This document shows positions 1 through 64,000 of a DNA stretch of 64,000 nt, one piece after another; the stretch's first letter is position 1; each line of letters starts with the position of its first letter. This DNA comes from Geomonas azotofigens (lineage in GTDB: Bacteria > Desulfobacterota > Desulfuromonadia > Geobacterales > Geobacteraceae): the NCBI RefSeq assembly GCF_018919395.1, contig NZ_JAHLME010000003.1, positions 496,001 to 560,000 on the forward strand. Reading direction: 5' to 3'. The notes under the pieces were generated by a model that was not told where the DNA came from, searched no databases, and saw only the letters and a list, made by a program, of their open reading frames with translations. The translations under genes and the position numbers were made by a program.

Positions 1-800
1 TTGCTGGTCAGCTCGCCGGGGCGCGCCGGGATGAGGTCGTTGGAGAGTGGGGTGCCGCCGGAAAACTCGATGGCGTCGACCGAAGCCCGCTCCAGCATTT
101 CGGCGACCCGGAGCGCCTCGTCCGCCGTCATGCCGTCCTCGAGGAAATCGTCGGAATTCATCTTCACCAGGACCGGGTAGTCTTCGCCTACCCGCAGCCG
201 CACCCCGCGAACCACCTCCAGCAGCAGCCTGGCCCGGTTCTCCAGGGACCCCCCGTAGCAGTCCTCGCGCCGGTTGAAAGCGGGGGAGAGGAACTCGCTC
301 AGCAGGAAGCCGTGCGCGGCGTGCAGTTGCACCGCGTCGAAGCCGGCCGCTTTCCCCCTGGCAGCCGCGTCGGCGAAAGCGGTGATCAGCGTCTCCAACT
401 CGCTACCGGTCAGGGCCTGGTTCAGTGGTCCGTCGGCGGAAGGGACTCGCGGTCGCTCGCCGGTCAGCTCCTGCGAGGAGAAGCGTCCGGCGTGCACCAA
501 CTGCAGCGCGATCTTTCCGCCGGCGGCATGGACTGCCTCCGCCATGTCGCGCAAGCCAGGAAGGAACCGGTCGTGCCACGCCGCCAGCTGCCATGGGGTG
601 GATTGTCCCCCCTTGGTGACGAAGGCGTAGCCCGAGATGATGAGACCGACCTCGTTTCGCGCCAGTTCGACCATCATGTCGATGAGCCGCTGGGTAACCG
701 AGCCCTCCTGGTCAGCCAGCCCCTCCCAGGTCGCCGAGCGCACCAAGCGGTTTTTCAGCCGCAGTTTCCCTATGCGACCCTCCTCAAAAAGTTGTGCCAT
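1..800 (-). CDS. Old Yellow Enzyme family NADH:flavin oxidoreductase (partial, C-terminus beyond window)
   Basis: About 266 residues of an FMN-dependent ene-reductase are visible, and the frame stays open to the window edge. The start MAQLFEEGRIGKLRLKNR is typical of the family, where an N-terminal strand precedes the TIM barrel. Other family features are the segment HAAHGFLLSEFLSPAFNRR (substrate and FMN pocket), the QLxHAGR-type motif, and YGGSLENRARLLLEV, which is close to a family signature. The ATG at 800 has a GGAG ribosome site five bases upstream. These enzymes reduce activated C=C bonds of enals, enones or nitro compounds with NAD(P)H; some relatives are larger 2,4-dienoyl-CoA reductases with an FeS cluster. 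The missing C-terminus prevents a choice between these. The gene is divergent from the next one. Confidence 0.9.
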   Translation of the reverse strand, partial: MAQLFEEGRIGKLRLKNRLVRSATWEGLADQEGSVTQRLIDMMVELARNEVGLIISGYAFVTKGGQSTPWQLAAWHDRFLPGLRDMAEAVHAAGGKIALQLVHAGRFSSQELTGERPRVPSADGPLNQALTGSELETLITAFADAAARGKAAGFDAVQLHAAHGFLLSEFLSPAFNRREDCYGGSLENRARLLLEVVRGVRLRVGEDYPVLVKMNSDDFLEDGMTADEALRVAEMLERASVDAIEFSGGTPLSNDLIPARPGELTS

Positions 801-1040
801 CTTCCGCTCCTTGGTCCCCGTGCCGGTCCTCGGTGAGGCCGCTTCAACCACAGCCTCTCCAGCGGGATATCTTGCCGAATAAGCCACTGGTGTTGTCGAC
901 TATTCTCTAATACAGGTCCGCGTGCCGATGCCGACGTCGAAAAATCAGCCATTTGCGACTTGGCACGTGTGATGCTCTTAGTCAAGGCAGACGCGCGATG
1001 AAGCGCGCAAAAAAAACTCTCGATCAAGGAGGATGTAACG

Positions 1041-1346
1041 ATGAAAAAGAAACTCTTGGTGCTTATGGCGGTATCCCTTTTCGCGGCGGCAACCCCGGTA
1101 CTGGCTGACGAAGCCGCCAACCACGGCAGCATGCACAAAGCCGGTGACGCGCAGTGCGAGAAAGAGTGCGCGATGCTCCTCAAGGATTGCAACAACCAGG
1201 TCGACAGCATCCAGGACAAGATCCGGAAGCTCCAGGTTGCCATCAATGAGCAGGGCGCCAGCACCTATACCGTCGACGAACTGAAAATCCTCAAGAAGAA
1301 ACTGCAGGAGGCCAACGACACGCTTCGCGCGCTGAACAGGCACTAG
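1041..1346 (+). CDS. small exported coiled-coil protein, function unknown
   Basis: 101 residues. The N-terminus KKKLLVLMAVSLFAAATPVLA is a Sec signal peptide with an ALA-type cleavage site near residue 22. The mature part is charged and helical. It carries three cysteines (CEKECAMLLKDC, about residues 39-50) followed by heptad-like segments (IQDKIRKLQVAI and LKILKKKLQEANDTLRALN) that suggest a short coiled coil. A strong AAGGAGG lies ten bases before the ATG, and a terminator follows the stop, so this is probably a single-gene transcript. Similar short periplasmic proteins are common in Geobacter relatives, but I do not recognise a named family. The cysteine spacing (CxxxCxxxxxxC) is not a heme c motif. 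Confidence 0.75.
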   Translation: MKKKLLVLMAVSLFAAATPVLADEAANHGSMHKAGDAQCEKECAMLLKDCNNQVDSIQDKIRKLQVAINEQGASTYTVDELKILKKKLQEANDTLRALNRH

Positions 1347-1397
1347 TCGTGACCTGCCGCACCCGTGCCTCGGCCAGGTGCGATGGCGACAAGGAAA

Positions 1398-1433
1398 GGG
1401 CACGCCCCCATGGTGGCGGGCCCTTCTTTATTT
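1398..1433 (+). terminator. rho-independent terminator after the small exported protein
   Basis: An imperfect GC stem (GGGCaCGCC paired with GGCGgGCCC) is followed by TTCTTTATTT. It lies between two convergent genes. Confidence 0.6.
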
Positions 1434-1461
1434 CAGTCACTGATGCTCCCCGCGTCGCGGG

Positions 1462-2853
1462 TCATTTGATGGTGAAGCCACCTTCCTGGTTTGGAGTGAT
1501 GGTGGCGTCCAGGTACTGGACCTGGTAACCCTTCTCCTTCAGGATGGTGTAGGCCATCTCGGCGCGGGTGCCGGTGTTACAGTGCAGCACGACCTTCTTC
1601 TCCCTGGATATCTCTCCCAGTCGGTCGACAATCTCGTCGGCCGGGATGTTGACCGCGCCCTTTATCATCCCCGTTTTGGCGGCTTCGTCGGCGCCCCGCA
1701 CGTCCAGCAGTTGCACCCCGACCGGAATTGCGCGGGCGAAGGCCTGGAACTCGTTGACCGGTATGGTGCCCGGCTTTGGCTTGGGAACGTAGACGACCTG
1801 TACGGCCGGTTTCCCGGTGGCGGCCTGATAGCCGGCCCCCTTCCAGGCGGCGTAGCCGCCGGTGAGGACGCGGGGACCCGGATAGCCGGCCTTGATCAAC
1901 CTGGCCGCGACGCGCTCGGCGCTGCCGTCGCCGGTGGCATCGTAAAGCACCACCGGAGGCTTCAGTTCCCGCTTCGGGAAGTTCGCCAGGGCCTGATCCA
2001 GTTCCCGTTCCGGCACGTTGGTGGCGCCCGGTATGAAGCCTTGTGCCGCCTGTGACTCGGGGCGGACATCGAGGAGCACGAACGAGAGGCCTTTGTCCAG
2101 CCACCCCTCCTTGAGGGCCTGGGCGCTCACCACGGTGAAGTTGCGGCTGTTCCATTCGGGGATGCCATCGTGGAAGATCTTTACGTTGCTGTAGCCGAGT
2201 TTCTCCGCCTCACGGGCGGACGAAGGGCTGAGCGCTCAAGTGACGCCGGCGCAAAAGTAGACCAGCAACTCCGCCTTGTTCTTGGGGAGTTTGTCCAGAT
2301 TCTTTTGGAACGCGGGGTAGGGGATGTTGATCGCGGTCGGGATGGTCCCTTCCTGGAACTTCGCGGCCGGTCGCGCGTCGACGAGCGTGTATTTCTCCTT
2401 ACCGGTCAAAAGCTTTTCCACCTGTTCGACCTTCAGCTGCTTTTCGGCGGGGACCTTCATCGCCGGCTTGATGGATATCTCGCTGATCTTCTTGATCCCG
2501 TTGAGTCCTTCCTGGTACGCCACCCGCACCTCGTGCCCCTTCTTGATGGCTCGCAGCGACTTCTCGAGGTTACCCGGGACCGTGGCGTTGACGATGCTCA
2601 GGGTGTCCTTGTCGAAGGCGACCACCTCGGCGCCGTCATCGAACCGCAGCTGGATCGTTTGCGATTTCATAGCGACGCTGTCGAAAAATGCCCGCAGTTG
2701 TCCCTCCGCGGGTTTGTGACAGACCGCGCACGATTTGACGTCTCTCGCCTTGTTCTTTGCCTGTGCGGCCTCGCCTGCAACTACGCCGTGCGCTGTGAAG
2801 AGCGCGACTACTGACAGAGCGGCTAGCGAACAGCTGGTTATTCTAAGCGACAT
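1462..2853 (-). CDS. exported heme c / triple-rhodanese selenoprotein (in-frame TGA at codon 206)
   Basis: Two same-frame ORFs (2853-2239 and 2235-1462) are separated only by TGA at 2238-2236, and homology runs through it. Read as one protein it has 463 residues: a signal peptide (about 1-27), one heme c site CAVCH near residue 42, a linker, then three rhodanese modules. Module 1 (about 115-235) reads VYFCAGVT-U-ALSPSSA. The U position matches the catalytic cysteine of CxGxxCxLSxxSA-type rhodaneses, and the usual AExLGY follows directly. Module 2 has LYDATGDGSA, with no cysteine in the active loop, so it is probably inactive. Module 3 has HCNTGTRA and keeps a cysteine. The ATG at 2853 has AAAGGAGG upstream (a GTG at 2856 is possible). 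Rhodanese folds transfer sulfane sulfur or selenium; the combination with a periplasmic heme suggests redox or sulfur chemistry, but the role is unknown. The alternative is a nonsense mutation, which is less likely because both halves are intact. Confidence 0.8.
2204..2220 (-). promoter_or_regulatory. candidate bacterial SECIS hairpin
   Basis: Directly downstream of the TGA on the coding strand, TCCGCC pairs with GGCGGA around the five-base loop CGTGA. Fifteen bases separate the TGA from the stem, so the apical loop starts about 22 bases after it. The loop has G as its second base. Published descriptions of bacterial SECIS elements require a loop about 16-37 bases from UGA with a G in its first two positions, and this hairpin meets both. 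I saw no SelA/B/C/D genes in the window. Confidence 0.6.
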
Positions 2854-2916
2854 CACTTTTTCCTCCTTTGGGAATGTCATAGCGTCGGAGCCGGGGGGGC
2901 TTGTACTACGTATCGG

Positions 2917-2959
2917 TATAACTTTCCTGAGTTATAGCAGTTTCTCGCTCCAAAGCCAA
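2917..2959 (-). promoter_or_regulatory. sigma-70-like promoter with overlapping inverted-repeat operator, upstream of the selenoprotein
   Basis: On the minus strand, TTGGCT (2959-2954), a 17-bp spacer and TATAAC (2936-2931) form a promoter about 78 bases before the ATG at 2853. A perfect 7-bp inverted repeat, TATAACT-N6-AGTTATA (2917-2936), covers the -10 box, so a repressor bound there would block transcription. No regulator gene is adjacent. Confidence 0.55.
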
Positions 2960-2984
2960 TGCGATGAGTGAAAGGTGGATGTCA

Positions 2985-3024
2985 CAAAGAAAAAGAGGAA
3001 CTACCCGATACCGGATAATTCCTC
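2985..3024 (-). terminator. rho-independent terminator for a small minus-strand unit
   Basis: On the minus strand GAGGAA and TTCCTC pair, with an inner CCG/CGG pairing, followed by TTTTTCTTTG. It lies 25 bases after the stop of the small ORF ending at 3049 and no other minus-strand gene feeds it. It therefore supports real transcription of that unit. Confidence 0.65.
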
Positions 3025-3048
3025 AGTGCGGTCTGAAGGTCGAGAGGG

Positions 3049-3161
3049 CTATGTCGTCACGCTCACCACCGAACTCGTCTGGGTACTGCCGGCGTCGACG
3101 TACTTTGAGAGCGATTCGATCATGCCAGCACCAGCGCGCAAAGCAGCGCCAGCGGCTTCAT
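3049..3161 (-). CDS. very small exported-peptide unit: two ATGA-overlapping mini-ORFs
   Basis: The first ORF (ATG 3161) encodes MKPLALLCALVLA and stops at 3120, which is just a signal-peptide or hydrophobic stretch. It has a strong AAGGAG ribosome site. Its TGA overlaps the ATG (3123) of a second ORF, MIESLSKYVDAG..., of 24 residues ending at 3049. A terminator follows at 2985-3024. Either this is a translationally coupled pair, or a one-base frameshift has split a small signal-peptide-plus-mature protein of about 37 residues. The good ribosome site and the dedicated terminator argue against chance. I do not recognise the product. Confidence 0.4.
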
Positions 3162-3322
3162 TCTAACCGCTCCTTCCGACCCTTCAGTTAAGACCTGTGG
3201 GAGTGGTGTAAAGTTTTGTAAAAAATGAGATCCCCTGTCGTTTCAATTCTTTACAACGCGTTCCCACCGTAATGGCTATACTGGCTCCAGCTTGACTAGC
3301 AACGCAATACTTCGAGGAAAAG

Positions 3323-4753
3323 ATGAAGATTTCAACGCTCGCCCGTGTGCTTGTCGCCTGCGCAGGTCTGGGCCTTGCCGGCTGTGCCACGGTCGGCCCG
3401 AATTACGTGACGCCGGAGCTCAAGGCGCCGACCGCATGGCGGCACATGGATGGCAACGGGGCGACGCAGACCACCGCCGCGGAGAACGATGACCTCGGCA
3501 GCTGGTGGCTCACGCTGAAGGATCCGCTGCTATCCGAGCTGATCGAGAAGGCGGTCACGGCGAGCCCGGACGTGCAAAGCGCCCAGGCGAAGCTGCGCGA
3601 GTCCCGCGCCCGCGCCACCGTCGCCGCTTCCGGGCGCCTCCCTGGCATCACGGCTTCCGGTAGCGCCTCCCGTAACCGTTCCAGCGCGAAGTCCGGCAGC
3701 GGTGCGACGACCAGCCTGTTCAGCGCCGGGTTCGACGCGAGTTGGGAACTCGACCTCTTCGGCGGCGTTCGGCGCGGCGTTGAAGCGGCGGAGGCGGACC
3801 TGGAGTCGAGCCTGGCGACCGTGCAGGGGGCGCAGATCACCCTTGCGGCCGAGGTGGCGCAGAATTACCTGGAGTTGCGCACCCTCCAGAAAAGGGTCGC
3901 CATAGCCCGCGACAACCTGGCCAGTCAATCCGAGACGCTGCAGCTGACCGAGTGGCGCGCGCAGGCAGGGCTCGTGGCCACCCAGGATGTGGAGCAGGCC
4001 CGCAGCAACCGGGAGCAGACCAGGGCATCGGTCCCGACCTTGGAGACGAGCCTTACCGAGGCGGAGCATCGCCTGGACGTTCTCCTGGGCGAGACGCCGG
4101 GGACGCTGCACCAGCGGCTGTCGGCCGTGAAGGAGCTGCCGTCCCTGCCTGAGCAGGTTGCCGTCGGCATTCCGGCGGAAACCTTGCGCCAGCGTCCCGA
4201 CCTGCGGGCGGCGGAGCGCAAGCTGGCGGCGGAGACGGCGCGGGTCGGCGTTGCGCAAGCCGCCCGCTACCCCTCGTTCACGCTCTCCGGCTCCATCGGG
4301 TTGGAAGCCCTGACTGTGGGTGGTCTGGCCGGCGCCTCCGCTGCAAGATCCTCGCTTCTGGGCGGGGTCACCGCCCCCATCTTCGACGCGGGGAAGCTGG
4401 CTAGCCAGGTGGAGATCCAGGACGCGGTGCGGCAGAAGGCCGAGATCGCCTACCGGCAGTCGCTGCTGACGGCCCTGCAGGAGGTGGAAAACGCCCTGGT
4501 GTCGCTGTCTAAAAGCCAGCAACGGGGCGAGGCGTTGCAAAGTGCGGCTGCCTCCGCGCGCAACGCGGCGGTACTGGCGCGACAGCGCTACAGCGCCGGC
4601 TTGATCGATTTCCAGTCCGTGGTCGATACCGAGCGAAACGTGCTGAGCGTCGAAGACGGCCTGGCCGCGACACGGGGCGATACGGCGCTGGCGCTGGTGA
4701 CACTCTACAAGGCATTGGGTGGCGGTTGGCGCCACGAAGGAGAATCGCACTAG
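3323..4753 (+). CDS. outer-membrane efflux lipoprotein (TolC/OprM, NodT family)
   Basis: 476 residues, the usual length for the NodT/OprM class. A lipobox LAGC ends the signal peptide (Cys about 22), followed by ATVGPNYVTPE, the typical start of these lipoproteins. Two repeated alpha-helical TolC modules follow, with RQRPDLRAAERKLAAETARVGVA in the second half (a family hallmark) and paired QNYLELRTLQ and ALVSLSKSQQ helices. It forms the outer-membrane channel of a tripartite pump. The stop at 4753 directly precedes the adaptor ATG at 4754, so it is the first gene of an operon. A GAGGAAA ribosome site precedes the ATG. The four-gene layout points to a MacAB-type exporter for macrolide-like, peptide or siderophore cargo; the substrate cannot be read from sequence. 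Confidence 0.93.
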   Translation: MKISTLARVLVACAGLGLAGCATVGPNYVTPELKAPTAWRHMDGNGATQTTAAENDDLGSWWLTLKDPLLSELIEKAVTASPDVQSAQAKLRESRARATVAASGRLPGITASGSASRNRSSAKSGSGATTSLFSAGFDASWELDLFGGVRRGVEAAEADLESSLATVQGAQITLAAEVAQNYLELRTLQKRVAIARDNLASQSETLQLTEWRAQAGLVATQDVEQARSNREQTRASVPTLETSLTEAEHRLDVLLGETPGTLHQRLSAVKELPSLPEQVAVGIPAETLRQRPDLRAAERKLAAETARVGVAQAARYPSFTLSGSIGLEALTVGGLAGASAARSSLLGGVTAPIFDAGKLASQVEIQDAVRQKAEIAYRQSLLTALQEVENALVSLSKSQQRGEALQSAAASARNAAVLARQRYSAGLIDFQSVVDTERNVLSVEDGLAATRGDTALALVTLYKALGGGWRHEGESH

Positions 4754-6042
4754 ATGAGTGAAAATGAAATCGAACACGTCGAGGGCGTGTCCCTGGACAA
4801 GCTCCTGAAGGCGGAACCGGTCGGGTTCCTCGGCAAGCGCAAACCCTGGATCATCCTCGCCGTGGTAGTCGCGGCGCTCGCGGCCGCGGCCACCCTGCGT
4901 CCCGCGGAGAAGGAGTCCGGCCCGAGTTTCGCCACCGAGGCGGCCGAGGTCGGCACGCTGGTGGTCAAGGTCTCCGCCACCGGCAACCTGCAGCCGACCA
5001 ACCAGGTCGACGTCGGGAGCGAGCTCTCCGGGATCGTGGACAAGGTGCTGGTCGATGACAACGACCGGGTCAAGAAAGGGGAGGTGCTGGCCCTCCTCGA
5101 TCTCTCCAAGCTGACGGACGCCGTGGTCAAGTCGCGGGCGAGCCTGGTCGCGGCCCAGGCGCAGGTACAGCAGATGCAGGCCACCTCCGCCGAGGCGCGC
5201 GCCGCCCTGGCCCGCTACCGCCAGGTGGCGCAACTCTCGGGCGGCAAGGTCCCCTCCAAGGCGGAGATGGACACAGCCGAGGCCAACCTGAAGCGGGCCG
5301 AGGCCAACGAGGCCAACGCCCGCGCCGCGGTCACCCAGGCGCAGGCGAACCTGCAGTCGGACCGGACCAACCTGGCCAAGGCGACCATCCGCTCGCCGAT
5401 CAACGGGGTGGTGCTGAAGCGAAACGTCCAGCCGGGCCAGACCGTGGCTGCCTCCTTCACCGCGCCCGTGCTCTTCACCCTGGCCGAGGACCTCTCCAAG
5501 ATGGAGCTCCAGGTGGACGTTGACGAGGCCGATGTCGGCCAGGTCAAGGTGGGGCAGAAGGCGGTCTTCACCGTGGACGCCTATCCCGGCCGCAAGTTCG
5601 ACGCCCTCATCACCCGGGTGAGCTACGGCTCCCAGACCAAGAACAACGTGGTCTCCTACCTGACCGTGCTCCAGGTGAAAAACGACGACCTGAGCCTGCG
5701 CCCGGGGATGACCGGGAGCGCCGAGATCACCACCATCACCCGGGACAAGGCGTTGTTGGTCCCCAACGCGGCCCTGCGTTTCGCACCTCCCACCGGGGAG
5801 ACCGCTCGCCAGAAGCCGGGTGGCGTGATCGGCGCCCTGATGCCGCGGCCGCCCGCCGCGCAGCCAAAACAGGTCGCCGCCACCAGTAAGGACGGCGCGC
5901 ACCAGGTCTGGGTGCTGCAAGGGGGCAAGCCGGTAGCCCTCGAGGTGAAAACCGGCGCCAGCAACGGCAAGGTGACCGAGATCGTGGCGGGCGCGCTCAA
6001 GCCGGGGATGCAGGTCATCACCGAGACCCTGGAGGCGAAGCA

Positions 6043-6046
<4 letters not shown>
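4754..6046 (+). CDS. macA: MacA-like periplasmic adaptor (HlyD/membrane fusion protein)
   Basis: 430 residues. A cytoplasmic tail of about 30 residues precedes one membrane segment (PWIILAVVVAALAAAATL, about 31-50). The barrel-sandwich lipoyl half-motif (DVGSELSGIVDKVLVDDNDRV) comes next, then a long alpha-hairpin with heptads (about 115-210), then the second lipoyl half (IRSPINGVVLKRNVQPGQTV), a beta-barrel and a membrane-proximal domain (VPNAALRF). This order is that of MacA-type adaptors that couple an ABC permease to a TolC channel. Its stop overlaps the next ATG by four bases (ATGA), indicating translational coupling. A linker of about 30 residues near 345-375, rich in Pro/Ala, lies in the membrane-proximal part and is longer than usual. 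Confidence 0.92.
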
Positions 6047-6749
<703 letters not shown>

Positions 6750-6750
<1 letters not shown>

Positions 6751-7952
6751 TGCTTTGGAACACGCTGCTGCTCTCCCTGCGCGCCATCCGCCGCAACCTC
6801 ATGCGCTCCTTTCTCACCGTGCTCGGCATCGTCATCGGGGTCGCCGCCGTGGTCATCATGGTCACCTTGGGCAACGGCGCCACCAAGTCGGTCTCCGACC
6901 AGATCTCCAGCATGGGGAGCAACCTCCTCATGGTGATGCCCGGCCAGCGCTTCGGCCCCGGCTCGGACGCGGCGCCCAGCTTCAAGAGCGCCGACATCGA
7001 GGCCATCAGGAGCCAGATATCCAGCGCCGAGTGGGTGGCGCCGGTGGCCGGCAAATCCGTCACCACGGTCTACCAGTCCCGCAACTGGCCCACCGTGGTG
7101 AGCGGCACCAGCAACGACTACTTCCACGCCGGCAATTGGGAGCTGGCCGCCGGGCGCATGTTCGGGGAGGGTGAGGAGAGGGGCGGGAAGGCGGTCTGCG
7201 TCATTGGCGAGACCGTCCGCAAGAAGCTCTTCGGCGGGCAGAACCCGGTGGGGTGCGAGATCCGCGTCAAGGACTTCTCCTGCGAGGTGGTGGGGGTGCT
7301 GAAATCCAAGGGACAGTCGGGGATGGGATCGGACCAGGATGACAGCATCATCATGCCCCTGAAGACCGTGCAGCGCCGCCTGACCGGAAACCAGGACGTG
7401 AGCCGCTTCACCGTGTCGGTGCGCAAGGGCGCCTCCATCGACGCGGCCACCAGGCAGCTCACCCTCCTTTTGCGCGAGCGGCGCAAGATCGGCGACAACG
7501 AGGAGGACGACTTCCGCGTCATGGACACCCGGCAGATCGCCCAGACGCTGACCAGTACCACCAAGATTCTCACCATGCTCCTGAGCGCGGTGGCGGCGGT
7601 GAGCCTCCTGGTCGGCGGGATCGGGATCATGAACATCATGCTGGTCTCGGTGACCGAGCGCACCCGCGAGATCGGCATCCGTCTCGCCATCGGCGCCCTG
7701 GAGCGGGAGGTGCTGCTGCAGTTCCTGATCGAGGCGGTGGTCCTGGCGGGGATGGGGGGACTGGCCGGCATAGCGCTTGCCACCGGCGCCTCCATGGCGC
7801 TGGCGCGCGCCATGAACATACCGTACCTCTTCGATCTGAAGATCAACCTGCTATCCTTCTTGTTTTCTACGGCCATTGGGGTTATCTTCGGTTTTTTCCC
7901 GGCGCGCCGGGCAGCCGGCCTCAACCCCATCGACGCCCTGCGTCATGAGTGA
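6750..7952 (+). CDS. macB: MacB-type ABC transporter permease (FtsX fold)
   Basis: 400 residues. One N-terminal membrane helix (FLTVLGIVIGVAAVVIMV) follows the typical LRAIRRNLMRSFLT start. A large periplasmic MacB core domain (about 50-270) comes next, then three C-terminal membrane helices including VSLLVGGIGIMNIMLVSVTE, with TREIGIRLAIGA, a signature of MacB permeases. It ends with NPIDALRHE. It works as a mechanotransmission permease rather than a classical channel. It is the last gene of the tripartite operon; the MATE gene begins 33 bases later and may be cotranscribed. Confidence 0.94.
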
Positions 7953-7985
7953 GGCCCGCTGAACAGAACCGAAGGATGGGCTCTT

Positions 7986-9329
7986 TTGTCGGCAACCAAC
8001 CACGTGCCACGCCTGCTGAAGCTGGCGGGCCCCATGATACTATCCACTTCCGCCATCACCCTGATGCAGATCGTGGACGCCATCGTGCTGTCGCGGTATT
8101 CCAGCGCCGCGGTGGCGGCCATCGGTCCCGCCGGGCTTGCGGTGATCCTGTTCCAGGGCTTTCTCTTTGGCACCGCCGGGTATGCCGGGACCTTCGTGGC
8201 CCATAACCACGGGCGCGGCGACGCGGCCGGGGTGCGCAAATCCGCCTGGCTCGGCATCCACACATCGCTCGCCTCCGGCGTCCTCGCGCTCGCCATGGCC
8301 TGGCCGATCGGCCTGCTCTTCCGCTTGGCGGGTCATACACCTGACGTCGCCGCCGACGAGATCAGCTACTTCACCATCTGCATGGCGGGTTCGCTTTTCC
8401 CGGTACTGAATTCCGCGTTGGCAGGCTGGCTCTCCGGCATCGGCCGCCCGGCCATCGTCACCGCGGTGACCTTTTTCTCCTTCATCATCAACGCGCTGCT
8501 CGCCTGGGGACTCGTCCTGGGCACCTGGGGCTTCCCGCGCCTGGGGATCACCGGTGCCGCGCTCGCCACCGTCTCCGCCCAGGCCGTGGCCGCGCTTCTC
8601 TACGTCGCCATCTTCGTCGTCGGGCGCGGCTTATCCGACCGCCGCGCGAGACGCCTGGACCGGGTGGAGCTCTCGCGGTTTCTGAAACTCGCCATGCCCA
8701 TGGGGCTGCGCATCAGCGGAGAGTTGCTGGCCTGGACCCTGTTCCTGGTGGTGCTTGGCCGGCTGGGAACCATGGAACTGGCAGCCTCCAGCATCGCGTT
8801 CCGGATCAACGGCATGGCCTTCTTTCCGGCCCTCGGCCTGGGCCAGGCGGCGGGCATCCTGGTGGGGCACGCACGCGGGGCAGGGGAGGACGACGAGGTC
8901 ACGGCCATCGCGTCGCAGTCGCTGCTGGTGTGCGAGGTCTGGATGCTGGTGATGGCGGTCCTTTTCGCCACCTGCTCGGCGCCCCTCATCTCCGTGTTCG
9001 CCGGCCACGGCCCGGAGAGCGCCCGCATCGTCGAGACCGGCTCCATCATCATGAAGTTCGTCGCCTTTTACTGCCTCTTCGACGCCGCCAACGTCATGAC
9101 CGGCTGCGTGCTCTCCTCCGCCGGCGATACCAACTGGGTCGCCCGCACCTTCGTCTATTCCTCCGCCGGGTTCCTGCTGCTTTTGTGGCTGATCGACAGC
9201 TTCATGCCCAGCCTGATCGCCGAGTGGACGCTCGGGACCTGCTTCGTCCTCTTCACCGCTGTCATCTGGTCGTTGCGCTTTCGCTCCGGCGCCTGGAGGA
9301 CTATCCGGGTGCTGCACGACTCACACTAG
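7986..9329 (+). CDS. MATE family efflux transporter
   Basis: 447 residues with about twelve hydrophobic segments, the standard MATE size. The N-terminus LLKLAGPMILSTSAITLMQIVDAIVLSRYS is followed by internally repeated halves, the second starting near LKLAMPMGLRISGE, as expected for the two six-helix bundles. The best start is TTG at 7986, with an AAGGA ribosome site about ten bases upstream; the ATG at 7976 is out of frame. MATE proteins export cationic drugs or metabolites against Na+ or H+. Its place behind a MacAB-type operon suggests a combined detoxification locus. Confidence 0.9.
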   Translation: MSATNHVPRLLKLAGPMILSTSAITLMQIVDAIVLSRYSSAAVAAIGPAGLAVILFQGFLFGTAGYAGTFVAHNHGRGDAAGVRKSAWLGIHTSLASGVLALAMAWPIGLLFRLAGHTPDVAADEISYFTICMAGSLFPVLNSALAGWLSGIGRPAIVTAVTFFSFIINALLAWGLVLGTWGFPRLGITGAALATVSAQAVAALLYVAIFVVGRGLSDRRARRLDRVELSRFLKLAMPMGLRISGELLAWTLFLVVLGRLGTMELAASSIAFRINGMAFFPALGLGQAAGILVGHARGAGEDDEVTAIASQSLLVCEVWMLVMAVLFATCSAPLISVFAGHGPESARIVETGSIIMKFVAFYCLFDAANVMTGCVLSSAGDTNWVARTFVYSSAGFLLLLWLIDSFMPSLIAEWTLGTCFVLFTAVIWSLRFRSGAWRTIRVLHDSH

Positions 9330-9681
9330 GCTGCCCCGGATAGTCACCGCCATTCCCCACTGACTCTGCTGTAGTATCGTCTTCTGTCTTTATTCTCTCC
9401 GCCTTCTGTCACCGTAGTATATGTCCCGGCACGGCGTCGCTGCTGATAGCGCGACTCTTCATCTTGTTGCATATAATCGGTATCTTACGGCATGGATCTT
9501 TTTCCGGTTGTCACCGGCAAAAACTAGCCAATACAAAAACCTACCATTTAGCTGTGTAATTAGGATAAATTTTGTTGACTGTTTTGGTTGAATAAGCTAA
9601 AACGGCACACAAGCTTGGATCGGGGTTTTTATAACGACTACCGATCGTGGAAACCGAATCGCATCTGGAAAGGAAGCCCCA
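9330..9681 (+). other. intergenic region upstream of cysH
   Basis: No ORF with a ribosome site is visible. A possible promoter for cysHDN is TTGACT, 17 bases, TAAAAC near 9573-9601. A short hairpin CCGGT-TGTC-ACCGG flanked by T and A runs lies near 9498-9521 and may terminate the MATE transcript. The region is AT-richer than its surroundings. I saw no riboswitch fold. Confidence 0.4.
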
Positions 9682-10374
9682 ATGAACGCTGTGCCTAAAG
9701 TACCCGCCAACGCAACCGCCCAGGATATCCTTCGTCTCGGCCTCGCAGCCGCGCAAGGGCCGGTCAAACTCGCCTGCTCCTTCTCGCTGGAGGACGTCGC
9801 CATCATCGAACTAGCCCAGGAAGCGGGCCTTGAGATCGGCGTCTTCGCGCTGGATACCGGCAGGCTCAACGAGGAAACCTACGAGGTGGCCGACGCCCTC
9901 ACCGAACGCTACCGGATCAAGATCGACTGGTATTTCCCCAAGCACGAGGCGGTCGAGCAGTTGGAGCGCGAGAAGGGGCTCTTCTCCTTCCGGGAATCCC
10001 TGGATAACCGTCACGAGTGCTGCCATATCCGCAAGGTGGAGCCGCTGGGGCGCGCGCTGCAGGGGCTGGCCGGCTGGGTCACCGGCATGCGCCGCGAGCA
10101 CAACGTCACCCGCACCGACTTGAAGGCGATCGAACTGGACCAGTTGAACGGCGGCATCCTGAAGCTCAACCCGCTGCTGGACTGGAACGAAGCGCAGCTC
10201 ACCGAATTCGTGGAACAGCGCCGCCTGCCCCAGAACCGCCTCTTGAAGCAGGGGTATCGCTCCATCGGCTGCGCCCCTTGTACCAGGGCCGTCCAGCCGG
10301 GCGAAGACGCCCGCGCCGGGCGGTGGTGGTGGGAGAACCCCGAGCACAAGGAGTGCGGTCTGCACCGCAGGTAA
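9682..10374 (+). CDS. cysH: assimilatory adenylylsulfate (APS) reductase
   Basis: 230 residues. The paired cysteines in ECCHIRKVEPL and the GCAPCTR motif together form the CC...CxxC set that binds a [4Fe-4S] cluster in APS-type reductases; PAPS-specific enzymes lack it. The C-terminal ECGLH carries the catalytic cysteine. The PP-loop-like start SFSLEDVAIIELA is also typical. It reduces APS to sulfite using thioredoxin or glutaredoxin. The lack of an APS kinase in the cluster fits direct use of APS. It is followed by cysD and cysN, so sulfate activation and reduction are co-encoded. Confidence 0.95.
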   Translation: MNAVPKVPANATAQDILRLGLAAAQGPVKLACSFSLEDVAIIELAQEAGLEIGVFALDTGRLNEETYEVADALTERYRIKIDWYFPKHEAVEQLEREKGLFSFRESLDNRHECCHIRKVEPLGRALQGLAGWVTGMRREHNVTRTDLKAIELDQLNGGILKLNPLLDWNEAQLTEFVEQRRLPQNRLLKQGYRSIGCAPCTRAVQPGEDARAGRWWWENPEHKECGLHRR

Positions 10375-10443
10375 CGGGGGAGAGGACGACGCGACCGGCG
10401 CTGTTGCAGCTCCGGCACACGAAGATCGATACGGGATAATGCC

Positions 10444-11349
10444 ATGAAGAAAAATCTGACCCATCTGCAGCAACTCGAAGCCGAAAGCATCCACATCATC
10501 CGCGAGGTGGTGGCCGAGTTCGACAACCCGGTGATGCTCTATTCCATCGGCAAGGACTCCGCGGTGATGCTGCACCTGGCCCGCAAGGCCTTCTACCCGG
10601 CTCCGCCGCCGTTTCCGCTGTTGCACGTCGACACCACCTGGAAGTTCCGCGACATGATCGAGTTCCGCGGCCGCATGGCCCAGGAGTCCGGCATGGAACT
10701 GCTGGTGCACGTGAACGAGGACGGGGTGAAAAAGGGGGTATCTCCCTTCACCCACGGCTCGGCGCTCTACACCGACGTCATGAAGACCGAAGGGCTCAAG
10801 CAGGCGCTCGACAAGTACAAGTTCGACGCGGCCTTCGGCGGCGCGCGCCGCGACGAGGAGAAATCCCGCGCCAAGGAGCGCATCTTCTCCTTCCGTAGCG
10901 CAAACCACCGCTGGGACCCGAAGAACCAGCGCCCCGAGCTCTGGAGCCTCTATAACACCCGCGTCAAGCCGGGTGAGAGCATCCGCGTCTTCCCGCTCTC
11001 CAACTGGACCGAGCTGGACATCTGGCAGTACATCCACCTGGAAGAGATCCCCATCGTCCCCCTGTACTACGCGGCGGTGCGCCCCGTGGTGGAGCGCGAC
11101 GGCATGCTGATCATGGTTGACGACGACCGGCTGGAACTGAAACCGGGCGAGCAGGTCGAGTACAAGTCGGTCCGCTTCCGCACCCTGGGCTGCTATCCGC
11201 TTACCGGCGCGGTCGAATCCGAGGCCGACACGCTTCCCGAGATCATCCAGGAAATGCTGCTCACCCGCACCTCCGAGCGCCAGGGGCGCCTGATCGACCA
11301 CGACCAGGCCGGTTCGATGGAGAAGAAGAAACAGGAAGGGTACTTCTAA
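10444..11349 (+). CDS. cysD: sulfate adenylyltransferase subunit 2 (ATP sulfurylase small subunit)
   Basis: 301 residues, the normal length. The start [22 protein letters not shown] and the PP-loop [13 protein letters not shown] are diagnostic, followed by [16 protein letters not shown] and the C-terminal [10 protein letters not shown]. It is an ATP pyrophosphatase-type catalytic subunit that makes APS from sulfate and ATP, driven by the CysN GTPase. Its stop at 11349 overlaps the cysN start by one base, typical of coupled subunits. Confidence 0.97.
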
Positions 11350-13001
11350 TGGCACATCAATCAGAACTGATCGAGAAAGATATCCTTGCCTACCTGAAGA
11401 GCCAGGAGGAGAAGTCGCTGCTCCGCTTTATCACCTGCGGCAGCGTGGACGACGGTAAGAGCACCCTGATCGGGCGCCTGTTATGGGATTCGAAGATGGT
11501 CTTCGAGGACCAGTTGGCGGCGCTCGAGGCGGACAGCAAGAAGGTGGGGACGCAAGGGGGTGCCATCGACTACGCGCTCCTTCTGGACGGGCTGCAGGCG
11601 GAAAGGGAGCAGGGAATCACCATCGACGTCGCCTACCGCTTCTTCTCCACCGACCGCAGGAAGTTCATCGTCGCCGACACCCCGGGGCACGAGCAGTACA
11701 CGAGGAACATGGTCACCGGTGCCTCGACCGCCAAGGTCGCCGTGATCCTGGTCGACGCGCGCAAGGGGCTTCTGACCCAGACCCGCCGCCACAGCTTCCT
11801 GGTTTCCCTGGTGGGGATCAAGCACATCGTCCTGGCCATCAACAAGATGGACCTGATCGGCTACGACCAGGAGAAGTTCAACGCCATCGAGGCCGATTAC
11901 CGCGAGTTCGCCGCGCCGCTGGGCTTCACCAGCATCACCGCGCTCCCTATTTCCGCGCTGAACGGCGACAACATCATCGAAAAGAGCAGCGAGACCCCGT
12001 GGTACCAGGGGCCGCCCCTGCTGAATTTCCTGGAGACGGTGCAGGTCGAGGACGATCGGGACGAGCAGCCCTTCCGCCTCCCGGTGCAGTGGGTCAACCG
12101 TCCCAACCTCGACTTCCGCGGCTTTTGCGGCACCGTCGCCTCCGGCACGGTTCGTCCTGGAGACGAGATCAGGGTAGCCTCCTCGGGGCAGACCAGCAAG
12201 GTCGCCCGGATCGTCACCTTCAATGGTGACCTGGAAGAGGCGGTGGCGGGGCAGGCGATCACGCTCACCCTGGAGGACGAGATCGACATCAGCCGCGGCG
12301 ACATGCTGACCCGTCCCGAGGCGCCGCCGCTCTACACCAGGCATCCCGAGGCGCACCTGGTCTGGATGCACGACGAGCCGCTGCAGCCCGGCCAGCTCTA
12401 CCTGGTGAAGACCGCCACCGGTGTCACGCCGGGCCGGGTGACCGCGGTGCAGTACGCGGTGGACGTCAACACCCTGGAGCAGAAGCAGGTGACCACGCTG
12501 GGACTGAACGAGATCGGTCTGGCCCGCATAGAGCTGGACCGCCCGGTTTCCTTCGATCCCTACGGCGCCAACCGCGATACCGGCAGTTTCATCCTCATCG
12601 ACCGGTTCACCAACGCGACCGTGGCGGCGGGCATGGTGCTGAACGCTCCCGACGAGTCGCAGCGGGCGCACCTTTCGGCAGGGGAAAGCAACCCGTGGGC
12701 CCCGAGGCTCATCACCCTCGACGCGGTGGCTGCGACCAACCTGAACCTGGTCGACCTGACCGAGGAGAAGGGGCTCTTCATCCTCGATCTCGCCCAGAGT
12801 ATCCACGACTACCTGGGCAAGGGGAACCGCATCCTGATCAGGCTGCGCGATCTCTCCCAGTTGGAGCCGGTAGCGCAGCTCGCCTACGACAACGAGCTCG
12901 CCTTCGAGTTCGACCGCAACGGCGACGGCGTCAGCATCCTGCTCTTCAAGCGCGGCACCACCCCCCTCAAGGGGTACGGCGACGACGGCACCGGCATCTA
13001 G
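11349..13001 (+). CDS. cysN: sulfate adenylyltransferase subunit 1 (GTPase), no fused APS kinase
   Basis: 550 residues. The P-loop is [10 protein letters not shown] (about 32-41), G3 is DTPGHEQY, G4 is NKMD and the effector region is [12 protein letters not shown], as in elongation-factor-like CysN. GTP hydrolysis drives APS synthesis by CysD. The usual CysN ending ([19 protein letters not shown], near 430) is followed by about 100 extra residues that do not look like APS kinase, since no P-loop is present; E. coli CysN is about 475. The extension contains [20 protein letters not shown] and may be a lineage-specific add-on. A strong terminator follows. Confidence 0.95.
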
Positions 13002-13014
13002 CAACGCCAACGAA

Positions 13015-13056
13015 AAGGCCAAGGTCGGCAGTTACTGCCTCCTTGGCCTTTTTTTT
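13015..13056 (+). terminator. rho-independent terminator of cysHDN
   Basis: A perfect 10-bp stem AAGGCCAAGG/CCTTGGCCTT with a 16-base loop is followed by a run of eight T including the stem end. It begins 13 bases after the cysN stop. Confidence 0.9.
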
Positions 13057-13117
13057 ATTGGATCAGTCGGACGTTCGACCAGCTGCCGAACAGCGGCAAT
13101 TCTCCAGGAGGGCATCT

Positions 13118-13490
13118 ATGAATCCCATCTACCTCGACTACAACGCCACCACCCCGGTCGACCCGGCTGTCGTCGATGAGCTCCTTCCGTTTCTCACCAC
13201 ACACTTCGGCAACCCGTCCAGCAACCACCCGTACGGCAGGGCAGGGAAGGAGGAGGTGGAGCTGGCGCGGGGGAGGGTGGCGGCGGCGCTTGGCTGCACC
13301 CCCAACGAGGTGATCTTCACCAGCGGCGGCACCGAATCCGACAACCAGGCCCTGATCGGTACCGCCTTCTCCAACCGTGAGCGCGGCAACCACATCATCA
13401 CCTCGGCGGTGGAACACCCCGCCGTGCTCAAGCCGCTCAACTGGCTGGAGGAGCAGGGCTTCACCGTCACCTACCTAGATCCGCGCCTCG
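13118..13490 (+). pseudogene. truncated cysteine desulfurase (NifS/IscS-like)
   Basis: After a good AGGAGG site, the frame reads MNPIYLDYNATTPVDPAV and FTSGGTESDNQAL, which are diagnostic of the class V aminotransferase fold of cysteine desulfurases. Homology stops after about 124 residues (GFTVTYLD). The frame then continues into sequence antisense to the convergent DinB gene. The PLP-binding lysine region and the catalytic cysteine loop of the normal protein of about 380-400 residues are missing and are not found in other frames nearby. It therefore cannot be an active desulfurase. It probably arose by a deletion between the sulfur cluster and the DinB gene. Confidence 0.85.
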
Positions 13491-13558
13491 TGACGGCTGT
13501 GCCCGTGCTTCGCAGTCGCTCGCATCAAAAACAGCCGGGCATCGCGCCGAACCACCCT

Positions 13559-14047
13559 TTACAGTCTGGTGAGATAGGCGTCCCTGGTGAGCCAGAGTTC
13601 TTCCATCCGGTACATGTGCCAGTGGTCGTGCATGAGGATGTGCCTGGTCAGGATGTACAGGGAGTACGCCTCGTATTCTGGATGGGTCCCCGTTCTGCGC
13701 CACGTTTTCTCGTCCAGCCCTTTCAGCAGTTCCAACTGCCTCATCCGATACGTCCTGAACCGCTCCAAAGCTGTTGTCATCTCCAACCGCGCCGGAGTGT
13801 CCGGTTCCTCTTCCCCCTGGCCCGGAAGGTACGGGATGAACTCGGGGTGCACTTCCTTCAGGAAACGCCCGATTCTCTGTAGCAGCATGGGCTGCACCGC
13901 TGCCAGGTGGCTCACATGCTCGGCTATGGTCCAGAACCCGTCACCCCTCCGTAGCTCCAGTTTCTCCTCCGGAATGCTCTCCACGAATCGGGACAGGATG
14001 CTCGGCGCCCTTTTTAGGCAATCGAGCAGATCGGGGATGTCACGCAT
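13559..14047 (-). CDS. DinB-family protein
   Basis: 162 residues forming a four-helix-bundle DinB-like domain. Likely metal-ligand histidines are seen in WTIAEHVSHLAAVQ and in the late helix RHILMHDHWHMYRMEEL, matching the three-histidine pattern of DinB/YfiT proteins. Members are metal-dependent thiol or hydrolase enzymes or are uncharacterised; the partner is unknown here. A GGAGG site lies six bases before the ATG. The gene converges on the truncated cysteine desulfurase, and the join between them looks like a deletion scar. Confidence 0.85.
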   Translation of the reverse strand: MRDIPDLLDCLKRAPSILSRFVESIPEEKLELRRGDGFWTIAEHVSHLAAVQPMLLQRIGRFLKEVHPEFIPYLPGQGEEEPDTPARLEMTTALERFRTYRMRQLELLKGLDEKTWRRTGTHPEYEAYSLYILTRHILMHDHWHMYRMEELWLTRDAYLTRL

Positions 14048-14114
14048 TGCTGCCTCCTTTTTCTACGGTTTGATATCGCGTGCCGTACTGCGTGCTGTTT
14101 CCGCGCCTAAAACA

Positions 14115-14143
14115 TTGACTTTGACTTGGAAAGGTACTAGATA
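14115..14143 (+). promoter_or_regulatory. sigma-70-like promoter for the triheme cytochrome
   Basis: TTGACT (14115-14120), a 17-bp spacer and TAGATA (14138-14143) lie about 50 bases before the cytochrome ATG. Confidence 0.6.
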
Positions 14144-14193
14144 GTGTCGCTGTGAGCAACTGTGTTGTGCATTGAACGATCAAGGAGAATGCG

Positions 14194-14484
14194 ATGAAAT
14201 GGATTGTTATGACGGCTGTGTTTGCCGCCCTGACAGGAGTTGCCTGCGCCGGCGTTAACGACCAAATGGAGTTTCGCAACAAGAAGGGTACCGTCTTCTT
14301 CTCACACAAGAAGCACGAAAAGCTGGCCTACATGGACTGCGGCGTCTGTCATGAAAACGAGGTCGGTGCCATCAGGACCTTCGGCAAGGCCTACGCCCAC
14401 CGGGTCTGCATCGGCTGCCACCAACCCGAGGCCGGCAAGATGGAAGGGCCGATCACCTGCGAAGGGTGTCACCAGACCTCCTGA
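14194..14484 (+). CDS. periplasmic triheme c7-type cytochrome
   Basis: 96 residues. A signal peptide (about 1-20, ending near VACA) is followed by FFSHKKHEKLAYMDC, where the two histidines are typical distal heme ligands. Three CxxCH sites follow: CGVCH, CIGCH and CEGCH. This is the heme count and size of the PpcA-like c7 family of Geobacter, which carries electrons across the periplasm to extracellular acceptors. The heme spacing is tighter than in PpcA, so it is a relative rather than an ortholog. AAGGAG lies seven bases upstream of the ATG, and the gene has its own promoter and terminator. Confidence 0.92.
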   Translation: MKWIVMTAVFAALTGVACAGVNDQMEFRNKKGTVFFSHKKHEKLAYMDCGVCHENEVGAIRTFGKAYAHRVCIGCHQPEAGKMEGPITCEGCHQTS

Positions 14485-14499
14485 ATCCTGCAGTAAACC

Positions 14500-14527
14500 A
14501 AAAAGGATCGAATTGATCTTTTTTGTA
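14500..14527 (+). terminator. terminator after the triheme cytochrome
   Basis: AAAAAGGATC pairs with GATCTTTTTT around a five-base loop, ending in a T run. It begins 16 bases after the cytochrome stop. Confidence 0.7.
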
Positions 14528-14557
14528 TTGACTTGTAACGCCGCGTCGGTGTATGAA
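14528..14557 (+). promoter_or_regulatory. promoter of the small peptide/hairpin transcript
   Basis: TTGACT (14528-14533), an 18-bp spacer and TATGAA (14552-14557). It lies just after the cytochrome terminator, so it would start an independent transcript. Confidence 0.55.
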
Positions 14558-14587
14558 TAGATAACTTCTATTTCGGGAAAGGAGATC

Positions 14588-14656
14588 ATGGCAATGTGGA
14601 CCTCTAAGTTTGCTATTCGCCCTGTATCGCACTGCAAAGAAGGTTGCAGTATTTAG
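14588..14656 (+). CDS. 22-residue peptide ORF, unknown
   Basis: ATG at 14588 follows GGAAAGGAG by a few bases, which is a very good ribosome site. The peptide has 22 residues, starts MAMWTSKFAIRPV and ends HCKEGCSI, with two cysteines four apart. The stop TAG overlaps the base of the second hairpin and the first hairpin lies within the last codons. The peptide has no signal sequence or membrane segment. It might be a leader peptide, a modified-peptide precursor or a small regulator; no modification enzyme is adjacent. It is below normal gene-calling limits. Confidence 0.45.
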   Translation: MAMWTSKFAIRPVSHCKEGCSI

Positions 14657-14688
14657 CCCGTCTTTAGCGAGACGGGCGTCCCTTAACC

Positions 14689-14722
14689 AAAAAGCCCCGG
14701 CAGCGATGCCGGGGCTTTTTTT
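14689..14722. terminator. bidirectional rho-independent terminator
   Basis: AAAAAGCCCCGGC pairs with GCCGGGGCTTTTT around AGCGAT, with T runs in both directions. It ends the small transcript on the plus strand and the yeiH gene on the minus strand. Confidence 0.9.
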
Positions 14723-14743
14723 GTTTGCGCTCCAGGTAACGCG

Positions 14744-15676
14744 TCACGCGATCCCGATCGCCAACAACGCGGCCAGGGTTACGCCGCTTACCGTGAGCCA
14801 GAGCGTCACACCTTGCAGCATCGGACGCAATCCCACTCTCCTGAACACTTCCCTGCTCAACCCCAGTCCCACGAGGAACAGCGCAATCTTCAGGCAATGG
14901 GTGGCCAAAAACGCGACCTGGTCCCACCGGGTCGCATATGCCGGTAGAGCGCTCCTGAGGGTCGCCGCAACAAGAAAGCCGATTATGAACAGGGGGATGC
15001 TGAACCTCTCCCTCGATCCTCTCAACAGCGCGAAGCCAAGGACGACCGGCGTGATCCAGATGGCGCGGGTCAGTTTGACGGTGGTACCGATCTTCAAGGC
15101 TTCGGCTCCGTAGGCGGAGGCGGCACCGACAACGCTGCTGGTGTCGTGGATGGCGAGGCCGGCCCAGGTGCCGAAGACGTCCTGCGGGAGGTCGAGCAGG
15201 CGTCCGACGAGAGGGAAAACGAGCAAAGCGACAGCATTGAGGGTGAAGACGGTACCAAGGGCGACCGCCGTCTCGTCGTCCCCGGCGTCCAGGACCGGGG
15301 CCATCGCTGCTATCGCACTGCCGCCGCAGATGGCCGTTCCCGCGGAAATGAGCATCGAGGTGTTGCGGTCGGTGCCAACCAGCTTACCCAGCAGATACCC
15401 CGCGCTGAGGGTACAGCCGATCCCGACGATGGTGTAAAGCAGGCTTTCCTTCCCTGTCCGCAGTACTTCCCCTATCTCCAGTCCGAAGCCAAGCCCCACC
15501 ACGGAAAACTGCAGGGTGATCCTGCTCAACCGTGCCGTGCGCTGCAGCCACGGGTTCCCGAAGGTCAGGGCATAGGCTATCCCCAGCGCGAGGGCGAGCC
15601 CTGTACCACTCCATGGTGTGGCGGCCGCCACCAGGAACAATCCCAAAACAATTTTCCGAATATCTACTCTCTGCAT
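14744..15676 (-). CDS. yeiH: YeiH/UPF0324 family putative sulfate exporter
   Basis: 310 residues with about ten membrane segments. The conserved motifs of the YeiH/PSE family are visible: ISAGTAICGGSAIAAMAP (about 112-129) and the AIHDTSSVVGAASAYG segment (about 195-210). Family members are proposed to export sulfate or related sulfonates, for example during taurine or cysteate use. A GGGAGGGG site precedes the ATG. The divergent LysR gene is a frequent partner of this family and probably controls it. The sulfur theme links it to the cysHDN cluster upstream. Confidence 0.88.
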   Translation of the reverse strand: MQRVDIRKIVLGLFLVAAATPWSGTGLALALGIAYALTFGNPWLQRTARLSRITLQFSVVGLGFGLEIGEVLRTGKESLLYTIVGIGCTLSAGYLLGKLVGTDRNTSMLISAGTAICGGSAIAAMAPVLDAGDDETAVALGTVFTLNAVALLVFPLVGRLLDLPQDVFGTWAGLAIHDTSSVVGAASAYGAEALKIGTTVKLTRAIWITPVVLGFALLRGSRERFSIPLFIIGFLVAATLRSALPAYATRWDQVAFLATHCLKIALFLVGLGLSREVFRRVGLRPMLQGVTLWLTVSGVTLAALLAIGIA

Positions 15677-15788
15677 TTTCCCCTCCCATATGTGGAAATC
15701 ATGCTCGGAGCATATCCCTCTTGCTATATAAATAAAAATTCGTAATATAAATTTTCAGCATCAATATGATTTATGTATTGGGGGCACT

Positions 15789-16679
15789 GTGGCAATAACG
15801 CTGAGGCAGTTGGAGATCTTCGAGAAGGTTGCGGTCTGCGGGCAGGTGACCCAAGCGAGCAGTCAGCTGCTGTTAACCCAGTCGGCCGTCAGCATGGCGC
15901 TCGCTGAACTGGAGCGGTTGGCGGGGGCACCCCTCTTCGAGCGCTCGGGGCGGCGGCTCTTTTTGAACGACCGCGGGCGACAGTTGCTCCCCGAGGCCCG
16001 GGAGGTGCTGGCAAGGGTCCACAGGATAGAGCAGTTCCTGGAGGAATCGATCGGGACGCCGGTGGGCTCGTTGGTGGTAGGTGCGAGCACCACGATCGGC
16101 AATTACCTGCTCCCTGCCATGGTGGGGCAGTTTTCCCGCCTATACCCCGGTGCCAGGCCTCATTTGCAGGTGGGTAACGCGCTGCAGATCGAGCAGGGGG
16201 TCGAGGCGGGCGAACTGGACCTTGGCATCATCGAGGGACTGCAGCACCTCCCGTCCCTGCTTGCCACCCCTTGGAGGCGCGATGAATTGGTGCTGATCGT
16301 GGGGAAGGATCACCCCTGGGCATCGCAGGGGCGAGCAACGCCGGACATGCTCAAGGACGCGGCCTGGATCATGAGGGAAAAGGGGTCCGGAACCCGGGAG
16401 ATTTTCGAGACTGCCATGGAGAGGGCAGGGGTAAGTTACGCGGTGGCTCTCGAGTTGGGGCACACTGAGGCGATCAAGAAGGCCGTGGAGGCCGGGCTAG
16501 GGGTGGGATGTATTTCGCGCATGGCCGTGCAACGTGAGCTCGAACAGGGGTGGCTGTACGAGGTGGAGAATCCGGTCGACATGCAGCGGACCCTGTTGAT
16601 CGTAACCAGGAAAAACGACTATCGCAGCGCCTTGTTCAAAGCGTTCCTGGACCTGCTGGAAACCAAAAAGGAGCTCTAG
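15789..16679 (+). CDS. LysR-type transcriptional regulator, CysL/YeiE-like
   Basis: 296 residues. The N-terminal winged helix starts ITLRQLEIFEKVAVCGQVTQ and continues with QSAVSMALAELERLAG. The C-terminal effector domain (about 90-290) begins with VGASTTIGNYLLPAMVGQF, a signature of the CysL/YeiE branch. The start is GTG at 15789. It is divergent from yeiH with a 112-base AT-rich gap, the usual place for the shared operator. It probably senses a sulfur metabolite and controls yeiH and itself; this is inferred from context. Confidence 0.9.
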   Translation: MAITLRQLEIFEKVAVCGQVTQASSQLLLTQSAVSMALAELERLAGAPLFERSGRRLFLNDRGRQLLPEAREVLARVHRIEQFLEESIGTPVGSLVVGASTTIGNYLLPAMVGQFSRLYPGARPHLQVGNALQIEQGVEAGELDLGIIEGLQHLPSLLATPWRRDELVLIVGKDHPWASQGRATPDMLKDAAWIMREKGSGTREIFETAMERAGVSYAVALELGHTEAIKKAVEAGLGVGCISRMAVQRELEQGWLYEVENPVDMQRTLLIVTRKNDYRSALFKAFLDLLETKKEL

Positions 16680-16692
16680 AAGTCAAAACACG

Positions 16693-16732
16693 GCGCCGGT
16701 CCCGGTCCAGCTGCACCGGGATTGCCGGCGCG
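16693..16732. repeat. imperfect hairpin between convergent genes
   Basis: CGCCGG-TCCCGGT pairs with ACCGGGA-CCGGCG. No clear T run follows, so its action as a terminator for the LysR and kinase genes is only possible. Confidence 0.35.
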
Positions 16733-16758
16733 AGCCAACGCTGCTGCCACCGGACCTT

Positions 16759-18276
16759 TCAAGGCAGGGAAAAATAGAACGTGGCGCCCTTGCCCGGTTC
16801 GCCTTCGGCCCAAACCTCGCCTCCGTGCCGCTTGATAATCCTCTCCACCGTCGCGAGCCCGATACCGAAGCCTCCCGTCCGTTGTGCTCCCGGCAGGCGC
16901 CGGAAAGGGACGAAAATCTCCTTGGTCTGCGCCATGTCGAAGCCGATGCCGTTGTCCCTGACGTAGAATACGCTCCGCCCCTCACGCCGGGTGCAGCCGA
17001 ACTCGATGGCCGTCTCCTCTCGACCCGCCGTGTATTTCCAGGCGTTGCCCAGCAGGTTCGAAAGAACGGCCCTGAGCAACTGGCTGTCCCCCTGGGCTGA
17101 CTGACCCGGCGCGATCGTGAAGATCGCCTGCCGCTGCGGATCCGACCGCCCCAGCTCGGCCGCTATCTCCTCCGCTTCCCGGCTGAGGTCCACCGTTTCC
17201 TGCCTTGGTTCCGCGTGCGCCATTTCCGCGAATTCGAGCAGGGCGTTGACCAGCTTGTTCATCTTCACCGTTCCCTCGTAGGCCTTTTGCAGGAAGTCGC
17301 GGCAATCGTCGCTGAGCAGGTTCCCGCAGGTCATGCTGACGGCCTGGCAGTAGCCGCTGATCAGGTTCAAGGGCTGGCGCAGGTCGTGGGCAACCGTGTA
17401 GTTGAACGCGGTGAGGTCGCGGTTGGCGCTCTCCAACTCCTCCGCCCTCGCCGACAGGGCGCGGTTCAGATCGGCGATCTTTCCCTCCAGGAGCTTTCGC
17501 TCCGTTATGTCGTCGACGATGGCAACCATGAAGACGTCCTCGCCGGAGCGGTCCCGCACCATGGAGACGGTCAGCGAGGCCCAGACGATGGCATCGTCAT
17601 GCACGTAGCGCTTTTCCAGGGAGTAGCTCCGCTGCTTTCCTTCCAGCAGACCCTCGTGGTGCGTGCGGCACACCGGCAGGTCGTCGGGGTGGGTGAAGTC
17701 GTAGATGGTGACCGGGACGCTGCCGCTCTTGCACCCCGCTATGTCGCAGTACTTGTCGTTGATGCGCAGGAAGGTGCCGTCCAGTGCGACGTGTCCAACC
17801 CCGACGGCGGCCTGGTCGAAGGTGGCCTGGAGGCGCTGCTCGCTTATTCGCAGCAGCTCGTTTTGCTCGCTGAAGCGGTGCTTCAACTCCCTCACCTTGA
17901 TGATCCTGGTGAGCGCCGTTTGCAGTTTCGAGAAGTTGACCGGCTTGAAGACGTAGTTGCTGAAGCCGAGTTCGATGGCGCGCACCAGGAAGCTGGTGTC
18001 GCTGTAGGCGCTGACCGCTATCAGGTCGACATCCGGGTCCATGTCCCTGATGTGACCGGCCATGGTGAGGCCGTCCATGACGGGCATCCGGATGTCCGTC
18101 ACCACGACCTGCGGCCGGTGCTCCTTGAACAGGGTGAGTCCTTCGCCTCCGTTTGCCGCAATGATGATCTTGAGGTGCGGGTGCTCCTCGGTCAGCAGGT
18201 TCCCGATCAGATCCCTGGCCTCGGCCTCGTCTTCCACATACAGGATGCTCGTTACCCGTTCTCTGGCAGTTGGCAT
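16759..18276 (-). CDS. response-regulator/PAS/histidine kinase hybrid
   Basis: 505 residues from ATG 18276, chosen because it lies one base after the stop of the upstream kinase and has GAGG before it; an ATG at 18309 would overlap that gene. Order: REC domain (about 10-125) with phospho-accepting Asp in VTDIRMPVMDG and conserved KPVNF; a coiled linker; PAS (about 155-270); HisKA with VAHDLRQPLNLISG; HATPase with NLLGNAWKYT, DNGIGFD and GFGIGLATV. The N-terminal receiver makes it a likely recipient of phosphate from the 812-residue kinase next door, acting as the second step of a relay. No DNA-binding output domain is present. Confidence 0.92.
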   Translation of the reverse strand: MPTARERVTSILYVEDEAEARDLIGNLLTEEHPHLKIIIAANGGEGLTLFKEHRPQVVVTDIRMPVMDGLTMAGHIRDMDPDVDLIAVSAYSDTSFLVRAIELGFSNYVFKPVNFSKLQTALTRIIKVRELKHRFSEQNELLRISEQRLQATFDQAAVGVGHVALDGTFLRINDKYCDIAGCKSGSVPVTIYDFTHPDDLPVCRTHHEGLLEGKQRSYSLEKRYVHDDAIVWASLTVSMVRDRSGEDVFMVAIVDDITERKLLEGKIADLNRALSARAEELESANRDLTAFNYTVAHDLRQPLNLISGYCQAVSMTCGNLLSDDCRDFLQKAYEGTVKMNKLVNALLEFAEMAHAEPRQETVDLSREAEEIAAELGRSDPQRQAIFTIAPGQSAQGDSQLLRAVLSNLLGNAWKYTAGREETAIEFGCTRREGRSVFYVRDNGIGFDMAQTKEIFVPFRRLPGAQRTGGFGIGLATVERIIKRHGGEVWAEGEPGKGATFYFSLP

Positions 18277-18277
18277 G

Positions 18278-20716
18278 TCATACCTCGATTCTGAATTCCG
18301 CGCCGTCACCGGTGTTTTCCACCGTCAGTTTGCCGCCCATGCTCTTCTCTATGATGGCCTTGGACATGAACAGGCCGATCCCGGTCCCCTTGCCCGGTTC
18401 CTTGGTGGTGAAATAGGGTTCGAAGATCTTATCCAGAACGTCTGGCGAAATGCCACCCGCGTTATCGGAGATGGTCACTACGCTTTTGTCGCCAACCCTG
18501 CTGATGGTAATGGAAATCCTGGCATTGGTGACCGGCTTGTCGCGCAGCGCATCGCGTGCGTTGACCAGGATGTTGATCACCACCTGCGCATACTCGTTGC
18601 GGAATCCCTCCACCAGCACCGGCTCCTCCGGGGCGTGCACGGCCACCTCGATCCCATGCAGGGTTTCCCTCACCATCGACAGCGCCTTGTCGATCACCTC
18701 GCCGACGTTGAAGGAGAGCTTGATCTTGTCCGGGTTTAGATACGCGGAGAAGTCTTCGATGGTCTTGGACATGTGTTCGATGAGTTCCGTGCCGCGGCTG
18801 ACGCTTTTGCGCACCACCTCGACGGACAGGGTGCCCCGCTCGTAGATCCGGGCCAGGTTCTGCAGGATCAGTCCCAGCACGTTCAGGGGCTGGCGCCACT
18901 GGTGCGAGATGTTGACCAGCATCTCACCCATGGCGGCCAACCGGTTTTGCTGCATCAGCATTTGCTCCCTGACCCTGAGTTCCTCGACCGCCCGGATCCG
19001 CTCCTCGGTCTCGCTTCCGAGGTGTTGCAGGGCGCGCTTTAGTTCCTCGGTCCGTTCCTGCACCCGCAATTCCAGGCTGCTTCTGGCTTGGCGCACCTCC
19101 TCCTCGGCTTTTTTGCGCTCCGTGATGTCCAGGACGAAACCGACCCCTTCCTCGGGGGCCTCCGGCAGGGTCGCGGCGCCTATGATGATGGGGACCCTGG
19201 TGCCGTCGCTGCGGAAAAACTCCTTTTCATACGGCGTGTCCAGGCCCGTGGCCCGTAGTTCGTCCAGGGCATACTGGTCCAGCGCGTCGAATTCGGGCGG
19301 AGTAAGGTCGCTCCACTTGATCGCCCCCGCGTCAAGTTCCGAGCGGCTTCTCCCGAGCATCTGCAGGAAGGCGTCGTTGGCGTCCAGGATGTCCCCCTTC
19401 ATGTTCCAGTAAATCAGGCCGATCATGCCTGAGTCGAAGATCCGGCGCAGTCTTGCTTCCGCCTTTTTCGGTTCGGTGATATCGAGGGTGGTTCCGATCA
19501 CCCGTGTGGGCCCTCCGGCTGCGTCGAAAAACACCTGTCCTCGCGCCATCAGCCAGCGTTCTTTGCCGTCCTCGATACCGACGGCCCGGTACTCCGCCTG
19601 GTACAAACCGTCGCCGCCGGGCTGCAGTGCTCTCTTGAGCGCCTCCTGTGCCTGCACGCGGTCTTCGGGGTGGAGCGCCGACAGGAAAAGTTCGTAGCTT
19701 TCCGTTGCCTCAGGTCTCAGACCGAAGTTTCTTTTCGCCTGCGCCGAGAAGGTGAGCTTGCCGGTGCGCGGCTCGAATTCAAAGGTGCCCAGGCCCGTGG
19801 CGTCGATGGCCATCTGCAGGGTGGCCTCGCTGTAGCGCCGTTTCTCCTCGCTGCGTGCCAGTTCCTCCGAGCGTTTCAAGAGCTCCCGGCTTTTTTCCTG
19901 CTCCCTGCGCGCCAGTTGCACGTAATCGGAAAGGAGACCGAACAGCATGACCAGTGCGCCGATGACGACGATGTTGCGGCCGAGGTAAAAGGGGAGGTTG
20001 AACCAGTTCGCCCCCAGCGCGTTCATGGCGACCGACGAGGTCGCGGCCAGCTGCGATAGCGCGGTGTAGGCGAAGAGACGGTCCCCGGTATCGAGGTAGG
20101 TGGCGGTGGCGACGACGGCGCTCGCGAAAAGCATCGCTGCCAGGAACAGCAGCAGGGCGACTTCCGCCTCCGTGAACCGCCCGGCCACCACCATGACGGG
20201 AAGGGAGCGATCCAGCTTCACCACGGCAACGGCTGCCAAAAAAACGGCTGCGACGGCAGTTGCAGCCAGTATCCACGCGGCACGCCTGTCACGTGGGACC
20301 GGGGTGAAGGGGGAGATTATGACGCAGGTGGCCAGGGTCGCCATCTGCAGGTTCACCAGCCAGGGCGATGCGCTCGGCAGGGTCTCGATGATGCCTCGAT
20401 TTCCCGGCAGCGTCGGGAACACCAACAGGCGGAAAATGGAGAAGATGGACTGAGCGAGATACGCGATTGCTATCCAGAACGGGGCGGGATGCCTGAGGAC
20501 CTGGTGTCGCCCGAGGGCGAGGAACGCGACACAGAAGGAACAAAGGGCGACAAAGGCATGAACCGTGGGCAGATACCACAGCACCACTTCGAACCGGGTC
20601 GGCGGTGAAAAGAAATAGACAGCCACGTTGAGTAAGCCGAGAGAGGCGGCTACAACGACTATCACCGCGTAAAGGGGGCGGTCGGGGTGATGGATGATAT
20701 GCCTGCCGTGGGTCAC
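18278..20716 (-). CDS. membrane-bound PAS sensor histidine kinase
   Basis: 812 residues. The N-terminal part (about 15-270) has roughly seven or eight hydrophobic segments and resembles a MASE-type integral membrane sensor. Two PAS/PAC regions follow (about 305-430 and 430-550, each with an ITEPKK- or ITERKK-like end), then a long coiled coil and HisKA with NISHQWRQPLNVLGL, the N-type kinase core seen in cyclic or thermosensor-like families. HATPase motifs NARDAL, DNAGGI and GTGIGLFMSK complete it. It is the first gene of a two-gene operon with the hybrid regulator-kinase, whose start is one base past this stop. The signal is unknown. Confidence 0.92.
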   Translation of the reverse strand: MTHGRHIIHHPDRPLYAVIVVVAASLGLLNVAVYFFSPPTRFEVVLWYLPTVHAFVALCSFCVAFLALGRHQVLRHPAPFWIAIAYLAQSIFSIFRLLVFPTLPGNRGIIETLPSASPWLVNLQMATLATCVIISPFTPVPRDRRAAWILAATAVAAVFLAAVAVVKLDRSLPVMVVAGRFTEAEVALLLFLAAMLFASAVVATATYLDTGDRLFAYTALSQLAATSSVAMNALGANWFNLPFYLGRNIVVIGALVMLFGLLSDYVQLARREQEKSRELLKRSEELARSEEKRRYSEATLQMAIDATGLGTFEFEPRTGKLTFSAQAKRNFGLRPEATESYELFLSALHPEDRVQAQEALKRALQPGGDGLYQAEYRAVGIEDGKERWLMARGQVFFDAAGGPTRVIGTTLDITEPKKAEARLRRIFDSGMIGLIYWNMKGDILDANDAFLQMLGRSRSELDAGAIKWSDLTPPEFDALDQYALDELRATGLDTPYEKEFFRSDGTRVPIIIGAATLPEAPEEGVGFVLDITERKKAEEEVRQARSSLELRVQERTEELKRALQHLGSETEERIRAVEELRVREQMLMQQNRLAAMGEMLVNISHQWRQPLNVLGLILQNLARIYERGTLSVEVVRKSVSRGTELIEHMSKTIEDFSAYLNPDKIKLSFNVGEVIDKALSMVRETLHGIEVAVHAPEEPVLVEGFRNEYAQVVINILVNARDALRDKPVTNARISITISRVGDKSVVTISDNAGGISPDVLDKIFEPYFTTKEPGKGTGIGLFMSKAIIEKSMGGKLTVENTGDGAEFRIEV

Positions 20717-20739
20717 AGAGTGCCACCCTTATGGTCATG

Positions 20740-20922
20740 GTACCTAGCCGCTGATTGCAAACCTTCCCGACGAGCTACATTAGAGCCCGATAATTATATA
20801 CAGGCGGAGGGGGGAGGCAACTCTCAGGGTAAAGGGTGAGAGGTCCGCGCCGTCGCGATGAGCTGGGGTGGGAGATTATGGTAGCGGTGATGACTTGATG
20901 CAGGAGTGGGAAGGAGTGTCGC
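20740..20922. other. AT-rich leader/intergenic sequence
   Basis: Contains the upstream region of the 812-residue kinase (on the minus strand) and no convincing ORF. Nothing else recognisable. Confidence 0.4.
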
Positions 20923-20958
20923 AAAAAGCGGGACCGCTTCGAATGAGGCGTCCCGCTT
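20923..20958 (-). terminator. terminator of the small unknown gene
   Basis: On the minus strand AAGCGGGAC pairs with GTCCCGCTT, followed by TTTTTG. It begins seven bases after the stop at 20966. Confidence 0.7.
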
Positions 20959-20965
20959 GGGCGAC

Positions 20966-21271
20966 TTATCTTCTACCTTTGTAAGTCGAGATCGCGGCTG
21001 GCGGACCCTCCGTCGGATCACGCTCGGCGGTGTGCTGTGCCCACCGCTCATGGGAAGGGGATGTCAACGCGACGTCCGGACCCTCAGCAGGATCGCGGCC
21101 CGGTGTGAAATCCTCGTGACTGCCCTGGCTGAGGCTGGAATAGGTATCCTCTTTCGAGATCCTTCCGGCACTTTCCGCAACTCGCAGACCACTTATCGCC
21201 CCCTGGTGCTGTCGGTCAAGTTCCGCAACAGGGTCGGCGTGTCTGAATGTTTGATGTCCATGCTTTCTCAT
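20966..21271 (-). CDS. small hydrophilic protein, unknown
   Basis: 101 residues from ATG 21271, which has GGGAGG six bases upstream; a terminator sits directly after the stop. That pairing of signals supports a real gene, although no family is recognised. The product is hydrophilic, rich in His, Ser, Pro and acidic residues, with no signal peptide or membrane segment. It contains a degenerate internal repeat, RDPAEGPDVA and RDPTEGPPAA, mirrored in the DNA as GAGGGTCCG. It could be disordered. An antisense frame of similar length lacks a ribosome site. Confidence 0.5.
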   Translation of the reverse strand: MRKHGHQTFRHADPVAELDRQHQGAISGLRVAESAGRISKEDTYSSLSQGSHEDFTPGRDPAEGPDVALTSPSHERWAQHTAERDPTEGPPAAISTYKGRR

Positions 21272-21490
21272 GATGGACCTCCCTGGTTTGCCTCCTGTTA
21301 ACATACCTCGAGCAGGTCATCTCATCGCCATTCCTTATTTTACGCTGATCGTGGCCATGGCTGGGCGAATACTTCATGGCAGCGGGAAAGAAGCTATCTC
21401 CGGCTGATATGCCGAGCGGGATGGGGGGGGAAGTGGACGGGTGTGGGGGGATGCTGGTCCGGGGGCGAAGGAGAGGAGGGAGCAGAAACG
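21272..21490. other. intergenic, no gene seen
   Basis: Region between the small unknown gene and the tRNA cluster. A G-rich stretch (21420-21480) has no clear structure. The promoter of the small gene presumably lies here. Confidence 0.4.
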
Positions 21491-21524
21491 AAAACGGGGT
21501 CAGGCGAATTGCCTGACCCCGTTT
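21491..21524 (-). terminator. terminator of tRNA-Ala
   Basis: A perfect 14-bp stem AAACGGGGTCAGGC/GCCTGACCCCGTTT is followed by a short T run on the minus strand. Confidence 0.85.
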
Positions 21525-21531
21525 GGATCGA

Positions 21532-21607
<76 letters not shown>

Positions 21608-21632
21608 ATTGTCTCCCGCGGATCGAAGGAAG

Positions 21633-21664
21633 AAAAAAGAGGTTAGGCTAACGCCCAACCTCTT
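21633..21664 (-). terminator. terminator of tRNA-Leu(CAG)
   Basis: AAGAGGTT-GGC pairs with GCC-AACCTCTT, followed by a T run on the minus strand. It lies between the Leu and Ala tRNA genes, so they are separate transcripts or are partly read through. Confidence 0.75.
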
Positions 21665-21671
21665 GATCTTA

Positions 21672-21758
21672 TGGTGCCGAAGACTGGAATCGAACCAGCA
21701 CACCCTTGCGAGTACTAGAACCTGAATCTAGCGCGTCTACCAATTCCGCCACTCCGGC
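21672..21758 (-). tRNA. tRNA-Leu (CAG)
   Basis: 87 bases, class II with a long variable arm. Anticodon stem CTAGA/TCTAG around TTCAGGT gives CAG. T-arm GGTTCGATTCC and encoded CCA are present. Confidence 0.96.
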
Positions 21759-21869
21759 TTGCGAGAGACCTACTTATAGCAAAGGAGCCCTTCCTGTGCA
21801 AGAAAAAAATGGCTGAATGATTAACTTTTTTCGGGCGGCCGCCTAAATTATTAAAAAAACGACGGAAGC

Positions 21870-21894
21870 AAAAAGGGGGGCTCACGCCCCCCTT
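21870..21894 (-). terminator. terminator of the ferritin-like gene
   Basis: AAGGGGGG/CCCCCCTT stem with a six-base loop and a T run on the minus strand, 29 bases after the stop. Confidence 0.8.
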
Positions 21895-21922
21895 CGTCTT
21901 GCCGTATTTACTAGATCTAGGA

Positions 21923-22411
21923 CTATTCCCTGACGTAGGTGTCCATGTCGGATTCGTCCACCATGGCCATGATCCGCGCGTACTCGGCCTCGATGGTCAG
22001 GAAGTGGTTGTGGGTCTCGTTGGCGTTCCACAGGAAGATTTCCTTGATGCCGGGGTCGGTGATTCTCCCGGCGGTCTCACGCAGGGCGTTCTCCAGGTGG
22101 GTCTCCTTTTCCATCGCGTACTCGAGGGCCTTCTGCTCGGTGAACTCGGAGTCAATGGCCTTCTGGATCGAGGTCACCCAGAGCGCCTCGTTTTGCGGCG
22201 GGGCAGTGATGAACTCCTCGAAGGAACCGAGGTCGTTGCCGTGATAGGCCTTGAAGAACTGTGCCGCGTGCTCTTTCTCTTCGCGAGCCAGTTGCTCGAA
22301 CAGCCGCTTGGCTTCCGCGTCCTTCATATGCTGTGCGCCGATCTGGTAGAAGTTCATCGCGTTCTTTTCAGTTTGAATGGCCTGTTTCAGTGCGTCTTGC
22401 AAGTCTTTCAT
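21923..22411 (-). CDS. ferritin-like/rubrerythrin-family diiron protein without rubredoxin domain
   Basis: 162 residues, a four-helix bundle. Repeated metal-ligand motifs are visible: an early glutamate in QTEKNAMNFYQ, then EQLAREEKEHAAQFF (ExxH), and in the second half EKETHLENAL and NANETHNHF. Rubrerythrin-like diiron proteins detoxify peroxide or store iron under anoxia. The C-terminal rubredoxin domain of classical rubrerythrin (present in the homolog at 53050) is absent. An AGGAGG site precedes the ATG and a terminator follows, so it is a single-gene unit. Confidence 0.85.
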   Translation of the reverse strand: MKDLQDALKQAIQTEKNAMNFYQIGAQHMKDAEAKRLFEQLAREEKEHAAQFFKAYHGNDLGSFEEFITAPPQNEALWVTSIQKAIDSEFTEQKALEYAMEKETHLENALRETAGRITDPGIKEIFLWNANETHNHFLTIEAEYARIMAMVDESDMDTYVRE

Positions 22412-22668
22412 TCACACCTCCTGTTTCCTTGAATATCATTAAAGTCGTCGGTGTAAACATTATATGGGGTGTTGTTTGGTTGTCAACCGGAGTACCTGAG
22501 CCCCGCAATGCCAGTGGGGAAGGGGAACCGGGCGGCGAATAAGCAAGATGAGTGGCGTGTAATGCGTGGGGTGCCGAGATCAAACGTGAAGGGGGTGTGC
22601 TCTGTTGCGGGTGTAACTTGGTAGCGGCGTTCAGTGCCAGTTGCTCAGAGAAAGGTACGCGCGAAAAC
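22412..22668. other. intergenic between ferritin-like gene and tRNA-Leu
   Basis: No gene with a ribosome site. It holds the promoter region of the ferritin-like gene and a short GC-rich imperfect palindrome near 22500. Confidence 0.4.
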
Positions 22669-22701
22669 AAAAAAGCGCCCCGGCTGTAAAGCTGGTGCGC
22701 T
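22669..22701 (-). terminator. terminator of tRNA-Leu(GAG) copy 1
   Basis: AGCGC...GCGCT stem with inner CCAGC/GCCGG pairing and a run of T on the minus strand. Confidence 0.75.
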
Positions 22702-22710
22702 GTGTTGGTG

Positions 22711-22797
22711 TGGTGCCGAAGACGAGACTCGAACTCGTACAGGCTATCGCCCGCCACCCCCTCAAGATGGTGTGTCTACCAATTCCACCACTTCGGC
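22711..22797 (-). tRNA. tRNA-Leu (GAG), copy 1
   Basis: 87 bases, class II. Anticodon stem CCATC/GGTGG around TTGAGGG gives GAG. Acceptor GCCGAAG/CTTCGGC with encoded CCA. Identical in sequence to the copy at 22965. Confidence 0.96.
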
Positions 22798-22917
22798 AAG
22801 AAGAACCCAGTTTTTATCATCTGCTGCGGTTGAAGTCAAGAACTAAGAGGCCGGTATGACACTTTTTTTCAGGAGTGGCGTCGCCGGGGAAGGAGGGGCC
22901 CGCCTTGCAGCCGGAAC

Positions 22918-22953
22918 GAAAAAAGCGTCCTGGCTCATGGAGCAGGACGCTTT
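22918..22953 (-). terminator. terminator of tRNA-Leu(GAG) copy 2
   Basis: AAAGCGTCCTG/CAGGACGCTTT stem followed by a T run on the minus strand; its stem sequence differs from the terminator of copy 1. Confidence 0.85.
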
Positions 22954-22964
22954 CGATGTTTAGC

Positions 22965-23051
22965 TGGTGCCGAAGACGAGACTCGAACTCGTACAGGCTA
23001 TCGCCCGCCACCCCCTCAAGATGGTGTGTCTACCAATTCCACCACTTCGGC
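22965..23051 (-). tRNA. tRNA-Leu (GAG), copy 2
   Basis: Same 87 bases as copy 1. The next 20 or so bases on the 5' side (AAGAAGAACCCAGTTT) also match, showing a recent tandem duplication of the gene plus promoter-proximal sequence. Confidence 0.96.
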
Positions 23052-23111
23052 AAGAAGAACCCAGTTTGTATCATTAGACGGCAGAGATGTCAACAGCAAA
23101 TCTCTAATTAA

Positions 23112-23498
23112 CTACTTTGCCGGAGCTGCGGGTGCAGCCGGAGCTGCGGGCGCGGCAGGAGCCGCTGCGTTGCCGGGTGCCGCCGGTTTGATCGGTTGCT
23201 GCAACGGCATGCCGCCCATCGGTGCCGGCTTGGCCTTGGGTGCCTTGGACATGATGGAGGAGCCGCCGCCTTTGCCGGACACGAAGGCCAGGGAGAGGGA
23301 GGTCAGCATGAAGATGATCGCTGCGTACGTGGTCAGTTTGCTCATGAAGGTGTTGCCGCCGCCCGCGCCGAACACGGACTGGCTGCCGCTGGCGCCGAAG
23401 GATGCGCCCATCTCGGCCCCTTTGCCGGACTGCAGCAGGACGACAACGATGAGAGCGAAACAGACGATGACGTGCAGGGTTACCAGTAAAATAGTCAT
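23112..23498 (-). CDS. secG: preprotein translocase subunit SecG
   Basis: 128 residues from ATG 23498, which has GGAGG ten bases upstream. Two membrane helices (about 2-22 and 53-72) flank the conserved VVVLLQSGKGAEMGASFG loop that defines SecG. The C-terminus carries an extra tail of Pro/Ala and Lys ending in repeated APAAP units, longer than in E. coli and likely disordered. SecG assists SecYE protein export. It is the last gene of the gap-pgk-tpiA group, a common arrangement of secG with tpiA. Confidence 0.93.
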   Translation of the reverse strand: MTILLVTLHVIVCFALIVVVLLQSGKGAEMGASFGASGSQSVFGAGGGNTFMSKLTTYAAIIFMLTSLSLAFVSGKGGGSSIMSKAPKAKPAPMGGMPLQQPIKPAAPGNAAAPAAPAAPAAPAAPAK

Positions 23499-23576
23499 TA
23501 AAAACCTAACCTCCGAGAGTGTTCGAGAGACTGCCAAAGAGACTGTTTAGCATATTTGCAAAAAATAACCAAGTCT

Positions 23577-24332
23577 TTATTCGCCGTAACGGACGATCGA
23601 GGCGAAAGAGGCTCCCTTGAGACTGGCGCCGCCAACCAGGGCGCCGTCTATGTCAGCGCAGGACATGAGTCCTTTGACATTGTCGGGCTTCACCGATCCG
23701 CCATAGAGTATCCTCACCTTGTCTGCCGCGGTCGTGCCGAACATCTTGGCGACCACGCCGCGCACGAAGGCGTGTGCTTCCTGCGCCTGCTCGTCGGTGG
23801 CGACCTTGCCGGTGCCGATGGCCCAGACCGGTTCGTAGGCGATGATCACCGGCGCGAACTGGGTCTCGGTGAGACCCTCCAGGCCTCCCTGCAGTTGGCG
23901 CTCCAGCACCTTGAAGGTGTCACCGGCCTCGCGCGCCTCGAGCGTCTCGCCGATGCAGAAGATCGGCACCAGCGCCCCCTTGAGGGCCGCCTTGATCTTC
24001 TTGTTCACGGTCTGGTCGGTTTCGCCGAAGTACTGCCGGCGCTCGGAGTGGCCGATGATGACGTGGCTCGCGCCGGCGTCGAGCAGCATGCGCGGCGAGA
24101 CCTCGCCGGTGAAGGCACCTTCCTCCTCCCAGAAGACGTCCTGGGCCGCCAAGCTGATGCTGGTGCCGGCGAGCGCGGCGGGGAGGGCGGGGAGCACGGT
24201 GAAGACCGGCGCCACCACGACCTCGACGTTGTTCACCCCGGCGACCAGCGGCGCCAGTTCCTCGATCAGGGCCAGCGCCTCGTCCTTTGTCTTATATAGT
24301 TTCCAGTTCCCTGCTATGACCGGCTTGCGCAT
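23577..24332 (-). CDS. tpiA: triosephosphate isomerase
   Basis: 251 residues. The catalytic set is complete: Lys in AGNWKLYKT, His in IIGHSERR (about 96) and Glu in IAYEPVWAIGTG (about 165), with phosphate-binding ILYGGSV near the end. It interconverts DHAP and glyceraldehyde 3-phosphate in glycolysis and gluconeogenesis. It lies downstream of pgk, separated by a repeat-rich 169-base spacer, and upstream of secG. Confidence 0.98.
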   Translation of the reverse strand: MRKPVIAGNWKLYKTKDEALALIEELAPLVAGVNNVEVVVAPVFTVLPALPAALAGTSISLAAQDVFWEEEGAFTGEVSPRMLLDAGASHVIIGHSERRQYFGETDQTVNKKIKAALKGALVPIFCIGETLEAREAGDTFKVLERQLQGGLEGLTETQFAPVIIAYEPVWAIGTGKVATDEQAQEAHAFVRGVVAKMFGTTAADKVRILYGGSVKPDNVKGLMSCADIDGALVGGASLKGASFASIVRYGE

Positions 24333-24349
24333 CTAATCCCTCCTAAAAG

Positions 24350-24500
24350 ACAGGTTAAGGTTGAGGTTGAGGTCGAGGAGAGGCAAAAAACGCGGCGCTT
24401 TTCTCAACCTCAACCTGCTTTCCAACGTTGAGGTCAAGGTCAAGGAGTGGCAAAAAACCGGGGAGGTTTTCTTAACCTCAACCTTAACCTCAACCTGCTT
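24350..24500. repeat. hexamer-like strand-biased repeats in the pgk-tpiA spacer
   Basis: Runs of GGTTAA, GGTTGA and GGTCAA/GA-type hexamers appear on the plus strand at 24353-24375 and near 24425-24445. Their complements (CTCAACCT, CTTAACCT) occur at 24403-24418 and 24472-24500. The two orientations can pair, making long imperfect hairpins within the operon. It replaces an ordinary spacer and may tune expression of tpiA. Confidence 0.6.
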
Positions 24501-24501
24501 C

Positions 24502-25701
24502 TTACTTGTGCCCCTTGTCTTCCAGCACCTTGATGCCCGGCAGTTTCTTACCTTCCAGCAGTTCCAAGAAGGCGCCGCCGCCGGTGGAGATGTAGCTGAT
24601 CTTCGCGTACTCGCCGGCACGGTGCACCGCGACGTCGGTGTCGCCCCCGCCGACGATGGTGAGCGCGTAGGAGTTGGCCACGGCGGAGACCATGGCGAAG
24701 GTGCCGCGGGAGAAGGCGTCCATCTCGAAGACGCCCATCGGGCCGTTCCAGACGATGGTCTTCGCGTTCTGCAGCGCCTCGGTGAAGAGGGCCACGGTGG
24801 CGGGGCCGATGTCGAGGGCCATCCACCCTTCCGGGATCTCCTGAATCGGGCAGACCTTGGTCTCGGCGGCGGGGTTGAACTGGTCGGCGACCACGCAGTC
24901 GACCGGCAGGTAGAACTTGACCCCCATGGCGCGAGCTTTCTCGTAGGTCTTCATGGCGGTCTCGATCAGGTTGTCCTCGACCAGGGACTTGCCGACGTTG
25001 TAGCCCATCCCCTTCAGGAAGGTGAAGGCCATGCCGCCGCCGATGATGATCTTGTCCACCTTGTCGCACAGGTTCTCGAGCACCTCGATCTTGCCGGAGA
25101 CCTTGGCGCCGCCCAGGATGGAAACCAGCGGGCGGATCGGGTTCTTCATCGCCTTCTCGAAGTAGTTCATCTCGTTCTTCATCAAAAAGCCGGCGGCCAC
25201 CACCGGGAAGAAGTCGGTGATCGCCTCGACGGAGGCGTGGGCGCGGTGGGAAACGGCGAAGGCGTCGTTCACGTACACCTCGCAGTCGTTGGCCAGCGCC
25301 TTGGCGAAGTCGACGTCGTTTTTCTCCTCGCCGGCGTAGAAGCGGACGTTCTCCAGCATGACCACGTCGCCCGGCTGCATGGCGTCGATCATGGCGCGCA
25401 CGTCGTCACCGATGCAATCGGAGGCGAGCTTCACCTCCTTGCCCAGGAGCCTGGAGAGGCGCTTGGCGGCGGGCGCCATCGAGTACTTCTCCTTGCGCTC
25501 GCCCTTGGGGCGGCCGAGGTGCGAGGCGAGCACGATCTTCGCCTTCTGGTCGAGCGCGTAGTTCAGCGTCGGCAGCACGGCGCGGATCCGGGTGTCCTCG
25601 GTGATGTTCTGGTTGTCGTCCAAAGGCACGTTGAAGTCGACGCGCATGAACAGCTTCTTCCCGGCAAGGTTTTCGATCTCATCGATGTAACGAATTGACA
25701 T
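24502..25701 (-). CDS. pgk: phosphoglycerate kinase
   Basis: 399 residues from ATG 25701, with AGGAGG six bases upstream. Diagnostic segments are the start region [16 protein letters not shown], the [10 protein letters not shown] loop, the GGAKVSGKI segment and the C-terminal GGGDTDVAV nucleotide loop. It transfers phosphate between 1,3-bisphosphoglycerate and ADP. Gap lies upstream and tpiA downstream, so lower glycolysis is clustered as in many bacteria. Confidence 0.98.
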
Positions 25702-25780
25702 GACTCCTCCTAGGCGCAAAAAAATAAACGAGGGGGGAGATGGCTCCCCCCCCGCAATATGTATTCAATTTCGTTCCTTC

Positions 25781-26788
<1,008 letters not shown>

Positions 26789-26818
26789 TTAATTAAGTAT
26801 TCCTTCACAATTGAGGAT

Positions 26819-26847
26819 ACTAACAGCCGAACCGGTGCCCGTCAAGA
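26819..26847 (-). promoter_or_regulatory. promoter of gap-pgk-tpiA-secG
   Basis: TTGACG (26847-26842), 17-bp spacer and TAGTAT (26824-26819) on the minus strand, about 43 bases before the gap ATG. Confidence 0.65.
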
Positions 26848-27055
26848 TTTTATTCAAGCTTTTCCCGGTATGGTCGATAGCGACAATGGGCGTGTGCAGC
26901 GACTGTTTCGACGCTGGTTCGCGTGCTTGAGACAGGAAGCTTTGTCAGTGAAAAAATCCACATAATAATTGACTTTCAGTTGATGTATAAATTATGCTGG
27001 CGTGGCCCATGATGCGCATTCCTTTCCTCCACGCCGTTGCTGGAAATAGATATAG

Positions 27056-29122
27056 ATGAAAATGACACTGGAAAAACGCATCTTATTGTTCTCCTTCCTG
27101 ATCCTCTTCCTCACCATCTTCATTGGTTCCGGTATGGACATAATGGCGTTGCGCAAGGACCAGGTGAACGCGCTCAACCTGCGTTCCAAGGGACTTGCCG
27201 TCGCCCTCAAATCCAACATCGAGAAGGTCATCAACCTCGGTCTGGAATTGAAAGACATGACCGGCGTGTCCGAGAAGTGCCGCGAGATCATCGAGGGGAA
27301 CCCGGACATCGCCTACTGCGTGGTGACCGAGCTCACCGGCAAGGTGCTCTTCGCCAGCGATCCCCGTTTCATGACCCTCCCCATCCAGGAATCCCAGAAG
27401 GAGGAGGCGCGGGTCGGCGAGGAACCGGTCTACAAGCGTCGCATCACCATGAAGGTGAACGGTTCCACCAACACCTATTACGACAACGCCGTCATGGTGC
27501 TGAGCCCCTACGGCAAGCCGGTCGCCCAGGCGCACGTCGGCTTCAGCGAGCAGGTCGTCTTTGACAAGATGAAGGGTATGGTGCTGAAAACCCTTTTCCT
27601 GCTGGCGATCTCCCTGGTGACCTCCTTCACCCTCATCATGCTGTTCATGAAGCGCTACGTGATGCAGCCCATCTCGTTGCTGCTCAAGGGGGTGAAGCAG
27701 ATCTCCGAGGGGGCCTTCGACACCCACATCGGCGAGGTGCAGGTCTACGAGTTCAACGAGCTGGCCCGCAACGTCAACATCATGTCCCAGTTCCTCAAGA
27801 ACAGGGACGCCGAGATCAAGAAGAACTACCAGGACATGGAGCGCACCTTCGACGAGCTGCAGGCCTCCTACCGCAAGCTGGAGAAGCTCTCCACCGATCT
27901 CGAGCGCTCCGAGGAGCTGTACAAGTCCCTGATGGAGGACGCGAGCGACGCCATCGTGGTGATCGGCGCCGACGAGTCCATCCGCATGGTCAACAAGATG
28001 GCCGAGGAGTTTTTCGGCTACGAGGCCAAGGAACTGGTGGGGCTGCCGCTCACCAAGATGCTCCTGCTTTTGAACATCGGCAACATCCCCAAGGTGCACC
28101 GGATCTTCCGGGAGGCGGCCGAAGGGGCCCACATAGCCGAGGAGATGCAGCTTTCCAGGAAGGAAGGGGGCGCCATGGTCGCCATGCTGCACGCCTCAAG
28201 CATCAAAAGCGGATCGGAGACGCTGGTGCAGGCGATCTTCCGCGACGTGACCCGCGAGCGCGAGATCATCCTCAACCTGGAGAAGAGCTCCGCCGACCTC
28301 GCGCGCCTGAACCGGATGAAGGACTCCTTCCTCGGGCTCGCCTCGCATGAGCTGAAGACCCCGCTCACCGTCATCATGGGGTACTCCGAGCTGATCACGA
28401 CCGACCTGGCCGACAAGGTGGACAAGACCGTCCTCGAGATGGTGGTCAACATCGCCAACGCGGCGTCCCGCCTGGACAACATCATCAAGGACATGGTCGA
28501 CGTCTCCATGATCGACGAGAAGCGGCTGCAGCTGAAGGTCGAGGACATCCAGCTGAACCGCCTGATCGAGGCCTCGGTGAACGAGCTGCGCTTCTTCTTC
28601 TCCATGAGAAAACAGGAGGTGGTGCTCAACCTGGACGAGTCGCTTCCTTCCATACGCGGCGACGCGCTGCGCCTCATGCAGCTTCTCTCCAACATTCTCG
28701 GCAATGCCATCAAGTTCACCCCGGACGGCGGCCGCATCACGGTCTCCAGTTCCGCGAAGTACCTGCTGCGCGGCCCCTCAGGCAGCGGGGAAGGGCGCGA
28801 ACACCACCTGTTCCTGGAGATCACCGTGACCGACACCGGCATCGGCATCGATCGCGAGGACCAGTTGCGCGTCTTCGACAAGTTTTACGAGGTGGGGAAC
28901 ATCCAGGAGCATTCCAGCGGCAAGGTGGCCTTCAAGGCCAAGGGGGCGGGGCTCGGCCTCTCCATCGCCAAGGGGATCGTCGACATGCACGGCGGCGAGA
29001 TCTGGGTCGAGTCCACCGGCTACAACCCGGAGCGTTTCCCCGGCTCCACCTTCCACATCCTGCTCCCCGTGACCCCCGGGCTGAACGAGGGGAGCACCGA
29101 CTACAGCAGGCTTTTGCGTTAA
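27056..29122 (+). CDS. transmembrane HAMP-PAS sensor histidine kinase
   Basis: 688 residues. First membrane helix about 7-28, a periplasmic domain of about 150 residues that may be single-Cache-like, second helix about 180-200 followed by HAMP (MQPISLLLKGVKQISEGAFD), a coiled coil with EI-heptads (about 265-300), PAS (about 300-410), HisKA with LASHELKTPLTVIMGYSE, then HATPase with NILGNAIKFTPDGG, DTGIGID and GAGLGLSIAKGIVDMHGG. It is orphaned: no response regulator is adjacent. The ribosome site is weak, and an ATG six bases later (27062) is also possible. Confidence 0.93.
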   Translation: MKMTLEKRILLFSFLILFLTIFIGSGMDIMALRKDQVNALNLRSKGLAVALKSNIEKVINLGLELKDMTGVSEKCREIIEGNPDIAYCVVTELTGKVLFASDPRFMTLPIQESQKEEARVGEEPVYKRRITMKVNGSTNTYYDNAVMVLSPYGKPVAQAHVGFSEQVVFDKMKGMVLKTLFLLAISLVTSFTLIMLFMKRYVMQPISLLLKGVKQISEGAFDTHIGEVQVYEFNELARNVNIMSQFLKNRDAEIKKNYQDMERTFDELQASYRKLEKLSTDLERSEELYKSLMEDASDAIVVIGADESIRMVNKMAEEFFGYEAKELVGLPLTKMLLLLNIGNIPKVHRIFREAAEGAHIAEEMQLSRKEGGAMVAMLHASSIKSGSETLVQAIFRDVTREREIILNLEKSSADLARLNRMKDSFLGLASHELKTPLTVIMGYSELITTDLADKVDKTVLEMVVNIANAASRLDNIIKDMVDVSMIDEKRLQLKVEDIQLNRLIEASVNELRFFFSMRKQEVVLNLDESLPSIRGDALRLMQLLSNILGNAIKFTPDGGRITVSSSAKYLLRGPSGSGEGREHHLFLEITVTDTGIGIDREDQLRVFDKFYEVGNIQEHSSGKVAFKAKGAGLGLSIAKGIVDMHGGEIWVESTGYNPERFPGSTFHILLPVTPGLNEGSTDYSRLLR

Positions 29123-29239
29123 TCAAATCTCAGCAACTTCATCTTGAATCTGCCAACCAATTCCTGTATAAAAATAAGGTTTTTCTGCCGTTCATGAGTC
29201 CCCGTCGCTGGGGTGATTCGCGCTAGTTTGGAGGGATGC

Positions 29240-30010
29240 ATGAGGCTCAGCCTCTTGGCAAGTGGCAGCAAGGGGAATTCCCTGTTTCTGGAAACCGATT
29301 CCTGCCGTTTGCTGATCGATGCCGGCCTCTCCGGTCGGGAGACCACCACCCGGCTCGCCTCCATCGGGGTCGACGCCGCCACGCTGGACGGCATCCTGGT
29401 CACCCACGAGCACACCGACCACATCCGCGGCGTCGGAACGCTTGCCAGGCGCCTCAAGATCCCGGTGCTCGGCTCGAGCCGGATGCTGCAGGCGGCGCAC
29501 CACGTGATCGGCAAGGCGGAGTTCATCGAGTTCGAGGCGGGCGCCCCGTTCGTCTTCAAGGGAGTCTCCATCGATCCTTTCCCGGTCACCCATGATGCCT
29601 GCGACCCGGTCGGCTTCCGGATCGAAAGCGGCGAGGGGTGCATCGGCTTCGCCACCGACCTCGGCATCGCCACCCGGCTCACCCAGGAGAAGCTCAAGGG
29701 GTGCCGCGCGCTGGTGCTGGAATTCAACCACGACGAGCGGATGCTTCAGGACGGGCCGTACCCCTGGCACCTCAAGCAGCGCATTCGCTCCCGCCACGGG
29801 CACCTCTCCAACGCCGAGGGGGCGAACCTTTTGGAGGAACTTCTGCACGGCGACCTGCAGGGTGTCTTTCTCTCCCATCTCTCCGAGGTGAACAACGACC
29901 CGGCGCTGGCGCTCGACGCCGCGCGCGGGCTTTTGAGCCGCCAGAACCTGTGCGGACCGGACCTCTTCCTGGGGTGCCAGCACCAGGTGAGCGGCGTATT
30001 CTCTGCGTGA
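29240..30010 (+). CDS. metallo-beta-lactamase-fold hydrolase, YycJ/WalJ-like
   Basis: 256 residues. The start MRLSLLASGSKGNSLFLET is typical of YycJ-type proteins. The metal motif HEHTDHI (HxHxDH, about 58-64) is followed by histidines in FPVTHDA and in FNHD and HLS, and aspartates near ATDLG. Members are zinc nucleases or phosphodiesterases of the beta-lactamase fold; WalJ-type proteins are linked to DNA repair or cell-wall regulation in Firmicutes. The function here is uncertain. AGGAGG-like TTTGGAGGG precedes the ATG at 29240. Confidence 0.85.
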   Translation: MRLSLLASGSKGNSLFLETDSCRLLIDAGLSGRETTTRLASIGVDAATLDGILVTHEHTDHIRGVGTLARRLKIPVLGSSRMLQAAHHVIGKAEFIEFEAGAPFVFKGVSIDPFPVTHDACDPVGFRIESGEGCIGFATDLGIATRLTQEKLKGCRALVLEFNHDERMLQDGPYPWHLKQRIRSRHGHLSNAEGANLLEELLHGDLQGVFLSHLSEVNNDPALALDAARGLLSRQNLCGPDLFLGCQHQVSGVFSA

Positions 30011-30015
30011 TTCTC

Positions 30016-30110
30016 GCACCCCCCGTTAAGGGGACAGGCTACTTTTCGGAGCCTCCCTTGGTAAAGGGGACAGGCACCTAGCGGAGCCAGTCCCCTCGAT
30101 TGGGGGATGC
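30016..30110. repeat. GGGGACAGGC-type intergenic repeat with hairpin
   Basis: Two direct copies of a 27-base unit, starting TTAAGGGGACAGGCT at 30026 and TAAAGGGGACAGGCA at 30062, both end CGGAGCC. The second forms a hairpin with the following GCCaGTCCCC (30066-30095). GGGGACAGGC repeats are common dispersed elements in delta-proteobacteria and may be REP-like. Confidence 0.65.
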
Positions 30111-30161
30111 ACCTGTTTTTGCCATAAAAAAATCTGACAATTCAGCAAGGGGGAAGAATTC

Positions 30162-31457
30162 GTGATCGAACGTTACAGCCGTCCTGAAATGACCCGCATC
30201 TGGGAACCCGAAAACCGCTATGCCAAGTGGCTCGAGATAGAGATCTACGCCTGCGAGGCGCACGCCGAGATGGGGCGCATCCCGAAAGAGGCGGTCTCCC
30301 GCATCAGGGCCAAGGCGAGCTTCGACGTGGCGCGCATCGACGAGATCGAGCGCACCGTAAAGCACGACGTCATCGCCTTCCTCACCTCCGTTGCCGACTA
30401 CATCGGCGACGACTCCCGCTTTGTTCACCTGGGCCTCACTTCCTCCGACATCCTTGACACCTCCTTCGCCATGCTCTTGAAGGAAGCCGGCGAGCTGATC
30501 ATCTCCGACATCAAGCGCCTCATGGCCGTGATCAAGACCCGCGCGTACGAGCACAAGATGACCCCGCAGATGGGTCGCTCGCACGGCATCCACGCCGAGC
30601 CGGTCACCTTTGGCCTGAAGATGGCGCTCTGGTACGACGAGATGGCCAGGAACCTGAAGCGCATGGAGTCGGCGCTGGAGACCATCTCCTACGGCAAGAT
30701 CTCCGGCGCCGTCGGCACCTTCGCCAACATCGACCCGCAGGTCGAGGAGTACGTCTGCAAGAAGGCGGGCTTGAAGCCGGCTCCCTGCTCCACCCAGGTG
30801 CTGCAGCGCGACCGTCATGCCGAATACTTCACCACCCTCGCCATCATCGCTTCCTCGATCGAGAAGTTCGCCGTCGAGATCAGGCACCTGCAGAGGACCG
30901 AGGTGCTCGAGGCCGAGGAATTCTTCAGCAAGGGGCAGAAGGGCTCTTCCGCCATGCCGCACAAGAGGAACCCGGTCCTGTCCGAGAACCTGACCGGCCT
31001 GGCCCGCCTGATCCGCGGCTACGCCCTTTCCGCCATCGAGAACGTGCCGCTGTGGCACGAGCGCGACATCTCCCACTCTTCCGTCGAGCGCATCATCGGG
31101 CCGGACGCGACCGTCACCCTGGATTTCATGCTGAACCGCGCCATTGGCCTCATCGAGAACCTGGTGGTCTACCCGGAAAACATGATGCGCAACCTGAACC
31201 AGATGCGCGGCCTGATCTTCTCCCAGCGCGTGCTTTTAAAACTCGCCGAGGCGGGTGCTTCCCGCGAGAAGGCCTACGCCCTGGTGCAGAGAAACGCCAT
31301 GAAGGTGTGGGAAGAGGGGAAGGACTTCCAGACCGAGCTCTTAAACGACGAGGAAGTGACCTCGTTTCTCCCCGCCGAGGAGATCAAGGAAGCCTTCGAC
31401 CTCGGTTACCACATGAAGCACGTCGACACCATTTTCACGAGGGTCTTTGGTGGATAG
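30162..31457 (+). CDS. purB: adenylosuccinate lyase
   Basis: 431 residues from GTG 30162 with AAGGGGGAAG upstream. The superfamily signature KGSSAMPHKRNPV (about 265-277) is intact, and the catalytic His region GRSHGIHAEP is present. The first part YSRPEMTRIWEPENRYAKWLEIEIYAC is diagnostic of PurB. It acts twice in purine synthesis (SAICAR to AICAR and adenylosuccinate to AMP). The gene overlaps mscS by eleven bases and begins the purine run. Confidence 0.97.
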   Translation: MIERYSRPEMTRIWEPENRYAKWLEIEIYACEAHAEMGRIPKEAVSRIRAKASFDVARIDEIERTVKHDVIAFLTSVADYIGDDSRFVHLGLTSSDILDTSFAMLLKEAGELIISDIKRLMAVIKTRAYEHKMTPQMGRSHGIHAEPVTFGLKMALWYDEMARNLKRMESALETISYGKISGAVGTFANIDPQVEEYVCKKAGLKPAPCSTQVLQRDRHAEYFTTLAIIASSIEKFAVEIRHLQRTEVLEAEEFFSKGQKGSSAMPHKRNPVLSENLTGLARLIRGYALSAIENVPLWHERDISHSSVERIIGPDATVTLDFMLNRAIGLIENLVVYPENMMRNLNQMRGLIFSQRVLLKLAEAGASREKAYALVQRNAMKVWEEGKDFQTELLNDEEVTSFLPAEEIKEAFDLGYHMKHVDTIFTRVFGG

Positions 31458-32538
31458 CCTCCTCTACTACCTGAAACCGGACGAGATGGATCCCTTCTAT
31501 CTCTTCTGGGGCAAACAGGCGCTGATTTCCGTCGCCATCATCGTCGTCTTCTACCTCCTCTCGAGGCTCCTGCAGGTGCTGATCGCCAAGATCGGGACCC
31601 GCCTGTGCGCCGCCACGGAGACGGAACTCGACGACAGGATTCTTGAGCGGGTCTCCGGACCCGCCATGCTCCTCGTCAACTGCGCGGGCCTGTACCTGGC
31701 CATCAAGCGCCTGCCCTTGCACGACAAGGTGGGCGTCGCCGCCGCCGGGCTGTTGTTCGTGGTGAACATCACCATCCTCACCGTGATCGCCTACCGGGTG
31801 CTGGACGAGCTCCTGAAGGCGTACGGGGCGCGCGTGGCCGGGGCCGACGTGAGCCGCCAGATCATGCCGCTGGTGGAGAAGCTCTGCACCATCTTCCTGG
31901 TGGTCACGGCGCTCATCATCACGCTCAAGCACTTCAACTACGATATCCTGTCGCTGGTCACCGCCCTGGGCGTCGGCTCTTTGGCCATCGGCCTCGCCGC
32001 CAAGGACACCCTGGCCAACATGGTGTCCGGCTTCACGCTCATGATCGACCGTCCCTTCCGCATCGGCGACCGGATCCAGCTCGGGACCCAGGTCGGGGAC
32101 GTCATCGACATTGGTCTTCGGAGCACCAAGATCAAGGGGGCGGACAGCACCTTCCTGATCATCCCGAACTCGGAGCTGTGCAACTCGACCCTGGTCAACA
32201 TGGCCTTCCCGGACGTCAGGGTGAAGGGGCGGGTAAACATCGGCATCGGCTATGAAAGCGACGTGGCGCGCGCCAAGGAACTGATGGTGCAGACCGCGCT
32301 CTCGGTGCCTGACGTGCTCAACGAGCCCAAGCCCGAGGCCTTCTTCATGAACTTCGGCGACAGTGCGCTGAACCTCTCGCTCTTCTTCTGGGTCGCCGAC
32401 TACACCCACACCGTGTCGGCCACCGACCAGATCAACAGCGCCCTGCTGCAGTGCTTCCAGGACAACGGCATCACCATCCCGTACCCGACGCGTACGGTTA
32501 TCCATGAAAAGGACACCAACAATGCCCCACAGGATTGA
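31447..32538 (+). CDS. MscS-family mechanosensitive channel
   Basis: 363 residues from GTG 31447. Several N-terminal hydrophobic segments, then the pore helix and MscS beta domain: ALGVGSLAIGLAAKDTLANMVSGFTLMIDRPFRIGDRI (about 175-215) is the pore-lining hallmark. The C-terminal alpha/beta domain follows. Such channels relieve osmotic stress. It overlaps purB by eleven bases at the start and purL by seventeen at the end, so it is translated within the purine operon, an arrangement with no obvious metabolic logic. Confidence 0.93.
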   Translation: MVDSLLYYLKPDEMDPFYLFWGKQALISVAIIVVFYLLSRLLQVLIAKIGTRLCAATETELDDRILERVSGPAMLLVNCAGLYLAIKRLPLHDKVGVAAAGLLFVVNITILTVIAYRVLDELLKAYGARVAGADVSRQIMPLVEKLCTIFLVVTALIITLKHFNYDILSLVTALGVGSLAIGLAAKDTLANMVSGFTLMIDRPFRIGDRIQLGTQVGDVIDIGLRSTKIKGADSTFLIIPNSELCNSTLVNMAFPDVRVKGRVNIGIGYESDVARAKELMVQTALSVPDVLNEPKPEAFFMNFGDSALNLSLFFWVADYTHTVSATDQINSALLQCFQDNGITIPYPTRTVIHEKDTNNAPQD

Positions 32539-35512
32539 GATCACCCTTAAGGACGAGGTTCGCGACCCGCGCGGTGAGCGCATCAAGCGCGAGATCGAGC
32601 ACTTCCTCCACCTCGAAGTGGCCGACGTGCGCACCATCGACGTCTACACGGTCGACGCGGCACTCTCCGCCGACGAGTTGACCCAGGTTGCCGCCGGTCC
32701 CTTCAGCGACCCGGTCATCCAGAACTACTCGATCGACAAGCCCGCAGCGGCAGGTTTCGATTACCTGGTCGAGGTCGGCTTCCGTCCCGGCGTCACCGAC
32801 AACGTCGGCCGCACCGCCGGCGAGGCGATCGGTTACCTGCTGGGCCGCCCGCTGGCGGTAGGGGAGGGAGTGTACACCTCCGTGCAGTACCTGATCTCCG
32901 GGAAGCTCTCCCAGGCCGACGCCGAGAAGATCGCCACCGGCCTTCTGTGCAACACGCTGATCCAGCGCTACCAGATCCTGGACGCGGCCACCTTCAAGGC
33001 CCAGGGGGGCGTCGCTCCCTTCGTTCCCAAGGTGCAGGTCGAGGCGAAGGCCGAGGTGAACACCATCAACCTCGAGGTCTCCGACGAGGAACTGATGCGC
33101 ATCAGCCGCGACGGCGTGCTGGCGCTCACCCTTGACGAGATGAAGATCATCCAGGCGCACTACCGCGACCCGCTTGTGGTCGAGAAGCGCAAAAGCTTAG
33201 GCCTTGGCGCGGCTCCCACCGACGTCGAGCTGGAGGCCCTGGCCCAGACCTGGTCCGAGCACTGCAAGCACAAGATCTTCTCCGCCGACGTCACCTACGA
33301 CGACGGCACCGGCAAGACCGAGAAGATCAACTCGCTGTTCAAGAGCTACATCCAGAAGACCACCGCCGACGTGCGTGCGGCGCAGGGGGACAAGGACTAC
33401 TGCCTCTCCGTGTTCAAGGACAACGCGGGCGTCATCAAGTTCAACGACGACTGGTCCCTGGTGTTCAAGGTGGAGACCCATAACTCCCCGTCCGCGCTGG
33501 ATCCCTACGGCGGGGCGCTCACCGGCATCGTCGGCGTGAACCGCGACCCGTTCGGTACGGGGAAGGGCGCGAAGCTCATCTTCAACACCGACGTCTTCTG
33601 CTTCGCCGATCCCTTCTACGAGAAGGAGCTCCCCAAGCGCCTGCTGCACCCGCGCCGCATTTACGAGGGTGTGGTCGAGGGCGTGGAGCACGGCGGCAAC
33701 AAGAGCGGCATCCCGACCGTTAACGGTTCGCTGGTGTTCGACGAGCGTTTTGCCGGTAAGCCGCTGGTATTCTGCGGCACCGCTGGGCTCATGCCTGCCA
33801 CCATCAAGGGTGAGCCGTCGCACCAGAAGAAGATCATCCCGGGCGACCTGATCGTGATGACCGGCGGCCGCATCGGCAAGGACGGCATTCACGGCGCCAC
33901 CTTCTCCTCGGAGGAGCTGAACGAGAACTCGCCGGTGTCCGCGGTGCAGATCGGCGACCCGATCACCCAGAAGCGGATGTTCGACTTCCTGATCCGCGCC
34001 CGCGACAAGGCGCTGTACCGCTTCATCACCGACAACGGGGCAGGGGGGCTTTCCTCCTCCATCGGCGAGATGTCCGAGGAGTGCGGCGGCTGCCAGCTCG
34101 ACCTCTCCAAGGCGCCGCTCAAGTACCCGGGTCTCGCTCCCTGGGAGATCCTGATCTCCGAGGCGCAGGAAAGGATGAGCCTCGCCGTGCCGCCCGAGAA
34201 GATCGACGAGTTCATGGAGATGGCCAAGCGCTACGGCGTCGAGGCGACCGTGCTCGGCACCTTCACCGATTCCGGCATCTTCCACATGCTCTACGGCGAC
34301 AAGACCGTGGCCTACCTGCCGCTTTCCTTCATGCACGCGGGCCTGCCGCCGATGCAGATTCCGGCTCGCTGGGAGAAGCCGGTGCACGAGGAGCCGAAGC
34401 TCGCTCCGGCCGCCGATTACACCACCGACGTCAAGGCGCTCCTCTCCTCCCTTAACATCTGCTCCAAGGAGAGCGTGGTGCGTCGCTACGACCACGAGGT
34501 CCAGGGCGGCTCCGTGGTGAAACCGTTCACCGGCGTGGACAACGACGGCCCGTCCGATGCGGCGGTGGTACGCCCGATCCTCGATTCTTTCGAAGGTGTC
34601 GTAGTCGGCCACGGCATCTGCCCGCGCTACAGCGACATCGACGCCTACGACATGGCGGCCAACGCCATCGACGAAGGTCTTAGGAACTACGTCGCGGTGG
34701 GCGGCTCGCTTGACTTGGTCGCCGGCCTTGACAACTTCTGCTGGTGCGACCCGGTCCTCTCCGAGCGGACCCCGGACGGCCCGTACAAGATGGCCCAGCT
34801 CGTGCGCGCCAACAAGGCGCTCTACGACTACTGCACCGTCTTCTCCATGCCGCTCATCTCCGGCAAGGACTCGATGAAGAACGACTTCTACGACGGCACC
34901 ACCAAGATCTCCATCCCGCCGACCCTGCTCTTCTCGGTCATCGGCAAGATGGAGGACGCGCGCCTTGCCGTCACCATGGACGTGAAGCGCGCCGGCGACC
35001 AGGTCTATCTCCTGGGCGCCACCGCCAATGAGCTGGGCGCCTCCGAGTACCTGGCGCAGAAGGGCTTCATCGGCAACAACGTGCCCAAAGTAGACGCACA
35101 GGCGGCGCTCGCCACCTACCGCGCCTACGGCGCCGCGCTCAAAGCAGGGTTGGTTGCTTCCTGCCACGACCTCTCCGACGGCGGCCTCGCGGTTGCCGCG
35201 GCCGAGTCCGCCTTTGCCGGCGGCTTCGGCATGGAACTCGATCTGGCCAAGGTGCCGTTCAAGGGTGACGCGGGGGACAAGAGCGACATCGTGCTCCTCT
35301 TCTCCGAGTCCGCTTCCCGTTTGCTGGCGACGGTGCGCGCCGAGAAGGCCGCCGAGTTCGAGAAGGCGATGGCCGGTACCGCGTTCGCCAAGATCGGCGC
35401 CGTCACTGCGGATCCGACCCTGAAGGTGAAGGGGATCGCCGGCAACGTGGTGGTGAACGCCGCCAACGCCGAACTGAAGGCCGCTTGGCAGGAACCGCTG
35501 AAGGACCTGTAG
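32522..35512 (+). CDS. purL: phosphoribosylformylglycinamidine synthase, PurS-like N-terminus fused to PurL
   Basis: 996 residues from ATG 32522 (AAGGA nine bases upstream; it overlaps mscS). The first 200 residues hold two PurS-like half-domains, HRIEITLKDEVRDPRGERI and YLVEVGFRPGVTDNVGRTA. PurL follows: LAQTWSEHCKHKIF (about 245, catalytic His), KVETHNSPSALDPYGG, FSSEELNENSPVSAVQIGDP and the ATP-binding TDNGAGGLSSS. The single-chain E. coli enzyme is about 1295 residues and includes glutaminase; here the glutaminase is the separate purQ gene. Intermediate between fully fused and three-subunit forms. It converts FGAR to FGAM. Confidence 0.95.
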   Translation: MPHRIEITLKDEVRDPRGERIKREIEHFLHLEVADVRTIDVYTVDAALSADELTQVAAGPFSDPVIQNYSIDKPAAAGFDYLVEVGFRPGVTDNVGRTAGEAIGYLLGRPLAVGEGVYTSVQYLISGKLSQADAEKIATGLLCNTLIQRYQILDAATFKAQGGVAPFVPKVQVEAKAEVNTINLEVSDEELMRISRDGVLALTLDEMKIIQAHYRDPLVVEKRKSLGLGAAPTDVELEALAQTWSEHCKHKIFSADVTYDDGTGKTEKINSLFKSYIQKTTADVRAAQGDKDYCLSVFKDNAGVIKFNDDWSLVFKVETHNSPSALDPYGGALTGIVGVNRDPFGTGKGAKLIFNTDVFCFADPFYEKELPKRLLHPRRIYEGVVEGVEHGGNKSGIPTVNGSLVFDERFAGKPLVFCGTAGLMPATIKGEPSHQKKIIPGDLIVMTGGRIGKDGIHGATFSSEELNENSPVSAVQIGDPITQKRMFDFLIRARDKALYRFITDNGAGGLSSSIGEMSEECGGCQLDLSKAPLKYPGLAPWEILISEAQERMSLAVPPEKIDEFMEMAKRYGVEATVLGTFTDSGIFHMLYGDKTVAYLPLSFMHAGLPPMQIPARWEKPVHEEPKLAPAADYTTDVKALLSSLNICSKESVVRRYDHEVQGGSVVKPFTGVDNDGPSDAAVVRPILDSFEGVVVGHGICPRYSDIDAYDMAANAIDEGLRNYVAVGGSLDLVAGLDNFCWCDPVLSERTPDGPYKMAQLVRANKALYDYCTVFSMPLISGKDSMKNDFYDGTTKISIPPTLLFSVIGKMEDARLAVTMDVKRAGDQVYLLGATANELGASEYLAQKGFIGNNVPKVDAQAALATYRAYGAALKAGLVASCHDLSDGGLAVAAAESAFAGGFGMELDLAKVPFKGDAGDKSDIVLLFSESASRLLATVRAEKAAEFEKAMAGTAFAKIGAVTADPTLKVKGIAGNVVVNAANAELKAAWQEPLKDL

Positions 35513-35607
35513 ATATCGCGAATCTTTTATATGCAGAAAAAAAGCGGGTTGTGCAATAATGAGGACCGTTGTGCCCCGCTACCAACCATCCGATAGAGGA
35601 CTTATTG

Positions 35608-36432
35608 ATGACCAAGGCTAAAGCGCTTGTCATAACAGGCAACGGCACCAACTGCGAAACCGAGGCGGCCCACGCCTGCAAGCTGGGCGGCTTCGACGAG
35701 GCGCGCATCGCCCATATAGCTGAGCTTCTCACCGGCGAGGTGAGCCTGGACGATTACCACTTCCTGAACCTGACCGGCGGCTTCCTGGACGGCGACGACC
35801 TGGGGAGCGCCAAGGCCCAGGCCAACCGCCTGCGCTACGCGGCCGTGGAAGGAAAAGAAGAGCGTCTGGTGGACCAGATCACCCGCTTCATCGCGGACGG
35901 CAAGCTGATCCTCGGTGTCTGCAACGGTTTTCAGCTCCTGGTGAAGATGGGGATGCTCCCGGCACTCTCCGGTAACTACCTGAACCAGACTGCGACCCTG
36001 ACCTACAATGAAGGCGGCCGTTTCCAGGACCGCTGGTGCTACTTGAAGGTCGATGCCGATTCGCCGTCCCTGTACACCCGCGGCATCGAGGGGGGCGTCT
36101 ACCTCCCGGTGCGTCACGGTGAGGGTAAGTTCCTGGTGGACGATGCCAAGACCCTGGAGACCATCGAGGCGAAGCATCTCTCCTGTCTTAAATACTCCGA
36201 CAAGAACTACACTGCGCCGACCATGGATTTCCCCGAGAACCCGAACGGGTCGGTGAACGCTATCGCCGGCATCTGCGACGAGACCGGCCGTATCATGGGG
36301 CTCATGCCGCACCCCGAGGCGTTCGTGCACCGCACCCAGCACCCGCGCTGGACCCGCGAGGAACTGCCGGAAGAGGGCGAAGGCCTGATCTTCTTCAAGA
36401 ACGCGGCCAAGTACGTGAAAAAGAACTTCTAA
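35608..36432 (+). CDS. purQ: phosphoribosylformylglycinamidine synthase glutaminase subunit
   Basis: 274 residues from ATG 35608. Class I glutamine amidotransferase: nucleophile Cys in GVCNGFQLL (about 97), with the His-Glu pair in MPHPEAFVH near 232. The start ALVITGNGTNCETEAAHACKLGG is PurQ-like. It supplies ammonia to PurL from glutamine. It is longer than the PurQ of three-subunit systems (about 225) and resembles the C-terminal domain of long PurL, suiting the fused PurS-PurL partner. It begins 95 bases after purL. Confidence 0.96.
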   Translation: MTKAKALVITGNGTNCETEAAHACKLGGFDEARIAHIAELLTGEVSLDDYHFLNLTGGFLDGDDLGSAKAQANRLRYAAVEGKEERLVDQITRFIADGKLILGVCNGFQLLVKMGMLPALSGNYLNQTATLTYNEGGRFQDRWCYLKVDADSPSLYTRGIEGGVYLPVRHGEGKFLVDDAKTLETIEAKHLSCLKYSDKNYTAPTMDFPENPNGSVNAIAGICDETGRIMGLMPHPEAFVHRTQHPRWTREELPEEGEGLIFFKNAAKYVKKNF

Positions 36433-36533
36433 CATTCCCGCCCCCGGAGGGGGAGGGTCAGGGAGGGGGAGCGAAGCGGCTTGTACCGGCAGCTTCCCCC
36501 CTCCTGACCTCCCCCCTCCGGGGGGAGGGAATG
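36433..36533. repeat. about 100-bp inverted-repeat intergenic element
   Basis: The arms begin CATTCCCGCCCCCGGAGG and end GGGGGGAGGGAATG. They are near-complementary along most of their length, including GAGGGTCAGGGAGGGGG against CCCCCCTCCTGACCTCC. Elements of this kind are dispersed in Geobacter-like genomes. This one sits between purQ and purF and would form a large RNA hairpin there. Confidence 0.75.
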
Positions 36534-36599
36534 GTGAACAGCCCTTCGGGGAATACAACAAGGATCGACAGGTAAGCAGTTCTTTTATAAGGAGCAGTC

Positions 36600-38036
36600 G
36601 TGGAAGAAATGATGATGCGCAGGCCCGAAGAAGAGTGCGGCATTTTCGGTGTATTCAACCACCCGGAGGCGTCGAACCTCACTTACCTTGGGCTCTACGC
36701 CTTGCAGCACAGGGGACAGGAAAGTTGCGGCATCGTCTCCTCGGACGGAAGCAGTCTGCACGCGCATAAAAGCATGGGGCTGGTAGCCGACGTTTTCGGC
36801 AACCCTGAAATCTTCAAGACTCTGCCCGGCCGTTCCGCCATCGGCCACGTGCGTTACTCGACCACCGGTTCGTCGGTGATCAAGAACGTCCAACCCATCA
36901 ATGTGGACTACTCCCGCGGCTCCATCGCGATAGCCCACAACGGCAACATCGTCAACGCCCAGATCATCAAGGACGAGCTGGAGGCCTACGGTTCCATCTT
37001 CCAGACCACCATGGACACCGAGATCATCGTCCACCTGCTCGCCACTTCCAAACAGAACTCGCTTCTGGACCGCATCACCGACGCCTTGACCCGCATCCAG
37101 GGCGCTTACTGCCTCCTGTTCCTGACCGAGAGCCGCATGGTGGCGGTGCGCGACCCCAACGGCTTCCGCCCGCTTTGCCTGGGTCGCCAGGGAAGCGCCT
37201 ACGTGATCGCCTCCGAGAGCTGCGCCCTCGACCTCATCGATGCCGAGTTCATCCGCGAGATCGAGCCGGGCGAGGTGATCGTCATCGACAAGAACGGCCT
37301 GACCTCCTTCTTCCCGCTCAAGAAGGTGCAGCCCACCCCGTGCATCTTCGAGTTCGTCTACTTCGCGCGTCCCGACTCCCACATCTTCGGCAAAAACGTG
37401 TACCAGGTGCGCAAGGAGCAGGGGCGCCAGCTGGCCCGCGAGCACAAGGTCGACGCCGACATCGTCATCCCGATCCCTGACTCCGGCGTCCCCGCCGCTC
37501 TGGGCTATGCCGAGGAGTCTGGCATCCCGTTCGAGCTCGGCCTGATCCGCAACCACTACGTCGGCCGCACCTTCATCGAGCCGCAGCAGGCGATCCGCCA
37601 CTTCGGCGTCAAGATCAAGCTGAACCCGGTGCGCGAGGTGCTGAAGGGCAAGCGCGTGGTGGTCATCGACGACTCCATCGTGCGCGGCACCACTTCCAGG
37701 AAGATCGTCAAGATGATCAGGAATGCCGGCGCCGCCGAGGTGCACGTCCGCATCTCCTCGCCGCCGACCAGCTATCCCTGCTACTACGGCATCGATACCC
37801 CGAACCGCAAGGAGCTGATCTCCTCGTCGCACTCCATCGACGAGATCCGCCGCTACATCACCGCCGACTCGCTCGGCTACCTTTCCGAAGAAGGTCTCAT
37901 GTCTACCGTCGGCGCCGAGAACGCCGGTTTCTGCACCGCATGCTTTACCGGGGGATACCCGGTTAAATTCCCGCGTCTGATGGACCAGCAAGAGCCGCAG
38001 ATGGGACTATTCGAAAAGGAGACTGCCGAGCAATGA
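36600..38036 (+). CDS. purF: amidophosphoribosyltransferase
   Basis: 478 residues from GTG 36600 with AAGGAG eight bases upstream. A short propeptide ([11 protein letters not shown]...) precedes the nucleophile Cys of [14 protein letters not shown]; the family cleaves off such propeptides. Next come [11 protein letters not shown], a glutaminase domain to about 240, and the PRPP loop [15 protein letters not shown] (about 355-369). Cysteines near the end ([16 protein letters not shown]) fit the [4Fe-4S]-containing Bacillus-type enzyme. It commits PRPP to purines. Overlaps pyrE by four bases (ATGA). Confidence 0.97.
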
Positions 38037-38581
38037 CCGAAAAGGAAAGACTGAAGAAGATCATCATTGAGCTGTCCTACGAGAAGAGGAACGTGACCTT
38101 GGCTTCCGGTCGTCAGAGCGATTTTTACTTTGACGGGAAGCAGACCACGCTGCACCCCGAGGGCGGTTATCTGACCGGCAAGCTTTTCTTCGAGGCCATC
38201 AAAGACGTGGAAGGTGTGGAAGGGGTAGGCGGGCTCACCTTGGGTGCCGACCCTATCGCCACCGCGACCTCTGTGGTCAGCTTCCTGGAAGGGAAACCCG
38301 TCCCGGGCTTTATCATCCGCAAGGAGCCCAAGGGGCACGGCACCGGCGCGTGGCTGGAAGGGCGCAAGAACCTGAAGCCCGGCGCCAAGGTGGTCATCGT
38401 CGAGGACGTCGTGACCAGCGGCGGTTCCTCCCTGAAGGCGATCAAGCGCGCCGAAGAGGAAGGGCTGGTGGTTCTGGGTGTGGTCACCTTGGTTGATCGT
38501 GAGGAAGGCGGCCGCGAGAACATCGAGGCCGAAGGGTACTGGCTGAAGTCCATCTTCACCAAGGCCGAGATTCTCGCCTAG
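38033..38581 (+). CDS. pyrE: orotate phosphoribosyltransferase
   Basis: 182 residues. The start [23 protein letters not shown] and the PRPP loop [18 protein letters not shown] (about 120-137) are diagnostic of PyrE. It joins orotate to PRPP in pyrimidine synthesis. Translationally coupled to purF, so purine and pyrimidine steps that consume PRPP share an mRNA. A terminator follows 25 bases after the stop. Confidence 0.97.
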
Positions 38582-38606
38582 CAGCAGAAAGATACTGTGC
38601 TTACCG

Positions 38607-38642
38607 AAGGCGGCAATAACTCTATTGCCGCCTTTGTTTTTT
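38607..38642 (+). terminator. terminator of the pur-pyrE operon
   Basis: AAGGCGGCAATA/TATTGCCGCCTT stem with a four-base loop and GTTTTTT after it. Confidence 0.9.
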
Positions 38643-38705
38643 AAACCCGGAGCTCAGAGGACCCGGAGCTGCACTGAGGTCTCAGATGGAAATCTTGTGA
38701 AAGGT

Positions 38706-38769
38706 TTTTTTCCGCCTCGTCCTGTTTTTTCTCCGTGTCCTCCGTGGTCCTCTGTTACCTCTGTGTTCC
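38706..38769. repeat. ACGGAGG-type intergenic repeat
   Basis: TCTCCGTGTCCTCCGTGGTCC and CTCTGTTACCTCTGTG are approximate direct repeats of an octamer-like unit. This widespread noncoding repeat directly precedes the YkgJ gene, so the spacer holds no ORF. Confidence 0.55.
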
Positions 38770-38789
38770 AGCTTTTGCCTTAGGTTGTT

Positions 38790-39461
38790 ATGGAAGAAAT
38801 TCTCAAACGAAATCGCGAGTTGCTGGGGCAGGTGGACGACTGGTTCGCCCGCTGCATGGCGGCCTACCCTGAGCACATTGCCTGCCAAGGCGGCTGCTCG
38901 GGTTGCTGCCGGTCGACCTTCGACATCACGCTTTTGGACGCGTTCTACTTGAAGCTCGGGTTTGACGCGCTGCCGCAGGACGCCAAGGAGCGTGTGCTGG
39001 CGAAGTGCCGGGAGCGGCTCGCGCTGATGAGGGAGCACTGGCCCGAGTTCGACCACCCTTTCGTGCTCAACTACCGGGACGAGGCGGACTGGGAACTGCT
39101 CATGCCGGACGAAGATGAGACCCCCTGCGTGCTGCTGGGGGACGATGGCCGCTGCCTGGTCTACGACTACCGCCCCATGACCTGCCGCCTGCACGGCATC
39201 CCGATGGTCGACACGGAAGGCGAGGTGATGCACGACGAGTGGTGCACCATGAACTTCACTGACGTGGACCCGCTCCAACTTCCCGCTCTTACCGCGCCCT
39301 TTGATGCCATCCTTCGCGCGGAGGTGGCGCTCTTTCGCGATTTCACCGAGAGGTTCCTTGGACGCAGGATGAGCGAGCTGGATACCTTGATCCCTACGGC
39401 GCTTTTAATCGACTTCGATGGGTTCGACTGGAAATGCTGGGCGGGGGAGGGGGGCGAATAA
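38790..39461 (+). CDS. YkgJ-family cysteine-cluster protein
   Basis: 223 residues. Cysteines cluster as CQGGCSGCCRS (about 32-42), and later RCLVYDYRPMTCRLHG and EWCTMNF, matching the CxxxCxxCC...C...C pattern of YkgJ proteins, which likely bind Zn or an Fe-S cluster. The biochemical role is unknown; relatives sit near flagellar, Fe-S and oxidative-stress genes. Start ATG 38790 has only a weak ribosome site. Confidence 0.85.
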   Translation: MEEILKRNRELLGQVDDWFARCMAAYPEHIACQGGCSGCCRSTFDITLLDAFYLKLGFDALPQDAKERVLAKCRERLALMREHWPEFDHPFVLNYRDEADWELLMPDEDETPCVLLGDDGRCLVYDYRPMTCRLHGIPMVDTEGEVMHDEWCTMNFTDVDPLQLPALTAPFDAILRAEVALFRDFTERFLGRRMSELDTLIPTALLIDFDGFDWKCWAGEGGE

Positions 39462-39470
39462 ACCGCCCGC

Positions 39471-39625
39471 TGTAGGGGCAAATAATCATTTGCCCAGCGC
39501 GGCTGCCTGGACCAACGCCGCTGCCGAGAGAGGCAGCGACCGCGATTGAGGGGGGCGAATAATTATTCGCCCCTACAGGACGTAACGCGTCTATTTCCGC
39601 TGTAGGGGCAAATAATCATTTGCCC
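39471..39625. repeat. three copies of a GGGCAAAT/ATTTGCCC palindromic element
   Basis: TGTAGGGGCAAATAATCATT at 39471 (to 39495) and at 39601 (to 39625) are direct copies. A diverged inverted copy lies at 39551-39577 (GGGCGAATAATTATTCGCCC, then CTACA). Each has an 8-bp palindromic core separated by AATC or similar. A fourth copy is near 62571. They resemble dispersed intergenic palindromes of this lineage. Confidence 0.75.
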
Positions 39626-39659
39626 AGCTGGACATTTAACATGTGAAAAGGAATTACTG

Positions 39660-40205
39660 ATGGCCCTGCCTTCGACCATTTACCGCGCTTCGGTGCAACT
39701 CTCTGATCTGGACCGCCAGATCTACGCCGACCTCCAGACTACCGTCGCCCAGCATCCCTCGGAGACCGCGGAGAGGCTGCTGACAAGGCTTTTGGCCTAT
39801 GCTCTCTGCTACGATGAGGAACTGGCATTCACCAAGGGGGTCGGTTCCGGCGACGAGCCTGATATCTGGAGCAAGGGGCCGGACGGGCGGGTCAAACTTT
39901 GGGTCGAGGTGGGACAACCGGATCCGGAACGGCTGGCCAAGTCCTGCCGCCACGTCGAGCGCGCTTTCCTGTTCACCTTCGGCGCCAACGTGAGCCGCTG
40001 GCTCACCCAGCATCAGCAAAAGCTGGCACAGGTCAAGAACCTGACCGTGATCTGCATTGATTTCAAATTCCTGGGGCAGCTTTGTGATAAGCTGGAGCGG
40101 GTGATCAACTGGTCGATAACAGTCACTGAAGGGAATGTCTACTTGACCTTTGACGGTCGGACCATCGAGGCAAGCCTCGAACACATCTGCGGCCCTCCTC
40201 GCTAG
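39660..40205 (+). CDS. YaeQ-family protein
   Basis: 181 residues. The YaeQ pattern is visible: start MALPSTIYRASVQLSDLDR, HPSETAERLLTRLLAYALCY, then DEPDIWSKGPDGRVKLWVEVGQPD (a PD-(D/E)XK-like fold in E. coli YaeQ). YaeQ is a conserved cytoplasmic protein with a nuclease-like fold and suggested roles in transcription antitermination; the true function is unknown. The dispersed repeat lies directly before it. It is an isolated gene. Confidence 0.88.
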   Translation: MALPSTIYRASVQLSDLDRQIYADLQTTVAQHPSETAERLLTRLLAYALCYDEELAFTKGVGSGDEPDIWSKGPDGRVKLWVEVGQPDPERLAKSCRHVERAFLFTFGANVSRWLTQHQQKLAQVKNLTVICIDFKFLGQLCDKLERVINWSITVTEGNVYLTFDGRTIEASLEHICGPPR

Positions 40206-40236
40206 TCCTTTGTTGGGGAGAGAAGAGGAAGACACC

Positions 40237-40767
40237 ATGGCAACTTTCAGACACCTTCTTGGTTCACTGTTCCTGCTGCTCCTCCTCGTCCTCTCTGCTT
40301 CAACTTGCGCCTTTGCCGGGTCCTGTCCGCCGACACCTTGGGACGAGATTGGACCCTTCTACCGTCCCAACGCGCCAGTGCGCGGCAGTATTGGCAAAGG
40401 TTACCTCCTGAGCGGTACGGTCCGTTCTTCCGCCGATTGCTCCCCCATCCCCAACGCCCGCATCGAATTCTGGCAGGCTGGTCCCGACGGCCGCTACGAC
40501 GATGCCTATCGCGCCACCGTTTACTCCGACAGGAAAGGGCACTACCGCCTGCAGACCATTCCGGCCGTGCCGTATGCCAACCGTCCGCCGCACATCCACA
40601 TTCTGGTGGACGTGAAGAATTTCGAGGGGCTGGTCACGCAGCATTATCCCAAACGCCTTGCCAAGGGGGCTCAACTCGATCTGGTGCTGGTGCCGGAAGG
40701 GAAGGAGGCGGGGAAATCAGGCGGCCGGGCCGATGAACTGATCCGGCCCGGCAAGGGGAGCAGGTAG
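40237..40767 (+). CDS. exported intradiol dioxygenase-like protein
   Basis: 176 residues from ATG 40237 (GAGGAAG upstream). Signal peptide about 1-27 (LLGSLFLLLLLVLSASTCAFA). The mature part has the intradiol ring-cleavage dioxygenase core: GPFYRPNAPVR, LLSGTV, RIEFWQAGPDGRYDD and RPPHIHILVDV, the last giving the histidine ligands; tyrosines in GPFYRP and DGRYDDAY could be iron ligands. Such proteins open aromatic diols with O2, or are secreted relatives of unknown substrate. The export signal is unusual for a classical catechol enzyme. Confidence 0.8.
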   Translation: MATFRHLLGSLFLLLLLVLSASTCAFAGSCPPTPWDEIGPFYRPNAPVRGSIGKGYLLSGTVRSSADCSPIPNARIEFWQAGPDGRYDDAYRATVYSDRKGHYRLQTIPAVPYANRPPHIHILVDVKNFEGLVTQHYPKRLAKGAQLDLVLVPEGKEAGKSGGRADELIRPGKGSR

Positions 40768-40769
40768 AG

Positions 40770-41513
40770 TCACTCTTTGTCGTGCGGTGCCTGGAGCATG
40801 GTCGCCAGGTCCCTCGCGTTTTGAGGGGCGGCGCCCCCCATGTCGTTGTTGAAGTAGATATAGACATCCAGGCCGCGGCTCAAGTACTTCCTGATCCTCG
40901 CCACGTCCTTCTCCAGTTGTTCCTTCGTATAGAACCCGTTGTAGCTCCCTTCCATGCCATGCCGCCTGATATAGACGAAGTCTGCCGTGATCGGCGGCGC
41001 GTCGATGAATACCGGGTGGTCCGCCATGCACAGTGACACGTTGCGGTCGCGGCACAGGCTTACCACCTCGTCGGTGAGCCACGTTTCATTCCTGAACTCC
41101 AGGGTCTGCCTGCCGTGGTACGGTGCGACCTGGTCCAGAAAGCTCTCCAGTCTCTTCAGATCCACCTTGAACTGCGGCGGAAACTGCCAGAGCACGACCT
41201 GCAGTTTCTCCTGCAGTTCCCGGGTCGGCGTGAAGAATCTCGACAAGGCCGTTTCGATATCGTGCAGCCTCTTGATGTGAGTGATGTAGCGGCTCCCTTT
41301 CACCGCGAAGGAGAAGCCGGGCTCGCTCTCGTCGTGCCAATGCTTGAAGGTGGCCGCGGTCGGGGTCCGGTAGAAGGTTACGTTGAGTTCAACCGTATCG
41401 AAGACGGAACGATAATGTTCGAACCACTCCTTGGTCTTCAGTTCCGCCGGATAGAAGTTGCCGCGCCAGTGGTTGTAGCTGAAGCCGCTGCAGCCGAGAT
41501 AGAGCTTTGCCAT
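40770..41513 (-). CDS. DUF72-family protein
   Basis: 247 residues. The family start KLYLGCSGFSYNHWRGNFYP and the middle VELNVTFYRTPT, FAVKGSRYITHIKRL and EFRNETWLTDEV are all conserved in DUF72, predicted to be a TIM-barrel. The enzymatic activity is unknown; DUF72 proteins often sit near DNA repair or stress genes. Tail-to-tail with the dioxygenase-like gene, three bases apart. Confidence 0.9.
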   Translation of the reverse strand: MAKLYLGCSGFSYNHWRGNFYPAELKTKEWFEHYRSVFDTVELNVTFYRTPTAATFKHWHDESEPGFSFAVKGSRYITHIKRLHDIETALSRFFTPTRELQEKLQVVLWQFPPQFKVDLKRLESFLDQVAPYHGRQTLEFRNETWLTDEVVSLCRDRNVSLCMADHPVFIDAPPITADFVYIRRHGMEGSYNGFYTKEQLEKDVARIRKYLSRGLDVYIYFNNDMGGAAPQNARDLATMLQAPHDKE

Positions 41514-41718
41514 GATGATCCCCCCCTACACGAGTTGTGGGATGCGAGGTGGCCTGATGAATGATTAATGTTTTTGAACTTGCCAAGTATACCCGATGCA
41601 ACGGCACGGGCTAGTCCTGGAGGAGGAGGCCGCCAAAATCGTAACCAAGGCCATTTACAAAATTCTTTACAGGCCCGGAGGAGGGGAGACAGCCTTCGTT
41701 AAATTTAGTACGGACACG

Positions 41719-42201
41719 TTGCAAACTTGTAAGGACACGTTGCAACTTTGCACGGGGACCTTGCAACTTTGCACGGGGACCTTGCAACTTTGCACGGGGA
41801 CCTTGCAACTTTGCACGGGAACCTTGCAACTTTGCACGGGAACCTTGCAACTTTGCACGGGAACCTTGCAACTTTGCACGGGAACCTTGCAACTTTGCAC
41901 GGGGACCTTGCAACTTTGCACGGGAACCTTGCAACTTTGCACGGGGACCTTGCAACTTTGCACGGGGACCTTGCAACTTTGCACGGGGACCTTGCAACTT
42001 TGCACGGGGACCTTGCAACTTTGCACGGGGACCTTGCAACTTTGCACGGGGACCTTGCAACTTTGAACGGGGACGTTGCAACTTTGAACGGGGACGGTGC
42101 AACTTTGCACGGGGACGGTGCAACTTTGCACGGGCAGGTTGAAACTTTGCACGGGCACGTTGCAAGCTTGCACGCGCACATTGCAAATTTGTACGGGCAT
42201 A
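41719..42201. repeat. 21-bp tandem array, 23 units, most carrying inverted repeat TGCAA-CT-TTGCA
   Basis: Units are read as ttgcaactttgcacggggac plus one base. Copies start every 21 bases at 41719, 41740, 41761 and so on to 42181, with a degenerate remnant after 42201. Units 2-16 (41740-42054) are near-identical and differ only at one G/A. The outer units are more diverged. The typical unit holds the perfect inverted repeat TGCAA-CT-TTGCA, with some changes in the outer units. The period is close to two helical turns. All frames are open only because the repeat length is a multiple of three; none has a good start. It lies downstream of the cytochrome terminator and is not CRISPR (no spacers). 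Confidence 0.9.
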
Positions 42202-42230
42202 TGGCAATTTACTACCATCGTGTTTGAGCA

Positions 42231-42260
42231 TAAAAAAAGGCGGGACCTTTCGGTCCCGCC
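42231..42260 (-). terminator. terminator of the dodecaheme cytochrome
   Basis: GGCGGGACC/GGTCCCGCC stem with a short loop and a run of seven T on the minus strand, 26 bases after the stop. Confidence 0.92.
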
Positions 42261-42285
42261 TTTGGTGTTCATCTGGTGCTGCCTG

Positions 42286-43308
42286 TTACATCTTATGGCA
42301 CTTGTCGCAGTCGCCGTTGGAGGTGAAGGCGTCCTTACCGTTGTGGCAGGCGCCGCAGGACATACCTTTCTCCATGTCGCCCATGGTGTGGTGCTTGGCA
42401 CCGGCCTGCATCGGGAAGATCTTGTTGTGGCAGTCAGCGCACTTGTAGGCTTCCAGGTGGAAGTCGTGGCTGAACTTAACTTCGCCGCCTTCGTTCTTGA
42501 AGATGACGTTGCCCGGCTTGTAGCCCTTGTGGCACTTGTTGCAATCGCCGGCTACGGAGAAGGCCTCTTTGCCGTTGTGGCAGCCGCCGCAGGACTTGCC
42601 TTTGTTCATCTCGGCCATGGTGAAGTGCTTGGCGCCGGCCTTGAAGGCGAAGAGCTTGGTGTGGCAGTCTTTGCAGCTGAAGGCTTCGAGGTGGAAGTCG
42701 TGGCTGAACTTGGCGTCGGTCACCCCTTTGGCTTTCCAGGTGATCTCGCGCGGCTTCATGCCGGCGTGACACTTGCCGCAGTTGCCGGCGACGGTGAAGG
42801 CCCTCTTGCCGTTGTGGCAGGCGCCGCAGGTCTTGCCTTTCTCCATCTGGGCCATGGTGACACGGCCTTCTTTGCCGGTGATCACGGTGCCGTTGTGGCA
42901 GGCCTTGCAGCCGTCACTGACTTTGGCCAGGTGGACAGAGTGGTTGAACGTAGTCTGACCCAGACCTTTGATCTTGAACTCTACGTTACGCGGTTTGCCC
43001 TTGTGACATTTGACGCAGCTCTTTTCATCGGCTACGCTAAAAGCCTTGATGCCGGTGTGGCAGGCACCGCAAGACTTGGTCTTTTCCATTTCGGCCATGG
43101 TGAAGTGGCGCTTCGCCTTAAGATCGAAGATAGCGTTGTGACAGATCCTGCAATTGTTGTTATATTTCAGCAGGTGCACATCGTGACTGAAGACAACGGC
43201 GTCCCCGTTCTTAAGAGGAAACTTGACGTCTTTGGTCTCCTTGGCAAAAAGCGCAACCGGTGACGCGCAGACGATAAGAACCATAAGCAAGGCGAGGCGA
43301 AACTGCAT
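42286..43308 (-). CDS. periplasmic dodecaheme cytochrome c (four fused c7 modules)
   Basis: 340 residues. Signal peptide about 1-22. The rest is four tandem c7-type modules, each with three heme sites: CRICH, CGACH, CVKCH; CKACH, CGACH, CGKCH; CKDCH, CGGCH, CNKCH; CADCH, CGACH, CDKCH. This gives twelve. Each module has FSHDxHL, FNHSVHL or FSHDFHLEA with distal histidines. The same layout is known in Geobacter GSU1996-type polymeric c7 cytochromes, thought to act as short wires or electron buffers in the periplasm. It has its own promoter and terminator; the 21-bp array starts beyond the terminator. Confidence 0.97.
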   Translation of the reverse strand: MQFRLALLMVLIVCASPVALFAKETKDVKFPLKNGDAVVFSHDVHLLKYNNNCRICHNAIFDLKAKRHFTMAEMEKTKSCGACHTGIKAFSVADEKSCVKCHKGKPRNVEFKIKGLGQTTFNHSVHLAKVSDGCKACHNGTVITGKEGRVTMAQMEKGKTCGACHNGKRAFTVAGNCGKCHAGMKPREITWKAKGVTDAKFSHDFHLEAFSCKDCHTKLFAFKAGAKHFTMAEMNKGKSCGGCHNGKEAFSVAGDCNKCHKGYKPGNVIFKNEGGEVKFSHDFHLEAYKCADCHNKIFPMQAGAKHHTMGDMEKGMSCGACHNGKDAFTSNGDCDKCHKM

Positions 43309-43362
43309 GGTACACTCCTTCTGGCTGTTTATTTGCTACCACTTTAGGGCAATAGCCGGGAT

Positions 43363-43391
43363 AATATACACATCGCAAAGCGCATCGTCAA
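43363..43391 (-). promoter_or_regulatory. promoter of the dodecaheme cytochrome
   Basis: TTGACG (43391-43386), 17-bp spacer and TATATT (43368-43363) on the minus strand, about 55 bases upstream of the ATG. Confidence 0.7.
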
Positions 43392-43450
43392 TTCAAAACT
43401 ATTGATTGTTTTTTATGTTTGGCCGCTTAGGCCCTGTAATAGGAGGGATG

Positions 43451-43966
43451 ATGAAAACGATTTTGCTCTCCCTTTTGCTGCTTTCTCTTCAGGTCCCCTC
43501 CCTCGCCCGCGCCGCTTTCTACCAGTGGACCGACGCCCAGGGTGTCGTCCACTTCACCGATAACCGCAATAACATCCCGAAACAGTATCGCGACAAGGCT
43601 CACCGCGTGGACGTCACCGATTCCGCGCCGGTCGTCGTGTCTCCCCGGGGGGAGTCCGTCTCCAGTCCGGCTCCTGCCGCGACGATGCCTGGCGGGCATG
43701 ACCAGCGCTGGTGGCAGGACCGCTTCAAGGCCTTGCGCACCGAGCTGAAGGCTTTGCAGGACCAGCGTGCCGGTCTGGAACAGCAACTGATCGAGCTGCG
43801 GAGAAAGCGCACCATCTTCCAGCGCGCCCGGGATCGGGAGGCGATCAACGCGATGGAGGCCCAGGTTTCCGCCACCGATGCCAAGATCAGCGAGATGCTC
43901 AACCGGATCGCCGCGCTCGACCTCGCCGCCGCCCAGGCGGGGGTGCCCGTAGAGTGGCGTCAGTAG
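43451..43966 (+). CDS. exported DUF4124-domain protein
   Basis: 171 residues from ATG 43451, chosen for AGGAGG four bases upstream. Signal peptide about 1-19. DUF4124 core: FYQWTDAQGVVHFTDNRNNIP, a WTD..G..H.TD.P motif that probably binds peptidoglycan or acts as a structural module. The C-terminal half (about 90-160) is a helical coiled coil with many Gln, Glu and Arg. The role is unknown; such proteins are common in the envelopes of proteobacteria. A single-gene unit. Confidence 0.8.
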   Translation: MKTILLSLLLLSLQVPSLARAAFYQWTDAQGVVHFTDNRNNIPKQYRDKAHRVDVTDSAPVVVSPRGESVSSPAPAATMPGGHDQRWWQDRFKALRTELKALQDQRAGLEQQLIELRRKRTIFQRARDREAINAMEAQVSATDAKISEMLNRIAALDLAAAQAGVPVEWRQ

Positions 43967-44054
43967 CTTGCTGGCAAGCTTTATTAGCGGTTGCGGGGCC
44001 AGTTAAGCTGTGTTATAAAAAAATGCCGCTTAACTCAGGGAGAACACGGATTAT

Positions 44055-44885
44055 ATGAACCAAATCGATAACATAATTGACAACGCCCTCGCCGAGGACA
44101 TCCACACCGGCGACATCACCACGCTCTCGGTGCTTACCAAGCCGCGCCGCATGCGCGCCAGGCTGGTCGCCAAGGAGGAGATGGTCCTTTCCGGTATCGA
44201 CGTGGCTCGCCGCGTCTTCGCAAGGCTCGACTCCGACATCGTTTTCACCGCCCACTTCGAGGATGGCGCCCGGCTGACAAAGGGTGACATCATCGCCGTG
44301 ATGGAGGGGAATGCCGCGACGCTTTTACAGGGGGAGCGGGTTTCTCTGAACCTGTTGCAGAGGATGAGCGGTATCGCCACCCAGACCGCCGCCTACGTCA
44401 AGGAACTGGAAGGGACCGGCGCCCGCGTCGTCGACACCAGAAAGACCACCCCGGGGCTGCGCGTCCTGGAGAAGTACTCGGTGAGGGTGGGGGGCGGCAC
44501 CAACCACCGCACCGGCCTCTACGACGGTGTGCTCATAAAGGAAAACCACATCGCGGCCGCAGGCGGCATTGCCGAGGCGGTGCGCGCCGCCCGTGCCTAC
44601 ATCCCGCACACCCTGAAGATCGAGGTGGAGACCGAGACGCTGGACGAGGTGCGGCAGGCGCTCGAGGCTGGTGCGGATATCATCATGCTGGACAACATGT
44701 CCCTGGAGCAGATGACCGAGGCGGTGCGGACAATAAATAAGAGGGCGCTGGTCGAGGCGTCCGGGGGGGTGAACCTGAAAACGATCAGGTCCATAGCCCT
44801 GACCGGTGTGGACATCATATCGGTCGGAGCGCTCACCCACTCGGTACGCGCGACCGACATCTCGATGCTGATGGAGGGCGTTTGA
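44055..44885 (+). CDS. nadC: nicotinate-nucleotide pyrophosphorylase (carboxylating)
   Basis: 276 residues. Motifs include ALAEDIHTGDITTLSV, RMSGIATQTAAYV, DTRKTTPGLRVLEKYSVRVGGG (phosphoribosyl and quinolinate binding, about 135-156) and DIIMLDNMS. It makes NaMN from quinolinate and PRPP. Its stop overlaps the birA start by four bases. A cofactor-synthesis grouping with birA and coaX follows. Confidence 0.97.
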   Translation: MNQIDNIIDNALAEDIHTGDITTLSVLTKPRRMRARLVAKEEMVLSGIDVARRVFARLDSDIVFTAHFEDGARLTKGDIIAVMEGNAATLLQGERVSLNLLQRMSGIATQTAAYVKELEGTGARVVDTRKTTPGLRVLEKYSVRVGGGTNHRTGLYDGVLIKENHIAAAGGIAEAVRAARAYIPHTLKIEVETETLDEVRQALEAGADIIMLDNMSLEQMTEAVRTINKRALVEASGGVNLKTIRSIALTGVDIISVGALTHSVRATDISMLMEGV

Positions 44886-45865
44886 AAGACTCCGGGGTCG
44901 ACGGCAGGATAATCGAGCTGTTCCGCTCCGGCGGCGGGGTGGTCTCCGGCGCCGCGCTGAGCCGCCTCCTGGGGGTGTCGCGAACCGCAGTTTGGAAGCA
45001 CGTCAAGGGACTCCGCGCCAGCGGGTACCTGATCGAAGCCGTCCCCTCCAAGGGTTACCGGTTGATCTCCTCACCCAAAGTTCTCACCCAGTTGGATCTC
45101 TCTGCAGGCCTTGAAACCAAGAGGGTCGGCTCCAGCATCATCTGTCTCAAGGAAACCGAGTCCACCAACCAGGTCGCCTTCAAGTTTGCCGAGGAAGGCG
45201 CCGCGGAAGGGACCGTGGTCATCGCCGACGCCCAGACCGCCGGCAAGGGGAGGCTTGGGCGCATCTGGCTGTCGCCCCCCGGCGTCAACCTGTACTGCTC
45301 GGTGGTGCTGCGTCCCGCCATCGCGCCGATGGCCGCCTGCCAGCTCACCTTCCTCTCCGTGGTCGCCGTGGCCCGCGCCATCGAAAAATGCACCACGCTG
45401 AAGCCGCAGATCAAGTGGCCCAACGACATCCTGATCAACGGCAAGAAGGTCGCGGGGCTTCTGAACGAGATGAACGCGGAGACCGAGAAGGTGAACTTCG
45501 TGGTGCTCGGCATCGGGGTGAACCTCAACCTGGACATGTCCTCGATATCCGAGTCGCTTTTGCGCCACCCGGCCACCTCGCTGTTGCAGGAGGGGGGCGT
45601 GGAGGTGGACCGGCTGGTCTTCACCCGGGCGCTCCTCTTCGAGTTGGACCGGCTTTACGACGTGTTCCTGGCCGAGGGGGAGGGGCCGGTGCGTGCCGAA
45701 TGGCTGGAGCGTTCCGCCATCAAGGGGCGCAACGTCAAGGTGAGCCAGGGTGAGCGCGAGTTCGTTGGCATGGTGCAGGGGGTGGACTCCTTTGGCGCCC
45801 TGTTGGTGCAACTGTCCGACGGCAAGGTCGAGACCGTGCTCTCCGGCGACGTCGCACTCGTTTAA
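44882..45865 (+). CDS. birA: biotin operon repressor/biotin-protein ligase
   Basis: 327 residues from TTG 44882, with GGAGGGC close upstream. An N-terminal HTH (LSRLLGVSRTAVWKHVKGL) is present, so it is a bifunctional BirA. Ligase motifs are ESTNQVAFKFAEEG, DAQTAGKGRLGRIW (biotinyl-AMP loop), IKWPNDILINGKKVAGLL and the C-terminal SH3-like domain. It biotinylates carboxylase subunits and may repress biotin genes. Coupled to nadC and followed, after a repeat, by coaX, the order seen in many Geobacter-like genomes. Confidence 0.96.
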   Translation: MKDSGVDGRIIELFRSGGGVVSGAALSRLLGVSRTAVWKHVKGLRASGYLIEAVPSKGYRLISSPKVLTQLDLSAGLETKRVGSSIICLKETESTNQVAFKFAEEGAAEGTVVIADAQTAGKGRLGRIWLSPPGVNLYCSVVLRPAIAPMAACQLTFLSVVAVARAIEKCTTLKPQIKWPNDILINGKKVAGLLNEMNAETEKVNFVVLGIGVNLNLDMSSISESLLRHPATSLLQEGGVEVDRLVFTRALLFELDRLYDVFLAEGEGPVRAEWLERSAIKGRNVKVSQGEREFVGMVQGVDSFGALLVQLSDGKVETVLSGDVALV

Positions 45866-45885
45866 GATCAAAAGGAAAAGGCATT

Positions 45886-46003
45886 GTTTAACGCAAAGAC
45901 GCAAAGACGCGAAGAAACACTACCCCTTTTAAGGTCTTAATGCTTTTGGAGTTCGGTTCCAGCTTCTGGTTTTCTTTGCGCCTTTGCGGCTTTGCGTTAA
46001 AAC
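45886..46003. repeat. ACGCAAAG inverted-repeat intergenic element
   Basis: The left arm GTTTAACGCAAAGACGCAAAG (from 45886) pairs with the right arm ending GGCTTTGCGTTAAAAC (46003). Each arm contains two or three CGCAAAG/CTTTGCG units. It lies between birA and coaX and can form a long RNA hairpin. Confidence 0.75.
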
Positions 46004-46030
46004 CACGGTTTTGGTTTCAGGAGGTTTGGC

Positions 46031-46798
46031 TTGCTTTTGGTGATCGACGTCGGGAACAGCAACATCGTTCTCGGGATTTACGATGAGGAACGACTGGTTC
46101 AGGATTGGCGGGTTTCCACCGACAAGTCCAAGACCATCGACGAGTACGGCATCCTGTTCCACGACCTGTTCCGCCTGTCGGGCATCGTGTTCTCGGACGT
46201 GAAGGACATCATCGTCTCCTCGGTGGTGCCGACCCTGACCGGTGTGCTGGAAAAACTGGCGCGCCAGTACTTCAAGATCACCCCCTACGTGGTCGGACCC
46301 GGCATCAAGACCGGCATGCCGATCCACTACGACAACCCGAAGGAGGTGGGGGCGGACCGCATCGTGAACGCCATCGCCGGCTTCGAAAAGTACCGTTCGC
46401 CGCTCATCATCGTCGACTTCGGCACCGCCACCACCTTCGACTACGTCAACAAGAAGGGCGAATACTGCGGCGGCGCCATCGCCCCCGGGCTCGCCATCTC
46501 CATGGAGGCGCTGTTCCAGAAGGCGAGCAAGTTGCCGCGGGTGGACATCGCCCGGCCGCCCAGCATCATCGCCAAGAACACGGTCAACTCCATGCAGGCC
46601 GGCATCTTCTTCGGCTACGTGGGACTCGTGGACGGCATCGTGCAGCGCATGAAGGCCGAGGGGAAGGAAAACGTCAAGGTGATCGCGACCGGTGGCCTCG
46701 CCTCGCTGATCGCGCCGGAATCGAGCACCATCGAGGAGGTGGACGAGTTCCTCACCCTCGAGGGGCTGCGCATCATCTACAAGAGGAACAAGCCGTAA
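46031..46798 (+). CDS. coaX: type III pantothenate kinase
   Basis: 255 residues from TTG 46031, with AGGAGG upstream. Motifs: [17 protein letters not shown] (phosphate loop), [15 protein letters not shown] and [12 protein letters not shown], all hallmarks of CoaX. It phosphorylates pantothenate in CoA synthesis and, unlike type I, is not inhibited by CoA. Follows birA, a common pairing. Confidence 0.96.
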
Positions 46799-47128
46799 AG
46801 GGCGGGACGGATCCAGCTTGCTAATCCCCCCTGCCCCCCCTTCGCAAAGGGGAGGACGTGAGGCTCGGGCGGCACATCGGGCCTCGCCTCAAACTCAAAA
46901 GGCCTGCTCACGAGGGTAGGTCGCAACCAGTTTGTGGAACATCACGTTTTTTGTTGATATGAAGAGTTGGTTCACGCGCCTTAGCGGCGGGTGAGGGAGG
47001 TACGCGACAATCCATTGAGGGGTCAGCCAGGTAGTTGGTAGTTCGTTGTTTGTTTCGTCTGCTTTGCTCAAGTCGTTTCTCGTTGAAGCGTAGGTCATTG
47101 ATGATCTTCATTCTAAAGGGAGGGCGTT
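46799..47128. other. intergenic region before the EF-G paralog
   Basis: No ORF with a ribosome site. It holds a CCCCCCTTCGCAAAGGGG hairpin near 46835-46855 and otherwise unremarkable sequence that must carry the promoter of the next gene. GGGAGG lies just before its ATG. Confidence 0.4.
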
Positions 47129-49228
47129 ATGGGAAGGTATGAAACGGCAAAACTGCGTAACCTCGGTATTGTAGCTCACGGCGGTGCCGGCAAGACCTCG
47201 CTGGCTGAGGCGATCCTGTTCGATACGGGCATGATCGACCGGCTGGGGAGGGTCGACGACGGCAGCTCCACCATGGATTTCGAGCCCGAAGAGATCAAGC
47301 GCCGCATCTCGATCACCTCTTCCCTGGACCACTGCGAGTGGAAAGGGCACTCCATCCACATAGTCGACACCCCGGGCTACGGCAACTTCATCGCCGACAC
47401 CCGCGCCTGCATGAGGACCCTCGACTGTGCCGTCGTGATCCTCTCCGCCATCTCCGGCGTCAAGGTCCAGACCGAGGAGGTCTGGCAGTGGGCCAACGAG
47501 TTCGAGATCCCGCGCATCGCCTTCGTCAACAAGATGGACCGCGAGCGCGCCAGCTTCCTGCGCGCCATCGACGACATGGAGAAGGCGCTGGGCGCGCGCG
47601 GCGTCGCGGTACAGATGCCGCTGGGCGCCGAGGAGAACTTCGAAGGGGTGATCGACCTGGTGCGCATGAAGGCGTACCGCTACCAGAAGGACCTCTCGGG
47701 CAAGTTCACCGAGGGTGAGATCCCGGCCGAGTACCTTGACGAGGCGAAGCGCCTCAGGGAGATGATGGTCGAGACGGTGGCCGAGGCGTACGACGCCCTC
47801 ACCGAGAAGTTCCTCGACACCGGCGAACTCTCCGAAGAGGAGATCCTGGACGGCATCCGGGTCGGCACCATGCGCAGCACCTTCACCGCGGTCTTCTGCG
47901 GGTCGGCCGCCATGAACATCGGCGTCGCGCAGCTTTTGGACGGCATCTGCGATTTTCTCCCTTCGCCGCTGGATCGCACCAAGGCGGTGGGGATGGATCC
48001 CAAGACCGAACAGATCATCGAGCGCGCCCCGTCCGAGAGCGAGCCGTTCTCGGCGCTGGTGTTCAAGACCACCTCGGACCCTTACACCGGCAAGATCACC
48101 ATCTTCCGCGTGTACTCGGGCGTGCTCAACTCCGACTCGCTGGTCTACAACTCGACCAAGGGGGTGCAGGAGCGTATCGGCCAGATCTTCGAGCTGGAAG
48201 GAAAGAAACAGCACCCGATCAAGCAGGCGGTGGCCGGCGACATCGTCGCCGTCGCCAAGCTGAAGGAGACCGTCACCGGCGACACGCTCTGCGACGAGGG
48301 TAAGCCGATCGTCTACGAACCGGCCCAGTCGCTCCAGCCGGTGATCTCCTACGCGATCGAGCCCAAGACCAAGAACGACGAGGACAAGATCCACAGCGCC
48401 CTGCAGCGCATGATCGAGGAAGACCCGACCATCGAGAGCCACCGCGACCCGCAGACCCGAGAGTTCATCATCTCCGGCATGGGGCAGGTGCACCTCGAGG
48501 TGGTGGTCGAGAAGCTGAAGCGCAAGTTCGGCGTCGACGTCATCCTGAAGACCCCGAAGGTCCCGTACCTGGAGACCATCCGCGGCTCGGCCAAGGTGCA
48601 GGGGAAATACAAGAAGCAGTCCGGCGGGCGCGGCCAGTACGGTGACTGCTGGATCGAGCTCTCCCCGCTGCCGCGCGGCGAGGGGTACAAGTTCGAGGAC
48701 AAGATCGTAGGGGGCGTCATCCCGCGCCAGTACATCCCGGCGGTCGACAAGGGGATCCAGGAGGCCGCCAAGGAGGGCTTTCTGGCCGGCAACCCGGTGG
48801 TCGACTTCAAGGTCGCCCTCTTCGACGGCTCCTTCCACACCGTCGACTCCTCGGAGATGGCCTTCAAGGTGGCGGGCTCCATGGCCTTCAAGAAGGCGAT
48901 GGAACAGTGCAAGCCGGTCCTTTTGGAGCCGATCGTCAACATGAAGATCACGGTCCCGGATGAGAACATGGGCGACGTGATCGGCGATCTCAACTCCAGG
49001 CGCGGCAAGGTGGTCGGGGTCGAGCCCAAGGCGAATTCGCAGATCATCAGGAGCGTGGTGCCGATGTCGGAGGTGTTGACCTACTCCAACGACCTGCGCT
49101 CGATGACCAGCGACCGCGGCATGTTCACCTCGGAATTTTCCCACTACGAGGAGGTTCCGAGCCACCTGGCCCAGAAGATCATCGCCGAGGCGCAGGACCA
49201 GAAAAACAACAACCACAAAAGCGCCTAA
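47129..49228 (+). CDS. elongation factor G-like GTPase (EF-G paralog)
   Basis: 699 residues, about EF-G length. The P-loop is AHGGAGKTSLAEA, with HGGAGKT in place of the HIDAGKT of canonical EF-G. Others: DTPGYGNF (G3; canonical is DTPGH), NKMD (G4), and C-terminal domains IV/V with VVVEKLKRKFGVDV, QSGGRGQYGD and RRGKVVGVEPK. The changed G1 and the GYG in G3 are found in EF-G-like paralogs rather than FusA. It probably acts in a specialised translation or ribosome-rescue step, not core elongation; this is inference. GGGAGG lies six bases upstream of ATG 47129. Confidence 0.88.
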   Translation: MGRYETAKLRNLGIVAHGGAGKTSLAEAILFDTGMIDRLGRVDDGSSTMDFEPEEIKRRISITSSLDHCEWKGHSIHIVDTPGYGNFIADTRACMRTLDCAVVILSAISGVKVQTEEVWQWANEFEIPRIAFVNKMDRERASFLRAIDDMEKALGARGVAVQMPLGAEENFEGVIDLVRMKAYRYQKDLSGKFTEGEIPAEYLDEAKRLREMMVETVAEAYDALTEKFLDTGELSEEEILDGIRVGTMRSTFTAVFCGSAAMNIGVAQLLDGICDFLPSPLDRTKAVGMDPKTEQIIERAPSESEPFSALVFKTTSDPYTGKITIFRVYSGVLNSDSLVYNSTKGVQERIGQIFELEGKKQHPIKQAVAGDIVAVAKLKETVTGDTLCDEGKPIVYEPAQSLQPVISYAIEPKTKNDEDKIHSALQRMIEEDPTIESHRDPQTREFIISGMGQVHLEVVVEKLKRKFGVDVILKTPKVPYLETIRGSAKVQGKYKKQSGGRGQYGDCWIELSPLPRGEGYKFEDKIVGGVIPRQYIPAVDKGIQEAAKEGFLAGNPVVDFKVALFDGSFHTVDSSEMAFKVAGSMAFKKAMEQCKPVLLEPIVNMKITVPDENMGDVIGDLNSRRGKVVGVEPKANSQIIRSVVPMSEVLTYSNDLRSMTSDRGMFTSEFSHYEEVPSHLAQKIIAEAQDQKNNNHKSA

Positions 49229-49247
49229 CCGAAGTTTTACATAGGCT

Positions 49248-49292
49248 GCCCGGCAGGCCCCACGAAGCCCTGGCGAAGTGGGGAGGCCGGGC
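49248..49292. repeat. GC-rich inverted repeat between EF-G paralog and SPOR gene
   Basis: GCCCGGC-GGCCCCAC pairs with GTGGGG-GGCCGGGC around a loop of about 14 bases. No T run follows; it may be a structural barrier or a terminator without T run. Confidence 0.5.
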
Positions 49293-49332
49293 GCGCCTGA
49301 TTCAAATGACATGACGAGGGAGGATGAGCCAG

Positions 49333-50496
49333 ATGGCGAAGCAATTTACACCCGATGAAGATGAAACTGTAGACCACAAGAAGAGTTCGCAACAACGGCT
49401 TCTTCTGCTTCTGCTGGTGCTCATCGCCCTTTTTGCCTACCTTTATTTTTTCACCGGGCTGATCAAGCCGCGCCCCGAAGCGGCCGCGCCTCCGCCGCCC
49501 GCGCCCGCCCCGGCCTTGGTGAAAAAGCCGCTGCCGCCGCGCTCCCCCTCCGCCGAGGCTCCGACCTCCGCCAAGGCTGCGGCCGGCAAGCCTGCTGCTG
49601 AAACTCAGGTCAAGCCGGCTGCCCCTGCCGCAGCGCCGGCCAATACTGGTGCTCCCGCTGCCAAACCCGGGGCTCCTGCCGCTAAACCTGCGGCGCCCGC
49701 GGCCAAGCCTGCGGCGCCCGCGGCCAAATCTGCGGCGCCCGCGGCCAAACCTGCGGCGCCCGCGGCGAAACCGGGCCAGCCTGCCTCGGCTCCCGCAGTT
49801 GCAGCCAAGGAAGCGAAACCCGCAGCGGCGAAAGAAGCCAAACCCGCAGCGGCGAAAGAAGCCAAACCCGCAGCGGCGAAAGAAGCCAAACCCGCCGGGA
49901 AAGATGCCAAACCTGCCGCCAAGGAAGCCAAAGCCCCGGCAGCAGGCAAGGAAGCGAAACCTGTCGCCAAGGAGGCCAAAGAAGCCAAACCGGCCAAGCC
50001 GGTGGCCAAGGCCGCTGCCAAGGCCAAGGCCAAACCGGGTGCCTTTGCCCTCGAGCTCGACAGCGAGGTCGCCGAGAGCGAAGTTCCCTCGGTTACGGCG
50101 AAGCTCAAAAAGGCCGGCGTCGCACCGGTGGTTACCACGAAAACCCACAAAGGCGAGCCGATGCACCGCTTGTTCCTCGCCGATTTCGCCAGCCGCGACG
50201 AGGCATCCGAAGAGCTTGGGCGCCTGAAAGGGGTCGCCCCCAACGCCTTCATGCTCAAGGAGGGCGGGCGCTACGCGGTCTACGCCGGTTCCTTCATGAG
50301 GGAAGGGAAGGCTGCCGTGGAGCAGGACCGTCTCTATGACAAGGGGGTCCGGCTGGTGCTCAAGAAGGCGAACATTCCGGTGACCGTGGTGAAGGTGCGG
50401 GGCGGCAGCTTCGCCGATCCGAGCAGCGCCGAGAAGGCCGCGGCGAATCTCAAGAAGACGGGCCTTTCCGCCAAGGTCGTCAAGGCGGGGAAATAG
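49333..50496 (+). CDS. membrane-anchored SPOR-domain protein with Ala/Pro/Lys repeats
   Basis: 387 residues from ATG 49333 (GGGAGG nine bases upstream; an ATG at 49324 also touches that site). One membrane helix (LLLLLLVLIALFAYLYFFTG, about 22-41) leads into a linker of about 190 residues made of AAKPAAP units, then EAKPAAAK units. The C-terminal part (about 225-385) holds two weak SPOR-like halves, GAFALELDSEVAESEVPSVT and RLFLADFASRDEASEELGRL with later YAVYAGSF. SPOR binds peptidoglycan stripped of stem peptides at division sites or poles. The repeats in DNA (21 bp and 24 bp) invite length change. Heads a group with an unknown protein, a GTPase and an MgtC-family protein. Confidence 0.85.
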   Translation: MAKQFTPDEDETVDHKKSSQQRLLLLLLVLIALFAYLYFFTGLIKPRPEAAAPPPPAPAPALVKKPLPPRSPSAEAPTSAKAAAGKPAAETQVKPAAPAAAPANTGAPAAKPGAPAAKPAAPAAKPAAPAAKSAAPAAKPAAPAAKPGQPASAPAVAAKEAKPAAAKEAKPAAAKEAKPAAAKEAKPAGKDAKPAAKEAKAPAAGKEAKPVAKEAKEAKPAKPVAKAAAKAKAKPGAFALELDSEVAESEVPSVTAKLKKAGVAPVVTTKTHKGEPMHRLFLADFASRDEASEELGRLKGVAPNAFMLKEGGRYAVYAGSFMREGKAAVEQDRLYDKGVRLVLKKANIPVTVVKVRGGSFADPSSAEKAAANLKKTGLSAKVVKAGK

Positions 50497-50503
50497 ATCT
50501 GAC

Positions 50504-51403
50504 GTGTCAGCGAAGGTAACGTTCAGGATTTCAGCGGCGGCGGCCCCGTACGTGGGGGCCGACAAGCCCAGGGAGAACCGGCTGCTGGCCGCTTCCGGCC
50601 GGGTGCCGCTTCCGCCGGGCGACCTGGTGCTGCTTCTTTACTACCTGTGTCATGATCCCGACCAGGAGGTGAAGCGGCAGGCGATGGGAACGCTGCGCTC
50701 CCTCGATCGCACGCAGTTGGAACGGATCCTCTCCGACCGCGAGCTCCACCCGCAGATCCTGGATGCCCTGGTGCAACTGCACGGCAAGAAGCCCGATATC
50801 GCGCCCCTTCTTGCCGGGCACCCGAACCTGAGCGACAAGGCCGCCGCCTTTTTGCACGCGCAGGGCTTCGCCGCCGCGACTCCCCAGGCCGCGCCGCCGC
50901 ACGCGGCGCCCCACAAGGAACACGACCTGGAGGAGGTCGACGAGACCACCGGGCCGGACGACGATGAGCCGATCGACGAGGAGGAATACCAGTCCAAGTA
51001 CCAGTTGGCCCAGTCGATGGGGGTGAGCGACAAGATCAAGATGGCCATGACCGGTGACAAGGAGTGGCGCGCCCTCCTGATCAAGGACAACAACAAGCTG
51101 GTCTCTGGTGCGGCCATCAAGAATCCACGCATGACGGAATCAGAGGTGCTCACCATCGTCAAGTCCCAGATCCAGAACGACGAGGTGATCCGCGTCATCT
51201 GCGCCAACAAGGATTGGATCAAGAACGCCCAGATCAGGAAGGCGTTGGTGGAGAACCACAAGACGCCCCTCCCCAACGCGCTGCGCTTTTTGGGGACCCT
51301 GGGGGAGAAGGATCTCGCCAACCTCGCCAAAAGCAAGAACATCAACACCATCATCGCGAACCAGGCGCGCAAGATTTTGCTGAGCAAGAAGGAAAATAGG
51401 TAA
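50504..51403 (+). CDS. unknown alpha-helical protein, partner of MglA-like GTPase
   Basis: 299 residues from GTG 50504, eight bases after the SPOR gene. The first part (about 30-125) is helical with HEAT-like spacing (YYLCHDPDQEVKRQAMGTL, LERILSDRELHPQILDAL). The middle is an acidic disordered linker (EEVDETTGPDDDEPIDEEEY, about 145-165). The C-terminal half repeats the helix pattern (IKDNNKLVSGAAIKNPRMTE and LVENHKTPLPNALRFL). No catalytic motif seen. It is seventeen bases from the GTPase gene and may be its regulator or scaffold. I do not recognise the family with certainty. Confidence 0.75.
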   Translation: MSAKVTFRISAAAAPYVGADKPRENRLLAASGRVPLPPGDLVLLLYYLCHDPDQEVKRQAMGTLRSLDRTQLERILSDRELHPQILDALVQLHGKKPDIAPLLAGHPNLSDKAAAFLHAQGFAAATPQAAPPHAAPHKEHDLEEVDETTGPDDDEPIDEEEYQSKYQLAQSMGVSDKIKMAMTGDKEWRALLIKDNNKLVSGAAIKNPRMTESEVLTIVKSQIQNDEVIRVICANKDWIKNAQIRKALVENHKTPLPNALRFLGTLGEKDLANLAKSKNINTIIANQARKILLSKKENR

Positions 51404-51419
51404 TTCAGGGGGATCTCGA

Positions 51420-52313
51420 ATGGCTCTGGTGAACCAGGCAAAGCGTGAAATCAACGCCAAGATAGTCTTCTTCGGCCCCGGTCAGGCAGGTAAAGGTACC
51501 AGCCTCAGGCACGTCTTCAATAAACTCAAGCCCGAGTTCCGGGGCGCATTGAAGGTGATGAGCGTGCAGGGCGCCCGCATGCTGTTCTTCGACTTCACCC
51601 CTCCCGGCGACGGCAACGTGGACGGGTTCCGGGTCCGCTTCCACCTCTACACGGTTTCGGGGCCGCTGGTCGACCCGGCGGCCTGGAAGATGGTGCTGAA
51701 GGGTGCCGACGGGGTGGTCTTCGTGGCGGATTCCGCGCCGCAGCGGCTGGCTGACAACCAGGCCGCGCTTGGGCAACTGGTCGAGTACCTGAAGGGGTAC
51801 GGCCAGACCCTGACCACCATCCCCACCATCATCCAGTACAACAAGAGCGACCTCGCCGACCCGGCGGCCCTTGCCGAGCTGGAACGGCAGCTGAACCCGT
51901 CGCGCCTGGTCAGCTTCAAGACCAGCAGCCAGAGCGGCGAAGGGGTCTTGCAGGGGCTCATGGCGCTGGTGAAGAGCGTCCTGACCGGCCTGCGCGCCAA
52001 TGGGACCGACGCCATAGCCAGCGGCGAAGGGCTGCAGCAGATGGTGGAACCCCCGGCACCCGCCGCGGCTCCGGCACGCCCCGTCGCGGAAGCGCCCCCC
52101 GCAGCGCCCGCGTCCACTCAGCCGAGCGCCGCACCGGCGGCCGTGCGGTCCCCGGTCGCACCGGCGGCGGCCAAGCAAGCGGCGCTGTCACTTGAGATAG
52201 CGGGTGACCCGGTGGCGGCCGGCGATCTGATCCGGGTGCCATTGACCATCCGCAGCGGCGACCAGGAGAAGACCGTGGTACTGACCCTGTCGCTCGGCCT
52301 TTCCGAGGAGTAG
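51420..52313 (+). CDS. MglA-like small GTPase with C-terminal extension
   Basis: 297 residues. GTPase core about 10-190: FFGPGQAGKGTSLRHV is the P-loop (MglA proteins read GPGxGGKTTN), LYTVSGP replaces the usual DTPG-type switch II, and QYNKSDL is G4 (NKxD). The core is MglA-like, the class that drives polarity and gliding in Myxococcus; Geobacter relatives are functionally unknown. A linker of about 60 residues rich in Ala/Pro follows, then a last domain of about 40 residues, LSLEIAGDPVAAGDLIRVPL, which is beta-rich. Same operon as the SPOR and helical proteins. Confidence 0.85.
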   Translation: MALVNQAKREINAKIVFFGPGQAGKGTSLRHVFNKLKPEFRGALKVMSVQGARMLFFDFTPPGDGNVDGFRVRFHLYTVSGPLVDPAAWKMVLKGADGVVFVADSAPQRLADNQAALGQLVEYLKGYGQTLTTIPTIIQYNKSDLADPAALAELERQLNPSRLVSFKTSSQSGEGVLQGLMALVKSVLTGLRANGTDAIASGEGLQQMVEPPAPAAAPARPVAEAPPAAPASTQPSAAPAAVRSPVAPAAAKQAALSLEIAGDPVAAGDLIRVPLTIRSGDQEKTVVLTLSLGLSEE

Positions 52314-52316
52314 CGC

Positions 52317-52997
52317 TTGGGTCCCGACTTCGATATCTACCTGCTGTGCCGGTTGCTGCTCGCCTCGTTCCTGGGCGGGCTGATCGGCCTTGAACGTGAG
52401 ATCCACGGCCGTCCCGCCGGGTTCCGGACCCACCTGTTGGTCTCGCTCGGCTCGTGCCTTTTCACCCTCACCTCGATTGAGATCTACCGCATCTTCGGCA
52501 ACTTCACCGGCGGGCCGGTCGGGGTCGACCCGGGGCGCGTGGCCGCCCAGGTGGTCACCGGCATCGGTTTCCTCGGGGCGGGCGCCATCATTAGGGAGCG
52601 GGCCTCGATTCGCGGGCTCACTACCGCCGCCTGCCTCTGGGTCGCCGCCGCCCTTGGCATCGCCTGCGGCATCGGCCTCTTCTGGCTCGCGGTTTCCGTC
52701 ACCCTGGTGGCCCTGGCGAACCTCCTGCTGCTCAAGGAGGTGGAGAAGAGGCTCACCCGCGATACCTATGTGCTGGTCAAGGTGTGGGGAGAAGACCGCG
52801 CCGACTTCGTCACCCGCGTCTACCAGGCGCTCAGCGGCGCCGGGATCGAGAGGGTGGACGCCAAGTTGCAGAAAGACATCGAGCACGGTGTCATATTCAT
52901 CGAGTTCCAGGTTAAACAGCCCAAAAAATCGAGTTCGGCGGACCTCATGGCGCGCCTGAGCGTAGTGGAAGGGGTCAAGAGGATCGGAATCGACTGA
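52317..52997 (+). CDS. MgtC/SapB-family membrane protein
   Basis: 226 residues from TTG 52317 (GAGGAG upstream; three bases after the GTPase stop). Four to five N-terminal membrane helices include the MgtC motifs LLLASFLGGLIGLEREIHGR and GIGFLGAGAIIRERASIRGLTTAA. The C-terminal cytoplasmic part (about 145-226) may be a small ACT-like domain. MgtC proteins affect magnesium adaptation and F-type ATPase activity in pathogens; the role in this lineage is unclear. Last gene of the SPOR-unknown-GTPase unit. Confidence 0.9.
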   Translation: MGPDFDIYLLCRLLLASFLGGLIGLEREIHGRPAGFRTHLLVSLGSCLFTLTSIEIYRIFGNFTGGPVGVDPGRVAAQVVTGIGFLGAGAIIRERASIRGLTTAACLWVAAALGIACGIGLFWLAVSVTLVALANLLLLKEVEKRLTRDTYVLVKVWGEDRADFVTRVYQALSGAGIERVDAKLQKDIEHGVIFIEFQVKQPKKSSSADLMARLSVVEGVKRIGID

Positions 52998-53049
52998 TCC
53001 TGGGCAGTCCCTTTTTTAGAGCAGGTAACAAAGGAAAGGAGAACAGAGC

Positions 53050-53586
53050 ATGGCGGAACTTAAAGGAAGCAAGACAGAGAAGAACCTTCAGGAAGCGTTC
53101 GCCGGCGAGTCCCAGGCGCGCAACAAGTACACCTACTACGCGGCGGTGGCCAAGAAGGAAGGGTACGAACAGATCGCGGCACTGTTTCTCGAAACGGCTG
53201 AGAACGAGAAGGAGCATGCCAAGCTGCATTTCAAGGCGCTCTCCGGGCTCGGCGACACCATCACCAACCTGAAGGCGGCTGCGGCAGGCGAGTACGCCGA
53301 ATTCGTCGACATGTACCCGCGCATGGCCAAGGAGGCCCGTGAAGAGGGTTTCACCGCCATCGCGGCCATGTTCGACGGCATCGCCGCCATCGAGAAGGCG
53401 CACCAGGAGCGCTACAAGGCCTTGCTCGCCTCGATAGAGGAGGGAACCGTGTTCCAGGAAGACGCGCCCACCAGCTGGAAGTGCCGTAATTGCGGCCACA
53501 TCCACGAGGGTAACGCCGCGCCGGACATCTGTCCGGTCTGCCATCACCCCAAGGCGCACTTCGAGCGTCTCGCCGAAAACTACTAA
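53050..53586 (+). CDS. rbr: rubrerythrin
   Basis: 178 residues. N-terminal diiron four-helix domain with EAFAGESQARNKYTYYA, ETAENEKEHAKLH (ExxH) and a second half with AMFDGIAAIEKAHQERY. C-terminal rubredoxin-like domain: WKCRNCGHIHEG and DICPVCHHPKAHFE (CxxC pairs). It reduces hydrogen peroxide in anaerobes. AAAGGAGA lies about ten bases upstream. Complements the shorter ferritin-like protein at 21923. Confidence 0.96.
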   Translation: MAELKGSKTEKNLQEAFAGESQARNKYTYYAAVAKKEGYEQIAALFLETAENEKEHAKLHFKALSGLGDTITNLKAAAAGEYAEFVDMYPRMAKEAREEGFTAIAAMFDGIAAIEKAHQERYKALLASIEEGTVFQEDAPTSWKCRNCGHIHEGNAAPDICPVCHHPKAHFERLAENY

Positions 53587-53592
53587 CCTGCC

Positions 53593-53624
53593 GGGGTGGG
53601 GGAGAGCCGGCTCTCCCTCGCCCC
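53593..53624. terminator. hairpin after rubrerythrin
   Basis: GGGAGAGCC/GGCTCTCCC palindrome nested in GGGG/CCCC. Few T bases follow, so terminator activity is only probable. Confidence 0.5.
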
Positions 53625-53754
53625 TGTTCCGCTTCATCCCCGTCTGGCCTGCCTCCACGCTGCGTGCAGTTCATCCAAGACAGCAAAATTCCTTGTATAC
53701 GGCAGACTTTACGTGCTATGATGCGGCGGTTTCTCATTAGCAAAGGAGGCATGC

Positions 53755-54576
53755 ATGGCAATCATCACAATTTCCAGGGAGATGGGTACCGGCGCCTACG
53801 CCATTGCCAAGGAACTGGCAAAGAAGCTCAAGTACACCCTCGTAGACCGGGTAAAGATCGAGGAATTGGCCCCCGCGTATGGCCTGACCCCCGAGATCCT
53901 GGAAAGGGTGGACGAGAAGCCGCCGTCCTATCGGACCGCCGAAGACCGCCTCCAAGCCGCGCATCTCGCCACCATGGAGCTCATCCTGCTGGACTGCGCC
54001 AAGAAGGGGAACGTGATCCTCTACGGAAGGGGGGCGCAGGATCTCATCAAGGTGCTGACCAACGTGCTCAGGGTCCGCTTCATTGCGCCCTTCGAAGACC
54101 GGGTGGAAAAGTTCGCCGAGAGGGAATGGATCGATCCGGACCTGGCCCGCGAGCTGATCAGGAGGAGCGACCACCAGTTGGGCGGCTTCATCCATTTCTA
54201 TTTCGACCGCGACTGGAACGATCCGCTGGCCTACGACCTTATCTTCAACACCAAGTCTTCCAGCCAGCATGCCATGATAGAGTCGATCATCGCCGCGTCC
54301 AAGGATTCCCGCCTCAAGGAAGGGGAGGATGAGTCCATGGCGCTGCTTGAAGACCTGATCGTCGCCAAGAGGGTCGAGGCCGAACTGCTCAAGTCGTCGC
54401 TGGCCCGCGCGCTCAAGTTCTGCATCAGCTGTGAGGATGGCGTGGTCACGCTGGCCGGCCACGTGCAGAGCGAGGAGGAGATCGAGGAGGCCGTCGAACT
54501 GGCCAGGTCGGTCGAGGGTGTCACCGACGTCGAGAGTGAGCTGGATGTGCTGAGCTACAAGCCGGTGAAGGATTAG
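53755..54576 (+). CDS. cytidylate kinase-like domain fused to BON domain
   Basis: 273 residues. The first 200 belong to the cytidylate-kinase-like family: MAIITISREMGTGAYAIAKELAKKLKY has the start of the fold but GTGAYAIA replaces a classic P-loop GxxGxGK. VILYGRGAQDLI and RVRFIAPFEDRVEKFAERE are conserved in the family. The C-terminal 65 residues form a BON-like domain (CISCEDGVVTLAGHVQSEEE and VEGVTDVESELDVLS). BON usually binds membranes or small ligands, so the fusion may be a signalling or sensor protein. AAAGGAGG is upstream. Confidence 0.85.
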   Translation: MAIITISREMGTGAYAIAKELAKKLKYTLVDRVKIEELAPAYGLTPEILERVDEKPPSYRTAEDRLQAAHLATMELILLDCAKKGNVILYGRGAQDLIKVLTNVLRVRFIAPFEDRVEKFAEREWIDPDLARELIRRSDHQLGGFIHFYFDRDWNDPLAYDLIFNTKSSSQHAMIESIIAASKDSRLKEGEDESMALLEDLIVAKRVEAELLKSSLARALKFCISCEDGVVTLAGHVQSEEEIEEAVELARSVEGVTDVESELDVLSYKPVKD

Positions 54577-54618
54577 AGGCAGGGACTAGGGACTAGGGAC
54601 TAGCGCTGATAAATAAGA

Positions 54619-54690
54619 AGGGGCTGGGAGCGTAGGTGCGGGGGGCGGAAACCATTCGGTGTTTCCAGCCCCCGCCCCTAGCCCCTGGCC
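54619..54690. terminator. large GC-rich hairpin between convergent genes
   Basis: GGAAACC-attc-GGTGTTTCC is the tip of a longer stem (GGGGGGCGG against CCCCCGCCCC, with GGGGC against AGCCCC). It can terminate transcription from both sides. GGGACTAG direct repeats lie just before it (54583-54604). Confidence 0.6.
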
Positions 54691-54701
54691 CCTTTGCTTT
54701 T

Positions 54702-55559
54702 CTAGCTTCTTTGTTTTTGCGCCCGCTTCAAGCCTTCCACGCAGCTGTAGGGGATGGCCATGCCCCCCTTGCCGGTACCCATGTTGATTCCTTCCTCGAT
54801 GCCGTGATAATCGGAGCCGCCGGTCCAGATCAGCCCCTTCTTCTCGGCGGTGGCAACGAGGAATGCGCTTTCCTGGTCGTTGCAGACGTTGTTGAAGGCC
54901 TCGACACCGGCAAGTCCCATGGCGCAGAGCTGGTCGATGATGCGGTTCAGCGTGTCGCGGTCGTTGGTGATGGTGGTGGGATGAGCGAGCACCGCCACCC
55001 CGCCAAGCCTCTGCACCGTCGCCAGTGCCTCTTCCATCGGGAAGTAGCGCTTGGGGACATCGCAGGGGAGCAGGTAGCGCACGAAGGCGTCCTGCATGTC
55101 GCGGACGTACCCCTTGCCCATCAGGACCTGGGCGATGTGGGGGCGCCCCAGTGCCCCGCCCGCCAGGGCGGCCGCCTCGGCGCTGGAGATGGGAGCTCTC
55201 CCTTCGGTGGTCAACTTCTCGTTGATCCGTCCCACGATCGCCTCGCCGCGGGCCTCCCGCCGGTCACGGAACTCCTTGAGAATCGAGTGCAATTGCGGAT
55301 CGTGGTGATCGAGCAGGTATCCGAGCAGGTGGACGTCCTTGAACGAGTCGTACGCGACGGAAAATTCGATGGCGGGAAGTACCTCCACGCCGGCGGCAGC
55401 GCCTGCCGCGAGTGCCTCATCGATGCCATCCACCGTGTCGTGGTCAGCCAACGCGATCGCTTTGAGTCCGAGCCCTTTGGCCATAGCCACCAACTCCGTC
55501 GGGGTGCGTACCCCGTCGGAAAACGTGGAGTGCAAATGCAGGTCTACCAGTTCTTTCAT
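54702..55559 (-). CDS. PHP-domain phosphoesterase (nucleoside 3',5'-bisphosphate/RNase AM-like)
   Basis: 285 residues. PHP metal motifs are all visible: VDLHLHSTFSDGVRTPTELV (start), ALADHDTVDG, EVLPAIEFS, LAHPT (about 197) and DYHG near 262. The size and order are those of the YciV/TrpH family. E. coli YciV acts on pAp-like bisphosphates and as a 5'-exonuclease. Its end meets the hairpin at 54690. Confidence 0.92.
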   Translation of the reverse strand: MKELVDLHLHSTFSDGVRTPTELVAMAKGLGLKAIALADHDTVDGIDEALAAGAAAGVEVLPAIEFSVAYDSFKDVHLLGYLLDHHDPQLHSILKEFRDRREARGEAIVGRINEKLTTEGRAPISSAEAAALAGGALGRPHIAQVLMGKGYVRDMQDAFVRYLLPCDVPKRYFPMEEALATVQRLGGVAVLAHPTTITNDRDTLNRIIDQLCAMGLAGVEAFNNVCNDQESAFLVATAEKKGLIWTGGSDYHGIEEGINMGTGKGGMAIPYSCVEGLKRAQKQRS

Positions 55560-55700
55560 GTATCTCCCTCGATTTTGATCAGGTCATTATAGGGTTTTCT
55601 CACGTTTGTGCAACCGTTAAGGACGCACTTAGCAGTTGCCTTGACCAGTGCCATCTTGTATAAGGAAGCATTACTTTTTTCAGGATGAACAGAGGTGTGT

Positions 55701-55925
55701 GTGGCAAAGACGAAGGGGATGGCAGGAGCGGTATTCGCACTGTCGACGTTCATCATAGGGGGGCTTCTCACTTTCACAGGTTTGGGGCTGATAGCGTTCA
55801 TGAAGAACCAGGACCTGCTTGGCTGGGGAGAGGGGCGCAGCATCGGCATCTTGTTAGTATGCGTTGGGCTTCTTGCTTCCATCATGGGCGTTCTGGTAAT
55901 GCGTGTGATCACCAACAGGTTGTAG
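55701..55925 (+). CDS. small two-helix membrane protein
   Basis: 74 residues from GTG 55701 (AGAGG upstream). Two hydrophobic segments (about 7-30, FALSTFIIGGLLTFTGLGLIAF; 47-67, GILLVCVGLLASIMGVLVM). It sits one base before nth, so the two genes are probably coexpressed. It is unknown and may be a small membrane partner or a conserved hypothetical of this lineage. Confidence 0.65.
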   Translation: MAKTKGMAGAVFALSTFIIGGLLTFTGLGLIAFMKNQDLLGWGEGRSIGILLVCVGLLASIMGVLVMRVITNRL

Positions 55926-55926
55926 C

Positions 55927-56583
55927 ATGAGGGACGACCAGGTCCACCAGGCGATAGCGATCCTCACCGAGGCGGTCAAGGCGTGGGTAAGTCCCGCGGT
56001 GACTATCGTCGCCACCCAGGGTAAGGATCCGTTCAAGGTGCTGGTCTCCTGCATCCTGTCGCTGCGGACCCGCGACCAGACTACCGCCGAGGCTTCGGCA
56101 CGTCTCTTCGCGCTGGCCGATTCCCCCGAAAAGATGGTGCGCCTGGACGTGCAGCGGATCGAAGCCGCCATCTACCCGGTCGGCTTTTACCGCGTGAAGG
56201 CCGAGCAGATTCTCGAGATCTCGCGCTCGTTGTGCGGGCTGTACCGGGGAGTTGTCCCGGATGACCTCGAGTCGCTGTTGAAGTTCAAGGGGGTGGGGCG
56301 CAAGACCGCCAACCTGGTCCTTACCCTTGGTTTCGGCAAGCCCGGTATCTGCGTCGACATCCACGTGCACCGGATCTGCAACCGCTGGGGCTACGTCAAA
56401 ACCCGCACGCCGGAGCAGACTGAATTCGCCCTGAGAGAGAAACTGCCGGCCGAGTACTGGATCATAATCAACGATCTTCTGGTAACTTTCGGGCAGAACC
56501 AGTGCACTCCGCTTTCACCGAGGTGCTCAACCTGTCCGTTGATAGATCTTTGCGACAGGGTCTCAGTAACCAAATCAAGATAA
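55927..56583 (+). CDS. nth: endonuclease III (DNA glycosylase/AP lyase)
   Basis: 218 residues. HhH motif LLKFKGVGRKTANLVL (about 117-132; catalytic Lys in GRKTA), catalytic Asp in CVDIHVHRI, and the Fe-S cluster CTPLSPRCSTCPLIDLC (C-x6-C-x2-C-x5-C). It removes oxidised pyrimidines. Normal for Nth. Confidence 0.97.
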   Translation: MRDDQVHQAIAILTEAVKAWVSPAVTIVATQGKDPFKVLVSCILSLRTRDQTTAEASARLFALADSPEKMVRLDVQRIEAAIYPVGFYRVKAEQILEISRSLCGLYRGVVPDDLESLLKFKGVGRKTANLVLTLGFGKPGICVDIHVHRICNRWGYVKTRTPEQTEFALREKLPAEYWIIINDLLVTFGQNQCTPLSPRCSTCPLIDLCDRVSVTKSR

Positions 56584-56590
56584 AACAGTG

Positions 56591-56618
56591 TTGCAGAAAC
56601 TCGCTCTTTGAGTATAAT
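56591..56618 (+). promoter_or_regulatory. promoter of the hydroxyacid dehydrogenase gene
   Basis: TTGCAG (56591-56596), a 16-bp spacer and TATAAT (56613-56618), about 70 bases before ATG 56691. Confidence 0.65.
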
Positions 56619-56690
56619 GGGGCCTTGAGTTTTTGAGCTAAGCAAAAATGCTATCCGCTGGTGTAAAGCATCAGCCACTCTGGGGGGATT

Positions 56691-57548
56691 ATGCTTAAAA
56701 AGATAGGTTTTGTCGGTCTGGGCACCGTCGGTGTTCACATGGCAGCTAACCTTGCCAAGTCGGACTATCAATTAACGGTGTTTGACCAAGACGAAAATGC
56801 GATGGCTGAATTGGCCAAGCTGGGCGTGAAAGTCGGCGATTCGCCGATGGCGACCGCCAAGGGGCAGGACCTGGTCATCGTGATCGTGCCGGAGAGCAAG
56901 TACCTGGTCTTTGGCGAGAACGGCGTCCTGGAAGGGATCGATCCCGGCACCATACTGGTCGACATGGGCACCCACTGCCTGGAGACCATCGAGCGCATGG
57001 CCGAGGAAGCGAAAGCGCGTCGCGTCATGTTCCTGGAGGCGCCGGTCTGGGGGAGCAAGGAGCACGCGGCCAACGGTCTGCTCACTATCCTGGCCGGTGG
57101 CGACGAGGCGCTTTTGGGCCGTTGCCGTGAGCCGTTCTCCTATTTTGGCCTCAACATCATCCACATCGGCAAGATCGGCGACGCCACCCGCATGAAACTG
57201 ATCGTGAACCTGCTGCAGGCCGAGATGATGCAGTCCCTGTCCGAAGGTCTCGTTTTCGGCGAGAAGATGGGCTTCAAGCCTGACAAGATCCTCGAGGTGC
57301 TCGACTCCGGCGGGGTTGCCTCGCCGCTGTTCCACTCCAAAGGGCGTTCCATCGCGCGCGGCGACTTCAGCCGGAACCTGGCGCTCAAGTACGTCGAGTC
57401 GCAGATGCGGCGCGTACTGGAAATGGCCGATAAACTGGGACTCGATCTCCCCGCCGCCAAGACCGTCTCCGCCATCTTCGATCAGGCCGTCCAGGACGGC
57501 CGGGGCGAGGAGGATTTCTCCGCCATCGTCAAGCTGCTGCGCAAGTAA
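56691..57548 (+). CDS. NAD(P)-dependent beta-hydroxyacid dehydrogenase (glyoxylate/succinic semialdehyde reductase type)
   Basis: 285 residues. N-terminal Rossmann fold: KIGFVGLGTVGVHMAANLAK (about 4-23). Then DMGTHCLETI, EAPVWGSKEHAANG (family motif; usual form is APVSGxxxxAxxG) and the catalytic Lys in MKLIVNLLQ (about 170). The class includes 3-hydroxyisobutyrate, tartronate semialdehyde and Geobacter glyoxylate/SSA reductases. GGGGG upstream is the likely ribosome site. It has its own promoter and terminator. Confidence 0.9.
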   Translation: MLKKIGFVGLGTVGVHMAANLAKSDYQLTVFDQDENAMAELAKLGVKVGDSPMATAKGQDLVIVIVPESKYLVFGENGVLEGIDPGTILVDMGTHCLETIERMAEEAKARRVMFLEAPVWGSKEHAANGLLTILAGGDEALLGRCREPFSYFGLNIIHIGKIGDATRMKLIVNLLQAEMMQSLSEGLVFGEKMGFKPDKILEVLDSGGVASPLFHSKGRSIARGDFSRNLALKYVESQMRRVLEMADKLGLDLPAAKTVSAIFDQAVQDGRGEEDFSAIVKLLRK

Positions 57549-57570
57549 TCTCGGTTCCGACACCGTTGAC

Positions 57571-57605
57571 AAAAGAGGCACCCCAAAAGGTGCCTCTTTT
57601 TTTTG
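57571..57605 (+). terminator. terminator of the hydroxyacid dehydrogenase
   Basis: AAAAGAGGCACC/GGTGCCTCTTTT stem with a six-base loop and four more T. Confidence 0.92.
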
Positions 57606-57948
57606 TTCGCGTGCCCCCCTTTGCGAAGGGGGACAGGGGGGATTTGCCTTTTGCTCTCCCGCTGCTGCGAAAAATAAATCTCCCGCCATCCCTTCCGCAT
57701 CTCCACCCGATTGCTCTCCTTCATCTCATGTGTATGAAAAAAAATTGTGTGTACAAAAATCTTAGCGATGCAGTAAAAATAGATATTCAATTTTGTAAAA
57801 AAACATGTTCGATTGCTTTTAGCCGGTGCTAATTATTATTTGTCTCATGTAAAACGATAAGCACATTTAACTGTTACGTTTCAATTGACTGTATATAGAA
57901 TTTGTTGGACCGTAACATTAGTACTACTACGGTAGTAATGGGAGAACT
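57606..57948 (+). promoter_or_regulatory. ftsH upstream region with inverted repeat
   Basis: AT-rich, no ORF. A near-perfect inverted repeat CATTA-gta-CTAC...GTAG-TAATG covers 57916-57940, directly before the ribosome site GGGAG. A possible promoter is TTAACT, 17 bases, TGTATA near 57868-57896. The repeat lies between the promoter and the start, fit for a repressor site. Confidence 0.5.
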
Positions 57949-59748
57949 ATGGGGAACACGAGAAACAAGAAGCTTATGTTGTTGGGTCTGTCTTTGAGCT
58001 TTTTGGCCGTCGCAGGTTACGGCTTCTATTCCTGGCAACAATCACACGCGGACACTAGCAGGCAGATAAGCTACACCACCTTCATCCAGAAAGTTTCGGC
58101 CGGCAACATAACCAAAGTGAGGATTGTCGGCGACGAGATCACCGCCCACGCCAAAAACGGCGAGAAATTCAACCTCTTTCTCCCGGCGGGCGCCTACCTG
58201 GGCGATCTGCTTATCGCCAAGAAAGTCGACTTTTCCTCGACACCTCCTTCCGGCGGACCCAACTGGTTCGAGATCGGCTTCCTGGTCGCCATCGGCATCT
58301 TCCTGTTTGTCATCTTGAGGCGTTTTACCGGCATGGGGAGAAGCCGTGCCCGCGTGGTCGACAACTCCGAATCCACCACCCGTTTCAGCGACGTGGCGGG
58401 CGCCGAGGAGGCCAAGGCGGAACTGCTGGACACGGTCGAGTTTCTGAAGGACCCCGAGAAATTCTCCACCCTTGGCGGCAAGATGCCGACCGGCGTGCTC
58501 CTCGTGGGCCCTCCGGGAACCGGCAAGACCCTGATCGCTCGGGCGGTCGCGGGTGAGGCCGACGTTCCCTTCTTCTCCATCTCCGGCTCGGAGTTCGTCG
58601 AGATGTACGTTGGCGTGGGCGCCTCGCGGGTGAGGGACCTGTTCGCGCAGGCGAAGAAGGCCGCGCCGTGCATCGTCTTCATCGACGAGATCGACGCGGT
58701 CGGCCGCAAGCGCGACGCAGCCGCCGGCGGCGGCGCCAGCGACGAGCGCGACCAGACCCTAAACCAGTTGCTGGTCGAGATGGACGGCTTCGAGGTGAAC
58801 TCGGGCATCGTGGTGCTGGCCGCCACCAACCGCCCCGAGATCCTCGACGCGGCGCTGCTGCGCTCCGGGCGTTTCGACCGCCAGGTCACCGTGGGCTGCC
58901 CCGATATCAGGGGGCGTGAAGCCATCCTCAAGGTGCACGCGAAGAACGTCCCGCTGCACGACGAGGTCGACCTGATGGTGATCGCCCGCGGCACCCCCGG
59001 CTTCTCAGGCGCCGACTTGGCCAACGTGGTCAACGAGGCCGCCATCCTCGCCGCGCGTTGCAACAAGGGCGCGGTCGAGATGATCGATTTCGACCTGGCC
59101 AAGGACAAGGTGCTCATGGGGGCCGAGAAGAAATCCATGGTCCTCTCGGACAAGCTGAAGCTTTCCACCGCCTATCACGAGGCGGGCCACGTGCTGGTGG
59201 CGAAACTGACCCCGGGTTCGGACCCGGTGCACAAGGTGACCATCATCCCCCGGGGACGGGCGATGGGGGTGACCGTGCAGATTCCCGAGGACGACATCTA
59301 CTGCTACACCAAGGAGATGCTGGTCGCCCACCTCAAGGTGCTCATGGGGGGACGCGCGGCCGAGGAACTCATCTACAGCACCACCACCACGGGGGCGGGC
59401 AACGACCTGGCCCGGGCCACTGACACCGCGCGCAAGATGGTCAGCGAGTGGGGCATGTCGCGCGCCTTCGGGCCGGTAGCCTTTGGCCACAACGAGAACA
59501 CGGATAACGGCGGGGGGGGCAAGAAAGGCTTCAGCGACGTTACCGCGCGGGAGATCGACAACGAGATCCGCTCCATCGTCAGCGGCTGCTATTCGGACGT
59601 GGTGGCCCTGCTGAGCGAGAACATGGATGCCCTGGAGCGGCTGACCCGGGAGCTGGTCGTCAAGGAAACCCTCGACGCCGGCGAGATCGATGCGATCCTC
59701 GGGTTCGGGGACGACGGCAGCGACGAGCCCGTCTCCGCCGCAGCCTGA
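57949..59748 (+). CDS. ftsH: ATP-dependent zinc metalloprotease FtsH
   Basis: 599 residues. N-terminal helix (about 11-27), periplasmic domain ([21 protein letters not shown]), second helix ([17 protein letters not shown]). AAA domain: GPPGTGKT (Walker A), [15 protein letters not shown] (Walker B), [23 protein letters not shown]. Protease: HEAGH zinc motif (about 408). It degrades membrane and regulatory proteins. Shorter than E. coli FtsH (644); many Geobacter relatives carry more than one copy. Has its own upstream region and terminator. Confidence 0.97.
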
Positions 59749-59773
59749 CCACTCCCGCCTGAAAACACCACTT

Positions 59774-59815
59774 GGGGACCGGCGCTCTTCGCAAGGCGCC
59801 GGTCCCCTTACTTTT
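59774..59815 (+). terminator. terminator of ftsH
   Basis: GGGGACCGGCGC/GCGCCGGTCCCC stem, ten-base loop, then TTACTTTT. Confidence 0.85.
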
Positions 59816-59901
59816 CCCGCCAGCAGCAAAAGCTTGCCCGTCCCGCCGATCGATGTTATGAAAGAGCCTGGCCCAGGCCGATTCGAGCAGAGGAGCACCC
59901 C

Positions 59902-60381
59902 ATGACCAATAACGACGTCTTCCGCAGACTGCGCTACGCGCTGAACCTCAACAACCAGGCTGTTGTCGAGGCTTTCCGACTTTCGGGCATGAAGATGGGG
60001 CAGGCGGACATCACGAGCTTGGTCAAGAAGGACGACGAGGAAGGGTTCCGCGAGTGCGGCGACGAGGTGCTGCAGGCGTTTCTGGACGGAGTGATCGCGT
60101 TGAGGCGGGGCAAGCGCGAAGGGGCCGATGACAAGGCGGCACCGTCCCCGGAGCAACTGACCAACAACGACATTCTCAAGAAGATCCGCATCGCGTTGAG
60201 CCTGAAAGAGGACGATATGCTGGCGATCTTCAAGCTGGCCAAGTTCCCCGTCTCCAAGTCGGAGCTGAGCGCGGTGTTCCGCGCCAAGGGGCAGGAGAAC
60301 TACAAATCCTGCGGCGACCAGATGCTGCGGAACTTTCTCAAGGGACTCACCATCAAATATCGGGAAGGTGCCGAGAATTAA
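59902..60381 (+). CDS. DUF1456 (YehS-like) protein
   Basis: 159 residues consisting of two tandem DUF1456 repeats: TNNDVFRRLRYALNLNNQAV (about 2-21) and TNNDILKKIRIALSLKEDDM (about 87-106), each ending with a LxxFLxG segment. The family is conserved and uncharacterised, seen as two-repeat cytoplasmic proteins. AGGAG lies upstream of the ATG. Confidence 0.9.
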   Translation: MTNNDVFRRLRYALNLNNQAVVEAFRLSGMKMGQADITSLVKKDDEEGFRECGDEVLQAFLDGVIALRRGKREGADDKAAPSPEQLTNNDILKKIRIALSLKEDDMLAIFKLAKFPVSKSELSAVFRAKGQENYKSCGDQMLRNFLKGLTIKYREGAEN

Positions 60382-60400
60382 AGGCTGAAGGGAGGTTCGC

Positions 60401-60817
60401 TTGGACCGTCACGAAGTCGAAGGGGCCGCCGTCGCGGCCGAAACTGCCGAAGCTTCCAAACCAGCCGGAGCTTCCAGCACGGGCGAAGGTGAAGAGACCG
60501 TCGCAGCCATGGACCCGGCTGTCATCGCCAGCGGTTTGGCCGCGGTACGCAAGCGGCGCTGGTGTCTCTGGATCGTCCTCATCGTTTATCTCCCCACCAT
60601 GTACCTGACCCAGAAGATTACCCACTCCTTCAGCGGCTCGATGCCGGTGTTTTTCGCCTGGTTCGCCGTGCTGCTCTGCGTCATGTTCTACTCCGCCACC
60701 GCCCGTTGCCCGCGTTGCCGCAACTACTATCACATGCAGGGGATGGCGCTGCTGTACCTGCGCAGGTGCCTGCACTGCCAGCTCCCCCTCGACGCGGACA
60801 AGAGGGGCAAGCTCTAG
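60401..60817 (+). CDS. membrane protein with C-terminal zinc ribbon
   Basis: 138 residues from TTG 60401 with GGAGG seven bases upstream. Disordered Ala/Glu N-terminus (about 1-45), two membrane helices (about 55-72 and 82-99), then a CPRC...CLHC cysteine pair (ARCPRCRNYYHMQ and YLRRCLHCQLPL), a zinc-ribbon pattern. No family recognised. It overlaps the tail of the convergent lipoprotein gene by four bases. Confidence 0.7.
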   Translation: MDRHEVEGAAVAAETAEASKPAGASSTGEGEETVAAMDPAVIASGLAAVRKRRWCLWIVLIVYLPTMYLTQKITHSFSGSMPVFFAWFAVLLCVMFYSATARCPRCRNYYHMQGMALLYLRRCLHCQLPLDADKRGKL

Positions 60818-61482
60818 GGCGCCGTCCCCGCTTTTCCCTGCGCAGTTTCGCTGTACGCCCGCTGCGCCCTGTCCACCGCGGACAGTTCCGCTTCCAGCTC
60901 GTACAGGAGGTTGTCCCCGTCCACCTCGCTCCTGCGCATGAATATCGCCATATCCCTCACCCCTTGCTCGCTCAACTCCCGGGACAGGTGTTCCTCTATG
61001 GCGTCGATATCGAATTGAAAGGCGCGGTACGCGCGCTGTACCTCCTGCCCCAGTTCGGCTATCGGCTCGAAGGCGTCGCCCAACTCCATGCGTGGCATCC
61101 GGGCGCTCCGTGAGAGCCGTGGGTAACGACACTCGCCTGCGGACTTCTCCGCCTCCACCAGGTACGCGTTTCCCTGGTAGTGCATCCCGTTGGCGTGCCG
61201 CACCAGCCTCTCTCCCGCTCCGGTCATGGTGTTCACTTCCTCCCGTAACGCACGATACGCCCGGGGGAGGTCGGCTTCGTAGGCGAACCTGACGTCATCC
61301 AGCGCCTTGCGCGTGTCGCGGGTTTTTAGCTCCGCGTAACGCAGGTCGTCCTGGACCGTCTGCAGGGAGGCGCTATTTTCCTCCCGCCATCCGGCCCGCC
61401 ACGACGAGCATCCTGACAAAGATATCCCAATGAGGAGTACCTCCAGCCAGGCGAGGGAACGTCGTGAGTTCGGTTGTCTCAT
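60814..61482 (-). CDS. coiled-coil lipoprotein, unknown
   Basis: 222 residues. Signal peptide with lipobox LSGC (Cys about 25). The mature part is mostly helical and charged, with long heptad stretches (about 35-75 and 135-200). It resembles DUF2959-type lipoproteins only loosely. No partner known. Convergent with the zinc-ribbon membrane protein. Confidence 0.65.
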   Translation of the reverse strand: MRQPNSRRSLAWLEVLLIGISLSGCSSWRAGWREENSASLQTVQDDLRYAELKTRDTRKALDDVRFAYEADLPRAYRALREEVNTMTGAGERLVRHANGMHYQGNAYLVEAEKSAGECRYPRLSRSARMPRMELGDAFEPIAELGQEVQRAYRAFQFDIDAIEEHLSRELSEQGVRDMAIFMRRSEVDGDNLLYELEAELSAVDRAQRAYSETAQGKAGTAP

Positions 61483-61736
61483 GACAGGCTCCTGTTATGC
61501 TATTGCGATTGGATGATTGTACTTAATGTGCTGCTGGTGTCAACGCGGCAGCCGGAACAATATCCGTCATTGCCGGCTGCGCGGCGTTCACAACGAATGG
61601 TCCAAGATGGCGCTGCCGCCGGCTCCGGATTTTGGTAAAATGACCGTACTTGGCTCTTCTGTTAATGAGTCAGCAACGGGTCCAATGAGAGTTGCGTTTA
61701 CCCTATTCATTGGCAAACCGCAGCGTGGGGGAGATC
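61483..61736. other. intergenic upstream of dienelactone hydrolase
   Basis: No convincing ORF. Promoters for the divergent lipoprotein and hydrolase genes should lie here; GGGGGAG precedes the hydrolase ATG. Confidence 0.4.
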
Positions 61737-62522
61737 ATGAAAAAGTACCTTTTAGCATTGATGATGACGCTGGCGGCGCAAGGAGCTGGCGCCGCCGTGG
61801 TTGGCCATAACGTCGAGTACCGCCAGGGAGACACCGTCCTGGAGGGATACCTGGCCTATGACGATGCCATCAAGGCGAAGCGTCCCGGCGTGCTCGTCAT
61901 CCACGAGTGGACCGGCGTGAGCCCTTATGAAAAGATGCGTGTCGAGCAACTCGCCAAGTTGGGGTATGTCGCCTTTGCCGCCGACATTTACGGGAAGGGG
62001 GTGCGCCCGGTCGGTCCGGAGCAGGCCGCCAAGGAAGCGGCCAAGTACCGGGGCAACGACCGAAGCCTGATCCGTGCGCGCGCGGCGGCGGGGCTGGAGA
62101 AGCTGACCGGGCTACCCCAGGTCGATCCCAAGCGGCTGGCGGTGATGGGATACTGCTTCGGTGGCACGGCCGCGCTGGAGTTGGCCAGAAGCGGCGCCGA
62201 CGTTCTGGGTACGGTGAGCTTCCACGGCGGTCTCAGCACGCCCAATCCAGCGGACGCGAGGAACATACGCGGCAAGGTGCTCGCGCTGCATGGGGCCGAC
62301 GACCCGTACGTGAAGCCGGATGAGGTGGCCGCGTTCCAGAAGGAGATGCGCGACGCCAGGGTGGACTGGCAGATGAACCTGTACGGCAACGCGGTGCACA
62401 GCTTCACCAATCCCAAGTCCGGCAATGACAACAGCAAAGGGGCCGCCTACAACGAGAAAGCCGACCGGCGGTCGTTCGAGGCCATGAAGATATTCTTCAA
62501 CGAGATCTTCGCAACTCGCTGA
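61737..62522 (+). CDS. exported dienelactone hydrolase-family protein
   Basis: 261 residues from ATG 61737. Signal peptide about 1-19 (MKKYLLALMMTLAAQGAGA). Alpha/beta-hydrolase core with nucleophile Cys in GYCFGGTAALELA (about 138), Asp in LHGADDPYV (about 187) and His in AVHSFTNP (about 220), the Cys-Asp-His triad of dienelactone hydrolases. Cytosolic members cleave dienelactone in aromatic degradation; the export signal suggests another ester or lactone target, perhaps with the exported dioxygenase at 40237. Confidence 0.9.
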   Translation: MKKYLLALMMTLAAQGAGAAVVGHNVEYRQGDTVLEGYLAYDDAIKAKRPGVLVIHEWTGVSPYEKMRVEQLAKLGYVAFAADIYGKGVRPVGPEQAAKEAAKYRGNDRSLIRARAAAGLEKLTGLPQVDPKRLAVMGYCFGGTAALELARSGADVLGTVSFHGGLSTPNPADARNIRGKVLALHGADDPYVKPDEVAAFQKEMRDARVDWQMNLYGNAVHSFTNPKSGNDNSKGAAYNEKADRRSFEAMKIFFNEIFATR

Positions 62523-62570
62523 CCTGTGTCGGTCACCGGTGGCGCTCCAGCGCCTTGTCCTCCGGGCGCT

Positions 62571-62594
62571 ATAGGGGCAAATAATCATTTGCCC
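62571..62594. repeat. fourth GGGCAAAT/ATTTGCCC palindrome
   Basis: ATAGGGGCAAATAATCATTT (from 62571) closely matches the copies at 39471 and 39601. It marks the boundary between the hydrolase and the LigD remnant. Confidence 0.8.
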
Positions 62595-62661
62595 AGCCAC
62601 CGGTGCCCCACCGCCGCTGACGGCAGGAGCGGCTTCTGGGCGACAAGGGGACGAATCAATA

Positions 62662-62889
62662 TTGGTCCGACGGCTGGAGCCTGGACGCGGAGCCGCCGAG
62701 CCTTATTCCCTGCGGGCCCGTCCCGGCGCGCCGGTCGCCACACCGACCACCTGGGAGGAACTGGTCGCCGGGGCGAAGCCGGCTCCCTATGACCTGCGCA
62801 ACCTCCACGAGCGCCTCGCAGGACTGCCGCGGGAGCCGTGGCCGGGGTGCTTCGAGTTGCGACAGAAGTTGCCAGGTGAGAGAGCTTGA
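62662..62889 (+). pseudogene. remnant of LigD-type polymerase domain (NHEJ)
   Basis: 75 codons ending at a normal stop. The segment AEPYSLRARPGAPVATPTTWEE matches the C-terminal end of the polymerase/primase domain of bacterial LigD; the usual GRGATAVAPYSLRARPGAPV is seen in shortened form. The rest of the domain and any ligase or nuclease part are missing. No start with a ribosome site. A dispersed palindrome lies just before it. Probably the left-over 3' end of a lost ligD or polymerase gene. Confidence 0.75.
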
Positions 62890-62942
62890 CTTGCCACCGC
62901 GCGCGGCGTTATACCTGTGCAATTCCTTTTCCCGGAGCATCC

Positions 62943-64000
62943 ATGCCCGTTCGCTTCATCCACACCTCCGACATCCATCTCGGCAAGACCTACCGCGCCT
63001 CAGGCTGTGACGCTCAGCGTTACCAGGACTTCTTCACCACCTTCGCCGCCATCGTGGTCGACGCGGTGCGCGAGCAGGTCGACTTCGTCCTCATCGGCGG
63101 CGACCTCTTTCATACCGGCCAGATCCTCCCCAAGACCTTCGCCAAGACCATCGAGATCCTGCAGCCATTGAAGGATGCCGGCATCCCCTGTCTCGCCGTC
63201 GAGGGAAACCACGACTGGATCCACCGCCGCGACAGCGTCTCCTGGATGGAAGCACTCTCGCAGTTGGGTTACATCTCCCTGCTGCGTCCCTCCAGGAGCG
63301 GCGACGGCGGCTACCTTTTCGACCCCTTCGACCCGGAGCAGGGGAGCGGCGGGCATATCGAGGTCAAGGGAGTGAACATCTACGGCCTCGGTTACATCGG
63401 CTCCCAGGCCGGCAACCACGTGCCGCGCATCTGCGACGCCCTTTGCACCACGCGCAACATCCTGCTCTTTCACGTCGGGGTCTGGACGTACTCTCCGGTG
63501 GAGATCGGCAACATCAAGCCCGAGGAGGCGCAGCCCTTGGCGGCATGCTTCGACTACGTGGCACTGGGGCACGGGCACAAGCCCTACATCGTCACCGACG
63601 CCGACGGGCGCCCCTACGCCTTCAACCCTGGCTCGCCCGACTGCGTCAACTTCGGGGAGGAGCGCTACGACAAGGGATACTATCTGGCCGCGCTGGATCC
63701 GGACGGCACCGTGCGGCATGAATTCCGCCGCACCTCGCCGCGGCCGATGCTCGTCGTCACCGCCAACCTGGACGGAGCGGGCAACGCCACGGACGCCCTG
63801 GATCTGTTCAAGGCCCAGATGGCACAGAAGGTTGCCGGCTGCGGGGGGGACCGGGCACCGCTCATCGAGGTTCGCCTGGTGGGCAAGGTTGGCTTCCACC
63901 CCTTCGAGCTGAGCCGCGACCGCCTGCGCGCGTCGCTGTGCGAAATCTGCGAGCCGCTGCACCTTGAGATCAAGAACCACCTCTCGCTCGTTGCCGGCGG
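62943..64000 (+). CDS. SbcD/Mre11-type DNA repair exonuclease (partial)
   Basis: 352 residues visible, frame open to the right edge. Calcineurin-like metallophosphatase core: FIHTSDIHLGKTYR (D, H), FVLIGGDLFHTG (GDLF), VEGNHDWIHRRD (GNHD, about 83), LLFHVGVW and ALGHGHKPYI (GHxH). It is the nuclease partner of an SbcC-type ATPase, which may follow beyond the window. Removes hairpins and DNA ends. GGAG lies six bases before the ATG. The LigD remnant directly upstream suggests an old DNA-repair locus. Confidence 0.9.
   Translation, partial: MPVRFIHTSDIHLGKTYRASGCDAQRYQDFFTTFAAIVVDAVREQVDFVLIGGDLFHTGQILPKTFAKTIEILQPLKDAGIPCLAVEGNHDWIHRRDSVSWMEALSQLGYISLLRPSRSGDGGYLFDPFDPEQGSGGHIEVKGVNIYGLGYIGSQAGNHVPRICDALCTTRNILLFHVGVWTYSPVEIGNIKPEEAQPLAACFDYVALGHGHKPYIVTDADGRPYAFNPGSPDCVNFGEERYDKGYYLAALDPDGTVRHEFRRTSPRPMLVVTANLDGAGNATDALDLFKAQMAQKVAGCGGDRAPLIEVRLVGKVGFHPFELSRDRLRASLCEICEPLHLEIKNHLSLVAG

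Follow-up and report, generated by a model that had tools for sequence, protein, structure and literature searches.

A gene on the minus strand of the analysed stretch of DNA (64,000 nucleotides, hereafter the window) almost certainly encodes a selenoprotein, in which the UGA codon at 2236–2238 would be decoded as selenocysteine (Sec) by means of a SECIS hairpin within the gene and the SelA/SelB/SelC/SelD machinery of the host. The full-length product (P0001) is predicted to be exported and to carry one covalently bound c-type heme and three rhodanese modules, and its identification as a selenoprotein with a general role as an exported heme- and rhodanese-containing sulfur protein is likely to hold. 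The gene starts at an ATG at 2853 and terminates at a TGA at 1464–1462, and the frame runs from the signal peptide through the CAVCH motif and the first rhodanese module across the internal TGA into the second and third modules without a frameshift, as the preliminary description of this DNA had claimed (Table 1). That description had also stated that module 2 lacks a catalytic Cys and module 3 retains it, which was confirmed by an Asp (YDATGDG) and a Cys (HCNTGTR) at the respective positions, and that automatic annotation would divide the gene, which is what standard-code ORF calling does, yielding ORFs of 214 and 223 aa. Pfam family PF00581 matches P0001 over three rhodanese stretches (156 bits, E 3e-46), and the CxxCH motif is retained in all ten close Sec orthologs and in 49 of the 53 relatives without the TGA. 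Residue numbers of P0001 are counted from position 2880, in which the TGA is residue 215; counted from the ATG at 2853, it is residue 206. The query genome is nearest to Geomonas, with 87% protein identity to the ortholog of Geomonas diazotrophica.

Table 1. Features of the selenoprotein gene and its predicted product (window coordinates; residue numbers of P0001).
Feature	Position	Strand	Basis
Predicted heme c/triple-rhodanese selenoprotein gene with one internal TGA	1462..2853	-	Frame reading; homologs in the order and the phylum
Shine-Dalgarno-like sequence AAAGGAGGAA ahead of the ATG	2860..2869	-	Sequence
Probable Sec-pathway signal peptide (MSLRITSCSLAALSVVALFTAHGVVAG)	2773..2853	-	Sequence; boundary judged by eye
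CAVCH heme c attachment motif	2716..2730	-	Sequence motif; CxxCH conservation among relatives
Rhodanese module 1, containing C210 and predicted Sec215	2131..2445	-	Profile matches; structure alignment
Canonical (persulfide) Cys of rhodanese module 1, residue C210	2251..2253	-	Alignment with the loop Cys of 6mxv and 3nhv
In-frame TGA, predicted Sec215, in FCAGVT-U-ALSPSSA	2236..2238	-	Homologs on both flanks; Cys in relatives
SECIS hairpin TCCGCC-CGTGA-GGCGGA (loop 2214..2210)	2204..2220	-	Hairpin prediction; comparison
Rhodanese module 2, with Asp at the catalytic position (YDATGDG)	1837..2085	-	Pfam; alignment
Rhodanese module 3, catalytic Cys434 in HCNTGTR	1501..1767	-	Pfam; structure model; alignment

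Sec insertion, proposed in the preliminary description, is strongly supported by the sel genes, the Cys-containing relatives, the SECIS element, and the homology downstream of the TGA. All four sel genes are present in the query genome: SelA, SelB, and SelD scored 607, 394, and 358 bits, respectively, above the curated cut-offs, and selC was identified as tRNA-Sec both by Infernal (75 bits) and by ARAGORN (anticodon tca). The selD frame of this genome is itself interrupted by one TGA. The order to which the query genome belongs was searched over 141 genomes, of which 10, including the query, have the TGA at this very codon with full-length homology on both flanks. Five named relatives (three of Geomonas, one of Geomobilimonas, and one of Citrifermentans) bear it, and the TGA-bearing relatives are 65–87% identical on either side of the codon. 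At the same column, 51 of 53 TGA-less relatives possess a Cys residue. The dN/dS values across the ten orthologs are 0.139 for the codons preceding the TGA, 0.087 over the 34 codons from the TGA to the first start-like codon, and 0.195 for the remainder.

The hairpin begins at the 16th base past the TGA, with its loop 21 nt past it, and the G in the loop described previously was confirmed as the second loop base. Its 6-bp stem and 5-nt loop lie within the constraints given for bacterial SECIS (bSECIS) elements, namely, a loop of 3–9 nt, a stem of 4–16 bp, a G among the first two loop bases, and a distance of 16–37 nt from the UGA (PMC13188914). Hairpin stability alone was not unusual when compared with dinucleotide shuffles (z -1.05); the SECIS element is supported by its position, its covariation, and its conservation. 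For the stem, the covariation score in 17 sequences from the order was 0.422, compared with 0.145 +/- 0.033 for shuffled sequences and at most 0.21 for slid pairings, and three stem pairs are altered on both sides. When the 46 distinct TGA sites of the order and the phylum were considered together, covariation was 0.33 versus 0.13, and 45 of the 46 sites have a hairpin of the bSECIS type whose register hardly varies, versus 26% of codon shuffles. All 46 sites have the loop G, which is followed by G or U at 45 of them, and the loop reads GGTCT at 14. Furthermore, the five codons across the hairpin form the longest synonymously invariant run of the gene among the ten orthologs; in the whole gene, 21% of the invariant-residue codons use a single codon. 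An Rfam scan of the window returned two tRNAs only and gave no match to a SECIS family.

Two other readings of the TGA were weighed against Sec insertion. If the codon were a true stop, one message would give two proteins, an N-terminal heme-binding protein with half a rhodanese domain and a re-initiated protein with two rhodanese modules; these are just the two ORFs obtained by standard-code calling, and a possible restart GTG is located at 2133. However, the break would fall within the active-site loop of the rhodanese, 51 of 53 relatives read straight through this position with Cys, and the SECIS hairpin covaries. Above all, the 34 codons that stop and restart would leave untranslated, from the TGA up to the GTG, are the most constrained part of the gene because their dN/dS (0.087) is the lowest, and re-initiation, which is highly improbable, was rejected on this ground. 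A pseudogene, a sequencing error, or recoding of the TGA as another residue could likewise be suspected from a lone TGA within an otherwise intact frame, but the codon is kept in the 10 genomes described above and, outside the order, at the 30 phylum loci that were opened, purifying selection is strong, the terminator of the gene is itself TGA, and a tRNA-Sec (tca) is present. These comparative data already refute this group of explanations, which is even more improbable than re-initiation, and the conservation of the TGA, of its two flanking sequences, and of the hairpin across the ten genomes rules out chance.

The preliminary description had placed Sec at the catalytic Cys position of module 1, and this assignment is not supported. 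Profile alignment to solved rhodaneses identifies C210 as the canonical Cys (YCGGG in 6mxv and YCWGPAC in 3nhv), and Cys434 of module 3 (HCNTGTR) is the counterpart of C210. Because C210 is the canonical Cys, the predicted Sec215 takes the place of the second Cys in a loop of the CxxxxC type, like that of 3nhv; by alignment, Sec215 is thus the +5 partner in a CxxxxU pair, five residues after the catalytic Cys. Among the 53 TGA-less relatives, C210 is conserved in 52 and C434 in all 53, and an Asp residue occupies the catalytic position of module 2 in 44. An AlphaFold model built from six sequences had a mean pLDDT of 59.6, with values below 50 at residues 210–217, and is usable for the general fold only; because of this poor quality, the C210–Sec215 geometry is not measurable from it. 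The Foldseek matches of this low-confidence model are rhodaneses.

Homologs occur in 75 of the 141 genomes of the order, and 17 of the order's genomes carry Sec at the loop position of Sec215. A phylum-wide sample gave matches in 41 of 395 genomes, with a TGA in 32 of 45 matched places, and the 30 TGA loci that were opened outside the order have the TGA at the same loop position (C-x-G-x-x-U). The combination of CxxCH and Sec was found in 13 genomes outside the order, distributed over five families (f16, f22, f54, f61, and f68), and others are heme-less; the earlier view of a heme-Sec rhodanese as an oddity is therefore not supported. A tree of 76 rows requires nine changes between Sec and Cys, of which eight are forced by well-supported branches, and its root is not fixed. 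Since Sec occupies most of the deep branches, the simplest reading of this unrooted tree is an ancient Sec that may have been replaced by Cys repeatedly. In the order-level tree, the ten Sec rows of the Geomonas group form one clade, the sister of which (L030) has Cys. Genome G138 contains two copies of the heme-less triple rhodanese (L084 and L089), one with Cys and one with Sec, and the Cys copy is nested in the Sec clade, as in a recent Sec-to-Cys replacement. In family f34, four loci (L180, L185, L186, and L187) form a clade among the heme versions in which Sec is present and CxxCH is absent; their placement suggests that these proteins retained Sec and either shed the heme or had never acquired it. 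Plasmid records contained distant rhodaneses only, and PADLOC returned zero matches.

The gene neighbourhoods differ between the two types. An operon resembling those of polysulfide or thiosulfate reductases (psr-like) adjoins the TGA-less heme versions in 23 of 29 neighbourhoods. It encodes a TAT-exported molybdopterin enzyme, which is PhsA-like (552 bits, under the cut-off of 694 of the PhsA model), a 4Fe-4S protein, and an NrfD protein (PF03916). Of the Sec neighbourhoods, 0 of 21 have it (nine belong to heme versions within the order and twelve to loci outside it), although these counts are drawn from related genomes and hence are not independent. The best match of the query genome to the psr-like molybdopterin enzyme has only 30% identity, which, together with the lack of the operon beside the Sec versions, counts against the role proposed below for the query protein. 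The presence of this operon beside the closest Cys relatives fits a sulfur-handling role. In four of nine Geomonas-group Sec loci, the Sec rhodanese gene is directly followed by one encoding a nine-CxxCH cytochrome (L014:5476-7347, L015:5551-7416, L016:5552-7417, and L091:7496-9364). This cytochrome gene is absent between 1346 and 1462 of the window, and its nearest homolog in the query genome is 40% identical and located elsewhere. A 37% identical homolog lies within the psr/heme-rhodanese region of L099.

Periplasmic handling of sulfane sulfur is a reasonably probable function of the protein, and a possible catalytic mechanism can be proposed from the arrangement of its residues. The sulfane sulfur of polysulfide or thiosulfate may be accepted as a persulfide on C434 of module 3 and/or C210 of module 1. 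Sec215, which lies in the loop of C210 (C-A-G-V-T-U), could then resolve the C210 persulfide through its selenolate, so that sulfide is released and a selenenyl-sulfide is formed; this assignment of Sec215 as the resolving residue is tentative and somewhat short of an even chance. Electrons from the periplasm would reset the selenenyl-sulfide, possibly arriving by way of the heme or of another periplasmic donor. Putative coupling of heme to sulfur transfer, which the preliminary description had proposed, is plausible, and direct participation of the heme in the redox step that resets Sec215 is the rather unlikely part of this scheme. A single heme carries one electron and the reduction of a selenenyl-sulfide takes two, which counts against the proposed mechanism. 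In the Cys-type relatives, the sulfur would probably be passed to the neighbouring polysulfide/thiosulfate-reductase-like enzyme in the manner of Sud in Wolinella. The further proposal that the Sec versions work on their own as a reductase of polysulfide (persulfide), supplied by the covalent heme, and that the Cys versions are a derived, sulfur-passing form, is doubtful.

Two other functions compete with sulfane-sulfur handling. The protein could be a selenium-handling selenoprotein, i.e., a periplasmic carrier of selenite or selenide (as perselenide) that works with the ext selenite/tellurite-reduction system: ext cytochrome genes adjoin the TGA-less heme versions in 11 of 29 neighbourhoods, NCBIfam names ExtM after a 'selenite/tellurite reduction operon', the query genome contains an ext cluster, and a rhodanese is able to carry selenium as perselenide according to work cited in PMC5877670. 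However, the Sec gene and the ext cluster of the query genome are on different contigs, and the psr-like operon is twice as frequent (23 of 29), which makes a selenium carrier unlikely. A periplasmic thiol or peroxide redox relay, in which CxxxxU serves as a dithiol-like pair without any role in sulfane-sulfur chemistry, would agree with the fact that selenoproteins of known function are mostly redox enzymes, with the resemblance of CxxxxU to a redox pair, and with the occurrence of the Sec versions alone or next to the nine-heme cytochrome. It has about the same small likelihood as the selenium carrier, and against it stands module 3, in which the canonical loop (HCxTGxR) is intact and the Cys is conserved in 53 of 53 relatives.

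Sud, which belongs to the polysulfide respiration of Wolinella, has a single rhodanese domain and is not known to contain Sec or heme. As a periplasmic sulfur carrier, it nevertheless provides a functional model for the Cys versions, which adjoin the polysulfide/thiosulfate-reductase-like operon. In Wolinella, Sud is a periplasmic sulfurtransferase that accumulates polysulfide chains (PMC3397948). Among selenoproteins, a 2026 review lists five rhodanese-type forms, including form 1 (UxxS) and TsoB (UxxxxU), and credits form 1 (WP_010941598.1) to an earlier bioinformatic prediction (PMC13188914). Form 1 has a rhodanese domain in which Sec is followed by xxS, like U-A-L-S in the query, in a comparison made by motif and Pfam domain description only, and it may be the single-domain type seen at L171. 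On the reverse strand of that locus, from the same bacterial family, a single-domain rhodanese with VVYCASPTUSAS is likely a CxxxxU selenoprotein and fits UxxS. Rhodanese matches with a TGA at L170, L172, and L173 were discarded as trailing stop codons. TsoB (NF045694) has Sec at +5 of the rhodanese loop like the query and matches module 1 weakly, but it is a rhodanese/DsbD fusion-like protein with Sec at both loop positions, and membership was rejected (54 bits versus a cut-off of 805). The rhodanese-related (seleno)protein family NF041203 also has a rhodanese domain with Sec close to the catalytic Cys; its motif is, however, CxU (LYCAU) with Sec at +2 rather than +5, and the score of 77 bits was below the cut-off of 115. 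A rhodanese-related selenoprotein has also been reported from the Sargasso Sea (PMC1088965).

In Geobacteraceae, ExtKL is a predicted c-type cytochrome selenoprotein (PMC5877670, PMC6148476). It resembles the query as a periplasmic protein with heme c whose frame contains a TGA; it differs in being pentaheme and in having no rhodanese modules. The ExtKL frame of the query genome (L120:6102-7538, contig C1) reads through its TGA as GHSIPDG-U-PTPNR, in agreement with the published prediction. ExtH of the same bacteria is an exported rhodanese-type lipoprotein of about 49 kDa and was considered on account of its similar mass, but its identity with the query was rejected. In contrast to the query, it belongs to its own family (NF040901) and has neither CxxCH nor an internal TGA in its frame, and P0001 is not matched by NF040901 (cut-off 200), to which the ExtH of this genome scores 606 bits. 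In the NCBIfam search, zero models reached their cut-off for P0001, and a description of a heme-bearing triple-rhodanese selenoprotein was not found in the literature search. The protein thus belongs to a known kind, the rhodanese-type selenoproteins, and the form combining heme c with three rhodanese modules appears to be new, form 1 having been compared by motif only.

Standard ORF calling breaks a selenoprotein that lacks a curated model into two genes, and here a whole family, with no NCBIfam model reaching cut-off for the query, unites heme c, Sec, and rhodanese chemistry in a single exported protein. Because the Cys versions adjoin a sulfur-reductase-like operon and the Sec versions stand alone, the two types constitute a natural experiment on Sec in sulfane-sulfur chemistry, set in sulfur- and metal-respiring bacteria. 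If the proposal of a stand-alone reductase were true, this would be an unnamed, phylum-wide family in which Sec makes a sulfur carrier a self-contained persulfide reductase. At 1041–1346 of the window, convergent with the Sec gene, lies a gene for an exported-type protein of 101 aa, which is matched by zero Pfam or NCBIfam families; its gene is kept near the Sec gene in a relative (L014:7467-7772).
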